Program-made: the position numbers and the translations under genes
Shown here: positions 1 through 64,000 of the stretch, in pieces
Numbering within the stretch: position 1 is the first letter of the stretch
How the letters are laid out: every line of letters starts with the position of its first letter
NCBI RefSeq assembly: GCF_014692495.1
Contig: NZ_JACOIJ010000016.1
Span: 1 to 64,000 of the forward strand
Reading direction: 5' to 3'
Source of the DNA: Sphingobacterium litopenaei
GTDB lineage: Bacteria; Bacteroidota; Bacteroidia; Sphingobacteriales; Sphingobacteriaceae
Length of the DNA stretch: 64,000 nucleotides
The notes under the pieces: generated by a model
Database searches by the model: none
The model's input: the letters and a program-made list of their open reading frames with translations, nothing else
Told to the model about the DNA's origin: nothing

Positions 1-511
1 AAACTTCTACTCCCGAAGGTAAAATGCCGTCAAACGAAAAACTGAATTTCACTAATTTCTTACCGCTTTTCTGGTCAATACCTTCTTTTAGCTTCGCGCA
101 GGCATCAGCAACAATAGTGCTGTCAACTCGTATAAGATTATACTTTTCGATTTCAGTCTTCGAATAAAGCCCGGAAAACTGCTGGTACATCTGTTCATAG
201 ATTTCTTTGAAATAACGGGGGTCAATCTTGGAAAGTCTCTCGGAGATAGAACTGCTGCGAACCTTTTCTTCTTCTCCCAATCCAAACAGGGCTTTAAAGC
301 CACTACTGTTAAAAGTATCTTCTAATGTTCGCTGACTCAATCTTTCGTTATCGAAAATACAGAACAAAAGAAGGTAAAACATCTTTTTCCCATGAAGAAC
401 CTTGCTGTAATGATCCACTTTAGTGGTTGCTGAAAGATGGCTTAAAAGGGCTTCTGGTATAAAAGCTAAAACTTGGCTGAGGGAGATTTTGTGATCTTTA
501 AATACTGACAT
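1..511 (-). CDS. IS4-type transposase, 5' part (cut by window edge)
   Basis: An open frame of 170 codons runs from an ATG at 511 leftward off the window edge. The translation starts MSVFKDHKISLSQVLAFIPE and contains RVDSTIVADA near residue 135. That fits the first catalytic Asp of a DDE transposase of the IS4 superfamily, with a helical N-terminal domain before it. The product would cut and join the ends of its own insertion sequence. The family is normally about 380-450 residues, so more than half lies outside the window and intactness cannot be judged. No second element end is visible. Confidence 0.8.
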   Translation of the reverse strand, partial: MSVFKDHKISLSQVLAFIPEALLSHLSATTKVDHYSKVLHGKKMFYLLLFCIFDNERLSQRTLEDTFNSSGFKALFGLGEEEKVRSSSISERLSKIDPRYFKEIYEQMYQQFSGLYSKTEIEKYNLIRVDSTIVADACAKLKEGIDQKSGKKLVKFSFSFDGILPSGVEV

Positions 512-701
512 ACCTATATAATTATCAATGATAAAGATACAAAATTAAAACAATAAAAACAAGACAACAATCTGATATTCAGATGATTATGTGGATATGC
601 TCATCTATATAAAACACAAAAAAGTCGGAAGAAAAATCTTCTACCCATGACTAGGCATAGCCCTCTTTTTTATTATCTGTACAAAATCATTAACTTTGGG
701 A
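512..701. other. Non-coding flank and probable outer end of the IS
   Basis: About 190 bp lie between the transposase start and the next gene. A small inverted repeat (GAAGA-AAAA-TCTTC near 630-645) is followed by a C-rich stretch and a T run. One terminal inverted repeat of the IS should lie here, but the other end is outside the window, so the exact boundary and target duplication cannot be set. Confidence 0.4.
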
Positions 702-2021
702 ATGCTCACGTTCGAAGAATTTTTCACAAAGAAAAAAATTGATTTAGTTGCTTTAAAAAAAGCAGATGAATCCCTATTCTTTGAATTCCAAGATCATTAC
801 CAAAAAATGGGCGAAAAAAGTTTCGACCATTCCAAAAAGTTTTGGTTCAATCAATTACGCAGGATTCATCCTTTAGCGGAAGAGGCTATTATTCCAAAGA
901 AAGAATCCCAAGCTGTATTACCTACAGACACTTCTATTCCTGCTAGTGAGCAAAAAACAGTAAGCGAACCTGCTGTTAAACCCGCCGGATTTAAGCCAAG
1001 ATTTAAGGCACCTGTTACAACAGCAACGGAGGGTAAAAAAGAAGAACCAAAAAATGCTTCTACTGAGATTCCGGCAAAACGAGAAGGATTCAAACCTCGA
1101 TTTAAGCCAGGAATTACAAAAACTACTTCTACTGAAGAAGCAAAAGAAGAAACTCCTGCTTCGGAAAAAAATACAGAGACTACAAACGAACCTGCTTCTA
1201 AACCTGCAGGATTTAAACCACGTTTCAAAGCTGGAGTGACTAAAACTACTTCTACAGAAGAACCAAGATCAGAAACTACTGAAGCTGAGAACGCTACGCA
1301 AAACACTAATGAACCAGCAAATAAACCCGCTGGATTCAAACCACGTTTCAAAGCTGGAGTAACTAAAACTTCTTCTACTGAAGAACCAAAAGAAACTCCT
1401 GAAACTGAAAATGCGGAACAAAATACAGCAGAACCAGCTAACAAACCTGCTGGATTTAGACCACGTTTCAAAGCTGGGGTAACTAAAACTACTTCTACTG
1501 AAGAACCAAAAGAAGAAGCTCCTGAAACTGAGAACGCTACACAAAACACTGCTGAAACAGCGAACAAACCTGCTGGATTCAAACCACGTTTTAAAGCAGG
1601 GGTAACTAAAACTACTACAGAAAAGACAACCGAAGAATCATCCGCTCAAGAAGAAAATCCACAAAATGATGTTTCTCCTTCTTCAGAAGCGAACAAACCT
1701 GCTGGATTTAAACCGCGTTTCAAAGCTGGAGTAACTAAAACTACTTCTACTGAAGAACCGAAATCAGAAACTCCTGAAGTTGAGAACGCTACACAAAACA
1801 CGACTGAACCAGCGAACAAACCTGCTGGATTCAAACCACGTTTCAAAGCTGGGGTAACTAAAACTACTACTGAAAAGACAACCGAAGAATCATCCGCTCA
1901 AGAAGAAAATCCTCAAAAGGATGTCCCTTCTACAGAAGCGAACAAACCTGCTGGATTTAAACCGCGATTTAAAGCGGGAATTACCAAAACAAAACCTTCG
2001 GGTGAAGATGACTCTCAATAA
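702..2021 (+). CDS. Tandem-repeat protein with nine PAGFKPRFK motifs
   Basis: The function is unknown. Residues 1-58 form a compact charged domain (starts MLTFEEFFTKKKIDLVALKK). The rest is low complexity: nine copies of a basic-aromatic motif, consensus KPAGFKPRFKAGVTKT, separated by acidic Thr/Glu/Pro/Asn-rich linkers of about 25 residues, giving a period near 40 residues. No signal peptide or membrane segment is seen, so it is probably cytoplasmic and largely disordered. I chose the ATG at 702 over an in-frame TTG six bases upstream. The gene lies 32 bp before a DeoR regulator on the same strand. The regular FKPRFK spacing suggests repeated short binding motifs, but that is inference. Confidence 0.75.
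   Translation: MLTFEEFFTKKKIDLVALKKADESLFFEFQDHYQKMGEKSFDHSKKFWFNQLRRIHPLAEEAIIPKKESQAVLPTDTSIPASEQKTVSEPAVKPAGFKPRFKAPVTTATEGKKEEPKNASTEIPAKREGFKPRFKPGITKTTSTEEAKEETPASEKNTETTNEPASKPAGFKPRFKAGVTKTTSTEEPRSETTEAENATQNTNEPANKPAGFKPRFKAGVTKTSSTEEPKETPETENAEQNTAEPANKPAGFRPRFKAGVTKTTSTEEPKEEAPETENATQNTAETANKPAGFKPRFKAGVTKTTTEKTTEESSAQEENPQNDVSPSSEANKPAGFKPRFKAGVTKTTSTEEPKSETPEVENATQNTTEPANKPAGFKPRFKAGVTKTTTEKTTEESSAQEENPQKDVPSTEANKPAGFKPRFKAGITKTKPSGEDDSQ
975..2000 (+). repeat. Coding minisatellite, about 120-bp period
   Basis: DNA-level tandem repetition underlies the nine GFKPRFK motifs. Two linker types alternate late in the array: one ending ENATQNT-EPAN and one with TTEKTTEESSAQEENPQ, the latter present twice. 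This suggests expansion by unequal crossing-over of two-unit blocks. Confidence 0.85.
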
Positions 2022-2053
2022 TATTATAACCAATTATATATAAAATTCTAACC

Positions 2054-2797
2054 ATGCTTAAAGAAGAAAGACAAGCGTATATTATCCATCAAATAAACCT
2101 ACATAACAAGGTTTTATCTTCAGATCTAAGTATTCAATTGAACGTGTCCGAAGATACTATACGCCGAGATTTGAACGAATTAGCTGAAAATGGACAAGTC
2201 ATCAAAGTATATGGTGGTGCATTATCCAAATCATTTCAATTCCCTTTTCAGGAAGGAAATGTATACGCCAAAGAAGGTAAAAAAGAAATCGCATTAAAAG
2301 CATTATCTCTTATTTCTTCAGGAATGACCATTCTTATTGGTGGCGGAACTACGATGATAGAATTGGCTCGCTTGATACCAAATGATTTACAATGTACATT
2401 CTTTACAATTAGTCCACTTGTAGCATTAGAATTAGCTGAAAAAGATAATATCGAAGTATTTTTACTAGGCGGAAAATTATCTAGGAACACAAACATTGTA
2501 ACTGGATCTCAGGTAATTAACGAATTATCCGATCTTCGTGTTGATCTTTGTCTATTAGGCACAAACAGTCTTTCTATTGAAGAAGGAATTACAGATTCCG
2601 ACTGGGAAGTCGTGCAAATTAAACGTGCTATGATTAAGTGTTCGAAATCCTTAGCCATCTTAAGTATTGCAGAAAAATTGAATTCTAACCAAAAAATGCG
2701 TGTAGCACCGTTGAAGGAAGTTACTTATCTTGTGACCGACTTGGATACAAAAGATAATCGTGTCAAAGATTTCTCAAATCATATAAAGGTTATTTAA
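2054..2797 (+). CDS. DeoR/GlpR-family transcriptional regulator
   Basis: A 247-residue protein with an N-terminal DeoR winged helix-turn-helix (about residues 1-57, with SEDTIRRDLNELAENGQ as recognition region) and a C-terminal DeoR sensor domain (about 75-230) including the GGGTT sugar-phosphate-binding turn. The family usually represses sugar-metabolism genes and is relieved by a phosphorylated sugar. It sits directly upstream of the flippase and glycosyltransferase genes with only 9 bp to the next start, so it may be co-transcribed with them. The actual effector and target are unknown. Confidence 0.88.
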   Translation: MLKEERQAYIIHQINLHNKVLSSDLSIQLNVSEDTIRRDLNELAENGQVIKVYGGALSKSFQFPFQEGNVYAKEGKKEIALKALSLISSGMTILIGGGTTMIELARLIPNDLQCTFFTISPLVALELAEKDNIEVFLLGGKLSRNTNIVTGSQVINELSDLRVDLCLLGTNSLSIEEGITDSDWEVVQIKRAMIKCSKSLAILSIAEKLNSNQKMRVAPLKEVTYLVTDLDTKDNRVKDFSNHIKVI

Positions 2798-2806
2798 ACA
2801 ATATAA

Positions 2807-4273
2807 ATGTCAAGTAATAGTTCGGATTCATTAAAGTCGAAAGCGGTAAAGGGGATTTTGTGGGGAAGCATTTCGAATGGAGCGCAACAATTACTTGCTG
2901 TTTTTTTTGGCATTTACCTAGGTCGTATTCTGACCCCGCATGATTATGGATTAGTTTCCTTGATCATTGTGTTTGCTACAGTATGTTCATCCATTCAGGA
3001 AGCCGGATTTATTAACGCTTTAGCCAATAGGAAAGAAGTTGATCATCGTGATTACAATGCGGTATTTTGGATGAGTTTAATGATTAGTATCACGCTCTAC
3101 ATTTTACTATTTGCAATATCGCCTCTGATTGGTCGTTTCTACAATCAACCTGAGTTAGTTCCTGCAGCTCGTGTACTGTTCATAGGTTTAATATTCGGTA
3201 GTTTAGGAATTTCGCACAGCGCGTATTTGTTCAAGACCCTAAAAGTTAAAGAAAGGTCTTTAGCTACTGCATTGGGGACATTATGTTCTGGGGTAGTGGG
3301 TATCTCCCTTGTTTATTTAGGCTATGCCTATTGGGGCATCGTATTTCAGACCATTACCTATTCATTTACGTTTTCCTTAATCTGTTTTTTATATTCCGAT
3401 TTTAGACCCACGTTACAGATTAATTTCGCACCTATTAAAGAATTGTGGGGTTTTAGCTCGAAGATTTTGCTCACTAGAGTGGTCGAAATCCTCAATAATA
3501 ATATTTTAACGTTAATACTGGGTAAAAATTCAACCACATCTACGGGTAACTATACGCAAGCGAATGGTTGGAGTATCAAAGCTCAAGGTGTCATTGCCAA
3601 TATGTCGCACGGCTTTGCTCAGCCCATGCTATCCACCATAGCAGACGACGAGGATAGACAAAAAAGAATATTCACCAAACTTCTGAATTTTATTTGTTTT
3701 GCAGCCTTTCCTACGCTGGCACTTTTAAATTGTGTGGCGGAAGAATTTATTCTTATAACTGTCAAAGAAAAATGGCTTCCTGCGGTACCAATACTAAAAA
3801 TATTGTGCATAAATGCCGCCTTTTTGCCAATAATTAATTTTTACTCCAATTTTCTGCTCAGTAAAGGAAAGTCGGATTTATACATGCGTTATATCATTTC
3901 ATTCGGTGTCATACAGCTTATTATTATCTATTTTCTTCATGGGGATGATGTATTGCCCATGGTGTGGGGAATTTCGCTATTCACGATGTTTTGGACATTT
4001 ATCTGGCAGTTGTCAGTAGCAGCGTACAGCAAGATTAAATACGCAGAACTATCTCTTATTATAACAAAATATTTAATAACAGCCCTTTTAGCGGGTGCAC
4101 TAACTTATTTTATTGGTAATTTTGTCGAAGGTAATTGGGTTTCTCTAATTGTAAAAACACTGGTATTTGGAATAACCTACATCTCCATTTTGTATGTAGC
4201 GAAGTCCGAAGTACTTTTAGAAATCATACACTATTTAAAAAATAAATATGTTTCCAAACACACAGACAACTAA
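2807..4273 (+). CDS. Polysaccharide flippase (Wzx/MVF type)
   Basis: A 488-residue membrane protein with about 12-14 hydrophobic segments and the typical start KAVKGILWGSISNGAQQLLA of the polysaccharide-synthesis/oligosaccharide-flippase family. It should move lipid-linked glycan units across the inner membrane. It is the first membrane component of a cluster with three glycosyltransferases. Its 3' end overlaps the next gene by 26 bp, which implies translational coupling. Whether the glycan is O-antigen, capsule or exopolysaccharide cannot be told from the sequence. Confidence 0.88.
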   Translation: MSSNSSDSLKSKAVKGILWGSISNGAQQLLAVFFGIYLGRILTPHDYGLVSLIIVFATVCSSIQEAGFINALANRKEVDHRDYNAVFWMSLMISITLYILLFAISPLIGRFYNQPELVPAARVLFIGLIFGSLGISHSAYLFKTLKVKERSLATALGTLCSGVVGISLVYLGYAYWGIVFQTITYSFTFSLICFLYSDFRPTLQINFAPIKELWGFSSKILLTRVVEILNNNILTLILGKNSTTSTGNYTQANGWSIKAQGVIANMSHGFAQPMLSTIADDEDRQKRIFTKLLNFICFAAFPTLALLNCVAEEFILITVKEKWLPAVPILKILCINAAFLPIINFYSNFLLSKGKSDLYMRYIISFGVIQLIIIYFLHGDDVLPMVWGISLFTMFWTFIWQLSVAAYSKIKYAELSLIITKYLITALLAGALTYFIGNFVEGNWVSLIVKTLVFGITYISILYVAKSEVLLEIIHYLKNKYVSKHTDN

Positions 4274-5141
4274 AGATGGGGTAAGCGTTGTATTGCTTAC
4301 ATACAATTCGCCTCTGGAGCTTATCAAAAAGTGTATTGATTCTATCCTGCTACACAACGATATTGCCGAATCACTCGAAATTATCGTAGTTGATAATAAC
4401 AGTGACAATCAAGCGGATCTCCAAGAGTTTATCCATACAAAATATCCTCAAAGTATATTCGTTCCCAATTCTATCAATGGAGGATATGGTGCGGGTAATA
4501 ATTTAGGAATAAAGCATGCTACATATGAACATATTCTACTCATCAATCCTGATGTAGAATTGTTAGAACCGATTTTTTCGTGGGCAAAAGAAAAGTTTGA
4601 CTCAGACTCTAAGTTGAATATTTTTGGTTTCCAACAAGTCAACCAATACAATAAGAAAACACACTCATTTATTCAGCGTAGACTAACCCGAAAGGACTTT
4701 ATTATTAATCAGTTTTTACAGAAGATGAATATCTTTAACCCAAAATATTCCATCATTTCTGGAGCTTGCTTTTTCTTGCGGAAATCTTCCTTCGGGGCAA
4801 TTGGCGGTTATGATGAGAAAATCTTTCTCTATGGTGAGGAACGTTATTTGCATGAAACCATGTTGGCCAAATTTCCAGATTGCCATATTAAAATGGATTT
4901 TGCAAAATCTTACAAGCATCCCATTACAGATAGAGCTTTTTCATTGAAGCCAGCCAAACTCGCTTTGGATTCCTATTTCTATTTGACCAAAAAATTAGGC
5001 AGAAACGCGGAACAGGTCAAAAAAGAGGTGATTAATTACCATAAAGCATTAATTTCATTCTATTCTTTCAAGAAGAAAAAACAAGAAGTCGTTAACAATC
5101 GTTCTATCATAGAAATGATTGAAAACCCACAAAACTTTTAA
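4248..5141 (+). CDS. GT2-family glycosyltransferase
   Basis: A 297-residue GT-A fold enzyme. VSVVLLTYNSPLELIKKCID begins the nucleotide-binding half, followed by IIVVDNNSDN and the metal-binding region LLINPDVELL (DxD variant). It resembles rhamnosyl- and related transferases of surface-glycan clusters. It starts inside the flippase gene and ends four bases before the next gene, so it is part of one operon. The sugar donor and acceptor are not predictable. Confidence 0.85.
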   Translation: MFPNTQTTKDGVSVVLLTYNSPLELIKKCIDSILLHNDIAESLEIIVVDNNSDNQADLQEFIHTKYPQSIFVPNSINGGYGAGNNLGIKHATYEHILLINPDVELLEPIFSWAKEKFDSDSKLNIFGFQQVNQYNKKTHSFIQRRLTRKDFIINQFLQKMNIFNPKYSIISGACFFLRKSSFGAIGGYDEKIFLYGEERYLHETMLAKFPDCHIKMDFAKSYKHPITDRAFSLKPAKLALDSYFYLTKKLGRNAEQVKKEVINYHKALISFYSFKKKKQEVVNNRSIIEMIENPQNF

Positions 5142-5145
5142 GTTT

Positions 5146-6054
5146 ATGCGAGATTTAGCGCCTATTATCATATTTACGTACAATCGACCGCAACATACCC
5201 GACAAATGTTGCAAGCCTTAGAAAATGCCGAGTTAGCACAAGATTCTGAAGTATTTATATTTTCAGATGGTGCCAAAAATGCACAAGCTATCGAACAAGT
5301 AAATAAAGTGAGAGCTATTATCGCTGAACCTTGGAATTTTAAAAAGATTACAATCTGCGAAAGAGAACGAAATATAGGATTAGCACAAAATGTCATCACA
5401 GGGGTAACAGAAGTCATCAATCAGTATGGAAAAGTAATTGTACTCGAAGATGATCTAAAAATAGCTAAAGTAGGTTTACGCTATTTTAATGATGCATTGG
5501 ATGCATACGAAGAGGAAGAAAAAGTCATGGAAATCAGTGGCTATATGTATCCTGTAAAAGACAGCAACAAACTACCCGAATCCTTTTTCTTTCGCGTAGC
5601 CAACAGCTGGGGCTGGGCAACCTGGGCAAGAGCATGGAACAAATACAATACCGACATTGACACACTTATTGCTGATTTTGATAATGAGAAAATCAAAAGA
5701 TTTAGCATTGATCATACCGAAAACTTTTGGAAGCAAGTGCAAGAATACAAAGCTGGAAAAATCAATTCTTGGGCTATTCGCTGGTATTTAACGCTGTTTA
5801 ATCACAATGGATTGGCGCTATATCCACGGCAATCCATGATTCAAAATATGGGAACAGATGGCTCGGGCACACACTCTGATGCGGACACAGCTTATCACGT
5901 AGAACTAGCCACACAACCTGTCTCCTATTTTCCCAAGGAAATCGAAGAAAATAAAGAAGCTTACGAAGCAATTAAGTATTTTTACAAACATCGTAAAGGC
6001 TCACTATGGGCGAGAGCAATACGATTTGCAAAAAAGCAGTGGAATAAAAAATAA
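5146..6054 (+). CDS. Glycosyltransferase with GT-A fold (sugar transferase)
   Basis: A 302-residue protein beginning MRDLAPIIIFTYNRPQHTRQ, with VIVLEDDL as the DxD-type metal and donor site near residue 100 and a conserved SWGWATWARAWNKY block. That block is typical of the GNT-I-like/hemolysin-type sugar transferases common in Bacteroidota polysaccharide loci. I chose ATG 5146 because the longer reading from 5119 uses a TTG inside the preceding gene. It lies between two other glycosyltransferases. The substrate is unknown. Confidence 0.82.
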   Translation: MRDLAPIIIFTYNRPQHTRQMLQALENAELAQDSEVFIFSDGAKNAQAIEQVNKVRAIIAEPWNFKKITICERERNIGLAQNVITGVTEVINQYGKVIVLEDDLKIAKVGLRYFNDALDAYEEEEKVMEISGYMYPVKDSNKLPESFFFRVANSWGWATWARAWNKYNTDIDTLIADFDNEKIKRFSIDHTENFWKQVQEYKAGKINSWAIRWYLTLFNHNGLALYPRQSMIQNMGTDGSGTHSDADTAYHVELATQPVSYFPKEIEENKEAYEAIKYFYKHRKGSLWARAIRFAKKQWNKK

Positions 6055-6059
6055 CGAAC

Positions 6060-6812
6060 GTGACATCTCCTACCATATCCATCATCACCATTGTCTACAA
6101 TAATGTCCGTGATATCGAACATACGCTTCTTTCCGTCATCAACCAAACGTATAGCCATATCGAATACATTATTATCGATGGAGCTTCTACGGACGGCACC
6201 TTGGATATTATACAAAAATACCGGGGCAGCATCGATGTCCTTATTTCAGAGAAGGATAATGGGATTTACGATGCGATGAACAAAGGTTTGGCTAAAGCGA
6301 CTGGAGATTACGTGCTTTTTCTAAATTCAGGAGATGAGTTGTATGACAATCATACCATTCAGACCATTGTTGAAAAAGGTAAAGGCGCAGATATTATCTA
6401 TGGTGAAACCAAACTAGTGGACGAAGAGCGCAATATTATAGGTGACCGTCGACACAAGGCTCCTGCTCATTTTGATTGGAAGTCGTTCCAATATGGCATG
6501 AATGTCTGTCATCAGGCTATTTATGTAAAAAGAGAAATAGCTGAACCTTACGATCTACAATATAAACTTAGCGCAGATGTAGATTGGGTAATCCGTGCGG
6601 CTAAAAACGCTAAAACATCCCAAAATGTAAATTGCTATGTCGCCCGCTACTTGGTCGGAGGTATGTCTCAGCAGCGCCATAAGCAAAGTTTGAAAGAACG
6701 CTATGACATTTTCAAAAAACACTACGGCACTTTTCAGAATTGGATTAATCACGGTATTATAGCGCTAAGACTTATTAAGCACAGACTCACACATGGCAAA
6801 ACACGAGAATAA
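6060..6812 (+). CDS. GT2-family glycosyltransferase (WcaA-like)
   Basis: A 250-residue single-domain GT2 enzyme: ISIITIVYNNVRDIEHTLLS, then IIIDGASTDGT, then the family signature EKDNGIYDAMNKGL and LFLNSGDE. It starts with GTG at 6060, five bases after the previous stop. The family adds a hexose or deoxyhexose to a growing surface glycan from a nucleotide sugar. It is the last glycosyltransferase of the cluster and overlaps the following small gene by 20 bp. Confidence 0.87.
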   Translation: MTSPTISIITIVYNNVRDIEHTLLSVINQTYSHIEYIIIDGASTDGTLDIIQKYRGSIDVLISEKDNGIYDAMNKGLAKATGDYVLFLNSGDELYDNHTIQTIVEKGKGADIIYGETKLVDEERNIIGDRRHKAPAHFDWKSFQYGMNVCHQAIYVKREIAEPYDLQYKLSADVDWVIRAAKNAKTSQNVNCYVARYLVGGMSQQRHKQSLKERYDIFKKHYGTFQNWINHGIIALRLIKHRLTHGKTRE

Positions 6813-7032
6813 CGATTTCTTTAATCCCGAAATATTAATAGAATTAGCAAACACCAAAATGCCATTTGGCAAATATCAGGGTTGGTTACTTTGCCGTTTG
6901 CCCGAGCCGTATTTAGTGTGGTTTCACAAGAAAGGCTTTCCTCCTGGAAAGCTAGGTACGCAACTCGCTACATTGTACGAAATCAAATTGAATGGTTTAG
7001 AGTATTTATTGACACCACTTATCAAAAAGTAA
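6793..7032 (+). CDS. DUF3820 family small protein
   Basis: A 79-residue soluble protein with the DUF3820 signature: MPFGKYQGWLLCRLPEPYL, then WFHKKGFPPGKLG. The family is widespread and has no assigned enzymatic activity. One member has been described as a putative quorum-sensing-regulated virulence factor. The gene overlaps the end of the glycosyltransferase operon by 20 bp, so it is expressed with it, which does not prove a role in polysaccharide synthesis. Confidence 0.82.
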   Translation: MAKHENNDFFNPEILIELANTKMPFGKYQGWLLCRLPEPYLVWFHKKGFPPGKLGTQLATLYEIKLNGLEYLLTPLIKK

Positions 7033-7041
7033 TGACGCTCA

Positions 7042-7071
7042 TTTTTGAACGGAATCTTTTTTGTACCTTTG
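7042..7071 (+). promoter_or_regulatory. trhO promoter
   Basis: A -33 element TTTTTG (7042-7047) and a -7 element TACCTTTG (7064-7071) match the Bacteroidota sigma consensus, with a 16-nt gap. The site lies 46 bp before the trhO start. Confidence 0.65.
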
Positions 7072-7116
7072 CAGCAAATTAACAGTTAACATTAAACGCC
7101 GTTTGCAGCGGTATCA

Positions 7117-8118
7117 ATGAAATATATGGGACAATATCAAACATTGCTGTACTATTGCTACAGCCCTATCGAAAACGCAGAACAGTTTGCTGCAGATCAC
7201 TTAGAATTTTGTAAATCAATTGGACTTGTAGGTCGTATCATCGTCGCAGAGGAAGGTCTTAACGGTACAGTATCAGGCACACCTGAAGCTTGTAAAGCCT
7301 ATATGGACGCTATCTATGCAGATGGACGTTTCAATCATACGGAGTTCAAAATTGATGAGGTAGAAGAACCTTCATTCATCAAAATGCACTGTCGCTACAA
7401 GCCGGAGATCGTTCACTCTGGTCTTCGTGATCCTAAAATTATTGATCCTACGAAAGAAACAGGTAAACACTTGGAGCCGAAGGAATTCATGGAAATGAAA
7501 GACCAAGAGGATGTGGTTATCTTGGACGTACGTTCAAACTACGAACATTCTGTAGGTCGTTTCAAAAATGCTGTTACTTTAGACATCGACAATTTCCGCG
7601 AATTTCCAGAGAAGGTAAAAGAATTAGAGCACCTAAAAGGTAAAAAAATTCTTACCTACTGTACAGGAGGTATCAAATGTGAGAAAGCTTCTGCCTTATT
7701 ATTAAAAGAAGGTTTTGAAGATGTGTACCAATTACACGGAGGTATTATCAAATATGGAAAAGAAGCTGGAGGAAAGGATTTCGAAGGTGATTGTTATGTA
7801 TTCGACAATCGTGTAACCGTACCAGTGAATTCCGTAAATCCGACGGTGATATCAAGATGTAAAAATTGTGGTAAACCGACTAAGAAAATGATCAACTGTG
7901 CGAATGCTAAATGTAATGAGCATTTCACGCAATGTGATGAGTGTGGATGGGAATTAGAAGGTTGTTGTTCAAAAGAATGTCAATCTGTTCCTGATAAGAG
8001 AGAATATGATGGTACAGGATACTATGTAAAAATTCCTCAACCTGTAAACGTTGAAAAGATTTCTAAAAGAAAACATAAAAACTTCCCTCCTAAAAACAAA
8101 GAGGAAGTACAAGCATAA
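7117..8118 (+). CDS. trhO: tRNA uridine(34) hydroxylase, rhodanese family
   Basis: A 333-residue YceA/TrhO protein. The N-terminal ferredoxin-like domain (about 1-100) carries AEEGLNGTVSG. The rhodanese domain follows, with the catalytic Cys182 in TYCTGGIKCEKA. A Cys-rich tail (about 248-290, four CxxC-like pairs) may bind zinc. TrhO forms 5-hydroxyuridine at the wobble base of tRNA using molecular oxygen. The length is normal for Bacteroidota members. The gene has its own promoter and ends at a strong terminator, so it is monocistronic. Confidence 0.92.
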   Translation: MKYMGQYQTLLYYCYSPIENAEQFAADHLEFCKSIGLVGRIIVAEEGLNGTVSGTPEACKAYMDAIYADGRFNHTEFKIDEVEEPSFIKMHCRYKPEIVHSGLRDPKIIDPTKETGKHLEPKEFMEMKDQEDVVILDVRSNYEHSVGRFKNAVTLDIDNFREFPEKVKELEHLKGKKILTYCTGGIKCEKASALLLKEGFEDVYQLHGGIIKYGKEAGGKDFEGDCYVFDNRVTVPVNSVNPTVISRCKNCGKPTKKMINCANAKCNEHFTQCDECGWELEGCCSKECQSVPDKREYDGTGYYVKIPQPVNVEKISKRKHKNFPPKNKEEVQA

Positions 8119-8119
8119 A

Positions 8120-8161
8120 GAAATAGCCTTGACCATTGTCAAGGCTATTTCTGTTTTATTT
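8120..8161. terminator. Bidirectional terminator, trhO/galE
   Basis: A perfect 14-bp stem (GAAATAGCCTTGAC / GTCAAGGCTATTTC) with loop CATT is followed by a T-rich run. It separates two convergent genes. Confidence 0.9.
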
Positions 8162-8174
8162 AATTCCTTCGGTA

Positions 8175-9209
8175 TTAATCCAAAGGCAAAGGATTCTCAT
8201 TAATATATTGTTCCCAAGCCCAAGCTGAAGACATCATTTCATCAATACCCAATTGTGCTTTCCAACCTAATTCTTTTGTTGACTTCGTCACATCACCCCA
8301 TACTTGGATCACATCCCCTTCACGACGAGGTCCAAATTCGTAATTCAAAGGCTTTCCTGAAGCCTTTTCAAAAGCTTTAATAGCCTCTAATACCGAATAA
8401 CCGTTACCAGTTCCAATATTGAAGACATCAAACTTACCATTTGGATTTCCTTTTTCTAACAATTTGATGGCCGCTACGTGAGCTTTCGCTAAATCTACCA
8501 CATGGATATAGTCACGAATACATGATCCATCAGGAGTATCGTAATCACTACCAAATACCGTTAATTTTTCGCGTTTACCAATTGCAGTCTGTGTAATGAA
8601 AGGCAACAAGTTTTGAGGAACACCATTTGGCAATTCACCGATCAAAGCCGTTTCATGCGCCCCTACTGGATTAAAGTAACGTAGAGCTACAATATTATAG
8701 TTGCCATACGCATTTGCTGTTTCTTCTAAGATTTCTTCAGCTATTTGCTTCGTGTTACCATATGGAGAAGTTGATTTCTTCACTGGCGCAGATTCTGTTA
8801 CAGGAAGAACATCAGGTTCACCATACACCGTACAGCTGGATGAAAACACAAAGTTGATAGGTTTTTCACGGTAGCTATTCAACAAGTTAATCAACGAAAA
8901 GAAATTGTTATGGTAATATTTTAACGGATCCACCACAGATTCCCCAACCGCTTTGGATGCTGCAAAATGAATAATTCCCGTGATATCTGGATTTGCTTCA
9001 ATGAAAGCTGTCGTCTTTGCTACATCACATAAATCAAACTGATGAAATTCTGGCTTAACACCAATGATTTTCTCAATTTGATCTAAAATTTTAATATTCG
9101 AATTCGATAGATTGTCAACGATTACTGGTGTATATCCCGCATTGTGTAATTCCACAACGGTATGCGAGCCTATGTACCCTGTACCCCCCGTTACTAAAAT
9201 TTTACTCAT
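8175..9209 (-). CDS. galE: UDP-glucose 4-epimerase
   Basis: A 344-residue extended short-chain dehydrogenase. It has the NAD-binding GGTGYIGS motif at residues 8-15, Ser in FSSSCTVYG near 124 and the catalytic YxxxK pair Y150/K154 in SPYGNTK. It interconverts UDP-glucose and UDP-galactose, supplying galactosyl donors for surface glycans, which fits the nearby glycosyltransferase and waaA genes. Length and motifs are those of an intact enzyme. Confidence 0.95.
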   Translation of the reverse strand: MSKILVTGGTGYIGSHTVVELHNAGYTPVIVDNLSNSNIKILDQIEKIIGVKPEFHQFDLCDVAKTTAFIEANPDITGIIHFAASKAVGESVVDPLKYYHNNFFSLINLLNSYREKPINFVFSSSCTVYGEPDVLPVTESAPVKKSTSPYGNTKQIAEEILEETANAYGNYNIVALRYFNPVGAHETALIGELPNGVPQNLLPFITQTAIGKREKLTVFGSDYDTPDGSCIRDYIHVVDLAKAHVAAIKLLEKGNPNGKFDVFNIGTGNGYSVLEAIKAFEKASGKPLNYEFGPRREGDVIQVWGDVTKSTKELGWKAQLGIDEMMSSAWAWEQYINENPLPLD

Positions 9210-9436
9210 AATCTTATATGTTACTATTTTGTTGTAAGCTTAGTGTTGAAAACGTGATGTTGGACAAATAAGGTTTTACCATCAGATTGCTGGAGTTCAT
9301 GCTAAACAAATATGCATATTTTTTAACTAGAATTAAAAATATATTCAAATATCTTCAGCGTCATCCCAAATTGTTCTTTCCTTATTGGGTAGCAAATTAT
9401 AGCTTGCCTCAATTCCACGTTTAGAAAAGGTTTAAT

Positions 9437-9444
9437 ATCTTTGA
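9437..9444 (+). promoter_or_regulatory. Candidate -7 box for waaA
   Basis: TATCTTTG matches TAnnTTTG exactly, 25 bp before the waaA start codon. No convincing -33 element is seen at the expected distance. Confidence 0.45.
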
Positions 9445-9469
9445 CGAATATAAGTATTATTTTAACAAT

Positions 9470-10714
9470 ATGCGATTACTCTACGATTTAGGAATATGGC
9501 TTTATGGCGTTTTATTACACCTAATTTCCCCTTTTAACCCCAAAGCAAAGCTATGGGTACAGGGCAGAAAAGACATATTAAATCGCATAGGTCAAACGGT
9601 TGAACAGGGGCAAAAATATATCTGGTTTCACTTTGCTTCCCTTGGTGAATTTGAACAGGGAAGGTCAGTTTTAGAACAGATAAAAAAAAGATTTCCACAG
9701 GAAAAAATAATTGTAACTTTTTTCTCTCCGTCCGGATATGAGATTCGTAAAAACACCACACTGGCTGATTATGTCTTTTACTTGCCTGAAGACACAGCTT
9801 CAAATGCGAAAGCCTTTCTGGATATCATCCAACCAAGATTTGTAGTGTTCACCAAATACGAATATTGGTATCACTATTTCAAAGAGCTTAAGCAACGTAA
9901 CATCCGCTTATTAATGATTTCGGCTATTTTCCGGGAGGAGCAAATCTTTTTTAAACCTTATGGTGGATTCTTTAGGTCTATTTTACAGAATGTATCTTAT
10001 TTTTTTGCGCAGAATACTGATTCGGTTCATATGTTGAAATGGATAAATATCACCAAAGCTGGCTTTGCGGGTGATACGCGTTTTGACAGAGTAGTAGAAC
10101 TTCCAAATCAGCACAAAACTATCGAACAGGTCGAAAAATTTTGTGCAGTGCATAAAACCGTCGTTGCTGGAAGTACATGGAAACCGGACGAGGAACTTTT
10201 AAGACAATTGGCTGCAGATAATCCGCAATGGAAATTTATTATAGCTCCACATGAAATTCATGCATCGCATATAGAAGAGATTACTAAACTATTCGGAGAA
10301 GTACTTCTCTTTTCAAAATTCGAAACTTACACCGACAAACAAATCCTTCAATCCAAAATATTAGTTATTGATAATATAGGTATGTTATCTTCATTATATC
10401 ATTATGCCGAGATTACGTATATAGGCGGTGGTTTTGGTGTCGGTATTCACAATACATTGGAGGCGGCTACGTATGGTAAACCTGTTATTTTCGGTCCTAA
10501 ATACGAAAAGTTCCAAGAAGCTGTGGATTTGGTGACTTTGATGGCGGGATTTTCAATATCTAATTATACAGAATTAAAACAGGTTTTTGACTCACTAAAA
10601 GATCAAAACTTCTTACACGAAGCTAGAAATTCTGCAAAGAATTATGTGCAACAGCGTGCAGGAGCTACGCAGATTATTATGAAATATTTGGAAACCGAGA
10701 AATTGTTAGGATAA
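9470..10714 (+). CDS. waaA: 3-deoxy-D-manno-octulosonic acid (Kdo) transferase
   Basis: A 414-residue enzyme starting with a membrane-anchor helix (about 1-20), then the KdtA N-terminal domain (WFHFASLGEFEQGR, motif of the acceptor site) and a GT-B C-terminal half with IGGGFGVGIHNTLEAATYGKPVIFGP. It transfers Kdo from CMP-Kdo onto lipid A precursor at the inner membrane. It is convergent with hemW, with two bases between the stop codons. Confidence 0.93.
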   Translation: MRLLYDLGIWLYGVLLHLISPFNPKAKLWVQGRKDILNRIGQTVEQGQKYIWFHFASLGEFEQGRSVLEQIKKRFPQEKIIVTFFSPSGYEIRKNTTLADYVFYLPEDTASNAKAFLDIIQPRFVVFTKYEYWYHYFKELKQRNIRLLMISAIFREEQIFFKPYGGFFRSILQNVSYFFAQNTDSVHMLKWINITKAGFAGDTRFDRVVELPNQHKTIEQVEKFCAVHKTVVAGSTWKPDEELLRQLAADNPQWKFIIAPHEIHASHIEEITKLFGEVLLFSKFETYTDKQILQSKILVIDNIGMLSSLYHYAEITYIGGGFGVGIHNTLEAATYGKPVIFGPKYEKFQEAVDLVTLMAGFSISNYTELKQVFDSLKDQNFLHEARNSAKNYVQQRAGATQIIMKYLETEKLLG

Positions 10715-10716
10715 AA

Positions 10717-11850
10717 CTAATTCTCGTCCACCAAAAACAATTCCGAAGCAATATGATCAGCTAATAATTTGCCTTTAGTGGTCGCTCGGATTATGTGATT
10801 TTCAAGAATTTCCAATTCTTCATTGTCGAAGAATACTTGACTTTCTCTCAAAACATGCTGCCTATAATCGTAACCGAAGTCCTTTTCGACTTTTTGCAAA
10901 TCTAAACCCCACATCGTACGAATAGACGTCATGACATATTCATTGAATTGGTCTTCTTTCGAAAGATTCTCGATTTCCTGAAAGTCCGTATTGTCCGCCA
11001 AAGCTGCTATATATTTCGCATTATTGGCTACATTCCATGAGCGGGAATTTCCATTGAAAGAATGCGCAGAAGGACCAATGCCTAAATAATGCTGCCCTTT
11101 CCAATAGTTGGTATTATGCTTCGCATACCTACCGTTTTTAGCAAAATTGGAAATCTCATAATGCTCAAAACCACTCTGAGTCAACGTATCAATCAACATT
11201 AGCATTTGGTTGGCACTTTGGGCATCACTCATCGCAGGAGTTTTGCCTTCTTTGACAAAATGAGCCAATGCCGTACGCTTCTCCACAGTCATTGAATACG
11301 ATGAAATATGTGGAATATCAAGCGTAATAAGCTTCTGCATATTGGATTTCCATTTCTCATCTGTCAACAAGGGATAACCGTATATCAAATCACAAGTGAT
11401 ATTTTCAAAACCTGCATCCTGAACACGCTTAATCGAAGAATCTGCTTCCTCGGCATTGTGCGCACGGTTCATCCATCGTAAATCCTCCTCGTAGAATGAT
11501 TGTATCCCGATAGAAAAGCGATTAATAGGTGTTTGACGAAGGGCTTTTACTTTTTCCGCGGTGAGGTCATCAGGATTCGCTTCCAGCGTAATCTCCGCTT
11601 CCGAACTGATTTCGAAGTGTTTCTCTACAGTACCAATAAGCTTTAATATATCTTCAGCATCCAAAATAGAAGGTGTCCCTCCCCCAAAATAGAGGCTGTG
11701 CACCACCTTATCTTCCAAATAATGTGCACGCTTCACAATCTCCTGCTGCATAGCTGCAAGCATTTCCTCCTTATACTTTAACGAAGTGCTAAAATGAAAA
11801 TCACAATAATGACAAGCTTGCTTACAGAATGGAATGTGAAAATATATCAT
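10717..11850 (-). CDS. hemW: Radical SAM heme chaperone HemW
   Basis: A 377-residue radical SAM protein. The iron-sulfur motif CxxxCxxC is at the very N-terminus (FCKQACHYCDFHF), followed by YFGGGTPS. The fourth residue downstream is Phe rather than the Cys of true coproporphyrinogen oxidases (CxxxCxxCxC), which marks HemW, the protein delivering heme to respiratory enzymes. The start codon is preceded directly by the sequence GGGCACCC, part of the direct repeat that recurs through the neighbouring island. Confidence 0.92.
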   Translation of the reverse strand: MIYFHIPFCKQACHYCDFHFSTSLKYKEEMLAAMQQEIVKRAHYLEDKVVHSLYFGGGTPSILDAEDILKLIGTVEKHFEISSEAEITLEANPDDLTAEKVKALRQTPINRFSIGIQSFYEEDLRWMNRAHNAEEADSSIKRVQDAGFENITCDLIYGYPLLTDEKWKSNMQKLITLDIPHISSYSMTVEKRTALAHFVKEGKTPAMSDAQSANQMLMLIDTLTQSGFEHYEISNFAKNGRYAKHNTNYWKGQHYLGIGPSAHSFNGNSRSWNVANNAKYIAALADNTDFQEIENLSKEDQFNEYVMTSIRTMWGLDLQKVEKDFGYDYRQHVLRESQVFFDNEELEILENHIIRATTKGKLLADHIASELFLVDEN

Positions 11851-11883
11851 GGGTGCCCGCTCAGTTGTTATAGGGCAAAGGTA
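11851..11883 (-). promoter_or_regulatory. hemW promoter and first copy of the island core repeat
   Basis: Read on the minus strand, the -7 box TACCTTTG (11883-11876) is followed after 11 nt by CTGAGCGGGCACCC (11864-11851), which touches the hemW ATG. The same promoter-plus-box arrangement recurs near 22.76, 24.93 and 33.04 kb. The plus-strand core is GGGTGCCCGCTCAG. Confidence 0.7.
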
Positions 11884-11901
11884 AGGAATTAAATAAGCGA
11901 T

Positions 11902-12927
11902 TTAAATGTAATTATTTTCATAATTGGCCAAAGATTTTTCTAATCTTCGTTTTATAAAATTTTTTAATCGAGGAGGAGAGATAACTTTTATATTTTCTCC
12001 AAAACCTAAAATCTCACGTTCTAATTCAAAGTTCAAAACCACATCTATGCGTATAATGATACTTCCATCTTCTCTTTTTTTGAGAATTTGTTGGGATGGA
12101 TGTATAGGCTTGGTTTCTACATAAGGAGCATTGTATGCATCTATTTCGAGAATGACACGTTGACCTCTGTCACGACTAGTTTTTGTAACACCGATGGTGT
12201 CTTCGAAATAACGTTCAAAATCTATTCCTTCGTAAGGTACAAATCCGGATTTTGCCATTTCTTCAATTTCAAGTATTCGATCTAAAGCCAAAGTTATTAA
12301 AACGGTTCCCTTTTTAGGTTTACAGATCAAAAACCAACGGTTTCGGTATTCCTTTAATAAGTAAGGAAAATAAACTTGTTGCGTTTCTGCTTTAGACTTG
12401 AAAGATTTGTAGGATATTAATAAGGGTATCTCGTCACGAATGGCTTTGTGTATTGCTGTAATCCACTCTAAACCTTTGAGTAGCTTATTGCTTTCTAATT
12501 GTATAGCTACTTTTTTATTTCCTTCGGATTTACTCAAATTGGACTCTAAACGAACAATCAAATCACTCATTTCTTCAAAATGAGTGAAACCATTCATATA
12601 TTTCAAAAAATCTACAGCATCTTTCATTTTACCTAAATCAGCATCAGTCATTGGAGAATTATTAATACTGTAACTAGGGTCTGAGTAAGTGTAGTATTTT
12701 CTATCTACCACCACAATTGGTGCATTATAAGCAAGCTTATTAGAACGCATAAACTGTATGTCACCTTGCACCGTTCGTTTGCTGACTCCAGATGTAATAC
12801 CCTCGTATTCATATAATGCATCTGCAATTTTTATCATCAAATCTTCCAATGTCCACTTTCTATGGCGCTGTCTGAGGAAGTGATCTATAGTTTTATAACG
12901 TATAAGTGCAAGTTTATTTACAGACAT
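11902..12927 (-). CDS. WYL-domain transcriptional regulator
   Basis: A 341-residue protein with an N-terminal winged helix (about 1-85, SKRTVQGDIQFMRSNKL), a WYL domain (about 150-230, with PYLLKEYRNRWFLIC) and a WYL C-terminal extension (about 260-335). WYL domains are ligand-sensing, and nucleic-acid fragments or nucleotides are proposed ligands. It is divergent from the SPFH-nucleotidyltransferase-RtcB operon, and matching inverted repeats lie before both transcription units, so it is the obvious regulator of that system. Its stop codon lies 18 bp from the hemW -7 box. Confidence 0.87.
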   Translation of the reverse strand: MSVNKLALIRYKTIDHFLRQRHRKWTLEDLMIKIADALYEYEGITSGVSKRTVQGDIQFMRSNKLAYNAPIVVVDRKYYTYSDPSYSINNSPMTDADLGKMKDAVDFLKYMNGFTHFEEMSDLIVRLESNLSKSEGNKKVAIQLESNKLLKGLEWITAIHKAIRDEIPLLISYKSFKSKAETQQVYFPYLLKEYRNRWFLICKPKKGTVLITLALDRILEIEEMAKSGFVPYEGIDFERYFEDTIGVTKTSRDRGQRVILEIDAYNAPYVETKPIHPSQQILKKREDGSIIIRIDVVLNFELEREILGFGENIKVISPPRLKNFIKRRLEKSLANYENNYI

Positions 12928-12979
12928 GGCTATTTGTGTGCTTTAAATACAGTATTAAATGTAAGGACAATTATTTTAC

Positions 12980-12998
12980 TACGCAAAGGACTTGCGTA
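12980..12998. promoter_or_regulatory. Probable WYL operator 1 (regulator side)
   Basis: An inverted repeat TACGCAA-N5-TTGCGTA, preceded by TTTTACT. It lies 53 bp upstream of the WYL start codon. The same arrangement recurs at 13113-13131, which supports a shared DNA-binding protein. Confidence 0.7.
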
Positions 12999-13112
12999 AT
13001 TATTCACTAACAAACCTCATTTTTGTAACAAATATTGTTTTATTAAAAATTATACAACTGATTTTAAGTAAATTATCTGTTTATACGAAATTTATTTCAT
13101 TAATTGTTTTAC

Positions 13113-13131
13113 TGCGCAAAACTGTTGCGTA
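13113..13131. promoter_or_regulatory. Probable WYL operator 2 (RNA-repair operon side)
   Basis: TGCGCAA-N5-TTGCGTA, again preceded by TTTTACT. A promoter-like GACCTTTG (13134-13141) begins three bases after it, so the repeat occupies the -33/-7 region of a rightward promoter. Bound regulator could repress or help recruit polymerase. Confidence 0.65.
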
Positions 13132-13191
13132 TAGACCTTTGCATCTTTGTAATGTCAGCTAAGTTGAATGAGTTCTTTGATTATAATGAAG

Positions 13192-13524
13192 CGAAAAGCT
13201 TATAAAGATATGTGCACAAACGTGCACAAAGAAACCACAAAGCTCGAATGCTTGTCCTAGTCTCTTGTTTCTGTATAGCAAGATAGTGTTGATTCCATAG
13301 AATACAATATACTGACATAGCAAGAGGACAGTGGTGTTAATGCTAGGGTCGTAGGTTCGAATCCTACTTTTGTCATAGACGAAATAACTCAGTGGGTAGA
13401 GTATAGCCAAAAAAGGCGGGTTCGAGTCCCGCACACATCTGTCACATGTGTCATCGGTTGGAGGAACGAAAGTTCCATTTTTGAAGTTTAGACTTTCTTT
13501 CAAAAAGTCACCATAAGCTTTTCG
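13192..13524 (+). ncRNA. Candidate structured leader RNA with tRNA-like modules
   Basis: No protein-coding frame fits this stretch. It is bounded by a perfect 12-bp long-range pairing: CGAAAAGCTTAT (13192-13203) with ATAAGCTTTTCG (13513-13524). Inside lie a GTGCAC-AAAC-GTGCAC hairpin (13212-13227), a CTCTTG/CAAGAG helix (13262-13267 with 13321-13326), a permuted tRNA-like module (13341-13408), a second T-arm with a capped hairpin (13416-13451), and a GAAA-tetraloop hairpin GGAAC/GTTCC near 13464-13477. It follows operator 2 and precedes the RNA-repair operon, so it may be the operon leader or a separate small RNA. The nearest known analogue is the Y RNA found beside rsr and rtcB in Salmonella. 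Confidence 0.65.
13341..13408 (+). ncRNA. Circularly permuted tRNA-like module
   Basis: In order along the strand: GCTA (anticodon-stem 3' side), GGGTC (five-base variable loop), T-arm GTAGG-TTCGAAT-CCTAC, acceptor strand TTTTGTC (13368-13374), loop ATA, acceptor strand GACGAAA (13378-13384; seven pairs, one G-U), TA, D-arm ACTCAGTGGGTAGAGT (13387-13402), A, then TAGC pairing with the opening GCTA. Spacers of 5, 0, 2 and 1 equal those of real tRNA. The bases just upstream, TGTTAA (13335-13340), match the anticodon loop of tRNA-Asn (GUU). The acceptor stem is closed, so it cannot be charged as it stands. Confidence 0.78.
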
Positions 13525-13823
13525 TCTCTTGTTCGGTTGTTGAATTGCTTTAATTAAAGTATGAAAATAACAAATCGGCTTGCTTCTTAGCAGAATAGAA
13601 CAAGTTTGTTAAACATATTCGTATGTAATCTCTAGGGAAATCTTTGGTCGTAGATCATCGAAATATAATAGATGAATACTCGTGTGGCTTAGTAAACTCC
13701 TTCTGTACTCCGTAGCGAACTGATGAGCAAGACTCGAAAGGCTTTTTTAGAAGAATTGAGGTATGAATAGTTAGAATTAGGAGTTCAACTGTTCAAATAA
13801 TTAAAAACATTAAAATCAATAAT
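13525..13823 (+). other. Remaining leader of the RNA-repair operon
   Basis: There is no gene. The stretch has a partial T-arm-like match (GGTCGTAG near 13648) and a short inverted repeat CATC/GATG around 13657-13674. A CTGATGAG...CTCGAAA pattern at 13720-13739 recalls a hammerhead core but lacks stem II. The last 60 bp are AT-rich and lead to the SPFH start. Confidence 0.4.
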
Positions 13824-14912
13824 ATGAAAAGAGTAACTATTAACACTAATGAAGTTGGATTTGTTGTAAAAAACAATGCTGTAGTTCGCATATTGACTGC
13901 CGGGAAATATTGGTTAGGATTCGGCGAGAATATACAAAGATATGATATGGCAAAGCCATTTCATACGCCATATGATGTTGATGTATTGTTACAGATTTCA
14001 GGTTTTTCGGAATTGGTAGAAGTTGTAGATGTATTGGATCATGAAATTGGAATTGTTTATGCAAATGGTAATTTCAAGCAATCATTAGCATCAGGTAGAC
14101 ATGTATTTTGGAAAGGTTTGCAAAAATTAACTTTCCAAAAAGAAGATATTTCGACAATAGAAGTTTCTAATAGCATAGACAAAAATTTGTTAGAGAAATT
14201 AGCTTTCTACGTTCGTCAATATAAGATTGAGCCATCCGAGAAAGGGTTATTATTTGTCGATGGCGCATTCGTCAATGTGTTGGAAGCGGGTACCTACTAC
14301 TGGTGGAAAAACTCCACTACTATTGCCGTCACACAAGCGGATATTCGCTTGACAACGATGGAAATCGTGGGCCAAGAAATATTGACTAAAGATAAAGCAC
14401 AAATCCGTATCAACTTCTCGGTTCAATACCAAGTGGTTGATATAATCAAATCCTTATTGGAGAATAAGGATTTTGAAAAACAATTGTACACTTTAATGCA
14501 GTTAGCATTACGTTCTTATATAGGTCAATTGACTTTGGACGAATTGATGGAGAATAAGTCAGCTCTAAATGAGCATATATTGGCAGAAGTTGAATCTCAA
14601 GTAGAATTATTAGGTGTAAAAATCTTTAATTCCGGATTGAAAGATGTGATTTTACCAGGTGATATTCGTGAAATCATGAATCAAGTTTTGGTAGCTGAAA
14701 AACGTGCGCAAGCTAACATCATTACACGTCGTGAAGAGACGGCTTCGGCAAGAAGCTTGTTGAATACAGCCAAATTGATGGAAGAAAACGGGATGTTGTT
14801 CAAATTGAAAGAGATGGAATATGTGGAGAAAATTGCGGAAAAAATCAACTCCATTTCTGTTTCTGGCAATGGTCAAATCGTTGATCAGTTGAAACAATTG
14901 TTTGTTAAATAA
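13824..14912 (+). CDS. SPFH/band-7 (slipin-like) protein
   Basis: A 362-residue protein. Residues 1-130 form an unusual beta-rich N-terminal region, followed by an SPFH/band-7 domain (about 140-300, with TKDKAQIRINFSVQYQVVD) and a coiled-coil tail (about 285-345, KRAQANIITRREETASARSL). Slipins normally have an N-terminal membrane hairpin; none is visible here, so it may be soluble or bind membranes peripherally. It is the first gene after the tRNA-like leader and precedes two nucleotidyltransferases and rtcB. Band-7 proteins are known partners in RtcB-type RNA-repair loci, but their job there is unclear. Confidence 0.82.
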   Translation: MKRVTINTNEVGFVVKNNAVVRILTAGKYWLGFGENIQRYDMAKPFHTPYDVDVLLQISGFSELVEVVDVLDHEIGIVYANGNFKQSLASGRHVFWKGLQKLTFQKEDISTIEVSNSIDKNLLEKLAFYVRQYKIEPSEKGLLFVDGAFVNVLEAGTYYWWKNSTTIAVTQADIRLTTMEIVGQEILTKDKAQIRINFSVQYQVVDIIKSLLENKDFEKQLYTLMQLALRSYIGQLTLDELMENKSALNEHILAEVESQVELLGVKIFNSGLKDVILPGDIREIMNQVLVAEKRAQANIITRREETASARSLLNTAKLMEENGMLFKLKEMEYVEKIAEKINSISVSGNGQIVDQLKQLFVK

Positions 14913-14926
14913 TTAGATTTTTAGAC

Positions 14927-14965
14927 GGTTAGGGGTAGTTTTTGAAGAGGTTGCTACCGCTAACC
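14927..14965 (+). other. Intercistronic hairpin
   Basis: GGTTAGGGGTAG (14927-14938) pairs with CTACCGCTAACC (14954-14965): 11 pairs around one G-G mismatch, with a 15-nt loop and AAAAA after it. It may attenuate read-through or be an RNA processing site between the SPFH and nucleotidyltransferase genes. Confidence 0.65.
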
Positions 14966-14980
14966 AAAAATAGGGAATTA

Positions 14981-15751
14981 ATGGAAATGAAAATAATATC
15001 AAGATTGAAGAAAATAGAAGAAAAGCACGGCATAGAAATATTGTTTGCTTGCGAATCTGGAAGTAGAGCTTGGGGTTTTCCATCAACAGATAGTGACTAT
15101 GATGTTCGTTTTATCTATAAAAGAAAGAAGGATCATTATATGACCGTATTTGAAGAATCTACTGAATTGGGGTTCGCCATAGTGGATGATTTGGATTTTG
15201 TAGGCTGGGACATCAAGAAAGTGTTTTTGCTACTTCATAAGAGTAATGTGACTCCATTTGAATGGTTGCAATCGCCTATAGTTTACTGTGAAAAGAAGGA
15301 TTTTAGAAACTATATGAAATCAGTTTCCCCAAATTTTTATGTGTCAAAAAGACATATACATCATTATTTGGGGATAGTTAAAGGTCGAATGGAAGCTGTA
15401 TCTTTTGAAGAAATGAAATTGAAATCTTTTTTTTATATCATGCGCTCTTTGCTTTCAGCTTATTGGAATATGAAATTTGGGACTTATGCGCCTATGGAGT
15501 TTGAACCTTTGATGACTTTGCTTCCGGAGAAAATAAAAGTATCATGTAAAGAGTTGAGAAGTCTGAAGTTAGAGCTTGAAGAAAGTTTTGTTTTTAATCT
15601 TTCAGATGAAATGAGAAAATTCATCATAGAATTACAAGACGAAATATGGACTTACGCCGATACTTTGGATGCAATGATAATAAGTAAAGAATTGGCAAAT
15701 GTTGGATTTTTAAAAATATTGGAAGATGACTATAGAAGCGCTTCGTGCTAA
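14981..15751 (+). CDS. Pol-beta-superfamily nucleotidyltransferase (COG3541-like), first copy
   Basis: A 256-residue minimal nucleotidyltransferase. The catalytic signature is GSRAWGFPSTDSDYD, with GS at 27-28 and the metal-binding Asp residues at 37, 39 and 41. The C-terminal half is helical. The family is predicted to add nucleotides to RNA ends. I chose ATG 14981 (a TTG-started extension from 14942 falls in the preceding hairpin loop). It overlaps the next gene by 26 bp. With the paired enzyme downstream and RtcB it forms an apparent RNA end-repair set. Confidence 0.85.
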   Translation: MEMKIISRLKKIEEKHGIEILFACESGSRAWGFPSTDSDYDVRFIYKRKKDHYMTVFEESTELGFAIVDDLDFVGWDIKKVFLLLHKSNVTPFEWLQSPIVYCEKKDFRNYMKSVSPNFYVSKRHIHHYLGIVKGRMEAVSFEEMKLKSFFYIMRSLLSAYWNMKFGTYAPMEFEPLMTLLPEKIKVSCKELRSLKLELEESFVFNLSDEMRKFIIELQDEIWTYADTLDAMIISKELANVGFLKILEDDYRSASC

Positions 15752-16781
15752 TGGATTAATACTTTTTGAAGTAGTAGCTGGTAGCCATGCTTATGGATTG
15801 GCTACTAAAGATTCGGACATGGATATAAAAGGTGTCTTCTATCTTCCTAAAGTCGATTTTTATTCGGGTGAATATATAGCACAAGTTGCGGATGAAAAAA
15901 ATGATGTGGTTTACTACGAGTTGGGTCGGTTTTTCGAACTCTTGTCCAAGAGTAATCCGAGTGCTTTGGAAATATTAGCAACCCCTATTGATTGTGTGAG
16001 ATATAAGCATCCTTTGATGGAAGATTTGAATATTCGAGATTGCCTTTCCTTGGAAGCTGTCAAGACATTTTCGAATTATGCAATGGTTCAGGTTCAAAAA
16101 GCAAAAGGTCTAAATAAGAAAATCAATAATCCGATAGCACGGGACAGAAAAACATTGTTAGATTTTTGCTATATTCTAGAAGGTAATGATGCCAAACCTT
16201 TTGTTCAATGGTTGGAAAATAAAGGTTGGGATCAGACCAATTGTGGATTAGCTAAATTGAATCATTGCAAAGGGACATACGGCTTGTATCATGACTCAAC
16301 AAATGGAAAGTATAAAGGAGTTTTAGCAAAACCTGATAGTTGTGACGTGTCCTGCTCATCCATACCTAAAGGTGAAAAATTGGAAGCTTATCTAGTGGTG
16401 AATCAAGATTCATTTGCACAGCATTGCAAGAATTATAAGGAATATTTTGATTGGGAATCTAATCGTAATGAAAAACGATTTCTTGCTAACTTGAACCATA
16501 ATACTGGATACGATGCCAAGAATATGATGCATACAATACGCCTGAAGGAAGTCGCTAATGATATATTGCTTCATAAAGATTTACGGGTTAAAAGGTCAAA
16601 TCGAGAAGAACTGCTTAAGATAAAATCTGGTTTATATACCTATGAAGAGTTACTAGATAAGGCTGTTACTCTGCAAGATGAAATAAATGAATTGAGTATC
16701 ACAAGTGAATTAAAAGAAACTTTAAATATAGAATTGTTGCGATCTATATTGGTTGAGATACGTACAATTTTGTACAATTAA
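15726..16781 (+). CDS. Pol-beta-superfamily nucleotidyltransferase, second copy
   Basis: A 351-residue protein with the same catalytic core (GSHAYGLATKDSDMD; GS at 19-20, Asp at 29, 31 and 33) but a longer C-terminal part with a Cys/His-containing insert (about 155-235; CDVSCSS and HC pairs) and helical tail. It is a divergent paralogue of the preceding enzyme, translationally coupled to it by a 26-bp overlap, so the two may form a heterodimer or act in sequence. Substrate inferred as RNA from the RtcB context. Confidence 0.84.
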   Translation: MTIEALRANGLILFEVVAGSHAYGLATKDSDMDIKGVFYLPKVDFYSGEYIAQVADEKNDVVYYELGRFFELLSKSNPSALEILATPIDCVRYKHPLMEDLNIRDCLSLEAVKTFSNYAMVQVQKAKGLNKKINNPIARDRKTLLDFCYILEGNDAKPFVQWLENKGWDQTNCGLAKLNHCKGTYGLYHDSTNGKYKGVLAKPDSCDVSCSSIPKGEKLEAYLVVNQDSFAQHCKNYKEYFDWESNRNEKRFLANLNHNTGYDAKNMMHTIRLKEVANDILLHKDLRVKRSNREELLKIKSGLYTYEELLDKAVTLQDEINELSITSELKETLNIELLRSILVEIRTILYN

Positions 16782-16794
16782 TGAGTTAGTATTA

Positions 16795-18216
16795 ATGGAA
16801 AATAAAAGAATAAATGGCAACGATTTGATTGCTTTAGGATATAAAGAAAATCATGCTATGGGAGTAGCATTGAAAATTAATAAAAAACGTTTGGGGCTCA
16901 CAAAAGAAGAGATGCTTCAAAAGTTTAAAGATGTATTAGAAACTCCTGAATCCTTTTTGGAAGATCCAACTTTTGAGCCTTTGGCGAATATCTTGCTAAA
17001 TATAGAAAAGATTGATGAAGAGCTGATTACACTGAATGATAAACCCAATGAATATACCGTCTATGGTGTAGAGAATATTGAGGAAGGTGCTAAAGATCAA
17101 ATGAATGTAGCTATGACGCTTCCTGTAACTGTTGCAGGAGCCTTGATGCCCGATGCGCATCAAGGATATGGATTGCCCATTGGTGGTGTGTTGGCTACCA
17201 AAAATGCGATTATTCCTTACGGTGTAGGTGTGGATATTGGTTGTCGAATGGCGTTATCAGTTTTTGATTTACCTGCTAATTATTTAGATTTAGAACATCA
17301 TAAATTGAAGAAAATCTTAATCGACAACACCAAATTTGGTGCAGGTCATGGTTTTTTAAAGCACGAACGCTCGGATCATGCTGTATTGGATAACTCCTTG
17401 TTTGAAACTAATGCTTTCATTCGAGAATTGAAGGACAAGGCATGGACGCAATTGGGTACTTCTGGAGGAGGTAATCACTTTGTGGAATTTGGGGTAATGG
17501 AGTTCAAAGAGAAGGATGAGGTTTTAAATATTGAAAAAGGTTCTTATTTGGCATTATTGACACATTCAGGTTCTCGAGGAATGGGAGCTACCATAGCAGA
17601 TCATTATACCAAATTGGCAAAGGAATTATGTAAGTTACCTTTCAAAGCACAAAATTTGGCCTACTTAGATTTGGATTCTGAGGCAGGACATGAATATTGG
17701 TTGGCGATGAATTTGGCTGGTGATTATGCTTCTGCTTGTCATGAAATGATTCATGTTAAAATAAAATCAGCCTTAGGAGCTGAATTATTAGCCAAAGTAG
17801 AAAACCACCATAATTTTGCTTGGAAAGAGCAAATCAATGGTGAAGAAGTGATCGTACATCGTAAAGGGGCTACACCTGCTTCCAAAGACGTTATGGGAAT
17901 TATCCCGGGTTCTATGGCTACACCAGGATTTTTGGTACGTGGAAAAGGTGAGGAAACTTCTATTAATTCGGCATCACATGGTGCAGGACGGCTTATGAGC
18001 CGTACAAAAGCTATAAAGACATTACGTAAAAATGATCTTAAGACATTGTTGTCAGATCATGGCATTACCTTAATCGGAGCAGGAATGGATGAAGCACCTA
18101 TGGCGTATAAAGATATTCATACGGTGATGTCAGCTCAAAAGGATTTAGTGAATATTGTAGCTACTTTCTCGCCAAAAATTGTTCGGATGGCCGATGATGG
18201 TTCTCGTGAAGATTGA
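16795..18216 (+). CDS. rtcB: RNA-splicing ligase RtcB
   Basis: A 473-residue enzyme joining RNA 3'-phosphate or 2',3'-cyclic phosphate ends to 5'-OH ends with GTP and Mn2+. All key motifs are present: DAHQGYGLPIGG (about 120-131), metal Cys150 in VGVDIGCRM, His228 in GGGNHFVEFG, His257 in HSGSRGMG, His338/339 in ENHHNFAW, and the guanylylated His395 in SHGAGRLMSR. I chose ATG 16795 over a TTG at 16753. It ends the operon at a strong terminator. No rtcA or archease gene is nearby, so a partner for multiple turnover is not visible. Confidence 0.95.
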   Translation: MENKRINGNDLIALGYKENHAMGVALKINKKRLGLTKEEMLQKFKDVLETPESFLEDPTFEPLANILLNIEKIDEELITLNDKPNEYTVYGVENIEEGAKDQMNVAMTLPVTVAGALMPDAHQGYGLPIGGVLATKNAIIPYGVGVDIGCRMALSVFDLPANYLDLEHHKLKKILIDNTKFGAGHGFLKHERSDHAVLDNSLFETNAFIRELKDKAWTQLGTSGGGNHFVEFGVMEFKEKDEVLNIEKGSYLALLTHSGSRGMGATIADHYTKLAKELCKLPFKAQNLAYLDLDSEAGHEYWLAMNLAGDYASACHEMIHVKIKSALGAELLAKVENHHNFAWKEQINGEEVIVHRKGATPASKDVMGIIPGSMATPGFLVRGKGEETSINSASHGAGRLMSRTKAIKTLRKNDLKTLLSDHGITLIGAGMDEAPMAYKDIHTVMSAQKDLVNIVATFSPKIVRMADDGSRED

Positions 18217-18223
18217 TGACAAT

Positions 18224-18271
18224 AAAAAAATGTTCCTGTTATATCATATGATATAACAGGAACATTTTTTT
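18224..18271. terminator. Terminator after rtcB
   Basis: A perfect 48-bp palindrome centred on CATATG, with A7 and T7 at its ends. It works in both directions. Confidence 0.92.
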
Positions 18272-18295
18272 CTATGTCGTAAAGAACTTCATCTC

Positions 18296-18423
18296 AAACT
18301 TTCTTTCAAAATTTATAATCCAATTGTCAAAAAATACAGGAAATTCTATGTTTTCTATATGTTACTTTAAAAACACAACTCGCTGATTATTAAGACAATT
18401 AAACATTCTGGGTGCCCGTTCAG
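18296..18423 (-). repeat. Island repeat, copy A
   Basis: It contains the arm block TTATAATCCAATTGTCAAAA, then GTTACTTTAAAA, and ends in ATTCTGGGTGCCCGTTCAG (core 18410-18423). The promoter-like part next to the core is degenerate here (no TAnnTTTG). It lies between module 1 (plus-strand rtcB) and the 3' end of module 2 genes. Confidence 0.8.
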
Positions 18424-18453
18424 TTTTATAGGTCATTTAAAATTGGTTCTCAC

Positions 18454-20196
18454 TTATAATACAGAAAATCTTTGATAAAAAATTTCTGTAGGGAATCGAT
18501 ATAGATTCCCATTGCTAGCGTGGATTATTAAATATTTAGAATCCTTGCTTAGGAAATGATTGCTTTGATATCCAGGGATTTTATTAATAACTTTCCCTAG
18601 AGAGTTTATTATTGCAAGCTCATTAAAACTATAATATCCTGTCCAATCATAAAAAACTTCACGTTCTCTATCAATTACCCTTGGTCTAAAAGGAAATGCT
18701 GATGTGATGATATTTTTTGTTTGAAAGTCTAGTAAATCATTGTTTTGATTTACAGCCCAAGATTTATGTCCAAGAAAATAATATCTATTTAAGGCAGTAG
18801 TAAATTTCTTACTACTCTCGTGCCATATGGAATGTTCATTAGAGTGAGCTTGGTTTATCAAAAAATCTATTTGGTTTGGAAGTAGTTGAACGCTTTCTGT
18901 ATGACCTAGTTCGTTTAGAACTTCTATTTTATGACCATTTTTAGAATCAATGCTTTTAACCCCATTGCCAGACATTCCTTTAGCCTCAGTAACCATTATG
19001 CCATATCCATTTTTATTAAAAGCAAGTGATGCTGGGTAATTGTAAGGGTTTTCTGGATGGTCAGTAGCAGGATCAATAGGGACTTCAATTGTTTGTAAAA
19101 TTGTTCCTGAATTTAAATCAATAATCCTAATTTTATTATCGCTGCCATAAGCGTAGTTGGATTTGTTGAATGAATTATAAACTATATTAGTAGGTATTGT
19201 TGGAACTTTGAAACGTCTTTTAATGACAAACTCGTTAATATCTATTTCTCCAATATGATTATTTTCGGCGTAGCCGTAGAAAATATTTGAAAGTCCAGTG
19301 TTTGTATAAAATCTACTCACTTGCTCCTCATAAGGATTCATCGTAATTAATTTGTCAAAAAATTTGACATTTAAGTCTAATGTGTCCTGTCCTCCTTTAT
19401 TATTGATGTATATTTTAAAATCTAAGGGATTTGTCAGTACCACACATCCACTTGTGAAATCAATACTTTTATCTTTTACATTGTTTATCTTGATCTCAGT
19501 CAAACACAAATCGCCTAATTTGCTTATTTGAGGGGATGAAGTAATTGCATCCATTAGGTCTAGCTGAACATTTAACTTTTCACCTATAGTAGCATAGGCT
19601 GTTGTGATTTTATTTTTGCGGTATTGCAAAATGGGGATGATACGTCTACTTCCATTATTGCTAAAAACAACTTCACCTTCTCTATTTTCTGAACTGTGAT
19701 TTTGAGTAGCGGTAATTGAGATATTTATTGCATGTTTAGAGATATTTGTAGTGTCTACACGAATCCAATTAGGTTTTTGGATGTTAAAGTTAGCATTACG
19801 TTTGACGTTGAAGTTAAATTTTTTGATTGAAGCGCTTGCAAATAAGGAGTCTTGAGGTACCTCCAAAATGAATTGATCATATTTCAGAACTATATTATCA
19901 TTTAGCGTATCTCTGTTTGTGAAGTCAATGGTATAATCCTGTGTGACAAAGCCAGGCTTACTTATGCGTGCTTTTAATAGATTTTTGGATAAATCTCCTA
20001 CTTGCGAGTTTCCTAAAGTTAATAAATGAACTGTATTCGGGTTTATGATTTCGAGTTTTACAGAGTCGACCTTTCTACTCAAAAATTCGTCCCAGAATGT
20101 AAGTTTTAATAGCGTCTTGTTTTGTTTTTCAGGATTATCTTTTACACAGCCTGAGATGATTCCTGCGATCAAAAATATGATATAGATATATTTCAT
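18454..20196 (-). CDS. Secreted lipoprotein with BACON domain and propeller-like C-terminus
   Basis: A 580-residue protein with a lipoprotein signal (MKYIYIIFLIAGIISGCVKD, acylated Cys17). A BACON-like beta domain covers about residues 130-210 (IQKPNWIRVDTTNIS), and a repeat region (about 275-575) has WD/YVTN-type strands (GEIDINEFVIKRRF, IRIIDLNSGTILQTI). BACON domains are common in Bacteroidota surface lipoproteins and often bind glycans or mucin. It follows the Kelch lipoprotein by one base, so the two form an operon. Ligand unknown. Confidence 0.72.
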   Translation of the reverse strand: MKYIYIIFLIAGIISGCVKDNPEKQNKTLLKLTFWDEFLSRKVDSVKLEIINPNTVHLLTLGNSQVGDLSKNLLKARISKPGFVTQDYTIDFTNRDTLNDNIVLKYDQFILEVPQDSLFASASIKKFNFNVKRNANFNIQKPNWIRVDTTNISKHAINISITATQNHSSENREGEVVFSNNGSRRIIPILQYRKNKITTAYATIGEKLNVQLDLMDAITSSPQISKLGDLCLTEIKINNVKDKSIDFTSGCVVLTNPLDFKIYINNKGGQDTLDLNVKFFDKLITMNPYEEQVSRFYTNTGLSNIFYGYAENNHIGEIDINEFVIKRRFKVPTIPTNIVYNSFNKSNYAYGSDNKIRIIDLNSGTILQTIEVPIDPATDHPENPYNYPASLAFNKNGYGIMVTEAKGMSGNGVKSIDSKNGHKIEVLNELGHTESVQLLPNQIDFLINQAHSNEHSIWHESSKKFTTALNRYYFLGHKSWAVNQNNDLLDFQTKNIITSAFPFRPRVIDREREVFYDWTGYYSFNELAIINSLGKVINKIPGYQSNHFLSKDSKYLIIHASNGNLYRFPTEIFYQRFSVL

Positions 20197-20197
20197 C

Positions 20198-22225
20198 TTA
20201 TTTTAGTAAATCTGTTAATTTTATTCGAATAAATCCCGATTTTGAATTGTTAAATACACAATAAGCATATTGTCCACTTTTAAAAAAAGTTGTTTTAGTG
20301 TGTGAATAGAGGCCATAAGGAAGGATATTTTCATCAATTTTTGACCATGTGTCTGAATTGAAATCGTATTTGTGAATATCATCTTTCAAAACGAAGCCAA
20401 AACCTTCATGTTCAAAAGAAGTCTGCCACATTAGAGGCGGATAATCTGCTTTTCGTATCCATTGGCCAGATTGTGTGTTATAAGCCATGACCTCGACATT
20501 ACCAGTCGTTTTGGCGCCTCCTACTACTATAAAGTGATTATTGAGAGAGAGTGCAGTTGCATGTATTCGATTACCATATTCTGGAATAGTATTGATCGGG
20601 TAATCTGCTAATTGTTCCCATTTATTAGCAGATATATTGTATGCGTATAATGAATTATCGGGTTCGTTGTATACATTTTGATAGCTATTAGTTCCACCTG
20701 TAATATACAGCTTACCATTGACCATGCTCATTACCGCCCCTCCTCTTTTTAGACCAGGATAATCGTTTAATTTTTTCCATGTCTTGGTGGCAGGATTGTA
20801 TTCATGAAAATTTTCAGACTCTTTGCCCGTATACAGGTAAATCAAGTTGTTATTTCCTGCAATAAGTGGAGACTCTGTCATATAGGGCACTTGAATTTCC
20901 GTAAATGAATTGGTGGAAGAGTGAAATTTCCATAAACGAAAAGGATAATTTATAAAGACATCTTTCTTGCTGGCGCCAATGTAACTCTCATTATTAATTA
21001 TAACCGATCCCGAAAAGCTTGTTACTTCAAATGGAGCTTCTGATTGAACTAACTCCCATTTGTCGACTATTTCAATTTGATCTTTTATGGTGATTTGCTT
21101 GTCAAGATAATGAAGAGTAAGCTTCGGTTTTTTTGTCGTATAATAATAATCTCCTCTGGGACTGAAGGATATGGTTTGGAATCCACCTTGATTACTGACT
21201 TGATTGATGTAAACTTCTTTATCATCAAGTTTAACAATATAGTTTGTTCTAGGTAAGCCTTTGAATTTTAACGAATAATGCTGATTGAGTCTCAAATTCA
21301 AGGGAGCCTCTAAGAGTGTGGGCTCCATAAGCCTTAGCTTTTCTGGAGCTTCTATTCGATGATTATTTGCTGTTAATTCTAGTGTTAGGATTGCATTTTT
21401 AATACTGTTGGGTAAAATAAACTTCAGCATGTTTTTTGAGTAAGAAGTTAAGTTTACTGCTATATTATTTAAATATACTTTGTTGCCCTCACGCCACGGT
21501 GAAAAGTTTTCACCATGAATCGTAATTTCTTGGTCAATATCAACGTTATTAGAGATACTTAATATTTTTGGTGTTAAAAGGGAGAATTCTTCTTTAGATT
21601 TAACTGTTTGATATTCTGTGAATAAAGAAATGATTTGGCTTCCAACTGGAGTATTGGATCCAAGAATCATTTTTATTTGTTGTCCTGAATTTGTTGGAGC
21701 AAAATGCATAGAACTATCACCTACCATAATTTTGGTAAAATGATAATCCTTAAAGTTTCCATATAGAGTTAGCGTATCATTTATGTTAGCTTTTCGTGGA
21801 GAAATAGAGTCTATTTGTATCATCTTTTCTTTCCCAAAAACAAAGGATTTGATTTCTTTTTTGTTGACGGAACCATAATTAATCATGTAGCTATAATAAT
21901 ATTTCTGGTTTGTTTTAAAACCTGAGGAAAATGAATAACTGTAGCTTTTGATACTAAGAGGTAGTTCGAAAGGTTTTGTATGTATAACCTTGGTAAATAA
22001 TGAGTCTTCACTTACAACAATTGCAAAGGTATATACATCTTGTGTAGGCACACTATTTACCTTAATGGAAAGCTTTACACCACCATCACTCATTATTTCT
22101 GGATTTAAAAGCTCAATGCTTTCTAATTTATTCTGATTTGAGATGTCAGAATCGGTGCTTTTCTTTTCACAAGAAATTAATGTTAAGATATAAGTCAGAG
22201 GAATGAATAATTGTTTTATTCTCAT
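20198..22225 (-). CDS. Secreted lipoprotein with IPT/TIG and Kelch-like domains
   Basis: A 675-residue protein with a lipobox near residue 19 (LTLISCEKK). It has a fibronectin-like segment (about 35-130) and two IPT/TIG-type beta sandwiches (about 135-300, ISPRKANINDTLTLYG and LSISNNVDIDQEITIHGENF). A Kelch-type propeller follows (about 430-665; repeated GG followed by Y and W, for example GKLYITGGT and FIVVGGAKT). It is probably on the outer surface and involved in binding. It lies 24 bp after a small ORF on the same strand. Confidence 0.75.
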   Translation of the reverse strand: MRIKQLFIPLTYILTLISCEKKSTDSDISNQNKLESIELLNPEIMSDGGVKLSIKVNSVPTQDVYTFAIVVSEDSLFTKVIHTKPFELPLSIKSYSYSFSSGFKTNQKYYYSYMINYGSVNKKEIKSFVFGKEKMIQIDSISPRKANINDTLTLYGNFKDYHFTKIMVGDSSMHFAPTNSGQQIKMILGSNTPVGSQIISLFTEYQTVKSKEEFSLLTPKILSISNNVDIDQEITIHGENFSPWREGNKVYLNNIAVNLTSYSKNMLKFILPNSIKNAILTLELTANNHRIEAPEKLRLMEPTLLEAPLNLRLNQHYSLKFKGLPRTNYIVKLDDKEVYINQVSNQGGFQTISFSPRGDYYYTTKKPKLTLHYLDKQITIKDQIEIVDKWELVQSEAPFEVTSFSGSVIINNESYIGASKKDVFINYPFRLWKFHSSTNSFTEIQVPYMTESPLIAGNNNLIYLYTGKESENFHEYNPATKTWKKLNDYPGLKRGGAVMSMVNGKLYITGGTNSYQNVYNEPDNSLYAYNISANKWEQLADYPINTIPEYGNRIHATALSLNNHFIVVGGAKTTGNVEVMAYNTQSGQWIRKADYPPLMWQTSFEHEGFGFVLKDDIHKYDFNSDTWSKIDENILPYGLYSHTKTTFFKSGQYAYCVFNNSKSGFIRIKLTDLLK

Positions 22226-22249
22226 GTTGAATTAATACTTGTGCTTCTA

Positions 22250-22429
22250 TTATTTGATTTTTGGTAAAATAGTTAATTTGTTTGATAATAAAGCAACTGC
22301 TATATCAAGATAGTTTGATTTAATGATGTAAAGTTGCTCATCATAAGAATTAGACTTATGTATTCTGTCATAAGCTATCCAAAAATTTCTAATGTTTTTA
22401 CTTGACTTCCTCCCAAAAAACGGGATCAT
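22250..22429 (-). CDS. Possible small protein, 59 residues
   Basis: A frame beginning MIPFFGRKSSKNIRNFWIAY and ending LSNKLTILPKIK lies just before the Kelch lipoprotein gene. It has no signal peptide or known motif. The case for it rests on an uninterrupted frame, an ATG start and operon-like spacing of 24 bp. A degenerate copy of the island core lies 50 bp upstream of it. It could be spurious or a remnant. Confidence 0.4.
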   Translation of the reverse strand: MIPFFGRKSSKNIRNFWIAYDRIHKSNSYDEQLYIIKSNYLDIAVALLSNKLTILPKIK

Positions 22430-22479
22430 TTTAAATTATTTAATCTGTTACAACATAAGTCTGATAATTAACTGCAATC

Positions 22480-22495
22480 CTCGGTGACCCCTCAG
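22480..22495 (-). repeat. Degenerate copy of the island core
   Basis: Read on the minus strand, CTGAGGGGTCACCGAGGATT matches CTGAGCGGGCACCCAGAATG at 16 of 20 positions. No arm block follows it. Confidence 0.4.
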
Positions 22496-22603
22496 TTTTC
22501 AGCGGCTAACTATTGGTCAAATCTGCAATCAGTTTTCTTATATCAGGAAATGAAAAGACTTGACTTCTCAATATAATTAATTTCGTTGATATAAATTAAA
22601 GTG

Positions 22604-22782
22604 TAGTTGCGTAGTCACATAGTTGGATAGTTTTCAAACTTTTTATAAAGCTTTATAATCAAAATGTCAAAAAACACATGTAAAACGATATTTTTCGTTT
22701 GTTACTTTACGAACACAACTTGTTGTAAATCAAATAAATTAAACATTCTGGGTGCCCGCTCAGATGTTATGAGTCAAATGTA
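22604..22782 (-). repeat. Island repeat, copy B, with promoter
   Basis: From left: an octamer-like run (GTAGTTGCGTAGTCACATAG), TTTTCAAACTTTTTATAAAG, TTATAATC, GTTACTTTA, then core GGGTGCCCGCTCAG (22750-22763). On the minus strand a TACATTTG -7 box (22782-22775) precedes the core box by 11 nt, as at hemW. The right 47 bp match the hemW copy closely, including AAGGAATTAA. Transcription would run toward the module 2 lipoprotein genes. Confidence 0.82.
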
Positions 22783-22805
22783 AGGAATTAAGGACAAAAA
22801 GATAT

Positions 22806-23633
22806 TTATATAGAATTATTAAAACCTTTATATATATCTTTTAATGCTTTTACAACACTTTCAATAGTTGAATCATCATTTAAAGGATTAACCATTAATC
22901 GAACAAATGCACTATTTTCTTCCTTTTGTATATGCTTTTCTAAAATATTATTAAGTCTTTTTACTAAACCCTCATTGCTACTTGCAATTTTTCTCATTTC
23001 TCTCCCTAATACAATTGGTCCGATGCTTTCGAAAACTATATTTTTTGTTTCATCAAATAAATCGTTATGATGTTGATATATCATTTCATCATTTAATGTA
23101 AAAAAATGGACAACTAGATTCGAGATGTCAGTAGCATCCTTTTGACGATGTTCGGGTCTATCATCGTAAGCAATAAACTTGAGTAAGGCTATTGCAGGTA
23201 ATGTTGCTACTTTGAATGAATGTCCAGTCTCAAATTCTACATCTTCTATCCCATTATTATATACATCTATTAATCCATCTACACGAATACTGGTCATTCC
23301 TTGTCCATTAACAGTGACACTTCCATCATCTTCAATTTCACCAAATGGTAAAATGTCCACTTGCGTACCATCTGGAGCAATTAGAACAAATGCATTACCT
23401 CTATATGGTGTAAATTTTTCAGTATCTATAAGATACGCTCTGATCCGCTGGTACTCATCTTCATTACACACCAATACAGCATAATCAACATCTTTTGTTG
23501 TTCTAAAACTCATGTTACCTTTTTCGTACCATACTTGTCTAGCTAATGCGCCTATTAAGTAAAAGTCTATATTTAATTGATTAAAGCTGCGCTCCACTAT
23601 ATCAAATATATGTTTAAGTTCTCCGTGTCTCAT
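22806..23633 (-). CDS. AbiEii-like nucleotidyltransferase (toxin)
   Basis: A 275-residue protein of the DNA-polymerase-beta nucleotidyltransferase fold: LIGALARQ (25-32), then TTKDVDYAV (45-53) giving the DxD pair at 48 and 50, and a third acidic position in GTQVDILPFG near 91. The helical C-terminus is typical of AbiEii/AbiGii toxins, which in type IV systems transfer nucleotides onto RNA and cause phage-induced growth arrest. It follows its partner by one base. Confidence 0.78.
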   Translation of the reverse strand: MRHGELKHIFDIVERSFNQLNIDFYLIGALARQVWYEKGNMSFRTTKDVDYAVLVCNEDEYQRIRAYLIDTEKFTPYRGNAFVLIAPDGTQVDILPFGEIEDDGSVTVNGQGMTSIRVDGLIDVYNNGIEDVEFETGHSFKVATLPAIALLKFIAYDDRPEHRQKDATDISNLVVHFFTLNDEMIYQHHNDLFDETKNIVFESIGPIVLGREMRKIASSNEGLVKRLNNILEKHIQKEENSAFVRLMVNPLNDDSTIESVVKALKDIYKGFNNSI

Positions 23634-23634
23634 A

Positions 23635-24645
23635 TTAGGAAAAATCTGCTTTTAAATAACTGTCAAAAATCGATTCTGCAACCTCTATATTTCTTGGATC
23701 TTGACTAATGATTAAATCAGCATAAATTAATATTGGTGGCGCACAGTATTTCTCTAAATTATACGCTTCTTGCCAAAAATGCTGTATGATTTCAATATCA
23801 CCTTTAGAGTCTGGTACAAGCATCATTTTTGTCATAAGCTCCATCTTCGATAATTTGGTGTAAAGTGTTTTTATTTCGGGTTCAATATAATTTGACATTA
23901 TGTTCGCACCAGCTTCTCCTCCCCATACATCACCAGGTGCAAGTTGTTGCTCTTTCCAATATTTATTATTTTTTAAAAACCGATAGCGCCCTACCATTAG
24001 TTTTGGTTTCAAGGTCTCGCCATAGCCTGTAATCCATCGGTCTAGTAGCTCTCGTTTACGAGTTATTATATATTTATTTCTATTTTTAGCGATTAGATAA
24101 CCGGCTTCTTGTAAATTATTTATAACTAAAGGAACGTTGCCTAGTGCTACATTTGCTCGATGAGCAATTTCCCTATAAGACATATTTAAAGCGTTCTTTT
24201 CAGTAAGCAATAAAAAGACTATTTTAAGTCCAGTAGGAGTAAATGCTCTGTTAGGTTTTTCTTTTTCCACTGTTGGTATTCTGTTTCCCTCAATAAAAAT
24301 ATAGCAGCTCTCGTTCCGGAAATAAAAATTTCCAGCTATATCTAAATACGCTATATTTTCATTTCTTAGCATTTCCTTAGCTTTAGGAAAAATGTTTTGT
24401 GCTAAGAGTAAGAACATATCATTTACGTTAGCACGAGCTTTAATTAGTTCTATATGTGTGTGGCGGATTTCTTTCTTTATGTCCGTTTTAAAACTAATTC
24501 TATTTTCGCCTAAAGAAATTGTCAATATTCCATCTATTCCTGTATTTTTAGTATGTTCTAAGAATTCCCACTCTCCATATATACCCGCTACATTTTGGAG
24601 ATTGTTCAATGCTTTATTTACCGTCTTGATTTCCTGTTGAGACAT
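23635..24645 (-). CDS. AbiEi-like antitoxin with winged helix
   Basis: A 336-residue protein annotated in this family as type IV toxin-antitoxin AbiEi-type. It has an N-terminal nuclease-like or beta domain (about 1-125), a winged helix (about 130-200, SYREIAHRANVALGNVPLVI), and a C-terminal domain with the GGEAGANIMSNYIEP motif. Such antitoxins bind operator repeats and repress their own operon. A 17-bp palindrome lies directly before the start codon. It is the first gene of a two-gene minus-strand operon. Confidence 0.77.
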   Translation of the reverse strand: MSQQEIKTVNKALNNLQNVAGIYGEWEFLEHTKNTGIDGILTISLGENRISFKTDIKKEIRHTHIELIKARANVNDMFLLLAQNIFPKAKEMLRNENIAYLDIAGNFYFRNESCYIFIEGNRIPTVEKEKPNRAFTPTGLKIVFLLLTEKNALNMSYREIAHRANVALGNVPLVINNLQEAGYLIAKNRNKYIITRKRELLDRWITGYGETLKPKLMVGRYRFLKNNKYWKEQQLAPGDVWGGEAGANIMSNYIEPEIKTLYTKLSKMELMTKMMLVPDSKGDIEIIQHFWQEAYNLEKYCAPPILIYADLIISQDPRNIEVAESIFDSYLKADFS

Positions 24646-24667
24646 TGGTTGTTCATTTTATTTCGGC

Positions 24668-24684
24668 GTTCACGTTACGTGAAC
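24668..24684. promoter_or_regulatory. Probable autoregulatory operator of the AbiE-like operon
   Basis: A 17-bp palindrome GTTCACGT-T-ACGTGAAC lies 23 bp before the antitoxin ATG, with single half-sites GTTCA and GAAC on either side. Its position around the transcription start suits repression. Confidence 0.7.
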
Positions 24685-24687
24685 AAT

Positions 24688-24718
24688 CAAATTTAATGAA
24701 CATTATTTAATAATCAAA
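24688..24718 (-). promoter_or_regulatory. Promoter of the AbiE-like operon
   Basis: On the minus strand: -33 TTTG (24718-24715), exactly 19 nt, then TAAATTTG (24695-24688). This is a full match to the Bacteroidota consensus, with the operator palindrome beginning four bases after it. Confidence 0.8.
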
Positions 24719-24815
24719 GAAATATTATATGTTTAAAACTTGAATTAAATATATAAGAGTTTAGTTCGTGGATAATAAACAGATAATGGTTCTATTATCC
24801 GGATATTATCTAACT

Positions 24816-24947
24816 TCATATAATCGGATTGTCAAAAAAAAAGGAAATACTGTGTTTTCTATTTGTTACTTTAAAATCGTAACTAATTGATTTTTACACT
24901 AATTGAGCATTCTGGGTGCCCGCTCAGTTTGATAAGAAGCAAAGATA
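24816..24947 (-). repeat. Island repeat, copy C, with promoter-like end
   Basis: Arm block TATAATCGGATTGTCAAAAA, GTTTTCTATTTGTTACTTTA, then core GGGTGCCCGCTCAG (24914-24927). A minus-strand TATCTTTG (24947-24940) lies 12 nt from the core box. It precedes the AbiE-like operon, which also has its own promoter. Confidence 0.82.
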
Positions 24948-25113
24948 TAGATTTATACTCTATATGCTTATGGTATTCTTCATCAGTAACTGGTTTTAAC
25001 CATATAGCCCCACCGCCATTTATATTTGTGCCAATAGCGATATGTTTCATTGTATCTGTGGAAGTTGCGCCATGCCAATGTGTGATAATTTGACGCATTT
25101 TAAAATGCTCCAC
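24948..25113 (-). pseudogene. Fragment of a cupin-domain protein
   Basis: The minus-strand frame reads THWHGATSTDTMKHIAIGTN then GGGAIWLKPVTDEEYHKH, the conserved core of small cupin proteins fused to or paired with carboxymuconolactone decarboxylases. The N-terminal third is missing, and the C-terminal side runs straight into island repeat C, where the reading becomes meaningless. It is best read as a remnant truncated at the repeat. Confidence 0.65.
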
Positions 25114-25219
25114 GATAAGAATGATATATAGTAACCTTTAAAAAAAAACACTTACCATAAACGTCTCAGAATTAATAGTTTGATTACCCACACATCATAT
25201 AATCTTTACATAACTCTTA

Positions 25220-25227
25220 TAGATTTG
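25220..25227 (+). promoter_or_regulatory. Candidate -7 box for the phosphoesterase-SusCD operon
   Basis: TAGATTTG matches TAnnTTTG, 15 bp before the start codon. No clear -33 element. Confidence 0.5.
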
Positions 25228-25242
25228 TCGCAATAAAGATTT

Positions 25243-26400
25243 ATGAAAAACATGAAAAAATTATCTATTCTTTTTACTGTATTAAGTCTCCTCAATTTAG
25301 AGGGTAAAGCACAGACATCATCTGACAATGGAATAATGCGATTGGATGAATTTCGCTATCCTAAAAAACGTGAGATTATTAATATTCCGAATGTAAATGG
25401 TCTAACAGTTTTGAAATGTGACTTCCACATGCATACGGTTTTTACAGATGGACATGTATGGCCAAATGTTCGCGTGCAAGAAGCTTGGAAAGAAGGATTA
25501 GATGCCATCTCGTTTACAGAACATGTAGAATACGCCCCTCATTCGGCTGATGTAAAAGTTAGTAATTTAAGACCTCATGAGTTAGCTAAGAGCTTAGCTG
25601 AGGAGAACAATTTAATTTTGATAAAAGGTACTGAAGTAACACGAAACACGCCTCCAGGACACTTTAACGCACTATTTATTCAAGATGATAAAAATCTAAT
25701 AGCTGATCGCGGGAGTGAGCTTGACGAAAAAGCAATACAAGCTGTGGTAGATCAAAAAGCATTTATTTTTTGGAATCATCCAGGATGGAAAGCAACACAG
25801 ATTCAAGGTTCTTATGAATGGATTCCTTTTGTTGAGAAAATGTATCAAGACAAAAACCTACACGGCATAGAAGTAGTGAATGGCTTTGGATTTCACAAAA
25901 AAGCTTTAGATTGGGCATTGGATCGCAACTTGACAGTGATCGGGAATACAGATATTCACAATTTAATCGCACACGATTATGACATTGAACGTCAGGGTAT
26001 TCACAGAACTATGACGCTTGTAATGGCTAAAGACAGATCTGCAGCAGCGATACGTGAGGCATTAGAAAAAGGGAATACGGTAGCTTGGTCAAGTAATTAC
26101 CTATTTGGTAAAGAAGAAAATGTACGAAATCTGTTCAATGCATGTGTGAAAATAAGCAGTGCTTATCACGAAAAAACCAATGCTCAAGGAGTGAAAACCA
26201 AATATTATGAACTATCAAATAATAGTGATCTTCATTTTGAATTGCAGCTAAAACAAGGTAATGGAACACAAAAGGTAATATTATATCCACAATCGACACA
26301 AATTATTACTACTTCAGGCGAACAATCAAAATTAACCTATGAAGTGGTTTCTACTTTCATTCGCAGCGATAAACATCTAATAGTCGACTTAAGCTTATAA
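25243..26400 (+). CDS. PHP-domain phosphoesterase (Sb-PDE-like), exported
   Basis: A 385-residue protein with a signal peptide (cleavage near LEGKAQ, residue 24) and a PHP-type metal site: CDFHMHTVFTDGH (about 63-75), FTEHVEY (about 93), GTEVTR (about 130), WNHPGW (about 180) and GNTDIHN (about 243). It probably hydrolyses phosphodiester or phosphomonoester bonds in the periplasm. It resembles the Sb-PDE phosphodiesterase family. It lies 10 bp before susC, so imported material and enzyme are likely linked. Confidence 0.8.
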   Translation: MKNMKKLSILFTVLSLLNLEGKAQTSSDNGIMRLDEFRYPKKREIINIPNVNGLTVLKCDFHMHTVFTDGHVWPNVRVQEAWKEGLDAISFTEHVEYAPHSADVKVSNLRPHELAKSLAEENNLILIKGTEVTRNTPPGHFNALFIQDDKNLIADRGSELDEKAIQAVVDQKAFIFWNHPGWKATQIQGSYEWIPFVEKMYQDKNLHGIEVVNGFGFHKKALDWALDRNLTVIGNTDIHNLIAHDYDIERQGIHRTMTLVMAKDRSAAAIREALEKGNTVAWSSNYLFGKEENVRNLFNACVKISSAYHEKTNAQGVKTKYYELSNNSDLHFELQLKQGNGTQKVILYPQSTQIITTSGEQSKLTYEVVSTFIRSDKHLIVDLSL

Positions 26401-26410
26401 TCTTTTCAAT

Positions 26411-29400
26411 ATGAAATTTTACGTACCAATATTCCTATTGGCTGGCATTACTATGTCAAATAATATACTATCAAGTAACTTACCTCTAAAGATTCAAAGC
26501 CCCAATTTCATTTTACAACAGGTCACGGGAAAAGTCGTTGATGAAAATGGAAAACCTATTTCGGCAGCAACAGTTACTATAAAGGGATCAACATTAAAAA
26601 CCCAAACAAACCTTCGTGGTGAGTTCACATTTAATAACTCAAATCTATCGGATGTAGTTTTAATTATCTCCTGCATTGGATATAATAGTACAGAGATTCC
26701 ATTAAAAGCAAATACAAATGCGCAAATAACCCTAAAACAAGAAAATGGTCTTGAAGAGGTAGTGGTAGTGGGATATGGAACACAAAAAAAAGCTAATCTT
26801 ACAGGAGCTGTATCTCAAATTAGCGCTGAAGTATTAGAAAATAGACCTTCTCCAAGTCTTAGTAGAATGCTTCAAGGAACCTTACCTAACTTGAATCTGA
26901 AAATGGTAGATGGAAGTCCTACACGTGGAGCTACATTTAATGTACGCGGAACGACATCTATCGGCGCTGGAGGAAGTGCCTTAGTACTAATAGACGGAGT
27001 TGAGGGCGATGCAAACAATATCAATCCCAATGACATAGAGACTGTAACGGTATTGAAAGATGCGTCATCAGCAGCGATTTATGGATCACGAGCAGCGTTT
27101 GGTGTAGTACTAATTACAACAAAGAACCCGCAAAAAGGAAGTACTAAAGTTGATTTCAGCTCTAACTATTCCATTAACCAACGTACCGTCGAACCAAAAT
27201 TAATTAGTAATGGCTATGAATGGGCAAAAAATTTCAATGACTCATTTAATGCATGGTACGACTACAAGTCCACTCCAATATCAGTAAATAATATTTACCC
27301 ATTCTCTTTAGAATATTTAGAGGCTCTAAAAAATCATAATGAAAACCCGACAGGAGAACAGGCAATTTTTAATCCATCTAAAAATAGGTATGAATACTTC
27401 GGTAATACGGATTGGTACAATTTAATTTATAAAGATGCGATGCCAGCAACCGAACAAGCACTAAGTGTATCAGGAGGAGATGACAAGGCTTCATATTATG
27501 TATCAGGAAGATATTATCACCAAGATGGAATATTTAAATATAACCCAGATAAATTCAACAAATACAACCTACGTGGTAAGGGGGATGTGAAAATCAACCC
27601 ATGGCTTACAATTCAAAACAACACCGAACTGAGCAGCCACGATTACATTTACCCTATGTTTGCGGATGGTGATGGTAATATCTGGAGACAATTTGAACAC
27701 CAAGGATTTCCAATGGCTGTTACGCATAACCCTGATGGCACATACACACATACAGCTGTTTACACGGGTGTAGCTTCTTATATGGAAGGTAATAATAAAT
27801 CGGATTTAAATAACACCTATATACGCAATACAACAGGTTTAATTCTAAAACCTATTTCGGAGCTTACAATAAAAGGTGACTTTTCTTACGCTAAGACAAT
27901 TGAAAAGGAAACGCGGACGAATAATTTCATGAACTTCAGTAATGCTCCAAATGAAATGTCTAGATTCGGAAGAAGTCTTCTTCGTGAGTGGAGCGAAGAC
28001 ACTAAATATATTGCAGGAAACATTACAGCCAACTATGTCAAAAAATTCAACGACATACATGATATCAATGCATTAATTGGTTATAATGTGGAGAGCTCAA
28101 AAACAAAATTGTTGCGCGCGCAGCGTGATGGTATTTTGGTTGAGAGTAAGCCTGATTTCAATTTAATGGATGGGCTCAATTATAATATAACAGGTGGTGG
28201 TAACGAATGGGCTTATTTGGGCTTATTTTACCGTTTCAATTATGCATATGACAACAAATATTTGCTAGAGTTAAACGGTCGTTACGACGGTTCCTCCAAA
28301 TTCCCCTCTCATCAGAGATATGGATTTTTTCCATCTGTATCAGCTGGTTGGGTTTTATCCAATGAACAATTCTTCGAATCAGCTAAACCAACTTTTAGCA
28401 ATTTAAAGTTTAGAGCGTCATACGGTTCTTTAGGGAATGGGAATGTCGCTCCTTATAGATATCAAGAACAAATGTCTGTAAGTAGAACATCGGTTATTCT
28501 GAATGGCGTTCAAGCCAATTATACACGACTTCCCGGTGTTATACCAACTGGTTTAACATGGGAAAGATCAACAACATTCAATGTCGGATTAGATATTGGC
28601 TTGATGCAAGATGCATTAAATTTCACATTTGATTGGTATAATAGGATGACCTATGATATGTTCACTACAGGGCAGCCATTACCAAATGTTTTTGGTGCAA
28701 CTGTACCCTTCGGAAACTACGCTGACTTATCTACCAAAGGATGGGAGTTAACGGCAAATTATACAAATAAATTTGATGTTGCTGGCAAACCTTTTACTTG
28801 GGGAATTAATGGCTCAGTATGGGATAGCAAATCTACAATTGAACGCTTTAATAATCCCAATAAATTACTTAGCACACACTATGTAGGGCAAGAAGTTGGT
28901 GAAATTTGGGGTTATGAAACATTAGGCTTTTTCACGTCTGATGAAGATGTATTGAATCATGCAAACCAAAGCTTCATTAAAAACTCAAACAACAATGTAT
29001 GGCTTGCTGGAGACTTAAAATTTGCAGACCTGAACAACGATGGTGTGATTAACCAAGGGAACAATACCCTTGATAATCCAGGTGATCGAAAAATCATCGG
29101 CAACAATTCACCACGCTACCAATATGGATTTACATTATCTGGAAATTGGAATGGTATTGGTATTTCTGCATTTTTCCAAGGTATAGGTAAGCGTGATTGG
29201 TATTTTGCTCCTGAGGCAGGTTTATTTTGGGGACCATACAATCGACCATATGGTTACCAACCTGAAACGATGATGAACGATTACTGGACAGAAGAAACTC
29301 CAAATGCTTATTTCCCAAGATATAGAGGGTATACAGCACTTGGTACAGATAGATCATTAGGCGCACCACAAACCAGATATCTACAGGATGTGTCCTACTT

Positions 29401-29650
29401 ACGTCTTAAAACATTAACAATTGATTATTCACTTCCAAAAGAATGGACATCGAAGATGAAAATAAATCGAGCGCAAATTTTCGTTTCTGCGCAGAATCTA
29501 TTTACAGCTTCTGGCTTATTTAAAAACACTGAAAATTTTGACCCAGAGGTAATGGAAGCACCAGTTGGTGAATTAACTAATGGCTCTGGTCAAGGGTATG
29601 CTTATCCTATGCTTAAAACTACCACTTTAGGATTGAACTTAACATTTTAA
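26411..29650 (+). CDS. SusC/RagA-family TonB-dependent outer-membrane transporter
   Basis: A 1079-residue protein. It has a signal peptide (about 1-22), a carboxypeptidase-D-regulatory-like domain (about 38-115, TGKVVDENGKPISAATVTIK), a TonB box region EEVVVVGYGTQKKANLTGAV, a plug domain (about 125-240, ending GVVLITTKNP) and a 22-strand barrel ending in LNLTF. It imports a ligand bound by the SusD partner encoded 10 bp downstream. The adjacent phosphoesterase suggests a phosphorylated substrate rather than a plain glycan, since no glycoside hydrolase is nearby. Confidence 0.93.
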   Translation: MKFYVPIFLLAGITMSNNILSSNLPLKIQSPNFILQQVTGKVVDENGKPISAATVTIKGSTLKTQTNLRGEFTFNNSNLSDVVLIISCIGYNSTEIPLKANTNAQITLKQENGLEEVVVVGYGTQKKANLTGAVSQISAEVLENRPSPSLSRMLQGTLPNLNLKMVDGSPTRGATFNVRGTTSIGAGGSALVLIDGVEGDANNINPNDIETVTVLKDASSAAIYGSRAAFGVVLITTKNPQKGSTKVDFSSNYSINQRTVEPKLISNGYEWAKNFNDSFNAWYDYKSTPISVNNIYPFSLEYLEALKNHNENPTGEQAIFNPSKNRYEYFGNTDWYNLIYKDAMPATEQALSVSGGDDKASYYVSGRYYHQDGIFKYNPDKFNKYNLRGKGDVKINPWLTIQNNTELSSHDYIYPMFADGDGNIWRQFEHQGFPMAVTHNPDGTYTHTAVYTGVASYMEGNNKSDLNNTYIRNTTGLILKPISELTIKGDFSYAKTIEKETRTNNFMNFSNAPNEMSRFGRSLLREWSEDTKYIAGNITANYVKKFNDIHDINALIGYNVESSKTKLLRAQRDGILVESKPDFNLMDGLNYNITGGGNEWAYLGLFYRFNYAYDNKYLLELNGRYDGSSKFPSHQRYGFFPSVSAGWVLSNEQFFESAKPTFSNLKFRASYGSLGNGNVAPYRYQEQMSVSRTSVILNGVQANYTRLPGVIPTGLTWERSTTFNVGLDIGLMQDALNFTFDWYNRMTYDMFTTGQPLPNVFGATVPFGNYADLSTKGWELTANYTNKFDVAGKPFTWGINGSVWDSKSTIERFNNPNKLLSTHYVGQEVGEIWGYETLGFFTSDEDVLNHANQSFIKNSNNNVWLAGDLKFADLNNDGVINQGNNTLDNPGDRKIIGNNSPRYQYGFTLSGNWNGIGISAFFQGIGKRDWYFAPEAGLFWGPYNRPYGYQPETMMNDYWTEETPNAYFPRYRGYTALGTDRSLGAPQTRYLQDVSYLRLKTLTIDYSLPKEWTSKMKINRAQIFVSAQNLFTASGLFKNTENFDPEVMEAPVGELTNGSGQGYAYPMLKTTTLGLNLTF

Positions 29651-29660
29651 TGGCTACGTT

Positions 29661-31406
29661 ATGAAATTGAGAAATATAATATTAATAGTATGCACTAGCA
29701 TTGGTATGAGTTCTTGTGCTGACTTCCTAGATAAAGAGCCTTTTGACAAATTAGTTCCGACATCGTTCTTTAATACAGAAGCTGATTTGTTGTTATATAC
29801 CAACTCATTCTATCAAGACTTTACTCCTTCTGCATTGAGTATAGTCCAAGCGGATGAGATGGGTGATTTTACCTCAAAAAATAATTCACCAACATTTATT
29901 GCAGGGAATTACTCCTCCGTAGATCAAGGGAAATGGAATTTCACCAATCTTCGTAATGTAAACTACTTTTTGGAAAAATACAATAACGAAAATATTTCGT
30001 TAGAAGCTAGAAACCATTACGCAGGAATTGCACGTTTTTTCCGAGCATATTTTTATTTTACTATGGTAAAAACGTATGGAGATGTTCCTTTTTATAGCAA
30101 AACCATGGCCACAGACGACCCTGATTTATACAAAGGAAGAGACTCACGCACCTTGGTGATGGATTCTGTATTAGCAGATCTTGACTTTGCTATTGAGCAT
30201 ATCCGCTCAAAGAAGGATAATTCATCTTCTACAATTACTAAATGGATTGCATTGGGGCTGAAGTCTAGAATCTGTTTATTCGAAGGAACTTTTCGAAAAT
30301 ACCATACGCAACTCGGTCTAAATTCTTCTGCTGACTTTTGGCTCGAAGAATCTGCGAAAGCTGCTAAAGAAATCATTGACGCTGGTCAATACGCATTAAA
30401 TAATACAGGGAATCCGTCTACCGATTATCGCAATTTATTTATAAGCGAAAATCCAATATCAGCGGAAGTAATGTGGGCTAATGTGTACAACAATGCATTA
30501 AAAAGATGGCACGAAGTAACTTGGAAGTTTAACTCAGCAACATATGGTTCCCGATGGGGCTTAAATAAACAATTTGTTAACACATATTTAAACAAGGATG
30601 GTTCAAGATTTACAGACAGACCTAACTTTGACGAAGTGCCTTTTGTAGAAGAAATGCAGCAAAGGGATCCAAGGTTAGCACAAACGATCCGTTCTTTAGG
30701 TTATAAAAGATCAGATGGCTCGGCAGCTCCACCGAATTTCGGATATACATTTACGGGATACCATATTTTAAAATTCAGTTTGGATGACAAAAGATTAGAT
30801 GGTGTAACTGAAAGTTACAACTCTGTTTCAATGATGCGATATGCGGAGATTTTACTCAACTATGCAGAAGCTAAAAGTGAACTTGGCGAGATGAATAGTG
30901 AAGTTTGGACACAAACAATCGGAGCTTTACGCATAAGAGCAGGAATTAATTCTCAAGAACCACAAATTGCAGATGATTACCTAAAATCAGTATATTTCCC
31001 AGAAATATCAGACAAATATCTTCTTGAAGTGCGCCGTGAAAGAGGTGTTGAATTAGTATACGAGGGGTTTCGCTACGATGATTTATTGAGATGGAGAAAA
31101 GGTAAACTTTTGGAAATGGATTGGAAAGGCATCTATGTCCCTGCCCTAAATACAGAAATGGATTTGGATGGAAATGGTACACCAGACGTATCTTTTGTTA
31201 AATCTATTCCTCCCAAGACAACTCCAAATGTGTCATACGTAGTAATCGACGGCAAGGCATCCATATTATCAAATGGCGAATATGGACATATAATATGGCG
31301 CGCAGATGAAAATAGAGAATTTACTGACAAAAAATACTTTAGACCTATATCAAATGCTGATATTGTTGACAATCCCAACTTAACTCAAAACCCTGGTTGG
31401 GAATAA
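29661..31406 (+). CDS. SusD/RagB-family surface lipoprotein
   Basis: A 581-residue lipoprotein (lipobox MSSCADFLDKEP, Cys19) with the SusD helical TPR core and the usual signatures: AGIARFFRAYFYFTMVKTYGDVP (about 115-137), EILLNYAEAKSELG and a C-terminal ELVYEGFRYDDLLRWRKG. It forms the lid of the SusC pore and binds substrate at the cell surface. It is the last gene of the three-gene operon. Confidence 0.93.
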   Translation: MKLRNIILIVCTSIGMSSCADFLDKEPFDKLVPTSFFNTEADLLLYTNSFYQDFTPSALSIVQADEMGDFTSKNNSPTFIAGNYSSVDQGKWNFTNLRNVNYFLEKYNNENISLEARNHYAGIARFFRAYFYFTMVKTYGDVPFYSKTMATDDPDLYKGRDSRTLVMDSVLADLDFAIEHIRSKKDNSSSTITKWIALGLKSRICLFEGTFRKYHTQLGLNSSADFWLEESAKAAKEIIDAGQYALNNTGNPSTDYRNLFISENPISAEVMWANVYNNALKRWHEVTWKFNSATYGSRWGLNKQFVNTYLNKDGSRFTDRPNFDEVPFVEEMQQRDPRLAQTIRSLGYKRSDGSAAPPNFGYTFTGYHILKFSLDDKRLDGVTESYNSVSMMRYAEILLNYAEAKSELGEMNSEVWTQTIGALRIRAGINSQEPQIADDYLKSVYFPEISDKYLLEVRRERGVELVYEGFRYDDLLRWRKGKLLEMDWKGIYVPALNTEMDLDGNGTPDVSFVKSIPPKTTPNVSYVVIDGKASILSNGEYGHIIWRADENREFTDKKYFRPISNADIVDNPNLTQNPGWE

Positions 31407-31437
31407 TAAAATTATATTTTATTTAAATTAATAGGAA

Positions 31438-31483
31438 ACATTAACTAAAAGCAGATTAAAATCAACCTGCTTTTAGTTAATGT
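31438..31483. terminator. Terminator-like hairpin after susD
   Basis: A perfect 17-bp stem (ends ACATTAAC / GTTAATGT) with a 12-nt loop, but a weak T run after it. Confidence 0.65.
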
Positions 31484-31653
31484 AATAGTTGAATTATCTG
31501 ATAAACTCAATATCTGCTATCTATAAATTGGATCAAAAATCACTTTCACTAATTATATATCTTAGCCAAACCTAGATTAATAAGATTTATAAACATATTC
31601 GTCTTATACAAAAAATAGTATCAATCAATTGTTACAATTAAGAATTTATTTGT

Positions 31654-31814
31654 GCAGTCGGCTAGTCTCGCAGTTGGCTTATTTTCAAACTTTCTATAAA
31701 GATTTATAATCCAATTGTCAAAAAGTAACTAAAAATCAATGTTTACTATCTGTTACTTTTAAAACATAACTGCTTGATATTTTGTTTAATTAAACATTCT
31801 GGGTGCCCGTTTTG
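31654..31814 (-). repeat. Island repeat, copy D
   Basis: An octamer-like run (CAGTCGGCTAGTCTCGCAG), TTTTCAAACTTTCTATAAAG, TTATAATCCAATTGTCAAAA, TGTTACTTTTAAAA, then core GGGTGCCCGTTTTG (31801-31814). The core is followed not by a promoter but by a palindromic terminator. A TACATTTG box on the minus strand appears about 85 bp further right, as if separated by an insertion. Confidence 0.8.
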
Positions 31815-31826
31815 GGTTAAAAAAGC

Positions 31827-31852
31827 AAACCCAAAGCCTAGGCTTTGGGTTT
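31827..31852. terminator. Palindromic terminator beside copy D
   Basis: AAACCCAAAGCCT and its complement form a perfect 26-bp palindrome centred on CCTAGG. TTTGGGTT at 31811-31818 can also pair with 31828-31835, giving an alternative fold. It lies downstream of the minus-strand Abi_2 gene. Confidence 0.8.
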
Positions 31853-31931
31853 TAATTTCTTATTTTTACGTGCTGCTTTAAAAGCATATTATGTCTAAAG
31901 GGGCACAAATGTACTACAAATATAGATAAAA

Positions 31932-32810
31932 TTATAAATCAAAACAAATGTGAGAATTAATTATTTTTGATACAAAAGGGCTATTGTTAGCCTCAGTAAA
32001 AATCTTTTTTAAAGATGCTTCTAATTCATCAGTTCTATTTTGAGAAACTTTACTCAAAATAAAAAGGATTAGCCTAAACGAGGCATTGAGATTAGTTTGA
32101 TTTCTTGTCTTCAATTTGAACTTTTTGCACGGTATTTTTTTTATACCTAAAGGCTGATTGAAATCAAATAATACTGCACTGTGGGAACAAATATTTCTAA
32201 TATTTATTATAGATGAAATATGATTCTCAAATACACTTACATCCTTAATACCGTATTTTACGGCAATTTCGCTTTTCAATGTTTGATCTTTTAAATTTTT
32301 ATACAGCGAAAAAATTTGACCAAATGTAAAAAACTCTAGTGTTTTCCATGCAGGCGCATATTTGTCATTTATATATTTCTGATGGTGTCTTTTTATAGGT
32401 GTATTATACTTTTTAAAACTATAATTATAGATATCATCCAATTTATCTAAAAATCCTCTGTCTACTAATTTTGGATCAATAAACCATGTGGGCGAAGAGT
32501 GGTGTTTGTTTGAGGCGTAATAAACTATTTGGGTTCTAAAATGAACTTCAATTCTATATAAATATTTCGATAGTAAATTTCTTAAATCAACATCCAAATA
32601 ATATAATTCAATTACACTACTTAGCGAAGTGTTTGGTTCAAAATTATGGTTTTTATCGATTTCAAAATAATGCTAATAGAAACCCAATCGGTAGTATCCA
32701 ATATCAAGTAAATATTCTTTTATTTTTTCGATTTGGTCATCAGGGATTGACATCCCTCGGCTTCTTAAGAGAGTAATTTGTTCATCAATAGTTGTTGCTT
32801 TATTTCCCAT
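31932..32810 (-). pseudogene. Abi_2 family abortive-infection protein with an internal TAG
   Basis: The frame begins at ATG 32810 (MGNKATTIDEQITLLRSRGM, the usual Abi_2 N-terminus) and continues through DIGYYRLGFY. It meets TAG at 32675-32673 and stays open in the same frame to 31932. Family members have Trp or another aromatic after GYYRL.FY, so TGG to TAG is likely. The C-terminal half retains WKTLEFFTFGQIFSLYKNL and IRNICSHSAVLFD (RxxxxH-like motif). The full length would be 292 residues, normal for Abi_2. An internal ATG at 32597 could yield a 221-residue product of unlikely function. Confidence 0.85.
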
Positions 32811-32929
32811 AATTTAAGTTCAATTGTAAAAATAAGAATTATTTGTTTTTATTAAAACTATTGAACTAGCCACTATATATGTATATGAGAAATTTTTAAA
32901 TTTGTTAGTTGTACAACTCTCTTTATAAT

Positions 32930-33054
32930 CCAATTGTCAAATAACACAGAAAATTCAATGTTTTCTAATTGTTATTTTAAAATTATAACTATCTGATTTT
33001 TAACTCTATTGCACATTCTGGGTGCCCCGCTCAATTTGTTACTACGCAAAGGTA
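32930..33054 (-). repeat. Island repeat, copy E, with promoter-like end
   Basis: Arm TTATAATCCAATTGTCAAAT, GTTTTCTAATTGTTATTTTA, then core GGGTGCCCCGCTCAA (33020-33034, one extra C). The minus-strand TACCTTTG (33054-33047) lies 12 nt from the core box. It points toward the Abi_2 gene. Confidence 0.82.
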
Positions 33055-33122
33055 AATGTTGAGATTTAATATTTCTATTTCTTCGCATTTTATTATATTC
33101 AATTAATGTTAAACTATTTATT

Positions 33123-34238
33123 ATGAGGGTTATTGTGTTTTTCATGGCTATACTGCCGTATTTTTGTGGTGCGCAAATAAAAATTTCTATTCAATGAGAC
33201 ATCGAAGAGCTTAAAAGTCATCATAAAGTATATTTAATCTCTCCTAACATTAATGATTCCACTACCGTGGAAGACGGTAAATTCAAGTTCGTTGGAACGG
33301 TAGATCGACCTACTCTTGTTACTTTAGGTTTTTTTGATACGACTATTAATAATTCATTAGCACCTCCAAGATTACTTAGTTTCCGACAATTATATTTATC
33401 TACATCAAGAATTTCAATAAAGGGAGGAACTTTAAATAATGCTATCATAGAAGCAGATAAACTAAATTCTATTTACTCTAAATATTGGTTTGAATCGGAT
33501 AGTTTAAGAACGTTGGCAGCTCAAAGGGATAAGGAATATTTTGACAAAATAGTGAAAGGCATTTTGACGGATGATGAAGCACTTGAACATCAAGAACAAT
33601 TTCAGAATTTCATAAAAAAGCATGAAGCTTTTGATATAAACTTTTTGGAGAATAATGATTTAACGCAGTTTTCTGATGATTTAATAGATAGATATTTAAA
33701 TCAATACAATGTTATTAAGTTTAAAAAGCTTTACGAGATTATTCCAGATAATTCTATTGATACAGATCAAGATTCAAGGATTAAATCCAAAATCAGTCGA
33801 TTTGAGAAATTAGCCTATGGAGCTATAGCTCCCAATTTCACACTGCTTGATACTTTGGGAAGGGAAGTTTCTTTAGAACAATTTAGAGGCAAGATTATTT
33901 TACTTGAGTTTTGGGCATCATGGTGCATTCCGTGTCGTAAGGAAAATCCTATTTATTTGGATATCTATAAAAAATATAAAGGTAAAAACTTTGAAATTCT
34001 AGCAATATCATTTAATAAAGACAATGAGAAAGCAGAATGGTTGAAAGCCATTCGAGATGACAAAACTCAAGAATGGGTACACTTGTCTGATTTGAAAGGA
34101 TATCAATCTCCAATATATAAATTGTATGAAATTGGAGGTTTGCCGCACAGCTATTTACTTGATGCTAATGGTGTTATCGTAGGTCACAATCTAAAAGGAA
34201 AGGATTTGGAAGATAAGCTAATGCTATTACAAAATTAG
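33123..34238 (+). pseudogene. TlpA-like thiol-disulfide protein with an internal TGA
   Basis: A signal peptide frame from ATG 33123 (MRVIVFFMAILPYFCGAQ) reaches TGA at 33195-33197 (codon 25) and then stays open in frame to 34238. The remainder has a DUF4369-like N-terminal domain, a helical linker and a thioredoxin domain with active site WASWCIPCRKENP. The full length, 371 codons, matches the intact paralogue at 54915-56036. Without read-through the mature protein cannot be exported. A GTG at 33267 could start a cytoplasmic fragment. Confidence 0.82.
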
Positions 34239-34244
34239 CCTGCA

Positions 34245-34300
34245 TTTATAATCAAATCTTCACAATTGGAAATTAACGTTTCCTATTTGTTACTCTTAAA
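34245..34300 (-). repeat. Partial island repeat, copy F (arm only)
   Basis: TTTATAATC followed by CAATTGG, then TTTCCTATTTGTTACTCTTA: the arm blocks are recognisable, but there is no core after them. It marks the right limit of the island. Confidence 0.6.
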
Positions 34301-34317
34301 AAAAGACAAATGCTGCT

Positions 34318-34351
34318 GTTTCTTAAAGAATACACTTTTAAGAAACCTTTT
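34318..34351 (+). terminator. Terminator after the TlpA-like gene
   Basis: GTTTCTTAAA / TTTAAGAAAC, a 10-bp stem with a 9-nt loop, followed by CTTTT. The remaining 215 bp up to nhaA hold no gene that I can see. Confidence 0.65.
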
Positions 34352-34566
34352 CATACAATACTAAAAATACTTACTAAACTATTAATCCTCCATAACCCAA
34401 GCCATATACTATAGATAAAATCTATGCAATAATCCATAAGCCCTATTACTTAAAACTATATTTTAGTAAGCATTGGCTTCTTTTAATGTTATACTGAAGC
34501 ATGTATCTATTGAATAATATATAACCAGATACCAGTTAATAAATACTGGAACTAACAAACTAAAAC

Positions 34567-35727
34567 ATGGCAAACTTGATTAATTTAAATGTATTCAAAG
34601 ACTTTTTCAAATCCAGTAATGCGGGAGGTATACTGTTGTTTATTTGCGTAATTATTTCTATGATTATTGCGAATACTCCAGCCGCTCCCACCTTACAGCA
34701 AATTCTAGACACCAAATTTGGATTTGAAAATGAAAGTATACATCTCAATTATTCCATTCTCTTATGGATTAATGATGGACTGATGGCTATATTTTTCCTT
34801 TTAGTAGGGTTAGAAATAAAACGCGAAATAGTAGAAGGGGAATTGTCCTCTCCTAAAAAAGCTTCCTTGCCAATTTTATGTGCTATCGGAGGGGCCGTTA
34901 TACCAGCAATTATCTATTTGAGTCTGAACGCAGGTCAAGAAACAAGTTCGGGATGGGGTATTCCTATGGCAACTGATATTGCTTTTGCATTAGCTGTCAT
35001 TAATTTATTAGGCAATAAAATACCGGCTAGCTTAAAAATTTTCTTAGCAGCATTAGCGATTGTTGATGATTTAATAGCCATACTAGTAATTGCATTATTC
35101 TATTCTTCTGGCATTGAATTGAGTTATTTAGGTTATGCAGGAGTATTAATGTTAGTATTAATTGTCATGAATAGAATGAATGTACTAAATCCTTATTTAT
35201 ACCTGATTCCAGGAGTATTTATATGGTATTTTGTTCATCATTCGGGGATACATGCTACAATAGCAGGAGTTTTGGTGGCGATGACGATTCCTACAAACGA
35301 TACGAATATTGAATCTCCATTGGAACGTCTCGAACATGCATTAGTAAAACCTGTAAATTTTATCATCATTCCGCTGTTTGCTTTTGCGAATACCAATATC
35401 ACGTTAGAGAGCGAAATGATTGCAGGCTTAACTTCTAATTTGGGTTTAGGTATTACTTTAGGCTTGTTATTAGGGAAGCCGGTGGGCATCCTTTTGACCT
35501 CATTTATTTGCAAAAGTATAAAATTAAGTACACTTCCAGAAGGCGCAAATTGGTTTCATATATTAGGGGTAGGATTACTTGCGGGTATTGGCTTTACGAT
35601 GTCTATATTTATAGCCATCTTATCCTTTGCAGATCCCATGCATATTGCAGAAGCAAAATTGAGCATTCTATTGACTTCATTAGCCGCGGGTGTAATAGGA
35701 TATCTTGTTTTAAGAATCAAAAAATAA
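34567..35727 (+). CDS. nhaA: Na+/H+ antiporter NhaA
   Basis: A 386-residue inner-membrane protein with about 12 transmembrane helices. The family signature GWGIPMATDIAFALAVI is followed by AALAIVDDLIAILVIA, which contains the paired Asp residues essential for ion exchange. It extrudes sodium in exchange for protons. It is monocistronic, with a strong shared terminator at its 3' end, and marks the return to core genes after the island. Confidence 0.93.
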   Translation: MANLINLNVFKDFFKSSNAGGILLFICVIISMIIANTPAAPTLQQILDTKFGFENESIHLNYSILLWINDGLMAIFFLLVGLEIKREIVEGELSSPKKASLPILCAIGGAVIPAIIYLSLNAGQETSSGWGIPMATDIAFALAVINLLGNKIPASLKIFLAALAIVDDLIAILVIALFYSSGIELSYLGYAGVLMLVLIVMNRMNVLNPYLYLIPGVFIWYFVHHSGIHATIAGVLVAMTIPTNDTNIESPLERLEHALVKPVNFIIIPLFAFANTNITLESEMIAGLTSNLGLGITLGLLLGKPVGILLTSFICKSIKLSTLPEGANWFHILGVGLLAGIGFTMSIFIAILSFADPMHIAEAKLSILLTSLAAGVIGYLVLRIKK

Positions 35728-35775
35728 TAATACTAAAAGAGCTAGATGATATCATCTAGCTCTTTTAGTATTATT
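35726..35775. terminator. Bidirectional terminator nhaA/DUF389
   Basis: A perfect 50-bp palindrome (25-bp arms, centred on GATATC) that overlaps the stop codons of both convergent genes. Confidence 0.93.
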
Positions 35776-37063
35776 CGCTTTTCAGAAACCTAATCGATCG
35801 GGTATTTAATTTCTCCTTTAACCAATTTTCCAACGATCTTTTACGGTTATCTTCCAATGTCGATGAATAAATAAGATAGTAATCAAATCTTGAGCTATCC
35901 TTACTCACATAGACACTTTGCTTACCTAACGAATATGGCTTTAACTCTGGAAATAACAAATCGATTTCTTTCAATAATCCATCATTATCCAGTTTATAAG
36001 TCGATAATTCCTTTCTTAAATTTTGAATCATCACATCTCTTTCGTCCACATGAGCGCTATTTTTGCTAAGTTCGGCTAAAATATCTGCTTTTAAATCAGT
36101 ACTATCTTGCCGGATAACCAATTGTGTGTTCCGCAATTTATACACCTCCATCTTATCATTAAGTTCTTTCAACTCATCTCGAGAAAACTTCTTATCCAAA
36201 AAGGCTAACTCTATTTTCTTGGGTCTCGCATTAAATTGCGTACGTTCATAGATTAACGTATATCCTTTTCTAGTAAGTTCATTTTCAATGAAAGTATTCA
36301 CATTCTGACTAAATTTTCTCTCCTGCAATAGCGCATACGCCAAATAAGAGCTTGGAATAAGCATGACGAGAATAAGAAAAGTAATAGTCCTTGTAATACG
36401 TGACTCTCGTTTAGGATCCACAAATTTAATTTTAGGATACCTTAAAAACTTGACAATTAGAAAGGTTGAGATACATATAAAAAAGCAGTTGATGGTATAC
36501 AGATATAATGCACCAAAAAAATAGGATATATTTCCTATGGCTAAACCGTAGCCAGCGGTACACAATGGAGGCATTAAAGCTGTTGCAATAGCCACTCCTG
36601 GAATAGGATTTCCCTTTTCCACACGAGTAATAGCAATCACACCAACGAGTCCACCGAAAAATGCAATCAGAACATCATAAATATTTGGTGATGTGCGCGC
36701 TAACAATTCAGATTGAGCTTCCTTAAATGGACTTAAAAGAAAATAAAGAAACGAAACTAATAGGCTGACTAACGTGGCAATCAATAAATTTTTCCCTGAT
36801 TTTTTTAATAAATCAAAATCATAAATTCCTAAAGCGAAACCAGCACCTACTATAGGTCCCATTAATGGGCTAATCAACATAGCTCCTATAATGACTGCCG
36901 TAGAATTAACATTTAATCCTATAGAAGCAACTGCAATGGCACAAGCTAAGATCCATAAGTTTGCTCCCCGAAAGGAAATATTGGACACCACATTTTCTAA
37001 TACTTTGTCTTTAGTTTCTTCACCATCATGAAGATTGAAGAATTTGTAAATACTTCGAAGCAT
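35771..37063 (-). CDS. DUF389 membrane protein
   Basis: A 430-residue protein. Residues 30-225 hold about six transmembrane helices with the DUF389 pattern (NSTAVIIGAMLISPLMGPI, then GVAIATALMPPLCTAGYGL). The C-terminal third (about 250-430) is soluble and has an OsmY-like alpha/beta repeat. The function is unknown. It is a single gene between nhaA and the copper cluster, with the same orientation as the copper genes but separated from them by a terminator. Confidence 0.85.
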   Translation of the reverse strand: MLRSIYKFFNLHDGEETKDKVLENVVSNISFRGANLWILACAIAVASIGLNVNSTAVIIGAMLISPLMGPIVGAGFALGIYDFDLLKKSGKNLLIATLVSLLVSFLYFLLSPFKEAQSELLARTSPNIYDVLIAFFGGLVGVIAITRVEKGNPIPGVAIATALMPPLCTAGYGLAIGNISYFFGALYLYTINCFFICISTFLIVKFLRYPKIKFVDPKRESRITRTITFLILVMLIPSSYLAYALLQERKFSQNVNTFIENELTRKGYTLIYERTQFNARPKKIELAFLDKKFSRDELKELNDKMEVYKLRNTQLVIRQDSTDLKADILAELSKNSAHVDERDVMIQNLRKELSTYKLDNDGLLKEIDLLFPELKPYSLGKQSVYVSKDSSRFDYYLIYSSTLEDNRKRSLENWLKEKLNTRSIRFLKSE

Positions 37064-37206
37064 GAATATGATTTATTGGTTTAATTGTTTAAGATAACAA
37101 TATAATTCTATTGGGAAATGAAAAATATGTTCCGCGAAGCAATAATTCTACAAGAATTATCAATTTTTCCTTAGAAGAAGAATGCTAAAGACCACTGATC
37201 CATTAG

Positions 37207-37234
37207 AAAAGGCTTAGCAATATCCACCAAGCCT
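37207..37234 (-). terminator. Terminator of the copper operon
   Basis: On the minus strand, AGGCTT / AAGCCT with a 13-nt loop, followed by TTTTC, 27 bp after the HMA gene. Confidence 0.6.
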
Positions 37235-37260
37235 CTTGTTTAAAGTTTTCCTGTAAGAGA

Positions 37261-37476
37261 TTAAACTCTTTCTATATTAAAGCCTTTAGCTTTTACAATT
37301 TCTATTACTTTTTCTTCTGAAATTCCTTCTGTTGATACAGTCAAGATTTTGTCTGCATTATCCGTGTCTACACCCCAATTATTTACGCCTTCGGCACTGT
37401 CTAAAGCAGGTTTAACTTTTGCCACACAACCTCCGCAGTTGATATTCGTTTTAAATTTTAATTCTTTATTTTCCAT
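37261..37476 (-). CDS. Heavy-metal-associated domain protein (copper chaperone-like)
   Basis: A 71-residue single HMA domain with the metal-binding motif NCGGCVAKVKP (Cys14 and Cys17; CGGC rather than the common MxCxxC). It probably carries Cu(I) to the P-type ATPase encoded 34 bp upstream in the same operon. The ferredoxin-like length is complete. Confidence 0.87.
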   Translation of the reverse strand: MENKELKFKTNINCGGCVAKVKPALDSAEGVNNWGVDTDNADKILTVSTEGISEEKVIEIVKAKGFNIERV

Positions 37477-37510
37477 GGTTACTTGTTTTAATTTTTATGA
37501 TATTTACGTG

Positions 37511-39730
37511 TTACTTCTTCCATTTTAGTCTCAGACTGTTGGTTACTACTGACACGCTACTTAACGCCATTGCAGCCCCAGCCAACATAGGATTGAGCAA
37601 AAATCCATTGATAGGATACAATATCCCTGCGGCAATTGGAATGCCAATTAAATTGTAGATAAAGGCCCAGAACAAATTTTGTTTTATCGTAGCTACCGTT
37701 TGTTTGGACAGTCGAATAGCTTGAGGAATTTTAATTAAGTCCGAAGATATTATGGTCATTTTCGCGACATCCATCGCAATATCGGAGCCTTTGCCCATCG
37801 CAATACTGACATCCGCTGTAGCCAATGCCGTGCTGTCATTAATCCCATCACCTACCATAGCTACGACTTTACCTTGTTGCTGTAAGTCTTTGACAAAAGT
37901 TGCCTTATCTTGTGGCAATACTTCTGCTTTATAATGTCTAATACCTGTTTGATGTGCTATAGCTTGGGCTGTTGCTTCATTATCTCCAGTCAGCATATAT
38001 AATTCCACGCCCATCTTTTGTAGCTCATCGATCGCTTGTACGGAAGTTGGTTTGATTTGATCTGAAATCGCCAGCACAGCTAATGCAGTCCGTTCGCTTG
38101 CAAACCATATCACGGTTTTACTTTGTGACAACCATTCTTTAGCTTTTGTTTCTAATGCGGTCGAAATTTCTACTTCCCGCTCTTCCAACAACTTCTTGTT
38201 TCCAACGAAATAGCTTAACCCATTATAATTAGCTTGCGCACCTTTACCCGTTATACTTTCAAATTGGCTCAATTCAACGACATGGGCTTGATTCAAATAA
38301 TTAACCACAGCTTCCGCCAATGGATGTTCTGACTGTTTCTCTATACTGAATAGAATAGCCTCTTGGGATGAATTATATTGAGCCCAAACAATGTCATTTA
38401 CTTCAGGTCGGCCAGCCGTAATTGTGCCGGTTTTGTCTAGAATAATCGCATCAATGTTGTTTGCTAATTCCAGACTTTCAGCATCCTTAATCAATATTCC
38501 TTGCTCTGCTCCTTTGCCCACGCCGACCATGATTGCCGTTGGCGTAGCCAACCCCAAGGCGCAGGGACAAGCAATAACCAATACCGTCACAGCAGCCAAT
38601 AAAGCCTGAACTATCGCATGTTCTCCACCAAACACAGTCCACAGTATGAAAGTCAGAATTGCTATACTAATAACTACAGGCACAAAAATACTTGCTATTT
38701 TGTCCACAAGCTTCTGCACTGGAGCTTTACTGCCTTGTGCCTCCTGTACCATTTTAATAATTTGAGCCAATAGTGTTTCCTTTCCAACTTTTGTAGCCTC
38801 AAATTGAAAACTTCCCTTTTGATTGATTGTACCCGCAAAAACCTTCTCCCCATGCGATTTGGCAACAGGAACCGGTTCACCACTTAGCATACTTTCATCG
38901 ACATAGGAATTTCCGAATACGACTATGCCGTCCACGGCAATTTTCTCACCAGGCTTCACTAACAAACGATTTCCAATTTGAACTTGCTCTATCGGTATCA
39001 CCACTTCTCCTTTATCCTCTTGGACTAATGTCACTGTTTTAGGTTGCAACCCCATCAGCTTTTTAATAGCCGTAGAAGTACTACCCTTGGCTTTTTCTTC
39101 TAAGAGTTTTCCCAATAAAATAAAAGTGATAATGACGGCTGCAGCTTCAAAATAAACATGTGCATGCAATCCCCTTCTCATCCAGAAATCCTCAAAAATC
39201 ATATTGAAAATACTGAACAAATAGGCAATACCCGTACTTAAAGCTACGAGCGTATCCATATTGGAGGTATGGTGTTTGGCTTGCTTCCACGCTCCCACAA
39301 AAAAATCTCTTCCTAGCCAAATGACCACAGGTGTTGCGAAAGCAAACATGATTTCATTGGCATATGGGATATTCATAAAGAACATACCTATCAGCACAAC
39401 AGGCAAGGATAAAAGGATTGCCCAAATGGTTTTCGATTTCAGCTGTTGGTATTTAGCGACATGTAATGCTTCCAACGTTTCTTGCTGTTTGCTTTCCTCT
39501 TCCAACAACAAGTCATAACCGCCAGACTGCAGTGCTTGTTGCAACTTTTCGGAGGAAGTAAGACTTGATTGATACGCTACAGAAAGATTTCCAGTAGCAA
39601 AATTGACAGAAGCATCTACCACACCTTCTTGCTGCTTAATAATATTTTCAGCACTACTAGCGCAGGCTGCACAAGACATGCCAAGCACAGGATAGCTTTC
39701 TTTTATAATATTTTTATCTTGCTTTGCCAT
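37511..39730 (-). CDS. copA: Copper-translocating P1B-type ATPase
   Basis: A 739-residue inner-membrane pump. It has an N-terminal HMA domain with GMSCAAC (18-23) and eight transmembrane helices. The CPC ion site is in VIACPCALGLATPTAI, the phosphorylation loop is DKTGTIT, and the nucleotide domain carries SEHPLAEA (HP motif) and VGDGINDS. CPC plus the MSCAAC HMA domain points to Cu(I) export. It lies between an AraC-type regulator with an HMA-like head and the small chaperone. Confidence 0.93.
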   Translation of the reverse strand: MAKQDKNIIKESYPVLGMSCAACASSAENIIKQQEGVVDASVNFATGNLSVAYQSSLTSSEKLQQALQSGGYDLLLEEESKQQETLEALHVAKYQQLKSKTIWAILLSLPVVLIGMFFMNIPYANEIMFAFATPVVIWLGRDFFVGAWKQAKHHTSNMDTLVALSTGIAYLFSIFNMIFEDFWMRRGLHAHVYFEAAAVIITFILLGKLLEEKAKGSTSTAIKKLMGLQPKTVTLVQEDKGEVVIPIEQVQIGNRLLVKPGEKIAVDGIVVFGNSYVDESMLSGEPVPVAKSHGEKVFAGTINQKGSFQFEATKVGKETLLAQIIKMVQEAQGSKAPVQKLVDKIASIFVPVVISIAILTFILWTVFGGEHAIVQALLAAVTVLVIACPCALGLATPTAIMVGVGKGAEQGILIKDAESLELANNIDAIILDKTGTITAGRPEVNDIVWAQYNSSQEAILFSIEKQSEHPLAEAVVNYLNQAHVVELSQFESITGKGAQANYNGLSYFVGNKKLLEEREVEISTALETKAKEWLSQSKTVIWFASERTALAVLAISDQIKPTSVQAIDELQKMGVELYMLTGDNEATAQAIAHQTGIRHYKAEVLPQDKATFVKDLQQQGKVVAMVGDGINDSTALATADVSIAMGKGSDIAMDVAKMTIISSDLIKIPQAIRLSKQTVATIKQNLFWAFIYNLIGIPIAAGILYPINGFLLNPMLAGAAMALSSVSVVTNSLRLKWKK

Positions 39731-39820
39731 TTTTATTTATCTCCGATTCTACCCTACAAAGATGACAAAACAAAGCAGTTTTAGTGTTATGTAATTATGC
39801 AAAGAATTTGTAAGATTTAC

Positions 39821-40384
39821 TTATATCTGGTCTAAAGGTTTTCTTTTTTCCAAACCTATTTGTTTGAAATGACTTGGAGAAAGCCCGGTTACTTTCTTGA
39901 ATTGATTGCTCAAATAAGCCACGCTTGAGTAATTTAGACGATCCGCAATTTCACTAAGCGATAATTCATCATATACCAATAGCTCTTTGACTTTTTCTAT
40001 CTTTTGAGCGATATAATACTTTTCAATTGTTGTTCCTTCTACCTCAGAAAACAGATTAGACAAATAATTATAATCGTGATTCAAATGGCTACTCAACACT
40101 TCAGAAAGATTAATTTTAGAAGCATTGTATTCGTAATGCACCAAATGAATAATCTTATTCTTAATCTGCTCAATAATACGGCTTTTCTTATCATCAATCC
40201 GCTCAAAACCCAATGATTCAATCGCAGAAGTAAATTGCTGCAACTCTTCCTCGGTTGGCTCTTTCTCTAAAACTACTTCACCCAATTTAACCAACGAAGC
40301 AATGATTCCTGCTTTATTCAATTCGCTTTCAACCACCATAATACAGCGGTTACAAACCATATTTTTGATATATAATGTAGGCAT
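39821..40384 (-). CDS. AraC-type regulator with N-terminal metal-binding-like segment
   Basis: A 187-residue protein. Residues 1-65 look like a shortened HMA fold with a CxxC motif (IKNMVCNRCIMVVESEL), and residues 80-185 form an AraC helix-turn-helix pair (LSEIADRLNYSSVAYLSNQF, then GLSPSHFKQIG). It is transcribed toward copA with a 90-bp gap. I infer that it senses copper directly through the Cys pair and controls copA and the chaperone. Confidence 0.82.
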   Translation of the reverse strand: MPTLYIKNMVCNRCIMVVESELNKAGIIASLVKLGEVVLEKEPTEEELQQFTSAIESLGFERIDDKKSRIIEQIKNKIIHLVHYEYNASKINLSEVLSSHLNHDYNYLSNLFSEVEGTTIEKYYIAQKIEKVKELLVYDELSLSEIADRLNYSSVAYLSNQFKKVTGLSPSHFKQIGLEKRKPLDQI

Positions 40385-40480
40385 GATGATTTCGTGCTTT
40401 ATAACAAAGTTAACTTTTAAAGCATTCGGAATTGTAAGAAGGATGTTAAAATGAGTAATAACCTATTTACCATCCTCCTT

Positions 40481-40509
40481 AAAAAAAAAGCATAGAATAT
40501 CTATACTTT
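40481..40509 (-). terminator. Terminator downstream of the 326-residue secreted protein
   Basis: On the minus strand, AAAG-TATAGA / TCTAT-CTTT with one mismatch, followed by nine T residues. Confidence 0.7.
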
Positions 40510-40531
40510 CCTAATTAAATATGAATCTATG

Positions 40532-41512
40532 CTACAAATTAATAGCCTCATTCGTCTGTATTAAGCGTTGCGAGCCTGTATTAGCAGGACATGCAATATC
40601 ATCCGTAGCATCATAAACCAACTCTTTACCATTTAGCTTCGCAATAGTTTCTTCTGGAACATAAATCTGAACTTTAGTTTTACTATATCCATTTGGGAAA
40701 TAACGAACATAATATCCATCAGGATGAAGTGTCCAAATACCACTTGGCGTATCCGCACGCGGTTCAGCCATGCCAGCTAGAATAGCCAAACTTTCAAATT
40801 CTGCAAAAGAATAGTTGCCTGACGCGACTAAACCTCTGATTTTATTCTCCGCCTCAAATACTAACTTTACCTCATCAGGGAGTTGATCTTTAGCTTTGTT
40901 TACCACATCAAATGGTAAAATTCCTAATGCACCACCTTCCAATTGCAGCAATTGCTTTGCAGTCAATAATCGGATAGCGGTAGCTTTTACGGAACCTGAA
41001 TAATCAGCGAATTTTGTTCGCGCAATAATCGTCCACAACAACATTTGAATATCCGACTGTTTCACTTCTGGATGCTTTTCTGCACTCTTCAAAATCGCAA
41101 TCACAACATCTCTTTTCTTGCCATCCACAGGAGCATACATATAGCCATCACCTGAAGAGGGGGCATGTGTCCCCGCCTTAAGACAATAACTTTTATTAAA
41201 GATTTCATAATGCCCTGCTTTTAAAATATAACCGCCATCAGCATGTTTAGGCAAATTAGTCAGTGGAGTAAAAGTTTGATCATTATGGAAATCTGGAAAT
41301 TGTTCACCCGTTCTATTGACATCAGCAAATTTCGTAGAAATGGCATCGGGCTGTTTTAGTATATTATCCAATCCCAATGCCTTTGCTCCTTTAGAAGCGG
41401 CGGCTTTGGAAGCTTTATTTAATAAATCACCAAATTGAGCATTTGCGCTGTTTGACTGTAGATATAACGAGAAAAGAAATAAAAACCCAAGTCCTATAAT
41501 TAGCTTTTTCAT
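40532..41512 (-). CDS. Secreted protein of unknown function
   Basis: A 326-residue protein with a clear signal peptide (MKKLIIGLGFLFLFSLYLQ..., cleavage near ANAQ, residue 26). The mature part starts with a short Ala/Lys amphipathic segment, then a helical region and a C-terminal segment with TPSGIWTLHPDGYYVRYFPN. I do not recognise the family. It probably acts in the periplasm. It stands alone, with its own terminator and a long AT-rich upstream region. Confidence 0.6.
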   Translation of the reverse strand: MKKLIIGLGFLFLFSLYLQSNSANAQFGDLLNKASKAAASKGAKALGLDNILKQPDAISTKFADVNRTGEQFPDFHNDQTFTPLTNLPKHADGGYILKAGHYEIFNKSYCLKAGTHAPSSGDGYMYAPVDGKKRDVVIAILKSAEKHPEVKQSDIQMLLWTIIARTKFADYSGSVKATAIRLLTAKQLLQLEGGALGILPFDVVNKAKDQLPDEVKLVFEAENKIRGLVASGNYSFAEFESLAILAGMAEPRADTPSGIWTLHPDGYYVRYFPNGYSKTKVQIYVPEETIAKLNGKELVYDATDDIACPANTGSQRLIQTNEAINL

Positions 41513-42253
41513 TTAAAATATTGATTAGTTTAAAAACAAGTTTAAGTTAAAAATAAAATATAAATTCTTTAATAGGATTTTGAACTGTTTTTCTATTAAC
41601 GTAATATAACATTAATATGCTACAAAACGACTTTTTACGTTTTAAGTAAAACCGACACCTTTACCAGACATTTTAAAAATCCATTAGTTAATACGCATCA
41701 ATTCTTAATAATTGTTACAATCTTTTGCTATCAAAAAACAATTATTTCTTACCAAAAAACACCCTCATCTTAAATAATTTTAATACCCCAAAAAACAAAA
41801 TTTCATTCATTTAATAGGTTTAATGCAGGATTAAAACAGAAAAACAAATAAATGCAAAACTATTATATGATAGAAATATCGATGACAAATCGATATAAAT
41901 TATTCCCTAACATAATGATTATCAATACTACTATTTGTAAATTAATAGAATCAAATTAGTAAATTTAGGTAAACATAATTTTTTTAAGCGTAGTACGCTG
42001 ATTAACAAAACGCCAAAACGGAAACATTATAACAATTTTATTATCTAAAACTAGGGAGCAAAACCCATTTTAAATCGTTTTTAAGCAAGATTTATAAAAT
42101 TTAACAAAATAACAACAGGGATCTACCGAATTCTAAAATTTTTGGCACAATAATTTCTTAAAAGCAATATATATTATGCTATTTTTTATGAGAGAGATGT
42201 AACTATATATAGCTATTTATAAAATACGACCATATTTTATGAAAAACAATACG
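41513..42253. other. Long AT-rich intergenic region
   Basis: About 740 bp without a convincing gene on either strand. Small symmetries are present: two ATCGAT sites near 41878-41895 and an AGCGT-AGT-ACGCT hairpin near 41990. No terminator, tRNA or repeat family member was found. Confidence 0.5.
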
Positions 42254-42261
42254 TAAATTTG
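42254..42261 (+). promoter_or_regulatory. Candidate -7 box for the 49-residue protein
   Basis: TAAATTTG matches TAnnTTTG, 46 bp before the ATG at 42308. Confidence 0.5.
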
Positions 42262-42307
42262 AAGTAAACCTTTAACAATCACCACAATTACTAAAATAAA
42301 TTAAAAT

Positions 42308-42457
42308 ATGAAACAATTTCTACTCTGTTTAATTATGCTAATTTGTTCCATTTTCATGTATGCAGTAGTGACATTCTTGGAAGAGAGTACGTTTACACCA
42401 AATGCATTAAGTACTGAAGAAGGAAATATAAACAACCTTGGTTTATATCAACAATAA
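42308..42457 (+). CDS. Small single-pass membrane or secreted protein, 49 residues
   Basis: MKQFLLCLIMLICSIFMYAV forms one hydrophobic segment, and the rest is a short polar tail (EESTFTPNALSTEEGNINN) ending in QQ. A promoter-like box lies upstream, and a tight hairpin terminator begins at the stop codon, so the unit looks like a real monocistronic gene. No family is recognised. Confidence 0.6.
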   Translation: MKQFLLCLIMLICSIFMYAVVTFLEESTFTPNALSTEEGNINNLGLYQQ

Positions 42458-42490
42458 AAGGAGCCTTCTTGGAAAGACTCCTTTTGTTTT
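42456..42490. terminator. Terminator, small protein / M1 peptidase
   Basis: AAAAGGAG / CTCCTTTT stem with further internal pairing in the loop, followed by T-rich sequence. It separates convergent genes. Confidence 0.8.
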
Positions 42491-42502
42491 ATCTAATTTT
42501 TT

Positions 42503-44365
42503 CTAGTTTAATTCCTTCTTATTATCTGAGGATTCTATATCTGCTAATCGTAACGTAGGATCAATATATACTTTAGAAACTTTCTTATCCACCGGAATTG
42601 CATAGGTTGGTTTTGTCCAAAACCAGTCTTCCAACACCGTACGTTTTACGTTTTTATACATTTCAAATCCTTCTGCTGGTTTTTCACCACGCATCTCACG
42701 TAATGGAATATAAAACAATTCTTTGCTACCATCAGTATACTCTACTAATATATCCAAAGGCATAGCTAAATTTGATTTGTTGCGAATCAAAATCTCCTTA
42801 TCCGAGATGCTATCTATTGCATAGTCAATAGTACGAGTGGTATTAATAAACAAATTGAAATACCATTTCAAGTTAATTCCTGAAACTTCTTCCGCTACGC
42901 GTTTGAAATCGTTTGGCGTAGGATGCTTAAATTTCCATACCTCATAGAACTTTAAGAATGTCTTCTCCAGGTTTTCCTGTCCAATGATATAACCCAATTG
43001 CTCCGCCATGACAGCGCCCTTGTTATACGCTTGATTGGAATACCCATAGTTCGTATTATAATAATCAGCCAATAAGCTCATTGGTTCTTCCTTACCTGAT
43101 AAAGCCAATTTATAATAAGCACGGTAAGGCTCGATAACTGGATTGGTAGCTACGGCACCCTTTTTCTCAAATATGTGGTGCATACCTAATTCTTCTACAT
43201 AGGAAGTAAAGCCTTCGTCAAACCATTCATCTACTGTTTCATTAATACCAAATAAATGCTGGTACCACGAGTGTGCAGCTTCGTGGAAAATCACATTGAC
43301 CAGGGATTTCAAATTACGACCGCCAGTCACCAAAGTAGCCGTTCCATACTCCATACCTCCATCACCACCTTGTACAATGGTATAAGTCGGCCATGGATAA
43401 GCCCCAAATCGTGAGGACGTAAAATCAAAAAACTCCGAAGCAAAGCCTAAAGCTTGTTTCCAATTTGAAATTACCTCCGAATTCGTAGGCAAATAAACCG
43501 TGTACAGTTTGACGCCTCCTTTGGTGGTAGTAGAATCTACCACAAATTTTGAATCTGCAGCCCATGCAAAATCATGGATATTCTTTGCTACAAAACGCCA
43601 AGAGGCTTTGTTATTTTTAGCTTTTACTTTTGCTTTTTCCGAATAACCTTTTACTTCTGTTGGGTTTTGCAACACCCCTGAAGCACCTATAACATAATCT
43701 TTATTTAGATGAATAGTCACATCAAAATCCCCAAATGGGGCAATAAACTCACGTCCAACATATTCGTCTAGATGCCAACCGAACTCATCGAAATGTGCCA
43801 TTTTTGGATACCATTGTGTCATGGATAAGGCTACTCCTTCTTTGGAATTACGACCACTGCGACGGATTTGCTCCGGAACCTGTGCCATCCATTCTAGCTC
43901 AAAAGTTGTTTTCGAGCCATCCACAATAGCCTTAGGCAATACGACCTCCAAAATTGTTCCATCCACTTTGAAATTAGCTTTGACGCCATTCACCTTTACG
44001 AAAGAAATTTTTTGATAACCAATCTGATCTGTTGTCAATTGCGATATACGGCTTTGGTATTGTGGATTTTCTTTGGTTCCTAAGTTTTTGACCATACGCG
44101 CATCAGGATCGGAAATAGATACTAGTCTATGATCCATCATACTTCCAGGTTGAAACGCATTGAAATATAAATGAAAGTAAACTTTGGATAACGATTGTCC
44201 AGAATTATTACCATATACCAAGCTCATTTTGCCATCGTATTGGTAGTTTTTTTCGTTGACATCAATATCCATTTTGTATTGAACATTCTGTTGCCAATAC
44301 CCTTTACGCTGTCCAAAAACTAGCGTAGATAAGGCCATACATAGTATAAATGCGAAGTATCTCAT
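42503..44365 (-). CDS. M1-family metallopeptidase, exported
   Basis: A 620-residue aminopeptidase-like enzyme with a signal peptide (about 1-18, ending VFGQ). The substrate-recognition motif is GGDGGMEYGTATLV (about 328) and the zinc site is VIFHEAAHSWYQH (about 350), with a Glu in DEWFDEGFTSY about 20 residues on. It is probably periplasmic and removes N-terminal residues from peptides. Common in Bacteroidota. It is a single gene with a terminator at its 3' end. Confidence 0.9.
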   Translation of the reverse strand: MRYFAFILCMALSTLVFGQRKGYWQQNVQYKMDIDVNEKNYQYDGKMSLVYGNNSGQSLSKVYFHLYFNAFQPGSMMDHRLVSISDPDARMVKNLGTKENPQYQSRISQLTTDQIGYQKISFVKVNGVKANFKVDGTILEVVLPKAIVDGSKTTFELEWMAQVPEQIRRSGRNSKEGVALSMTQWYPKMAHFDEFGWHLDEYVGREFIAPFGDFDVTIHLNKDYVIGASGVLQNPTEVKGYSEKAKVKAKNNKASWRFVAKNIHDFAWAADSKFVVDSTTTKGGVKLYTVYLPTNSEVISNWKQALGFASEFFDFTSSRFGAYPWPTYTIVQGGDGGMEYGTATLVTGGRNLKSLVNVIFHEAAHSWYQHLFGINETVDEWFDEGFTSYVEELGMHHIFEKKGAVATNPVIEPYRAYYKLALSGKEEPMSLLADYYNTNYGYSNQAYNKGAVMAEQLGYIIGQENLEKTFLKFYEVWKFKHPTPNDFKRVAEEVSGINLKWYFNLFINTTRTIDYAIDSISDKEILIRNKSNLAMPLDILVEYTDGSKELFYIPLREMRGEKPAEGFEMYKNVKRTVLEDWFWTKPTYAIPVDKKVSKVYIDPTLRLADIESSDNKKELN

Positions 44366-44463
44366 ATTAGAAGTAATAGAAAAAAATAAAATTAGGGATT
44401 TATCTCTCTTCAGAAATTAATCCCTATTATATTGTTACAAAAACAACATTAAGCTTGTAGAAA

Positions 44464-44877
44464 TTACGCTTCTTTTCCCTTTAAAAAGTATTTTTCTTGA
44501 AATTTGAATTGCGGAGTAAGCCAATACATCAATACGACACGAGAATATCGGTAATTGAATGGTGCTAAAATAATGGATACAGCAATCGCTACTGAAAGAT
44601 ATAACCAAGGAGATTCTAGGTTTCCTGTCAAAATATAGGTTGCAACACAGGCAGTAACCAACTCAGCTACCACAAAGGCATAACTTACATACATCGCTAC
44701 ATAGAAATAGCCAGGTTCTTTTTCATATTTCAAGTTACAATGCGGACATTGTTCATGCATTTTCTTGGATTTGAAACTCAATAATGGCGCTTTGAACATA
44801 TTTCCAGTGCGACATCTTGGACATTTGCCATCTACTGCACTTTTAAATTCCCCAGGTATGGTATATTTTGTAGACAT
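44464..44877 (-). CDS. DUF983 membrane protein
   Basis: A 137-residue protein with two CxxC pairs at the N-terminus (GKCPRCRTGNMFK and HEQCPHCNLKYE, probable zinc ribbon), the GYFYVAMYVSYAF motif and two transmembrane helices (about 62-110). The family is widespread in Proteobacteria and Bacteroidota with no known function. It follows the AraC regulator gene by 19 bp on the same strand. Confidence 0.88.
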   Translation of the reverse strand: MSTKYTIPGEFKSAVDGKCPRCRTGNMFKAPLLSFKSKKMHEQCPHCNLKYEKEPGYFYVAMYVSYAFVVAELVTACVATYILTGNLESPWLYLSVAIAVSIILAPFNYRYSRVVLMYWLTPQFKFQEKYFLKGKEA

Positions 44878-44896
44878 AATATTGTATAATTTCTAG

Positions 44897-45745
44897 TTAT
44901 TTATTCTTCCGAAACTCTTCTGGCGTCACACCAACTACTTTTTTAAAAAATTTCGTGAAATAAGAATTATCATTAAAATTCAAATCATAAGCTATTTCAG
45001 CTACCGAATAATCTTTGATGACCAATAATCGTTTTGCTTCCAAGATTACACGATCTCGAATAATTTCGCCTGCAGACTGACCCAACAATTCTTTGCACAA
45101 AGCATTCAAATGGTTTGGTGTAATATACAACAGCGCTGCATATTCTTTCGGTAGATGTAAGGACTTGAAATTCGCTTCGATAAGATTCAAAAAATTGCGT
45201 AATAACGTATGGTTGTACGCATTAGACTCTACCGAAAGAGAGGGTACACGTTGTTGGTTCAGTAGATTAAAAAGATACAACAGCGTACTCGTTACAAAAT
45301 CCTTTTCTCCCTCAAAGTTACGAATTCGCTCCAGCAATTCGACCACCAATTCCCTATCGTTCTCTGCTACTTCAAAAACACCATCACGCACCAATCCTGA
45401 GAAAAAAGATAAAGTATTTAGATAGTCGGGACGCAAAAGTAAATTCTTAAACAAATCCTTATGAAAGTTCACCACATAGCCCTGCATCTCCCCTTCAAAT
45501 TCCCATGTGTGGATTTGTCCCGGAGACATAAAGTAAATTTGCCAAGGTGCGATTTCAAACTTTTCAAAGTCAATGGTATGACTACCACTCCCTGCCGTAA
45601 ATAATACGAAATGGTAAAAATTATGGCGATGTGGAAATACAAGATTCACATTACGCACCAAATAGTCCGCTAAGCCCTCAATCATAATCTCTTGATTAAG
45701 ACCGTGAGAAACCACACATTGCTCTATTACAGGAACTTTTGCCAT
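44897..45745 (-). CDS. AraC-family transcriptional regulator with cupin sensor
   Basis: A 282-residue regulator from the ATG at 45745 (MAKVPVIEQ). It has an N-terminal cupin domain (about 30-120, FPHRHNFYHFVLFTAGSGSH, IYFMSPGQIHTW) and a C-terminal AraC double helix-turn-helix (about 185-280, AEIAYDLNFNDNSYFTKFFK). A longer frame starts at 45838, but a perfect promoter box (TACCTTTG, 45759-45752) lies inside that extension, so 45745 is preferred. It probably controls DUF983 or a distant target. The ligand is unknown. Confidence 0.84.
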   Translation of the reverse strand: MAKVPVIEQCVVSHGLNQEIMIEGLADYLVRNVNLVFPHRHNFYHFVLFTAGSGSHTIDFEKFEIAPWQIYFMSPGQIHTWEFEGEMQGYVVNFHKDLFKNLLLRPDYLNTLSFFSGLVRDGVFEVAENDRELVVELLERIRNFEGEKDFVTSTLLYLFNLLNQQRVPSLSVESNAYNHTLLRNFLNLIEANFKSLHLPKEYAALLYITPNHLNALCKELLGQSAGEIIRDRVILEAKRLLVIKDYSVAEIAYDLNFNDNSYFTKFFKKVVGVTPEEFRKNK

Positions 45746-45751
45746 CGTATA

Positions 45752-45759
45752 CAAAGGTA
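45752..45759 (-). promoter_or_regulatory. -7 box of the AraC regulator
   Basis: TACCTTTG on the minus strand, only six bases before ATG 45745. If used, the transcript would start at or next to the start codon. Confidence 0.5.
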
Positions 45760-45890
45760 CTTTGAATATACTATTAAACATGGTAGTATTATTAGAATTA
45801 ATGGTACTTTTTATGGATAAGTAAATATTACCATACAATTCAGTACATATGCGGGAATTAGAATTGCTTATTTCTTCCTAACTTTAACCC

Positions 45891-46442
45891 ATGTCGTTAC
45901 ACAAAGATCCAGAACTCAAAGAAGCTGTACTAAATCTTTCACCCAAAGAGAAAGACAAACTACTTGTTCGTTTGATAAGCAAGGACAAAATGCTAATGAA
46001 ACAATTGCATTATCAATTGTTAGAAAACGAATACGATTTGGAAGACCGCATTAATGCGTTACGTGAAAAGTTGCAAGATCTTTTGAGTCCCAATCGTTCG
46101 GGAATAAAGAATACAGCCATGTATTCTCATTACCGTACGCTGACTGCATTACTGAGACAAGCCAGTGGTATGATTAACGAGCATGAGAAAGTGACCAAAG
46201 ACAAATTCAGCGAAGCTGAATTCCGATTGCTTATCCTTCAATTAGCTTTCGAACATTATCCCATCCTTTTCCAAAAAAGCTATGTGGCTGCTTCCGATAA
46301 ATTGCATCGCTACGCTGCCGCACGCCTCAAATCCACCATTAGTAAGTACGACAAACTCCATGAAGATTTACAGTTTGATCTAAAAGAATCCTATGATAAA
46401 GTGATGGAGTTTGCTGAGAAGCATCATCTACTAATACATTAA
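45891..46442 (+). CDS. Conserved helical cytoplasmic protein, unknown function
   Basis: A 183-residue, highly charged, almost wholly helical protein with no signal peptide or membrane segment. It begins MSLHKDPELKEAVLNLSPKE, a start typical of small Bacteroidota housekeeping-type hypothetical proteins. Residues 30-70 may form a coiled coil. It is divergent from the AraC gene. No function is assigned. Confidence 0.7.
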   Translation: MSLHKDPELKEAVLNLSPKEKDKLLVRLISKDKMLMKQLHYQLLENEYDLEDRINALREKLQDLLSPNRSGIKNTAMYSHYRTLTALLRQASGMINEHEKVTKDKFSEAEFRLLILQLAFEHYPILFQKSYVAASDKLHRYAAARLKSTISKYDKLHEDLQFDLKESYDKVMEFAEKHHLLIH

Positions 46443-46556
46443 TCTTCGCAGAAACGGCGAAAAGCAATCCAATTTTTTCACCGATTACACTTCCATTTTC
46501 ACCGAAATTCTACCTCCGTTGGTCGAAAGGTCATTCTTCTGCCTCCAAAACCGCTA

Positions 46557-46564
46557 TACCTTTG
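46557..46564 (+). promoter_or_regulatory. -7 box of the NTF2-like gene
   Basis: TACCTTTG, 38 bp before ATG 46603. It shows that the longer frame from 46519 is not the translated one. Confidence 0.6.
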
Positions 46565-46602
46565 TCATAACAAAACACCAGAAAATCAAAAATATTACAG
46601 TT

Positions 46603-47028
46603 ATGAAAACAAATATCAAATTATTCGCAGTAGCAGTTATCGCTTTAGTAGCAACAGTTTATACAGCAAACGCAGAGATAAAACCTTACAAAGAGTTAGA
46701 TAGCAAAGAGGTCGTAATGAATTATGTAGGCGCTTCATTATTAGAAAACGCAAACTACACCAAAGAAATGTTTACAGAAGATTTTGAGTACAGCAACACG
46801 TCAAACAAAGAGAAATTCGGCAAAAAAGAATACGTAAAGCACTTAAAATCGCTTAAGAACTTAAAATATAATGCGACACAATCTTTTGAGATAATGGATC
46901 AAGTAGGCAACACCGCAGTAGGAAAAGTAATCATGAATTTCGACAATTTCACGCGCGTAGACTACATTACCTTATCCCAAACTACTGAAGGCTGGAAGAT
47001 CAGTAAAGTCGTAACGACTTATCCATAA
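46603..47028 (+). CDS. Exported NTF2/SnoaL-like protein
   Basis: A 141-residue protein with a signal peptide (cleavage near TANAE, residue 22). The mature part has the cone-shaped NTF2-like pattern: helical VMNYVGASLLENANYTKEMF, then paired strands FEIMDQVGNTAVGKVIMNF and WKISKVVTTYP. This resembles the small periplasmic nuclear-transport-factor-2 family of Bacteroidota (lumazine-binding-like). The function is unknown, probably ligand binding. It is monocistronic. Confidence 0.78.
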   Translation: MKTNIKLFAVAVIALVATVYTANAEIKPYKELDSKEVVMNYVGASLLENANYTKEMFTEDFEYSNTSNKEKFGKKEYVKHLKSLKNLKYNATQSFEIMDQVGNTAVGKVIMNFDNFTRVDYITLSQTTEGWKISKVVTTYP

Positions 47029-47056
47029 TTACTGGGTAATTTTTGTTTAGTATGAA

Positions 47057-47082
47057 AGTCTGCAGCGTGCAGGCTTTTTTTG
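47057..47082 (+). terminator. Terminator after the NTF2-like gene
   Basis: AGTCTGCA / TGCAGGCT with loop GCG (one G-U pair), followed by seven T residues. Confidence 0.88.
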
Positions 47083-47487
47083 TTTGTATAATTCTCTCCA
47101 AATTTTGTTACAAAAGAAATGTAAATCTAGCCCAAAAACACAAATGGTCAACATTGTCCTAAATTGTCTCAAAATGATACACATTTGGCAAGATTTGGCA
47201 CAGATTGTCCATTGTAGACAAACCTACCTTTTCAGCAGGTTTGTTCGGGTCATCTTCGGATCGGCTTCGGAAAAATGGCATTTTTTCCGAACAACTACCG
47301 AACAAAACCCAAATAAAGCCCTAAACTGATTTGAATTTGAGAAAAGCTGTCAGAAATGTGAGATTTGGAAATTTGGGATATTTATGTTTATTTTTAATAA
47401 ACTGCGAATTCTACGCTCCGAGTAAAACATTTCGTCAAATACCTCAAGCTATAGAAATCTACAAATCCCCCTCTCCCATATTTTTAC
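47083..47487 (+). other. Intergenic region with two hairpins upstream of mfd
   Basis: There is no credible gene. Hairpin 1 is ACAAACCT / AGGTTTGT (47217-47224 with 47236-47243). Hairpin 2 is TTCGGAAAAA / TTTTTCCGAA (47265-47274 with 47281-47290), which is terminator-like. TTCGG repeats occur between them. If transcription starts upstream, the pair could act as an attenuator, but mfd has its own -7 box further down. Confidence 0.5.
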
Positions 47488-47495
47488 TAACTTTG
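47488..47495 (+). promoter_or_regulatory. -7 box of mfd
   Basis: TAACTTTG matches TAnnTTTG, 20 bp before the GTG start of mfd. Confidence 0.55.
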
Positions 47496-47515
47496 GTGAA
47501 AACATTGGGACTTAA

Positions 47516-50500
47516 GTGAATATTCAGGAAATCTTAGCACAATACGGAAAAACAACACAAGTCACTACACTTGTAAAAGCAATTCAAAGTAAAAATCCTA
47601 AAATCCAGCTCAAAGGACTTATTGGGTCATCGGACGCGATGGTCGCTGCTTCGGCGTATCATATGCAAGAACGACCGTATGTCTTTATATTGCCGACACA
47701 CGAAGATGCTTCTTACTTTTTGAGTGATTTGGAAAGCATGTTTGAAAAACAGATTTTGTTTTTCCCAGCATCTTACCGTAAAGCCTTTGATTTCACCCAA
47801 CTGGATAGCGCCCATGTGTTGCAACGTGCCGAAACATTAAGCTCACTGAATCACACTTCTGGACTTCCTAAAATTGTAGTAACCTATCCTGAAGCTATTG
47901 CGGAGAAAGTTATCAATCGTCAGGACTTGGAGAAAAACACGTTACCCATCACGCAAAACACCAAACTCAGCATTGATTTTATCAATGAGTTCTTGTACGA
48001 ATATGATTTTGAACGCGTGGATTTTGTATATGAGCCTGGGCAATTTGCAATTCGGGGAGGTATTGTCGATATTTTCTCGTTCTCCAACGACTTGCCATAT
48101 CGTATAGAGTTTTTTGGTGACGAGATCGAGAGTATACGAACGTTTGACATCGAAAGTCAGCTTTCGGTTAGTAAGATACATACGGTTACCATTGTACCGA
48201 ATGTTCAAGCTAAATTTTTGGCAAACAACCATATTTCTTTGCTGGAATACATCGACAGGGATTCAGTAATTTGGATCAAGGACGTACAATTCACTTTTGA
48301 TATAATAAAAGAAGGCTACAAAAAAGCATCTCAACTGTGGAAGGCATTGTCTGAAGCCGATTTGAAAAGCAATCCAGATTTAGTGGATCCGCGTTTTACC
48401 TTTACGGATGACAAGAATTTCGGATCAATGATATTTGATTTTCCGAATGTAGAATTCGGAAAACAGTTCTTCTTCAATGCAGATGAGGTTATTACCTTTG
48501 ATACCCATCCCCAGCCTTCTTTCAATAAGGATTTCAACTTGTTGATTCACAATTTCAAAGAAAACGAAAGCAAGAAAATAAAGAATCTGATTTTTTCGGA
48601 TTCAACCAAACAGGTAGAGCGTATCTATGCTATTCTTGATGATATAGATAAGTCTGTCACATTCACACCTATTTACAAAGCATTGCGAGAAGGTTTCCGC
48701 GATGACACTATACAGTTGGCATGTTATACAGACCATCAAATCTTTGATCGATACTATAAATACAAACGTATAAAAGCATACGAGCGTTCTCAAGCTATTA
48801 CCTTGAAAGAATTGCGCGACCTTAAGCCAGGGGATTATATTACGCATATTGACCACGGTGTAGGTAAATATGCAGGATTGGAAAAGGTCGATGTAAACGG
48901 TAAAACTCAAGAGATGATTCGTCTGATTTATGCAGACAATGATTTGTTGTACGTTAACATCAATTCTCTAAATCGTATTTCTAAATATTCTGGCAAGGAA
49001 GGCACTATTCCTAAAATGAATAAGTTGGGAACAGATGCGTGGGATAAGCTGAAGAAAACAACCAAGAAAAAGGTCAAAGATATTGCGCGTGACTTGATTA
49101 AACTGTACGCCTTACGTAAAGCACAAACGGGTAATGCATTTAGTCCGGACACGTACTTGCAAAAAGAATTAGAAGCTTCGTTTATTTACGAAGATACTCC
49201 AGACCAAGAAAAAGCAACCAACGATGTGAAGCGTGACATGGAATCACCACATCCGATGGATAGATTGGTCTGTGGAGATGTAGGTTTTGGTAAAACAGAA
49301 GTCGCGGTTCGCGCCGCTTTCAAAGCTGTAGCGGACAGCAAGCAAGTAGCGGTTTTAGTACCGACTACCATTTTAGCCTTACAACATTACCGCACCTTTT
49401 CCGAACGTCTGAAAGGTCTTCCTGCAAACATTGACTATATCAATCGTTTCAAGACTTCCAAACAAATCAAAGAGACCCTTAAAAAACTCGAAGAGGGTAA
49501 AATAGATATTATCATCGGGACACACCGATTAGTCAGCAAGGACGTCAAGTTTAAAGACTTAGGCCTGATGATTATCGACGAGGAACAAAAGTTCGGTGTA
49601 TCGGTAAAAGAGAAATTAAAAGTAATGCGTGCCAATGTGGATTCGTTGACCTTGACCGCAACACCTATTCCACGCACGTTGCACTTCTCTCTAATGGGTG
49701 CTCGCGATTTAAGTATTATTTCGACGCCACCACCAAACAGACAACCTGTACAAACGGAATTGCATGTATTTAATGAGCAATTAATCCAAGAAGCAGTTTC
49801 GTATGAGATTGATAGAGGTGGTCAAGTCTTCTTTATTCACAATCGTGTAGCCGACTTGAAGCAATTGGGCGGCATGATTCAGAAACTCGTTCCTGGAGCA
49901 CGCGTAGGTGTGGCACATGGACAGCTGGAAGGCGATGACCTAGAAGATGTAATGTTGAAGTTCATCAACCATGACTTTGATGTCTTAGTCGCAACAACGA
50001 TTATCGAAGCTGGTTTGGATATACCTAACGCTAATACGATTATCATCAACCATGCCCATATGTTTGGCTTGAGTGACTTACACCAAATGCGTGGCCGTGT
50101 GGGACGTTCTAACAAGAAGGCTTTTTGTTATTTGTTGAGTCCACCAATGTCAACTTTGACACCAGAGGCTTATAAACGTCTTTCGGCGATAGAGGAGTTC
50201 TCGGAGCTTGGTTCAGGTTTCAATGTGGCGATGCGTGACTTAGATATCCGCGGTTCAGGTAACTTGTTGGGTGCTGAGCAATCCGGCTTTATTGCAGAGA
50301 TTGGTTTTGAGATGTACAACAAGATTTTGGATGAAGCGGTTCAAGAGTTGAAAGATGATGAATTTGGCGATTTGTTCGCGGACGAACAGAACAGAAAATA
50401 CGTTTCGTTTACACAGATAGACACGGACTTAGAAGTATTGATTCCAGACGAGTACGTAACTAATATTGGCGAACGTTACAATTTGTACAACGAGATAGCA

Positions 50501-50851
50501 AAATTAGAAAACGAGTCCCAGCTTCAGGCTTTTGAGAAAGAATTGGAAGACCGTTTTGGTCCTATTCCTGCCCCAGTATTTGAATTGTTTAATACGCTTC
50601 GTCTACAATGGCTAGGTAAAGAAATTGGCTTTGAAAAGATTTCTTACAAGAAACAGACCCTGAAAGGTTATTTTGTCAATAACGCTAAATCTAGCTATTA
50701 CGAATCTGAACAGTTTGGTAAAGTATTGGCTTTCGTAGGAGCAAATCCTTCCATTAGCAATCTAAAAGAAGTAAAAGGACAACTCCGCTTAGCTTTAAGC
50801 AATATCACAACAATAGATTATGCTTTACATCTGTTGAAGCAGATGATTTAA
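47516..50851 (+). CDS. mfd: Transcription-repair coupling factor
   Basis: A 1111-residue DNA translocase that pushes stalled RNA polymerase off lesions and recruits UvrA. Domains: UvrB-like module (about 1-330), RNA-polymerase-interacting CarD-like domain (about 435-510, DLKPGDYITHIDHGVGKYAG), superfamily 2 helicase (Walker A in GDVGFGKTEVAVRAA, DEEQ box in IIDEEQKFG, motif VI HQMRGRVGRS) and a C-terminal TRCF domain (about 960-1090). It starts with GTG. Length and domain order are normal. Confidence 0.96.
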   Translation: MNIQEILAQYGKTTQVTTLVKAIQSKNPKIQLKGLIGSSDAMVAASAYHMQERPYVFILPTHEDASYFLSDLESMFEKQILFFPASYRKAFDFTQLDSAHVLQRAETLSSLNHTSGLPKIVVTYPEAIAEKVINRQDLEKNTLPITQNTKLSIDFINEFLYEYDFERVDFVYEPGQFAIRGGIVDIFSFSNDLPYRIEFFGDEIESIRTFDIESQLSVSKIHTVTIVPNVQAKFLANNHISLLEYIDRDSVIWIKDVQFTFDIIKEGYKKASQLWKALSEADLKSNPDLVDPRFTFTDDKNFGSMIFDFPNVEFGKQFFFNADEVITFDTHPQPSFNKDFNLLIHNFKENESKKIKNLIFSDSTKQVERIYAILDDIDKSVTFTPIYKALREGFRDDTIQLACYTDHQIFDRYYKYKRIKAYERSQAITLKELRDLKPGDYITHIDHGVGKYAGLEKVDVNGKTQEMIRLIYADNDLLYVNINSLNRISKYSGKEGTIPKMNKLGTDAWDKLKKTTKKKVKDIARDLIKLYALRKAQTGNAFSPDTYLQKELEASFIYEDTPDQEKATNDVKRDMESPHPMDRLVCGDVGFGKTEVAVRAAFKAVADSKQVAVLVPTTILALQHYRTFSERLKGLPANIDYINRFKTSKQIKETLKKLEEGKIDIIIGTHRLVSKDVKFKDLGLMIIDEEQKFGVSVKEKLKVMRANVDSLTLTATPIPRTLHFSLMGARDLSIISTPPPNRQPVQTELHVFNEQLIQEAVSYEIDRGGQVFFIHNRVADLKQLGGMIQKLVPGARVGVAHGQLEGDDLEDVMLKFINHDFDVLVATTIIEAGLDIPNANTIIINHAHMFGLSDLHQMRGRVGRSNKKAFCYLLSPPMSTLTPEAYKRLSAIEEFSELGSGFNVAMRDLDIRGSGNLLGAEQSGFIAEIGFEMYNKILDEAVQELKDDEFGDLFADEQNRKYVSFTQIDTDLEVLIPDEYVTNIGERYNLYNEIAKLENESQLQAFEKELEDRFGPIPAPVFELFNTLRLQWLGKEIGFEKISYKKQTLKGYFVNNAKSSYYESEQFGKVLAFVGANPSISNLKEVKGQLRLALSNITTIDYALHLLKQMI

Positions 50852-50890
50852 AATATAACAGGAGCTTAAAAGCTCCTGTTATATTTTAAA
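50847..50890. terminator. Terminator after mfd
   Basis: A near-perfect palindrome with 21-bp arms (TTTAAAATATAACAGGAGCTT and its complement, written here as positions 50847-50867 and 50870-50890). It overlaps the mfd stop codon. Confidence 0.9.
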
Positions 50891-51046
50891 CTAAATTTCA
50901 CAGTAACCTGCTTGACAAATTTTAAAGATAAAAATATTCATATACACGAGTTACGAGAATATAAATTATTACACCACCTAATGCCCCCAACAAATACTTT
51001 TTACTGTCCTTAATATTTTTATAGTTAATTATTAATAATATTCTTT

Positions 51047-53545
51047 TTAATCCACTTGAAACAAAGCATTCGCCATTATTAGCTTTCCTGAATCCCAAAA
51101 ATTACGGAACAAAACATTGTCTGCTAAATATACTATAGAACCAGCCCCCAGAGACTCCGTCCCAAAGACTAAACCATTCTTAATTTGCTTACTCAGGTTC
51201 TGTCCCACAAAGCCACTCATTAAGGCATTTTCCTTGATATAACCAACATTCCAACCTGCCCCATCTTTAAAATATTGGTATAACGTACCATTAGTACGAA
51301 GTGTATAATATTCTTTTGCCCCATACATTAACGGATGAGTAGCATCAAAATCTACTTTATAGATAGCTCCCGCAGTATATTCTTTCAACGATTCACGCTC
51401 ACGTTCCGCATAAGGTTTCAATGGATTTTCTTTGGCTCTTAGCGTCGTGTCTTGCTTCATCGGTTTCAATTTTATCCAAGGTTGAGCCGACAATTGCGAA
51501 ACTGAACTTTCCAAGGCTATAACTTTTCCACCCTTACGAATCCAATTCGCAAAACTTTCCGCTTGCGTCTTATCACGCAAGAAAGTATAGGTACTACTCG
51601 GCATAATAAACGCATCTATTTCAGACCAATCAATGCGTTCCATTTCTTTCGGGTTGACTAAGACTATTGGATATTGAAGATCTTTATCAAAATAATGCCA
51701 CACTTCTCCTACATTTAAGGCACGCATGCCTTCTCCCGCTAACATCAAAACTTTAGGAGCTTTTATCGTTTTCACATCAGCACTTCCAAAATCTTTTGCC
51801 CCCTCAATTATTCCAGAACTAATAGTATGCACTTTGACCGCATGTTGATCCGCTATTTCTTTTAACGATTTCTTGATATTAACAGATTTATTATTCGAAG
51901 ACATAATAAGCAAAGAACCACTAGGAAAGTCTTCTCCATTCAATTTGAAAGCATGCTCTGAACGTTTAACGGTAATTTTCTTTTGAAGAAGCGCTGCAAG
52001 TGTCTTTGCTGAAGCAAAACCATCCCATTTTATGGCGTAGCCAAAGCTATCCCCAATAGTATTGCTCACTTTATCCAACTTATAAGGGATAGTAGCACCA
52101 ACTTTTGTAGAGCTCGCTATCGCCGGTAATCCGTAGACATAAGGTAGGGACCAACCTGTGATATCATAAGTCAATGAATCCACCAATTTAGCTTCGGGCT
52201 CAAATAGTACACGAACTAATGCCGCCTTAGGCTGGTTTCCCGGCACGACCAAGTCTTTATCTTTTGCGTTATAAGTTGTGCTCTTTTTAGTAGCGTATTC
52301 TATACCCTTAAATGCCCCCTGTGCAGTATAATAACGAATCTTATTTTTATCCAAAAGCTCCATTAACGAACGAATCTTTGCCTCATTCGCGGGCTCGTGC
52401 TTGATGACATAACTCTGATAAGAAGCTAAGGTTCCGTCATTGGCTTGTTTATAGAATTTCTTAAACTCTTCAACTACTTTTGACGCATTTTGCGATACGA
52501 CTTCCACTAAATTCATTCCCGAAGCATGATGCTGAATTGCTCTATCCACTAGCGTAAGGGTATCCTTTTGGTCAGTGTATACTCCTAGACCCGCCGAACT
52601 ATTTCCAGCCTTTTCATACGTCATTCCGATAGAACCCGAATAAATAGGATAGGTATCACCATACGATGGATAAAATAAATCGAAACGTTCTTTGGTAAAG
52701 TACAACCAACCTTGTTGGTCAAAGTATTTTGCATTGTGCTTACCAATTGTTCCTTGAAATTCACGTTGCCATGGTGTAATGACCTCATGTAAAGGCTCTG
52801 CCGCTGGCGGAAAATAATATGGGGCATTAATACCCATTTCATGAAAATCAATATGAATATGCGGTAACCACTCATTATAAATCTTAATTCTTTGTTGACT
52901 TTCACTTTGCGTCTGCCATGCCCAATCACGATTCAAGTCAAAATAATAATGATTTACACGACCTCCTGGCCACGGCTCACTGTGTTCTCTAGCATACAAA
53001 TCGGGATTATATGTCACTCCTATGATTCCGTTCTGCCAATTGTTATAACGCTCTGTTCCGTCAGGATTCAAGCAAGGATCAATTATTATCAGAGTATTTT
53101 CTAACTGTGCCTTAGTCGCAGTATTATTGGGATTCACTAATTGATATAATGTCATCATCGAAGACTCCATGGAAGATGTCTCATTCCCATGTACATTATT
53201 ACTCATCCAAACAATTGCAGGCATATCCACAAGTTCTGCATTGCCTGTTTCTTCTCCAGCAAGCTGTAAGTTATTTTTACGAATCGCTTCCAGTCTAACT
53301 ATGTTTTTGGAAGATGATACAAAAAACACATACATAGGTCTGCCTTCTACTGATTCCCCATATTGTTGATATTTTACTTGTTGGGGAACTTGCTCTGCAA
53401 CATATTTATAATATTCTAGGACTTTCCAGTGTGGGGTAATCTTCGTTCCAATTTTTCTTCCAAGATATTCTTCTGGCGATTTAATTTGCGCCCAAGATGT
53501 AGTAAAAAGACAAATTGCTAAGGCTAAGGTTAGTATATTTTTCAT
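51047..53545 (-). CDS. M14-family zinc carboxypeptidase, exported
   Basis: An 832-residue protein with a signal peptide (about 1-19, TTSWAQ). The zinc site is in NVHGNETSSMESSM (HxxE, about 118-121), the third ligand is probably in PHIHIDFHEMG (about 230), and the catalytic domain reaches about residue 350. The C-terminal 450 residues form beta-rich and glutamine-amidotransferase-like regions common in Bacteroidota M14 proteins. It probably trims peptides or peptidoglycan stems in the periplasm. It stands alone. Confidence 0.87.
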   Translation of the reverse strand: MKNILTLALAICLFTTSWAQIKSPEEYLGRKIGTKITPHWKVLEYYKYVAEQVPQQVKYQQYGESVEGRPMYVFFVSSSKNIVRLEAIRKNNLQLAGEETGNAELVDMPAIVWMSNNVHGNETSSMESSMMTLYQLVNPNNTATKAQLENTLIIIDPCLNPDGTERYNNWQNGIIGVTYNPDLYAREHSEPWPGGRVNHYYFDLNRDWAWQTQSESQQRIKIYNEWLPHIHIDFHEMGINAPYYFPPAAEPLHEVITPWQREFQGTIGKHNAKYFDQQGWLYFTKERFDLFYPSYGDTYPIYSGSIGMTYEKAGNSSAGLGVYTDQKDTLTLVDRAIQHHASGMNLVEVVSQNASKVVEEFKKFYKQANDGTLASYQSYVIKHEPANEAKIRSLMELLDKNKIRYYTAQGAFKGIEYATKKSTTYNAKDKDLVVPGNQPKAALVRVLFEPEAKLVDSLTYDITGWSLPYVYGLPAIASSTKVGATIPYKLDKVSNTIGDSFGYAIKWDGFASAKTLAALLQKKITVKRSEHAFKLNGEDFPSGSLLIMSSNNKSVNIKKSLKEIADQHAVKVHTISSGIIEGAKDFGSADVKTIKAPKVLMLAGEGMRALNVGEVWHYFDKDLQYPIVLVNPKEMERIDWSEIDAFIMPSSTYTFLRDKTQAESFANWIRKGGKVIALESSVSQLSAQPWIKLKPMKQDTTLRAKENPLKPYAERERESLKEYTAGAIYKVDFDATHPLMYGAKEYYTLRTNGTLYQYFKDGAGWNVGYIKENALMSGFVGQNLSKQIKNGLVFGTESLGAGSIVYLADNVLFRNFWDSGKLIMANALFQVD

Positions 53546-53642
53546 ATCAGAATTAAGATATGTGCAATATATAAATAATTATTTTATAATTTTTAATGCT
53601 GCTATAGGTGAAAATACTCTATCAAATTCATAGATATTTTAT

Positions 53643-53650
53643 TAGCTTTG
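53643..53650 (+). promoter_or_regulatory. -7 box of the trans-sulfuration gene
   Basis: TAGCTTTG matches TAnnTTTG. It includes the TTG at 53648 that would start a longer frame, which argues for ATG 53669 as the true start. Confidence 0.6.
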
Positions 53651-53668
53651 GGGAAAGACCTATACGAA

Positions 53669-54853
53669 ATGAGACAAACAGAAACTAACTTAATACATAC
53701 GGGCGAAGAATTTAATAAAACCAAAGCTGTAGTCACTCCAATATATCAAACATCCACTTATTTTGCTGACGAAAATTTAGATGAGTATATAGCCGCAGCC
53801 ACAGAACCAAAACATCCAGAATTTTATCATAGACACGGTAATCCAACAAACAGTCAGGTAGCTGCGATTATTGCCAAACTCGAAAAAACAGAAGATGCAC
53901 TTGTGCTTGCTACAGGCATGGCAGCCATTAGTACAGCTATTTTAGCGGTTGTAAAAGCGGGGGATCATATTCTAGCACAAAATGCACACTACTCTGGAGC
54001 AACGCTTTTCTTAAAAGAGTTTCTTTCGGAATATGGTATAACGGTAACACATGTGGATCAAACAAACAATCAAGCTTTTGCGGAGGCTATCCAGCCGAAC
54101 ACCAAGCTTATTTATATTGAGACACCTTCTAATCCAAACTTAGATATTACAGATTTAGAATTTGTTGGTCAGTTGGGTAAAGAAAAGGGAATCTTAACGA
54201 TGGTAGATAATACCTTTGCCTCTCCCATCAATCAAGTGCCAGCAGAGTTTGGCATAGACGTAATACTGCACAGTGCGACTAAATATTTGGGTGGACATTC
54301 GGATTTGACAGCGGGAGTTATTTGCGGAAGCAAAGAATACATTCAAAAAGTATGGAGACGCTCCATCACTTTAGGCGCAAGTTTGAGTCCTTTTGATTCC
54401 TGGCTATTATTGAGAGGTTTGAAAACCTTGTCACTTCGCGTCAATCAGATAAATTCTAATGCTTTGGCTTTGGCCCAATGGCTTGAAGAAAATCCTGCAA
54501 TAAAAAAGGTTTCCTACACAGGCTTGCCTTCGCACCCCCAACACGAATTGGCGAAGAAACAACTAAAAGGCCACACAGGAATGCTGTGTATTGAGGTTGC
54601 TGGGAAAGACGAAGCTGACGAATATAAAAATGCGCAGACCATCTTGAGTCATTTACAACTCTTTGCTAATGCAGCCAGCTTGGGAGGAGTAGAATCATTA
54701 GTTGTGCATCCTGCAAGTATGTGGGGTTCGCATCATTCTTCGACGCAAAAGAAGGTTTCGGGAATTACACGAGGCATGTTACGTATTTCGGTAGGTATTG
54801 AACATATTGATGACATTATAGCCGATTGGGAACAAGCTATAGCTAAGATATAA
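53669..54853 (+). CDS. PLP-dependent trans-sulfuration enzyme (cystathionine gamma-synthase / methionine gamma-lyase family)
   Basis: A 394-residue Cys/Met-metabolism enzyme. The PLP lysine is in HSATKYLGGHSDLTAG (about residue 205). The region YHRHGNPTN, with ATGMAAI binding the cofactor phosphate, and the C-terminal ASLGGVESLVVHPASM are typical. It acts on cystathionine, O-acyl-homoserine or methionine. Sequence alone does not separate these activities. It is monocistronic and ends at a shared terminator. Confidence 0.9.
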   Translation: MRQTETNLIHTGEEFNKTKAVVTPIYQTSTYFADENLDEYIAAATEPKHPEFYHRHGNPTNSQVAAIIAKLEKTEDALVLATGMAAISTAILAVVKAGDHILAQNAHYSGATLFLKEFLSEYGITVTHVDQTNNQAFAEAIQPNTKLIYIETPSNPNLDITDLEFVGQLGKEKGILTMVDNTFASPINQVPAEFGIDVILHSATKYLGGHSDLTAGVICGSKEYIQKVWRRSITLGASLSPFDSWLLLRGLKTLSLRVNQINSNALALAQWLEENPAIKKVSYTGLPSHPQHELAKKQLKGHTGMLCIEVAGKDEADEYKNAQTILSHLQLFANAASLGGVESLVVHPASMWGSHHSSTQKKVSGITRGMLRISVGIEHIDDIIADWEQAIAKI

Positions 54854-54858
54854 AAGCA

Positions 54859-54893
54859 ACAAAGCCTTTAGATTTTTCTAAAGGCTTTGTTTG
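54859..54893. terminator. Bidirectional terminator
   Basis: ACAAAGCCTTTAG / CTAAAGGCTTTGT, a perfect 13-bp stem with a 6-nt loop, between convergent genes. Confidence 0.9.
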
Positions 54894-54914
54894 TCTAGTA
54901 TTATTTTCTGAAAA

Positions 54915-56036
54915 CTAATTTAAAATCTCAGCTAATTTATCTTCTAAGGCTTGTCCTCTCAAATTAGAGGCTACAATTTTACCATCTTTATCCAATAAGA
55001 AGTTTTGAGGAATACCGCGCACAGAATATAATTTTACTACATCTGACTGCCATCCTTTTAAATCCGAGACGTGTGCCCATTGCCCTAATTGGTCATCTTC
55101 AATAGCTTTAACCCAAGCCTCTTTTTTACCAGGATTGTCTAATGATACACCTAGAATAGTAAAACCTTTATCTTTGAATTTGTTGTAAGCAGCTACAACA
55201 TGTGGATTTTCCTGACGACAAGGACCACACCATGAAGCCCAAAAATCTAACAAAACATATTGACCTCTCAACGACGATAAAGCAATCTCTTTACCATCTG
55301 GATTTGGCAAGGTAAAATCAGGAGCTACTGCACCAATTGCTACACTACGAAGGTTGTTAATTTTCTCTGCAATTGCTTTACCTTTCGGACTATTTTGCAA
55401 ATCAGCTGGAAAACCTTTTAAGTACCCCTCATATTCTATAACATTTTCAGCACTTAAACCTTGATCAATTATGTTTAGAGCGATATAACTTTTAGAGCTT
55501 TTTACATAATCCTTTTCAATCTCTTCCATTTTGTCATATAAAGGCATTATTTTATCACGCAAACCATTTACAAAGTTTTCGTCTTTTTTCTGCTCTTCAG
55601 TCGCTTGTTCGAATTCTTTATTAACCGCTGCAATTGCTTTTTCAGTTTCTTGCTTTAAGGCTTTAAATTTTACATATTCCTCATTAACAGAATTTCCCGA
55701 TAACTTTGCAGTTTTGATAGTCTCACCTTCAAGATTAATAACACCTTTCGAAAGGTAAACGGTTCCATAATCCGGAGATCTTAATTCTCTAAGACTCTTT
55801 CCTTCAGGAGAAAGAATTACGTAAGCTTCTACGGGAGAAGCTACAGACCCATTAAGCGTGAATTGTCCATTTTTTACTTCTGCAGAATCTAATTTTCTAG
55901 CAGAACCATCTACATATTGTAGATAAACTTTAGCAGGTGCATTATGTGTTCCTATCTTTCCTTTTAGGGTATAATCTTCCTGAGCAAATGCGAATGCTGG
56001 AATACCAGCAAGTAATGCGAATAAAATATTTTTCAT
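54915..56036 (-). CDS. TlpA-family thiol-disulfide oxidoreductase with DUF4369
   Basis: A 373-residue exported protein (signal peptide about 1-18, AFAQ). An N-terminal DUF4369 beta domain (about 22-115) and a helical linker (about 120-230) precede a thioredoxin domain (about 238-373) with redox motif DFWASWCGPCRQENP. It probably reduces or rearranges disulfides in periplasmic proteins, for example in cytochrome c maturation. It is an intact paralogue of the nonsense-mutated gene at 33123-34238. Confidence 0.9.
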   Translation of the reverse strand: MKNILFALLAGIPAFAFAQEDYTLKGKIGTHNAPAKVYLQYVDGSARKLDSAEVKNGQFTLNGSVASPVEAYVILSPEGKSLRELRSPDYGTVYLSKGVINLEGETIKTAKLSGNSVNEEYVKFKALKQETEKAIAAVNKEFEQATEEQKKDENFVNGLRDKIMPLYDKMEEIEKDYVKSSKSYIALNIIDQGLSAENVIEYEGYLKGFPADLQNSPKGKAIAEKINNLRSVAIGAVAPDFTLPNPDGKEIALSSLRGQYVLLDFWASWCGPCRQENPHVVAAYNKFKDKGFTILGVSLDNPGKKEAWVKAIEDDQLGQWAHVSDLKGWQSDVVKLYSVRGIPQNFLLDKDGKIVASNLRGQALEDKLAEILN

Positions 56037-56144
56037 TTTTTAATTAGAATACGTTCTAAAAATCTGTTTAATAACCAAATATATACTTTTAAAATAAAAA
56101 TTAAATTAGTGTATCAACAATTTTAACAACTGTTAACTTTTACA

Positions 56145-56978
56145 CTACCACCGACCGCTAGCGCCACCACCGCCAAAGCCTCCTCCTCCGAAACCTCCAA
56201 AGCCACCGCCCGAGCTTCCGCCGCCAAAACCTCCGCCGAAGCCACCAAATCCACCACCACTACTTCTTTTAGAGCCACCGCCCATACCATTTAGTAGCAT
56301 CCACCAGAATAAATCATTAGAACCCTTTCCATCAATCATCTTGCCTCCACGATTATTACCGCCACCTCCTTTGGATATTAAAGCAAAAATGATAACGATA
56401 ATAATGATAACCATTATACCGCTAATTCCTCCACCTTCATTAGATGCAGAATCCTTTCTTGTTTTCTCTTTGTATTCTCCTTTGGTATAAGAAATAATAG
56501 AATTCGTCGCATTATCCAATCCTTTAAAATAATTTCCTAAGCGGAAGGCTGGTTTAATGTCGTTTTCGATAATACGATACGCAATAGCATCAGGCAAAGC
56601 TCCTTCTACACCATATCCTGTCTGAATGGTTACGGCACGATCGCCAATAGCAGCCAGTAACATTACGCCGTTATTATATTTCGCTTGTCCCACGCCCCAT
56701 TTTTGAGCTAATCGAACAGCATAATCTGCAACGTCATACCCATCAGTGCTATTCACTAATACCACGGCTATTTGCGTAGACGTCGTATCATTAAAAGCTA
56801 CTAACTTACGCTCCAAAGCATCCTTTTCTGTCGGAGACAAAGAATTGGTATAATCTGTAACAATAGTTCGTGATACTTCGGGCAAATCCTGCGCTTGTAC
56901 ACTTCCCAAAATACAAACGCTTAACACTAATGCTAGGATTAAATGGTAATAGAACTTTATTTTCGAAATTGTAAGCAT
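56145..56978 (-). CDS. TPM-domain membrane protein with Gly-rich tail (YgcG-like)
   Basis: A 277-residue protein with a signal peptide (about 1-29), a TPM domain (about 35-165, TQIAVVLVNSTDGYDVADYA and GYGVEGALPDAIAYRI), one transmembrane helix (about 185-205) and a C-terminal tail almost only of Gly, Phe and Ser (about 210-277). TPM proteins have reported phosphatase-like folds and are linked to photosystem maintenance in plants. Their bacterial role is unclear. It is last in a three-gene cluster with another TPM protein and LemA. Confidence 0.86.
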   Translation of the reverse strand: MLTISKIKFYYHLILALVLSVCILGSVQAQDLPEVSRTIVTDYTNSLSPTEKDALERKLVAFNDTTSTQIAVVLVNSTDGYDVADYAVRLAQKWGVGQAKYNNGVMLLAAIGDRAVTIQTGYGVEGALPDAIAYRIIENDIKPAFRLGNYFKGLDNATNSIISYTKGEYKEKTRKDSASNEGGGISGIMVIIIIVIIFALISKGGGGNNRGGKMIDGKGSNDLFWWMLLNGMGGGSKRSSGGGFGGFGGGFGGGSSGGGFGGFGGGGFGGGGASGRW

Positions 56979-56987
56979 ATCTAAATA

Positions 56988-57422
56988 TTAGTTACCAAAG
57001 TGTATTTCATTAGGTAATTCGTTAATGTCATCTTCTTGACGGGGGAAATAATGATGAAGTTGTTCTCCTGCATCATGTATCCCAACGACTAGTCCCGAAG
57101 CATAGTTTCCCTGTCTAAAATAAGCAAGCATCTTCTCTTTAGTAGTCTCCCAAAAATTTTCCGGCACAACTGAGTTAATTCCTGCATCACCGATTATGGC
57201 AAACTGATGATCCGCGACAGCCAGATAAAGCAATACGCCATTGCGAAGTTTAGTCTTGTGCATTTCGAGCTCTTCAAAATATTTTTTTGCTTTATCAAAA
57301 GCTTCAATACCTTCCCCTACTACATTTTCCACCACGACACGAATTTCACCAGAGGTCATGTTTTCGGCGACACTTACAGCGTGCACTACACGCTCTTGCT
57401 CTTCTTCATTTAAAATAGCCAT
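56988..57422 (-). CDS. TPM-domain protein, short form
   Basis: A 144-residue protein consisting of a single TPM domain without signal peptide, Gly-rich tail or membrane helix (TSGEIRVVVENVVGEGIEAF, GVLLYLAVADHQFAIIGDAG). It lies nine bases before the long TPM gene and just after lemA, a classic LemA-TPM-TPM cluster of Bacteroidota. It may act as a soluble partner of the membrane form. Confidence 0.86.
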   Translation of the reverse strand: MAILNEEEQERVVHAVSVAENMTSGEIRVVVENVVGEGIEAFDKAKKYFEELEMHKTKLRNGVLLYLAVADHQFAIIGDAGINSVVPENFWETTKEKMLAYFRQGNYASGLVVGIHDAGEQLHHYFPRQEDDINELPNEIHFGN

Positions 57423-57440
57423 CTTAGCTTATAAATTAAA

Positions 57441-57483
57441 AAAGATGAATACAGTCACCGAAGCTGCTGCTATATTCATCTTT
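57441..57483 (-). other. Intercistronic hairpin between lemA-type gene and TPM genes
   Basis: AAAGATGAATA / TATTCATCTTT, a perfect 11-bp stem. It may cause partial termination or protect the upstream message, giving more LemA than TPM protein. Confidence 0.6.
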
Positions 57484-57511
57484 ATGTGTTATGTATTAAG
57501 GATAGAATATT

Positions 57512-58090
57512 CTAGAAAGAAACTTCAGGTGCTTTATCTGAACCAGCTGCTGCCTGGAAAGTTCCTTTAGCTTTGAATCCAAAAATTCCCGCCATAATGT
57601 TATTCGGGAAGCTACGAACTGTAGTATTATAATCCTGAACAGCTTCGTTGTATGCTCTACGCTCTACCGAAATACGGTTTTCTGTACCTTCTAACTGCGC
57701 TTGTAATTCTTGGAAATTAGAATTTGCTTTCAAATCTGGATAAGCTTCTACACTAACTAACAAACGTCCGATAGACTGAGAAAGCGCATCTTGAGATTGT
57801 TGGAATTTAGCAATTGCTTCTTCTGACAAGTCGTCAGGATTTACCGTCACAGAAGTCGCTTTAGCACGCGCTTCCACTACAGCAGTCAATGTTCCCTGTT
57901 CATGTTGCGCAGCGCCTTTTACTGTAGATACTAAATTCGGGATTAAATCAGCACGTCTTTGGTATGCGTTTTCTACCTGAGCCCATTTACCTTTTACATT
58001 TTCATCCTTAGAAACCATAGTATTGTAACCACAAGAGCTAAATGAAAGTGCTGTAAATAAACCAACTAAGACAAATAATAATCTTTTCAT
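57512..58090 (-). CDS. LemA-family lipoprotein
   Basis: A 192-residue protein from ATG 58090 (a TTG-started extension from 58105 is rejected). Signal: MKRLLFVLVGLFTALSFSSC, with acylated Cys at 20. The LemA core follows: VKGKWAQVENAYQRRADLIPN (about 35-55) and long helices to about 150. LemA proteins are envelope proteins with a helical bundle and no known enzymatic activity. It heads the cluster with the two TPM genes. Confidence 0.9.
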   Translation of the reverse strand: MKRLLFVLVGLFTALSFSSCGYNTMVSKDENVKGKWAQVENAYQRRADLIPNLVSTVKGAAQHEQGTLTAVVEARAKATSVTVNPDDLSEEAIAKFQQSQDALSQSIGRLLVSVEAYPDLKANSNFQELQAQLEGTENRISVERRAYNEAVQDYNTTVRSFPNNIMAGIFGFKAKGTFQAAAGSDKAPEVSF

Positions 58091-58209
58091 GTGTAATAAA
58101 TTCAAATCTGTTTCACTAAAAATACAAATTACTTTTTAAATATTATGAATATCCCTTTCAAAGGCAATACCAAAATCGTGTAAAAACAAAGCCTGTGCCT
58201 AAAATTTTG

Positions 58210-58217
58210 TAACTTTG
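58210..58217 (+). promoter_or_regulatory. -7 box of the FAD protein gene
   Basis: TAACTTTG matches TAnnTTTG, 36 bp before the start codon. Confidence 0.5.
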
Positions 58218-58253
58218 CAACAGTTTTGGGATAAATACCCAATGAAATAATTT

Positions 58254-59795
58254 ATGCAACAAGAAATCGAATTGGCCATTGGTCCTGACCATATCTACAA
58301 TGAGGACTATATCATCCAACAAGGCGTTCACAAACTCAAAATTTCGCGAAACAAAGTCAAAGGAATCTATGTCCGAAAACGCTCTATTGATGCGCGTAGC
58401 AGACAGGTAGTTTACAGAATACGTGTAGTATTTTATATCGACGAAGAGCCACAAGTGGAAACTTTTACCTCAGAATTGAAGTCCGTAAAAGACGCTAAAT
58501 CTGTTATTATCATTGGCGCTGGACCAGCAGGATTATTTGCAGCTTATCGCTGTCTGGAACGAGGTCTTAAACCTATCGTCTTAGAACGCGGTAAGGCTGT
58601 GCGTGATCGTCGTCGAGACTTAGCAAAAATAAACCGAGAAGGTATCGTAAACCCTGAATCGAACTATTGTTATGGTGAAGGTGGCGCAGGAACTTACTCG
58701 GATGGAAAACTATATACTCGTTCCAATAAACGTGGAGATGTACAAAAAGTCTTATCCATTTTTGTAGAGAATGGAGCGGATGAAGATATTCTCATCGATG
58801 CAAGACCGCATATCGGCACAAACAAATTACCGCACATAATCGAAGGAATGCGTAATCGTATCTTGGAAATGGGTGGTGAGGTCCATTTCGGCACCAAAGT
58901 AATCGATATTATCGAACAATTTGGTCAAGTGAAATCCGTAATGACTGCTGATGGTAAATCCTTCGAGGCTGATCATGTAATCCTAGCAACAGGACACTCC
59001 GCAAGAGACATCTTTGAATTATTCCGTCATAAAAATTGGTTATTAGAAGCCAAACCATTTGCATTAGGTGTACGTATCGAACATCCACAGGAAATTATCG
59101 ACCAAGCTCAATATCACTGCAGTACACGTCATGAAAACTTACCGCCAGCTTATTATAGCCTGGTAGAGCAAGTAAATGATCGGGGTGTATTCTCTTTCTG
59201 TATGTGTCCTGGAGGTATTATTGCTCCATGTGCCACAGATCATGATGAAATCGTAGTAAATGGTTGGTCTCCTTCCAAAAGAAATAACCCGCACGCCAAT
59301 TCTGGAACCGTAATTCAGATCAATCTGGAAGATGTACCCAATGCCGCAACGGATCCTTTTGCCTTATTAGAATTCCAACGTAAAATTGAACAGCAAGCAT
59401 TTCAGCTTGGAGGTGGCAATTTAGTCGCTCCTGCACAACGTATGGTGGATTTTGTAGAGAACCGTGTTTCTAGAAATTTGCCGGAAAACTCTTACAAGCC
59501 AGGAACGAGATCTGTAGATTTAAAGGAAGTATTGCCAAACTTTGTACATCAAGCGCTACGTGGTGCATTGCCTATTTTTGGAAAGAAAATGAAGGGTTAT
59601 TATACGAATGAAGCTATTTTAGTTGGAGTAGAATCACGCACATCATCTCCAGTTCGTATTCCACGTGATAAGGACTCCTTGCAACATCCACAAATCAAAG
59701 GTTTATACCCGTGTGCTGAAGGTGCTGGATATGCTGGTGGTATCGTTTCTGCAGCTATTGACGGTATTAATTGTGTGGATGCTATAAAAATTTAA
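58254..59795 (+). CDS. FAD-dependent oxidoreductase (COG2509 type)
   Basis: A 513-residue flavoprotein. A short N-terminal ferredoxin-like domain (about 1-80) precedes the Rossmann FAD motif SVIIIGAGPAGLFAAYRC (about 83-100) and the family signature NYCYGEGGAGTYSDGKLYTR (about 142-161). The C-terminal FAD motif is in YPCAEGAGYAGGIVSAAIDG (about 484). The family is widespread and its substrate is unknown. Single gene. Confidence 0.87.
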   Translation: MQQEIELAIGPDHIYNEDYIIQQGVHKLKISRNKVKGIYVRKRSIDARSRQVVYRIRVVFYIDEEPQVETFTSELKSVKDAKSVIIIGAGPAGLFAAYRCLERGLKPIVLERGKAVRDRRRDLAKINREGIVNPESNYCYGEGGAGTYSDGKLYTRSNKRGDVQKVLSIFVENGADEDILIDARPHIGTNKLPHIIEGMRNRILEMGGEVHFGTKVIDIIEQFGQVKSVMTADGKSFEADHVILATGHSARDIFELFRHKNWLLEAKPFALGVRIEHPQEIIDQAQYHCSTRHENLPPAYYSLVEQVNDRGVFSFCMCPGGIIAPCATDHDEIVVNGWSPSKRNNPHANSGTVIQINLEDVPNAATDPFALLEFQRKIEQQAFQLGGGNLVAPAQRMVDFVENRVSRNLPENSYKPGTRSVDLKEVLPNFVHQALRGALPIFGKKMKGYYTNEAILVGVESRTSSPVRIPRDKDSLQHPQIKGLYPCAEGAGYAGGIVSAAIDGINCVDAIKI

Positions 59796-59850
59796 GTCGC
59801 TAAAAATTAAGTGAATTAGAGTTTTTTGATATAATTTTTAAAATTAGGAC

Positions 59851-59880
59851 TTGACAAAACCTAAAAAAGCCTTATTTTTG
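59851..59880 (+). promoter_or_regulatory. Promoter of tRNA-Gly
   Basis: TTGACA (59851-59856) and TATTTTTG (59873-59880), with 19 nt between TTG and the -7 box: a textbook Bacteroidota promoter, 14 bp before the mature tRNA 5' end. Confidence 0.88.
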
Positions 59881-59894
59881 TATCACAAAACCAA

Positions 59895-59967
59895 GCGAAA
59901 GTAGCTCAGTTGGTAGAGCACAACCTTGCCAAGGTTGGGGTCGCGAGTTCGAATCTCGTCTTTCGCT
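59895..59967 (+). tRNA. tRNA-Gly (GCC)
   Basis: A full 73-nt cloverleaf: acceptor GCGAAAG / CTTTCGC, D-arm GCTC-AGTTGGTA-GAGC, anticodon arm CAACC-TTGCCAA-GGTTG with anticodon GCC, variable loop GGGTC, T-arm GCGAG-TTCGAAT-CTCGT, discriminator T. The CCA end is not encoded. It is a useful contrast to the permuted tRNA-like module at 13341-13408. Confidence 0.97.
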
Positions 59968-59969
59968 CT

Positions 59970-60001
59970 AAAAAGCTTCTCAAATTTGAGAAGCTTTTTT
60001 T
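59970..60001. terminator. Terminator after tRNA-Gly
   Basis: A palindrome AAAAAGCTTCTCAAA and its complement with a T7 run. It overlaps the stop of the convergent MFS gene. Confidence 0.9.
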
Positions 60002-61253
60002 ATTTCTCTTCCTCTGATGATAATTCTATTTTTCTGTTCTTCCCTAAATTCATTACCGCAGGTGTAACAAAGGATAATAATCCAACAAAACACATGGCTG
60101 AACCACCAATGATAAAAGCATTGACCACACCGATTTCGTCTGCTATCCAACCTGTAAAAAGCAAACCAATAACACTTGGAATAATAGCAAAGCTAAAATA
60201 CATGGAGAAAACACGACCTAAAAATTCAGGTTTGATTTCTTCTTGAATAATCGTCATAAATGAGGCATTAAAGAAAGACATTCCAATTCCACCCAGTGTC
60301 GTAATAGCCACAAATACCCAAAACAAATCACCACTTATCCATCCTGAAAAAACAAAAGTTACCCCTAAGAAGATATGCATGGCATTGACCAAGATTACTT
60401 TTGACACAGAACCTTTCCATGCGCTCAATATTCCACCACCAACTAACATACCAGCACCCCACATTACTTCGATGATGCTCATCTCCCATTTGCCCCCTGC
60501 AAAATGTTCAATTGTCAATAATGGATACATAATGGCAACAGGCATCACAAAAAATGTTGTAAGCATAGCATAAACGAAAAGGAGATACAGCCCCTTATTC
60601 TTATGGATCTCCCCAAAACCTAATTTAAGATCCATTAATACAGTAGAAATATTATTTTCTGCAGTTGGTTGCGCATTTAATTTTGGAATAACCACAAACA
60701 TCAAAGAAACTATAGCTAGCATGGCACCTATAACATCTAAATACAACACTTTAGAAATGGGCATATACGTAATAGCTAAAGTACCTACAGCAGGACCAGC
60801 TATCATACTGACAGATTGCAACATCTGATTAATGCCCGAAACTTTTAATAACTTTTCTTCAGGAACAATCAAAGGAGCAATTGCCTGCATGGCTGGCGTA
60901 TGAAAAGCTTGCCCTAACGAACGACAAACAAGCAGTGCATATACAAAAGCTAAATTCGCCTCCCCTTCTACAAAGGCAAATGACATCATGAAAGTACACA
61001 ATGCAATAAAAGCATCTGCGTAAATCATAACCTTTTTTCGATCCCAACGATCAATATATACTCCCGCGAATGGTCCTATAATTGCTTGTGGTAATAAGCC
61101 AGCAATACCAGCAAACGCCAATACTTCCGCCGATTTATAATGTAAACTCAAATATATGATTACTGCAAAATTTACTGCCGAGCTCGTTAATAAGGAGACA
61201 AATTGCCCTATCCAGATGTATATATATGTTTTGAACCAAGATTCTTTAGGCAT
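60000..61253 (-). CDS. MFS exporter (MFS_3 / EntS-like)
   Basis: A 417-residue inner-membrane protein with 12 predicted helices. The N-terminal half carries the MFS loop motif GVYIDRWDRKKVMIYAD (about 64-80), typical of the MFS_3 group that exports siderophores or macrolides. No substrate can be assigned. Single gene with a shared terminator at its 3' end. Confidence 0.88.
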   Translation of the reverse strand: MPKESWFKTYIYIWIGQFVSLLTSSAVNFAVIIYLSLHYKSAEVLAFAGIAGLLPQAIIGPFAGVYIDRWDRKKVMIYADAFIALCTFMMSFAFVEGEANLAFVYALLVCRSLGQAFHTPAMQAIAPLIVPEEKLLKVSGINQMLQSVSMIAGPAVGTLAITYMPISKVLYLDVIGAMLAIVSLMFVVIPKLNAQPTAENNISTVLMDLKLGFGEIHKNKGLYLLFVYAMLTTFFVMPVAIMYPLLTIEHFAGGKWEMSIIEVMWGAGMLVGGGILSAWKGSVSKVILVNAMHIFLGVTFVFSGWISGDLFWVFVAITTLGGIGMSFFNASFMTIIQEEIKPEFLGRVFSMYFSFAIIPSVIGLLFTGWIADEIGVVNAFIIGGSAMCFVGLLSFVTPAVMNLGKNRKIELSSEEEK

Positions 61254-61413
61254 AATAGATTATATTTTTCCAAATATAATACAGAAGAGTTTAATAGATC
61301 ATTAGCCGTTGAATAATTAGTCTTTTCTTGCCTGAGATAAGAAATTAGAAAACGTAAAATTTAACTTCAAAACATTATATTTACATAAAATGAACTAAAA
61401 AATAACTCTTAGT

Positions 61414-62382
61414 ATGAAAAGAATATTGCTTACTACACTAATTCTAATGTTAAATTATCTTTCATATGGACAATTATCATTTACTACCTTATATACTAAA
61501 GAGGGTAAAGAGACTAAAAATATAGAAGAAGCCTACTATTATAGAGAGCTTTCATTATTGGAAAACACGCAAGTACGCGTCATAGAGAAGTATATTCAAC
61601 CTAATAAAACTAAACTTCTAGGCACATTCCCCAGCTTTAAGGAGAAGAAATTTATAGGAGAAAAGCTTGAGGCTTATGAAAATGGTAAAATAAAATATAA
61701 AGAGCTTTATAGCAATGATGGGGTCTTAATTGATACGGCTTATTATTACCACCCAAACGGAAAACTTAAGATTGCCTATAAATATCCTTATACCATTGAG
61801 AAAAACTCGACTAAAGTAACAGACACCTTAATTTTAGTGTACCATGATTCATTAGGAAATAGACATCTATTTAATGGTAATGGGTATGCCGAAATAGAAT
61901 ATCGAAATTCGACAGTTGAAAAAGGAAATTACAAAGAGCACCAGCGTATCGGAAATTGGACAGGCTCATTCATGGATGGAAAATATACCTTTGAAGAAAG
62001 CTACGACAACGGAAAACTTATTTCTGGAATTACTAAAGATTCTACAAATAAAGAATACGCTTATGATCAAAAAAACTTTATGATTCAGCCAGCCTACCCT
62101 GGGGATATAATTGCGATAAGAAAATTTATAGCATCCAATTATAGTTACCCGCGAGAAGCAATACAAAATAAAGTAAAAGGAACAGTAAGAGTTTCATTTG
62201 TGGTGGATACCGTTGGAAATATGGTAGAAATGAAGGTGGACGAGGATTTGGGATTTGGTACAGGAGAAGCCGCCATTAAAGTGTTGAAAAAAGCTAAAAA
62301 ATGGACACCAGGCTATATGAGAGGTGTTTCAGTTCGTGTAGCCTACTCATTGCCTATTAGACTAGATATGTCTGGCAGTTAA
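61414..62382 (+). CDS. Exported protein with MORN-like repeats and TonB C-terminal domain
   Basis: A 322-residue protein. It has a signal peptide (about 1-19, LSYGQ) and YwqK/MORN-like strands (about 75-205: GKIKYKELYSNDG, YYHPNGKLKIAYKYP, GNWTGSFMDGKYTFEESYDNGK). A TonB C-terminal domain follows (about 235-318: NYSYPREAIQNKVKGTVRVS, PIRLDMSG). It lacks the proline-rich spacer and inner-membrane anchor of a classical TonB, so it may be a periplasmic partner rather than an energy transducer. Confidence 0.82.
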   Translation: MKRILLTTLILMLNYLSYGQLSFTTLYTKEGKETKNIEEAYYYRELSLLENTQVRVIEKYIQPNKTKLLGTFPSFKEKKFIGEKLEAYENGKIKYKELYSNDGVLIDTAYYYHPNGKLKIAYKYPYTIEKNSTKVTDTLILVYHDSLGNRHLFNGNGYAEIEYRNSTVEKGNYKEHQRIGNWTGSFMDGKYTFEESYDNGKLISGITKDSTNKEYAYDQKNFMIQPAYPGDIIAIRKFIASNYSYPREAIQNKVKGTVRVSFVVDTVGNMVEMKVDEDLGFGTGEAAIKVLKKAKKWTPGYMRGVSVRVAYSLPIRLDMSGS

Positions 62383-62389
62383 AGGCAAA

Positions 62390-62425
62390 AAAAACCGTCT
62401 AAGAATCGCTTCCTAGACGGTTTTT
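62390..62425. terminator. Bidirectional terminator
   Basis: AAAAACCGTCTA / TAGACGGTTTTT, a 12-bp stem with a T-run, between convergent genes. Confidence 0.9.
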
Positions 62426-62449
62426 AAAAATATAAAACTACACTACTAA

Positions 62450-63757
62450 TTATTTTCTTTCTAGTCCTTTTGCTACTAAATCTTCCACATAATTTCTTAT
62501 GGCTTCATTAGAGAAACGTGAAGTCACATCAAAAGCAAAAGCGTGTACCAGTAAAATACGTGCAGATTCTTCGCCGATACCTCTTGCTCTTAAGTAGAAC
62601 AAAGCATCATCATCGAATTGTCCCATTGTACAACCGTGAGAACATTTCACATCATCCGCAAAGATTTCCAACTGTGGCTTAGTGTACACTGTAGACTTGT
62701 CGCCAATCAACATATTGTTGTTTTGTTGGAAAGCATTTGTTTTTTGCGCATCCAAACGAACGAAAATTTTACCATTGAATACTGCAGTTGATTCATCTTG
62801 AGGAATGTTTTTGTACCATTCATAAGATTCACAGTGAGGTTTCAAATGGTCTACAATGGTATGGTTATCTACCAATTGTTTATCTGCTAACAAATTGATA
62901 CCGTACAAATGTGATTCTACATTCTCTGCATCCAAACGCACATTGATATTATTACGTATAAAGGTAGCACCAGGGAAATTACAGTTGTAATTATTGTACA
63001 AGCTGTATTTCGTTTGATATACTTCTGTATGGTTGATGTAATTACTTACCGAATCCGCTACTTGAAGATAATAGTGTTGAACTTTCGCATTCTCATCTAC
63101 TACAATCTCTGTTACTTTATTGTGTAAGTTTTTCGCTGTATTTTCTAAAGTGATAAAAGATTCAACGATTTCAACTTCCGCGTTAGCTTCTACGACGAAT
63201 AAGTTTCTTGTTTGGGAGAAAAATTCTTCACCACCAGTCGCTACGTGAATGATATGCAATGGTTTAGAAACTACTTTATTTTTACCAACTGATAAATAAA
63301 TACCCGAAGTGTATAAAGCCGTATTCAATGCGACCAAAGCATTATCAGTTTTATCCGCGTATTGTGCGAAGTGTTTTTGGAAATTAGCTTCTTCTACAGC
63401 TTCCTCGATTGGTTTTACTGTAACACCAACTTCATCTTCTAAAGAAGAAAAAGCCAATACATATTGACCGTTAATCAATACGATACGGTGTGCATCCAAT
63501 TCTGGAATATCCGCTTTGCTTAAATCCAAATTAGCCACATCCACATCTTCATTCAACAAATATGTTTTGTTGACTAAAGAATGAATGTTTGTATATTTCC
63601 ATTCCTCATTCTTAACAGTTGGAAAACCTTCTTTTTCAAATTTTACGAAAGCTTCTTGACGAATAGCTTTTAATGAAGCAGGTTCGTTCGTAGCTTCTAA
63701 TTCTTGAAAAGTAGAAGTTAACTGTTCGAATAAAGAGTTTACTACTGTTGTACTCAT
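62450..63757 (-). CDS. sufD: Fe-S cluster assembly protein SufD
   Basis: A 435-residue SufBD-family protein from ATG 63757 (MSTTVVNSLFEQL); an alternative ATG lies at 63781. It has an N-terminal helical part (about 1-100), then a right-handed beta helix (about 150-380) and a C-terminal part with DDVKCSHGCTMGQFDDDALFYLRARG, the conserved Cys-His segment. It forms the SufBC2D scaffold that builds Fe-S clusters. It follows sufC on the same strand. Confidence 0.92.
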   Translation of the reverse strand: MSTTVVNSLFEQLTSTFQELEATNEPASLKAIRQEAFVKFEKEGFPTVKNEEWKYTNIHSLVNKTYLLNEDVDVANLDLSKADIPELDAHRIVLINGQYVLAFSSLEDEVGVTVKPIEEAVEEANFQKHFAQYADKTDNALVALNTALYTSGIYLSVGKNKVVSKPLHIIHVATGGEEFFSQTRNLFVVEANAEVEIVESFITLENTAKNLHNKVTEIVVDENAKVQHYYLQVADSVSNYINHTEVYQTKYSLYNNYNCNFPGATFIRNNINVRLDAENVESHLYGINLLADKQLVDNHTIVDHLKPHCESYEWYKNIPQDESTAVFNGKIFVRLDAQKTNAFQQNNNMLIGDKSTVYTKPQLEIFADDVKCSHGCTMGQFDDDALFYLRARGIGEESARILLVHAFAFDVTSRFSNEAIRNYVEDLVAKGLERK

Positions 63758-63812
63758 GTTATTTGTTATCAATCCGCTCATGACCTTATTATTTTATCGA
63801 AGACCGATTAGA

Positions 63813-64000
63813 TTAGGCATTTTGCGTATCTAAGTCTTTCAACCAATCGTATCCTTTTTCTTCTAACTCAAGCGCCAATTCTTTTGGTCCTGTTTTTACA
63901 ATACGACCATTGTGCAATACGTGTACGAAGTCAGGAACGATATAATCCAATAAACGTTGGTAGTGGGTGATTACTACAAAAGCATTATCTTTCGAACGCA
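63813..64000 (-). CDS. sufC: Fe-S cluster assembly ATPase SufC, C-terminal end (cut by window edge)
   Basis: The last 62 codons are visible: [20 protein letters not shown], then [17 protein letters not shown], ending LKDLDTQNA. The TH motif is the switch histidine of this ABC ATPase. It powers the SufBCD scaffold. It ends 55 bp before sufD, so it belongs to the suf operon entering from the right. Confidence 0.92.

Follow-up and report, generated by a model that had tools for sequence, protein, structure and literature searches.

A putative tandem tRNA-mimic RNA conserved upstream of slipin genes in Bacteroidota

Why should the leader of an RNA-repair operon carry the parts of a tRNA in permuted order? 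The question is raised by a stretch of 64,000 nucleotides from Sphingobacterium litopenaei (hereafter the window), in which a first-pass annotation had noted a circularly permuted tRNA-like element before an operon for the RNA ligase RtcB. We found every part of the element in its reported place, letter for letter. The genes around it (Table 1) include those for an RNA ligase, RlaP-type nucleotidyltransferases and a neighbouring regulator, the combination by which RNA-repair operons are recognized. The slipin has a maximum 19-residue hydropathy of 1.28, and among NCBIfam models it matched those of HflK/HflC, under their cut-offs. In a search with a defence library, the WYL protein was the sole match (two WYL models and one Cas3c model). 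Farther along the window lies an AbiEi/AbiEii-type toxin-antitoxin pair (22806-24645).

Table 1. Features of the leader and its flanking genes in the window.
Feature	Position	Strand	Basis
WYL/WCX regulator gene, divergent	11902..12927	-	Pfam WYL 36.8 bits, WCX 50.8 bits
Palindrome TACGCAA-N5-TTGCGTA, predicted WYL operator, WYL side	12980..12998	.	genome and relatives scan
Palindrome TGCGCAA-N5-TTGCGTA, predicted operator of RNA promoter	13113..13131	.	genome and relatives scan
Predicted promoter -7 region/start TTTGTAATGTC	13146..13156	+	similar to relatives by eye; inference
boxA-like GAGTTCTTTGA, predicted antitermination element	13170..13180	+	motif in relatives
Conserved 5' domain: GTTTCTGTATAGC hairpin and AGTGTTG/CAATATACT helix	13267..13314	+	RNAalifold on A2
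Module 1, permuted tRNA-like module	13342..13407	+	comparison, parse, YrlA match
Anticodon (AC) stem 3' side GCTA	13342-13345	+	sequence
Variable loop GGGTC	13346-13350	+	sequence
T-arm GTAGG-TTCGAAT-CCTAC	13351-13367	+	pairs 5/5
Acceptor 3' strand TTTTGTC	13368-13374	+	sequence
Acceptor cap loop ATA	13375-13377	+	sequence
Acceptor 5' strand GACGAAA	13378-13384	+	pairs 7/7, one G-U
TA spacer	13385-13386	+	sequence
D-arm ACTC-AGTGGGTA-GAGT	13387-13402	+	pairs 4/4
Single A between D-arm and AC stem	13403	+	sequence
AC stem 5' side TAGC	13404-13407	+	pairs 4/4
Module 2: T-arm and capped acceptor	13416..13451 (T-arm 13416-13432; acceptor 13433-13438/13446-13451)	+	parse, pair counts
GGAAC-GAAA-GTTCC hairpin, then ATTTTTG, in place of module 2 anticodon arm (window clade)	13463..13476	+	sequence, terminator scan
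Predicted hairpin/H-type pseudoknot 3' of module 2	13483..13509	+	scan
Slipin (SPFH/Band_7), no predicted membrane helix	13824..14912	+	Pfam Band_7 102.2 bits
RlaP nucleotidyltransferase 1 (start codon by eye)	14981..15751	+	Pfam RlaP 205.3 bits; 21/80 best-of-570 loci
RlaP nucleotidyltransferase 2	15726..16781	+	Pfam RlaP 69.6 bits; 23/80 best-of-570 loci
RtcB RNA ligase (start codon by eye)	16795..18216	+	Pfam RtcB 286.2 bits; 71/80 best-of-570 loci

The spacers of the element (5, 0, 2 and 1 nucleotides) equal those of a tRNA. It had been described as a single element spanning 13341..13408. The module is indeed present, as one of two consecutive modules, and the would-be fifth AC pair 13341/13408 is an unpaired T-C. 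Its emergence by chance had been judged very unlikely, and our counts agree. With the T-arm fixed and the base composition of the leader, the remaining helices and spacers appeared in 8 of 200,000 random flanks. Among the 80 best of 570 relative loci, both strands considered, the full permuted arrangement surrounded 56 of 253 T-loop motifs in the zone before slipin and 0 of 5561 elsewhere, and within the window this site is the only one.

We examined whether the site could be an ordinary tRNA. ARAGORN detected no tRNA at the leader site, and the Rfam tRNA model scored 21.9-23.1 bits there, under its threshold of 29. At Rfam gathering scores, a tRNA-Gly at 59895 is the only match that passes in the window, with none at the leader. 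The site does not form a canonical cloverleaf with a decoding anticodon and a free 3' end; the acceptor bears a cap loop, and we saw neither a conserved anticodon nor a CCA in the module. The single-sequence minimum-energy fold of the host leader contained the T, acceptor and D helices; the AC strand paired upstream instead and T-arm 2 was absent, so that the complete module 1 rests on comparison.

Relatives were collected with the slipin gene as anchor. A total of 570 were confirmed and the best 80 taken as loci, a choice that tilts the set toward close relatives; these came from Sphingobacterium, Pedobacter, Taibaiella, Emticicia, Saprospiraceae, Chryseolinea, Flavobacterium and others. The slipin of S. 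cavernae (L032) is 100% identical to that of the host, and 34 of 201 genomes of the family have a slipin match at E 1e-20. A structural parser recognized two consecutive modules in 70 of these best 80 loci. In some Sphingobacterium loci (L044, L045, L048, L050 and others) three modules stand in a row. Among the 70 copies of module 1, the T-loop TTCRA and the D-loop GG are present in all 70, U8-A9 in 63 and R15-Y48 in 67, while the helices vary, the acceptor occurring in 42 versions and the AC stem in 24. The acceptor cap measures 3-8 nucleotides (4 in 42 of the 70 copies) and is a GNRA tetraloop in 22.

A MAFFT alignment (A1) was made of 33 sequences, that is 35 non-redundant loci minus L043 and L049, whose modules were mis-registered; A2 and A3 contain 31 rows each, L094 and L098 being excluded. 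When the permuted structure, which leans toward itself because it was derived from the parsed modules, was laid over A1, 92.0% of 1111 cells paired, compared with 70.9% in shuffles. Changes on both sides were seen in 28 of 34 pairs (23.0 in shuffles) and in 245 cells (72.4 in shuffles); the first-pass annotation had staked its reading on such covariation. Moving the partners by 1-3 columns lowered pairing to 40-47%. RNAalifold, unprompted, returned from A1 the module-1 helices together with the T and acceptor helices of module 2 (30 pairs, 25 changed on both sides). On the other hand, the upstream TGTTAA, previously taken as a match to a tRNA-Asn anticodon loop, is present in only one of the 31 rows of A2 (L032) and is therefore not conserved.

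These alignments bear on the possibility that the modules are eroded or rearranged tRNA genes, or tRNA-like elements of ordinary order, that happen to lie beside the operon. Parts of the RNA do score as tRNA in Rfam, and in some relatives, read in ordinary order, they exceed the threshold (29.4-36.9 bits); flavobacterial copies adjoin real tRNA arrays. However, the compensatory changes in the permuted fold largely refute this explanation. We also tried pairing the acceptor strands in ordinary tRNA order and rejected it: of 33 loci, 28 paired better in the permuted order, 5 equally well in both and none better in the ordinary one, in a comparison that leans toward the permuted order as the parser itself had picked permuted pairs. 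Complete pairing in ordinary order was found in 3 of the 33 loci, against 29 for the permuted module-1 acceptor. Taking into account also the GNRA caps and the fixed slipin neighbour, we regard pseudogenes as highly improbable.

How constant is that neighbour? A covariance model, R1, was built from the RNA and applied with a cut-off of E 1e-6 before slipin. It matched in 78 of the 80 best-of-570 loci, and 69 of the 78 scored at least 89 bits, including 36 outside the model-building set. Neither RtcB nor WYL is present in the fetched stretch of the two loci lacking a match (L051 and L110). All of the RtcB-bearing loci among the 80 carry the RNA, and a WYL gene is present in 62 of the 80. We then searched from the RNA itself, in 395 Bacteroidota genomes with strict filters under which weak matches are lost. 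R1 passed E 1e-4 in 305 of the 395, mostly, we presume, at ordinary tRNAs, and for this reason we took as criterion the gap in bit scores: 16 genomes, the host included, scored 90-118 bits, and the next score was 68. In all 15 of the other genomes scoring at least 90 bits, slipin lies next to the RNA on the same strand and starts about 250-530 nucleotides past the end of the match. Five matches of 62-68 bits were checked; one (L161) had slipin, and four had none of the five operon proteins. Thus the association with an RtcB operon first proposed holds at this locus, where RtcB lies downstream, but the constant neighbour in the RNA-first loci is slipin (15/15) rather than RtcB, which was in the fetched stretch of only 5. 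The comparisons among these genomes give good support to a covarying fold, its tandem arrangement and its constant slipin neighbour in Bacteroidota, and they point to a new tRNA-mimic RNA, tandem and widely conserved, that is linked to slipin and, among near relatives, mostly also to RtcB.

The other neighbours vary. An RLIG1-type RNA ligase lies upstream in 2 of the 15 RNA-first loci (L142 and L154), and in 8 no RNA ligase was found among the part of the ORFs scanned. RNase_T is near the RNA in L142 and L143, where RtcB is absent, and L161 has the T4-type RNA ligase Rnl1 and the polynucleotide kinase PNKP. Among 20 hand-picked neighbour proteins, 7 were repair-type or nuclease/phosphoesterase (RLIG1 twice, RNase_T twice, Metallophos, Rnl1 and PNKP), 5 had no family, and the rest were TPR, glyoxalase, thioredoxin-like, RNase-H-like and AAA/DUF4143 proteins. 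Tandem modules beside repair enzymes that differ with lineage suggest a shared scaffold with exchangeable clients. ARAGORN found same-strand tRNA genes up to about 3.2 kb upstream in 12 of the 15 genomes, as many as 16 of them in L153. In the seven arrays tallied, hardly any anticodon is repeated. Within L142-L156, the arrays are most marked in L153, L156 and L148.

The neighbourhood also bears on the idea of a permuted tRNA gene from which RtcB, by joining the ends at the anticodon loop, would produce a working tRNA. Circularly permuted tRNA genes are known in algae and archaea and yield decoding tRNAs. As in those genes, the 3' half precedes the 5' half, and an RtcB gene is at hand. However, the leader RNA differs from them in its capped acceptor and in having no conserved anticodon. 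Because the acceptor strands are linked by 3-8 nucleotides, often as a GNRA loop, and no conserved anticodon or CCA was seen, a precursor of a rejoined tRNA, as the first-pass annotation had considered, is unlikely; with RtcB absent from the fetched stretch in 10 of the 15 RNA-first loci, we give a working tRNA very little credence.

Among known RNAs, the nearest is the bacterial Y RNA YrlA. The YrlA model (RF02553) gave the sole significant Rfam match at the site (13343-13406; 33.8 bits against a threshold of 69), covering model positions 23-85 of 114, the tRNA-like domain alone. It also matched 15 of the 16 loci scoring at least 90 bits with R1 (host included) at 29.8-47.4 bits, the 16th giving no match at E 0.05, and a few relatives aligned with the model end to end at low score. 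Flavo-1 and tmRNA matches occurred in a few relatives, all below threshold; in L123, a Flavo-1 match (1234-1307, 36 bits against 42) lies near the permuted RNA. Together with the covariation, the match bears out the suggested likeness to the tRNA-like domain of bacterial Y RNAs: both have a permuted domain of T-arm, capped acceptor and D-arm, with an anticodon-side stem opening into the remaining RNA. They differ in that the leader RNA has two (1-3) tandem modules and that slipin, with no Ro60 gene found in the genome, is its constant neighbour. Indeed, as had been supposed, no Ro60/Rsr (TROVE) protein was found in the host genome, and 2 of 40 genomes searched have one. By analogy, the leader RNA would act like the tRNA-like half of a Y RNA, yet by score it falls outside the Rfam YrlA family.

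According to the accessible parts of two reports, rsr and Y RNA genes sit within RNA-repair operons of some bacteria (PMC8394870, PMC7790460), and the basal stem of YrlA tethers the Ro60 relative Rsr while its tRNA-like domain binds PNPase (PMC8394870). The rsr-yrlBA-rtcBA operons with RtcR resemble the present locus in combining an RNA ligase, a tRNA-like RNA and a dedicated regulator, and in Citrobacter a slipin-nucleotidyltransferase pair adjoins rtcR (L180 2732-5894, rtcR being divergent). In the host, by contrast, WYL and slipin take the places of RtcR and Rsr, and RlaP enzymes are present. A further parallel is found in Anabaena, where, from the accessible text of PMC10272220, one regulator (TrcR) represses the slipin gene alr0740, rtcB and a 26-gene tRNA operon (the L-array/trn operon), and translational stress relieves the repression. 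There, too, a tRNA operon, rtcB and a slipin gene are under one regulator, but the loci are scattered, the regulator is of another type, and that text mentions no tRNA-mimic RNA. The literature searched, as far as its text was accessible, has no description of the leader RNA or of a slipin-associated RNA, although mention in Chen 2014 (bacterial Y RNAs) or Burroughs and Aravind 2016 is possible; the text of a study of prokaryotic SPFH proteins (PMC2636767) contains no slipin, vault, RtcB, nucleotidyltransferase or RNA.

How, then, is the RNA expressed? The palindrome TRCGCAR-N5-YTGCGYA has two exact sites in the 3.85-Mb host genome (12980 and 13113), both between the WYL and slipin genes. Allowing one mismatch added four sites, against three for the backwards control. 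In the 80 best-of-570 loci, the 1.5 kb preceding slipin contain 72 sites, against 15 elsewhere (854 kb), and 58 of the 80 have at least one copy. WYL is their predicted binding protein. The same palindrome stands before RtcB or the next downstream gene in L145, L147 and L143 (+2166, +1839 and +2305 from the RNA), which suggests a small regulon. The RNA had been suggested as a ligand for WYL; with palindromes flanking both WYL and the predicted RNA promoter, nothing demands this. An E. coli-type promoter scan of the leader gave 1 hit against 3.7 in shuffles, for a promoter class not expected in this host. Following the palindrome, 53 of 78 leaders (of the 80 best-of-570 loci) carry a boxA-like motif of GTTCTTT type, and 16S leaders carry AGTTCTTTAA in the 4 readable of 5 16S loci. 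The site is a predicted antiterminator here.

Several other elements surround the modules. The conserved 5' domain has 11 pairs, 7 of them changed on both sides (RNAalifold, A2). A pseudoknot 3' of module 2 is suggested by a noisy scan, with a mean score of 21.4 compared with 12.0 in shuffles and 14.5 in the next window, and 2 of 32 sequences without a solution; its S2 pairs covary by eye in several loci and are indistinct in the window clade. We rejected a long-range closing stem (13188-13203/13513-13526): the minimum-energy fold shows it strongly, but own strands gave -28.5 and swapped strands -28.1 in 17 Sphingobacterium loci. The D/anticodon part of module 2 is no longer recognizable in the window's clade. 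The GAAA hairpin found there (GAAAC-GAAA-GTTTC in L041) is terminator-like, being followed directly by ATTTTTG, and the two (13463-13482) could attenuate the transcript just past module 2.

Such attenuation would suit a cis-regulatory leader. The operon downstream would then be controlled through the action on the modules of a tRNA-binding protein (RtcB, slipin or a processing enzyme) or of a nuclease that cleaves tRNA. The thrS operator, which mimics tRNA, is a precedent. The distance and orientation of slipin in all 15 RNA-first loci agree with this, as does the excess of terminator-like sites in the leader (4 against 0.3 in shuffles), of which the GAAA hairpin is one, and slipin may be merely a neighbour, with the RNA acting in cis on its mRNA. 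However, an operator would need neither two or three copies in tandem nor a boxA-like site, no element coupling the modules to a ribosome-binding site was seen, and YrlA, the nearest relative, is a free RNA. We therefore consider a purely cis-acting role rather unlikely.

The modules might also be decoys or sacrificial substrates: by binding nucleases or toxins that target tRNA, or by being cut in place of tRNAs, they would protect the latter, next to a ligase and spare tRNAs. A stem with a 7-nucleotide loop follows the module 2 D-arm in 39 of 76 loci, against 183 of 1520 shuffles, and some of these loops are Lys-, Leu- or Asn-like; tRNA arrays lie upstream; and competitive inhibition has been proposed for YrlA in the accessible part of PMC7790460. 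Nevertheless, these loops show no conserved sequence, module 1 lacks an anticodon loop, module 2 of the window has a GAAA tetraloop instead, and Salmonella YrlA fragments were undetected according to the same part of PMC7790460. Protection of this kind is improbable in our view.

The interpretation that we favour, at a confidence just short of even, is that the leader is a conserved element, presumably a noncoding RNA, that would contribute the RNA half to a Y-RNA-like particle free of Ro60 and based on slipin. A partnership of the RNA with slipin in the handling of damaged tRNAs is likely. WYL is predicted to act on the palindromes, and the boxA-like site to keep RNA polymerase going along the long untranslated leader; RNA and repair genes would thus be made together under stress. 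The slipin is an SPFH protein with no membrane helix predicted; in this model it would assemble into a ring or cage in which the RNA is held. Repair enzymes that bind tRNA would dock at the tRNA-like elbows, where T-loop meets D-loop, or cleaved tRNAs would be held there, much in the way that YrlA links Ro60 to an effector. Translation would be closed to the mimic by its capped acceptor and its open or non-decoding anticodon end. The particle model as a whole is an inference. If it is true, tRNA-mimic noncoding RNAs belong to bacterial RNA repair without Ro60, slipin gains a concrete partner and role, and E. coli offers a genetic handle on the role of tRNA mimics in RNA repair.

Slipin relatives were also found in nine records of a plasmid collection (Subdoligranulum, Photobacterium, E. 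coli, Citrobacter and Burkholderia) and, at the sensitivity used, in no viral contigs or phages. The leaders of five loci outside Bacteroidota were inspected by eye. Those of E. coli, Citrobacter and Subdoligranulum have a T-arm followed by a capped acceptor hairpin of differing sequence; in E. coli and Citrobacter four of five T-arm pairs form and no clear D-arm was seen. The tRNA-like elements of Photobacterium and Burkholderia are apparently unpermuted. R1 scored 16-48 bits in the five loci, cmscan gave no YrlA match at E 0.05, and in minimum-energy folds of the E. coli leader the acceptor hairpin forms and the T-arm does not; homology of these leaders to the Bacteroidota RNA is thus likely but not proven. 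The E. coli slipin and leader are present in 1624 of 5426 complete genomes (approximately 30%), 1621 of them covering at least 80% of the query, and the records inspected have no annotation over the leader.

A broader and doubtful model would place the system alongside the vault and the Ro60-Y RNA particle as their bacterial counterpart. The slipin, soluble and with three vault-type repeats in a stack, would cage the tandem tRNA-mimic RNA; the two would form the core of a tRNA-damage island with spare tRNAs and interchangeable RNA ligases, spread over Bacteroidota, Bacillota and Pseudomonadota, about 30% of complete E. coli genomes included. The vault particle (MVP) is characterized by beta repeats with an SPFH-like shoulder and a cap helix, in a closed cage with vault RNA. 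In one E. coli locus (L183 6001-8273), the leader with its T-arm-like and acceptor-like hairpin precedes a slipin-nucleotidyltransferase pair, which an annotated zeta toxin family protein (8309-9235) adjoins. A sigma-54-like TGGCAC-N5-TCGCA site was noticed by eye upstream of the E. coli leader.
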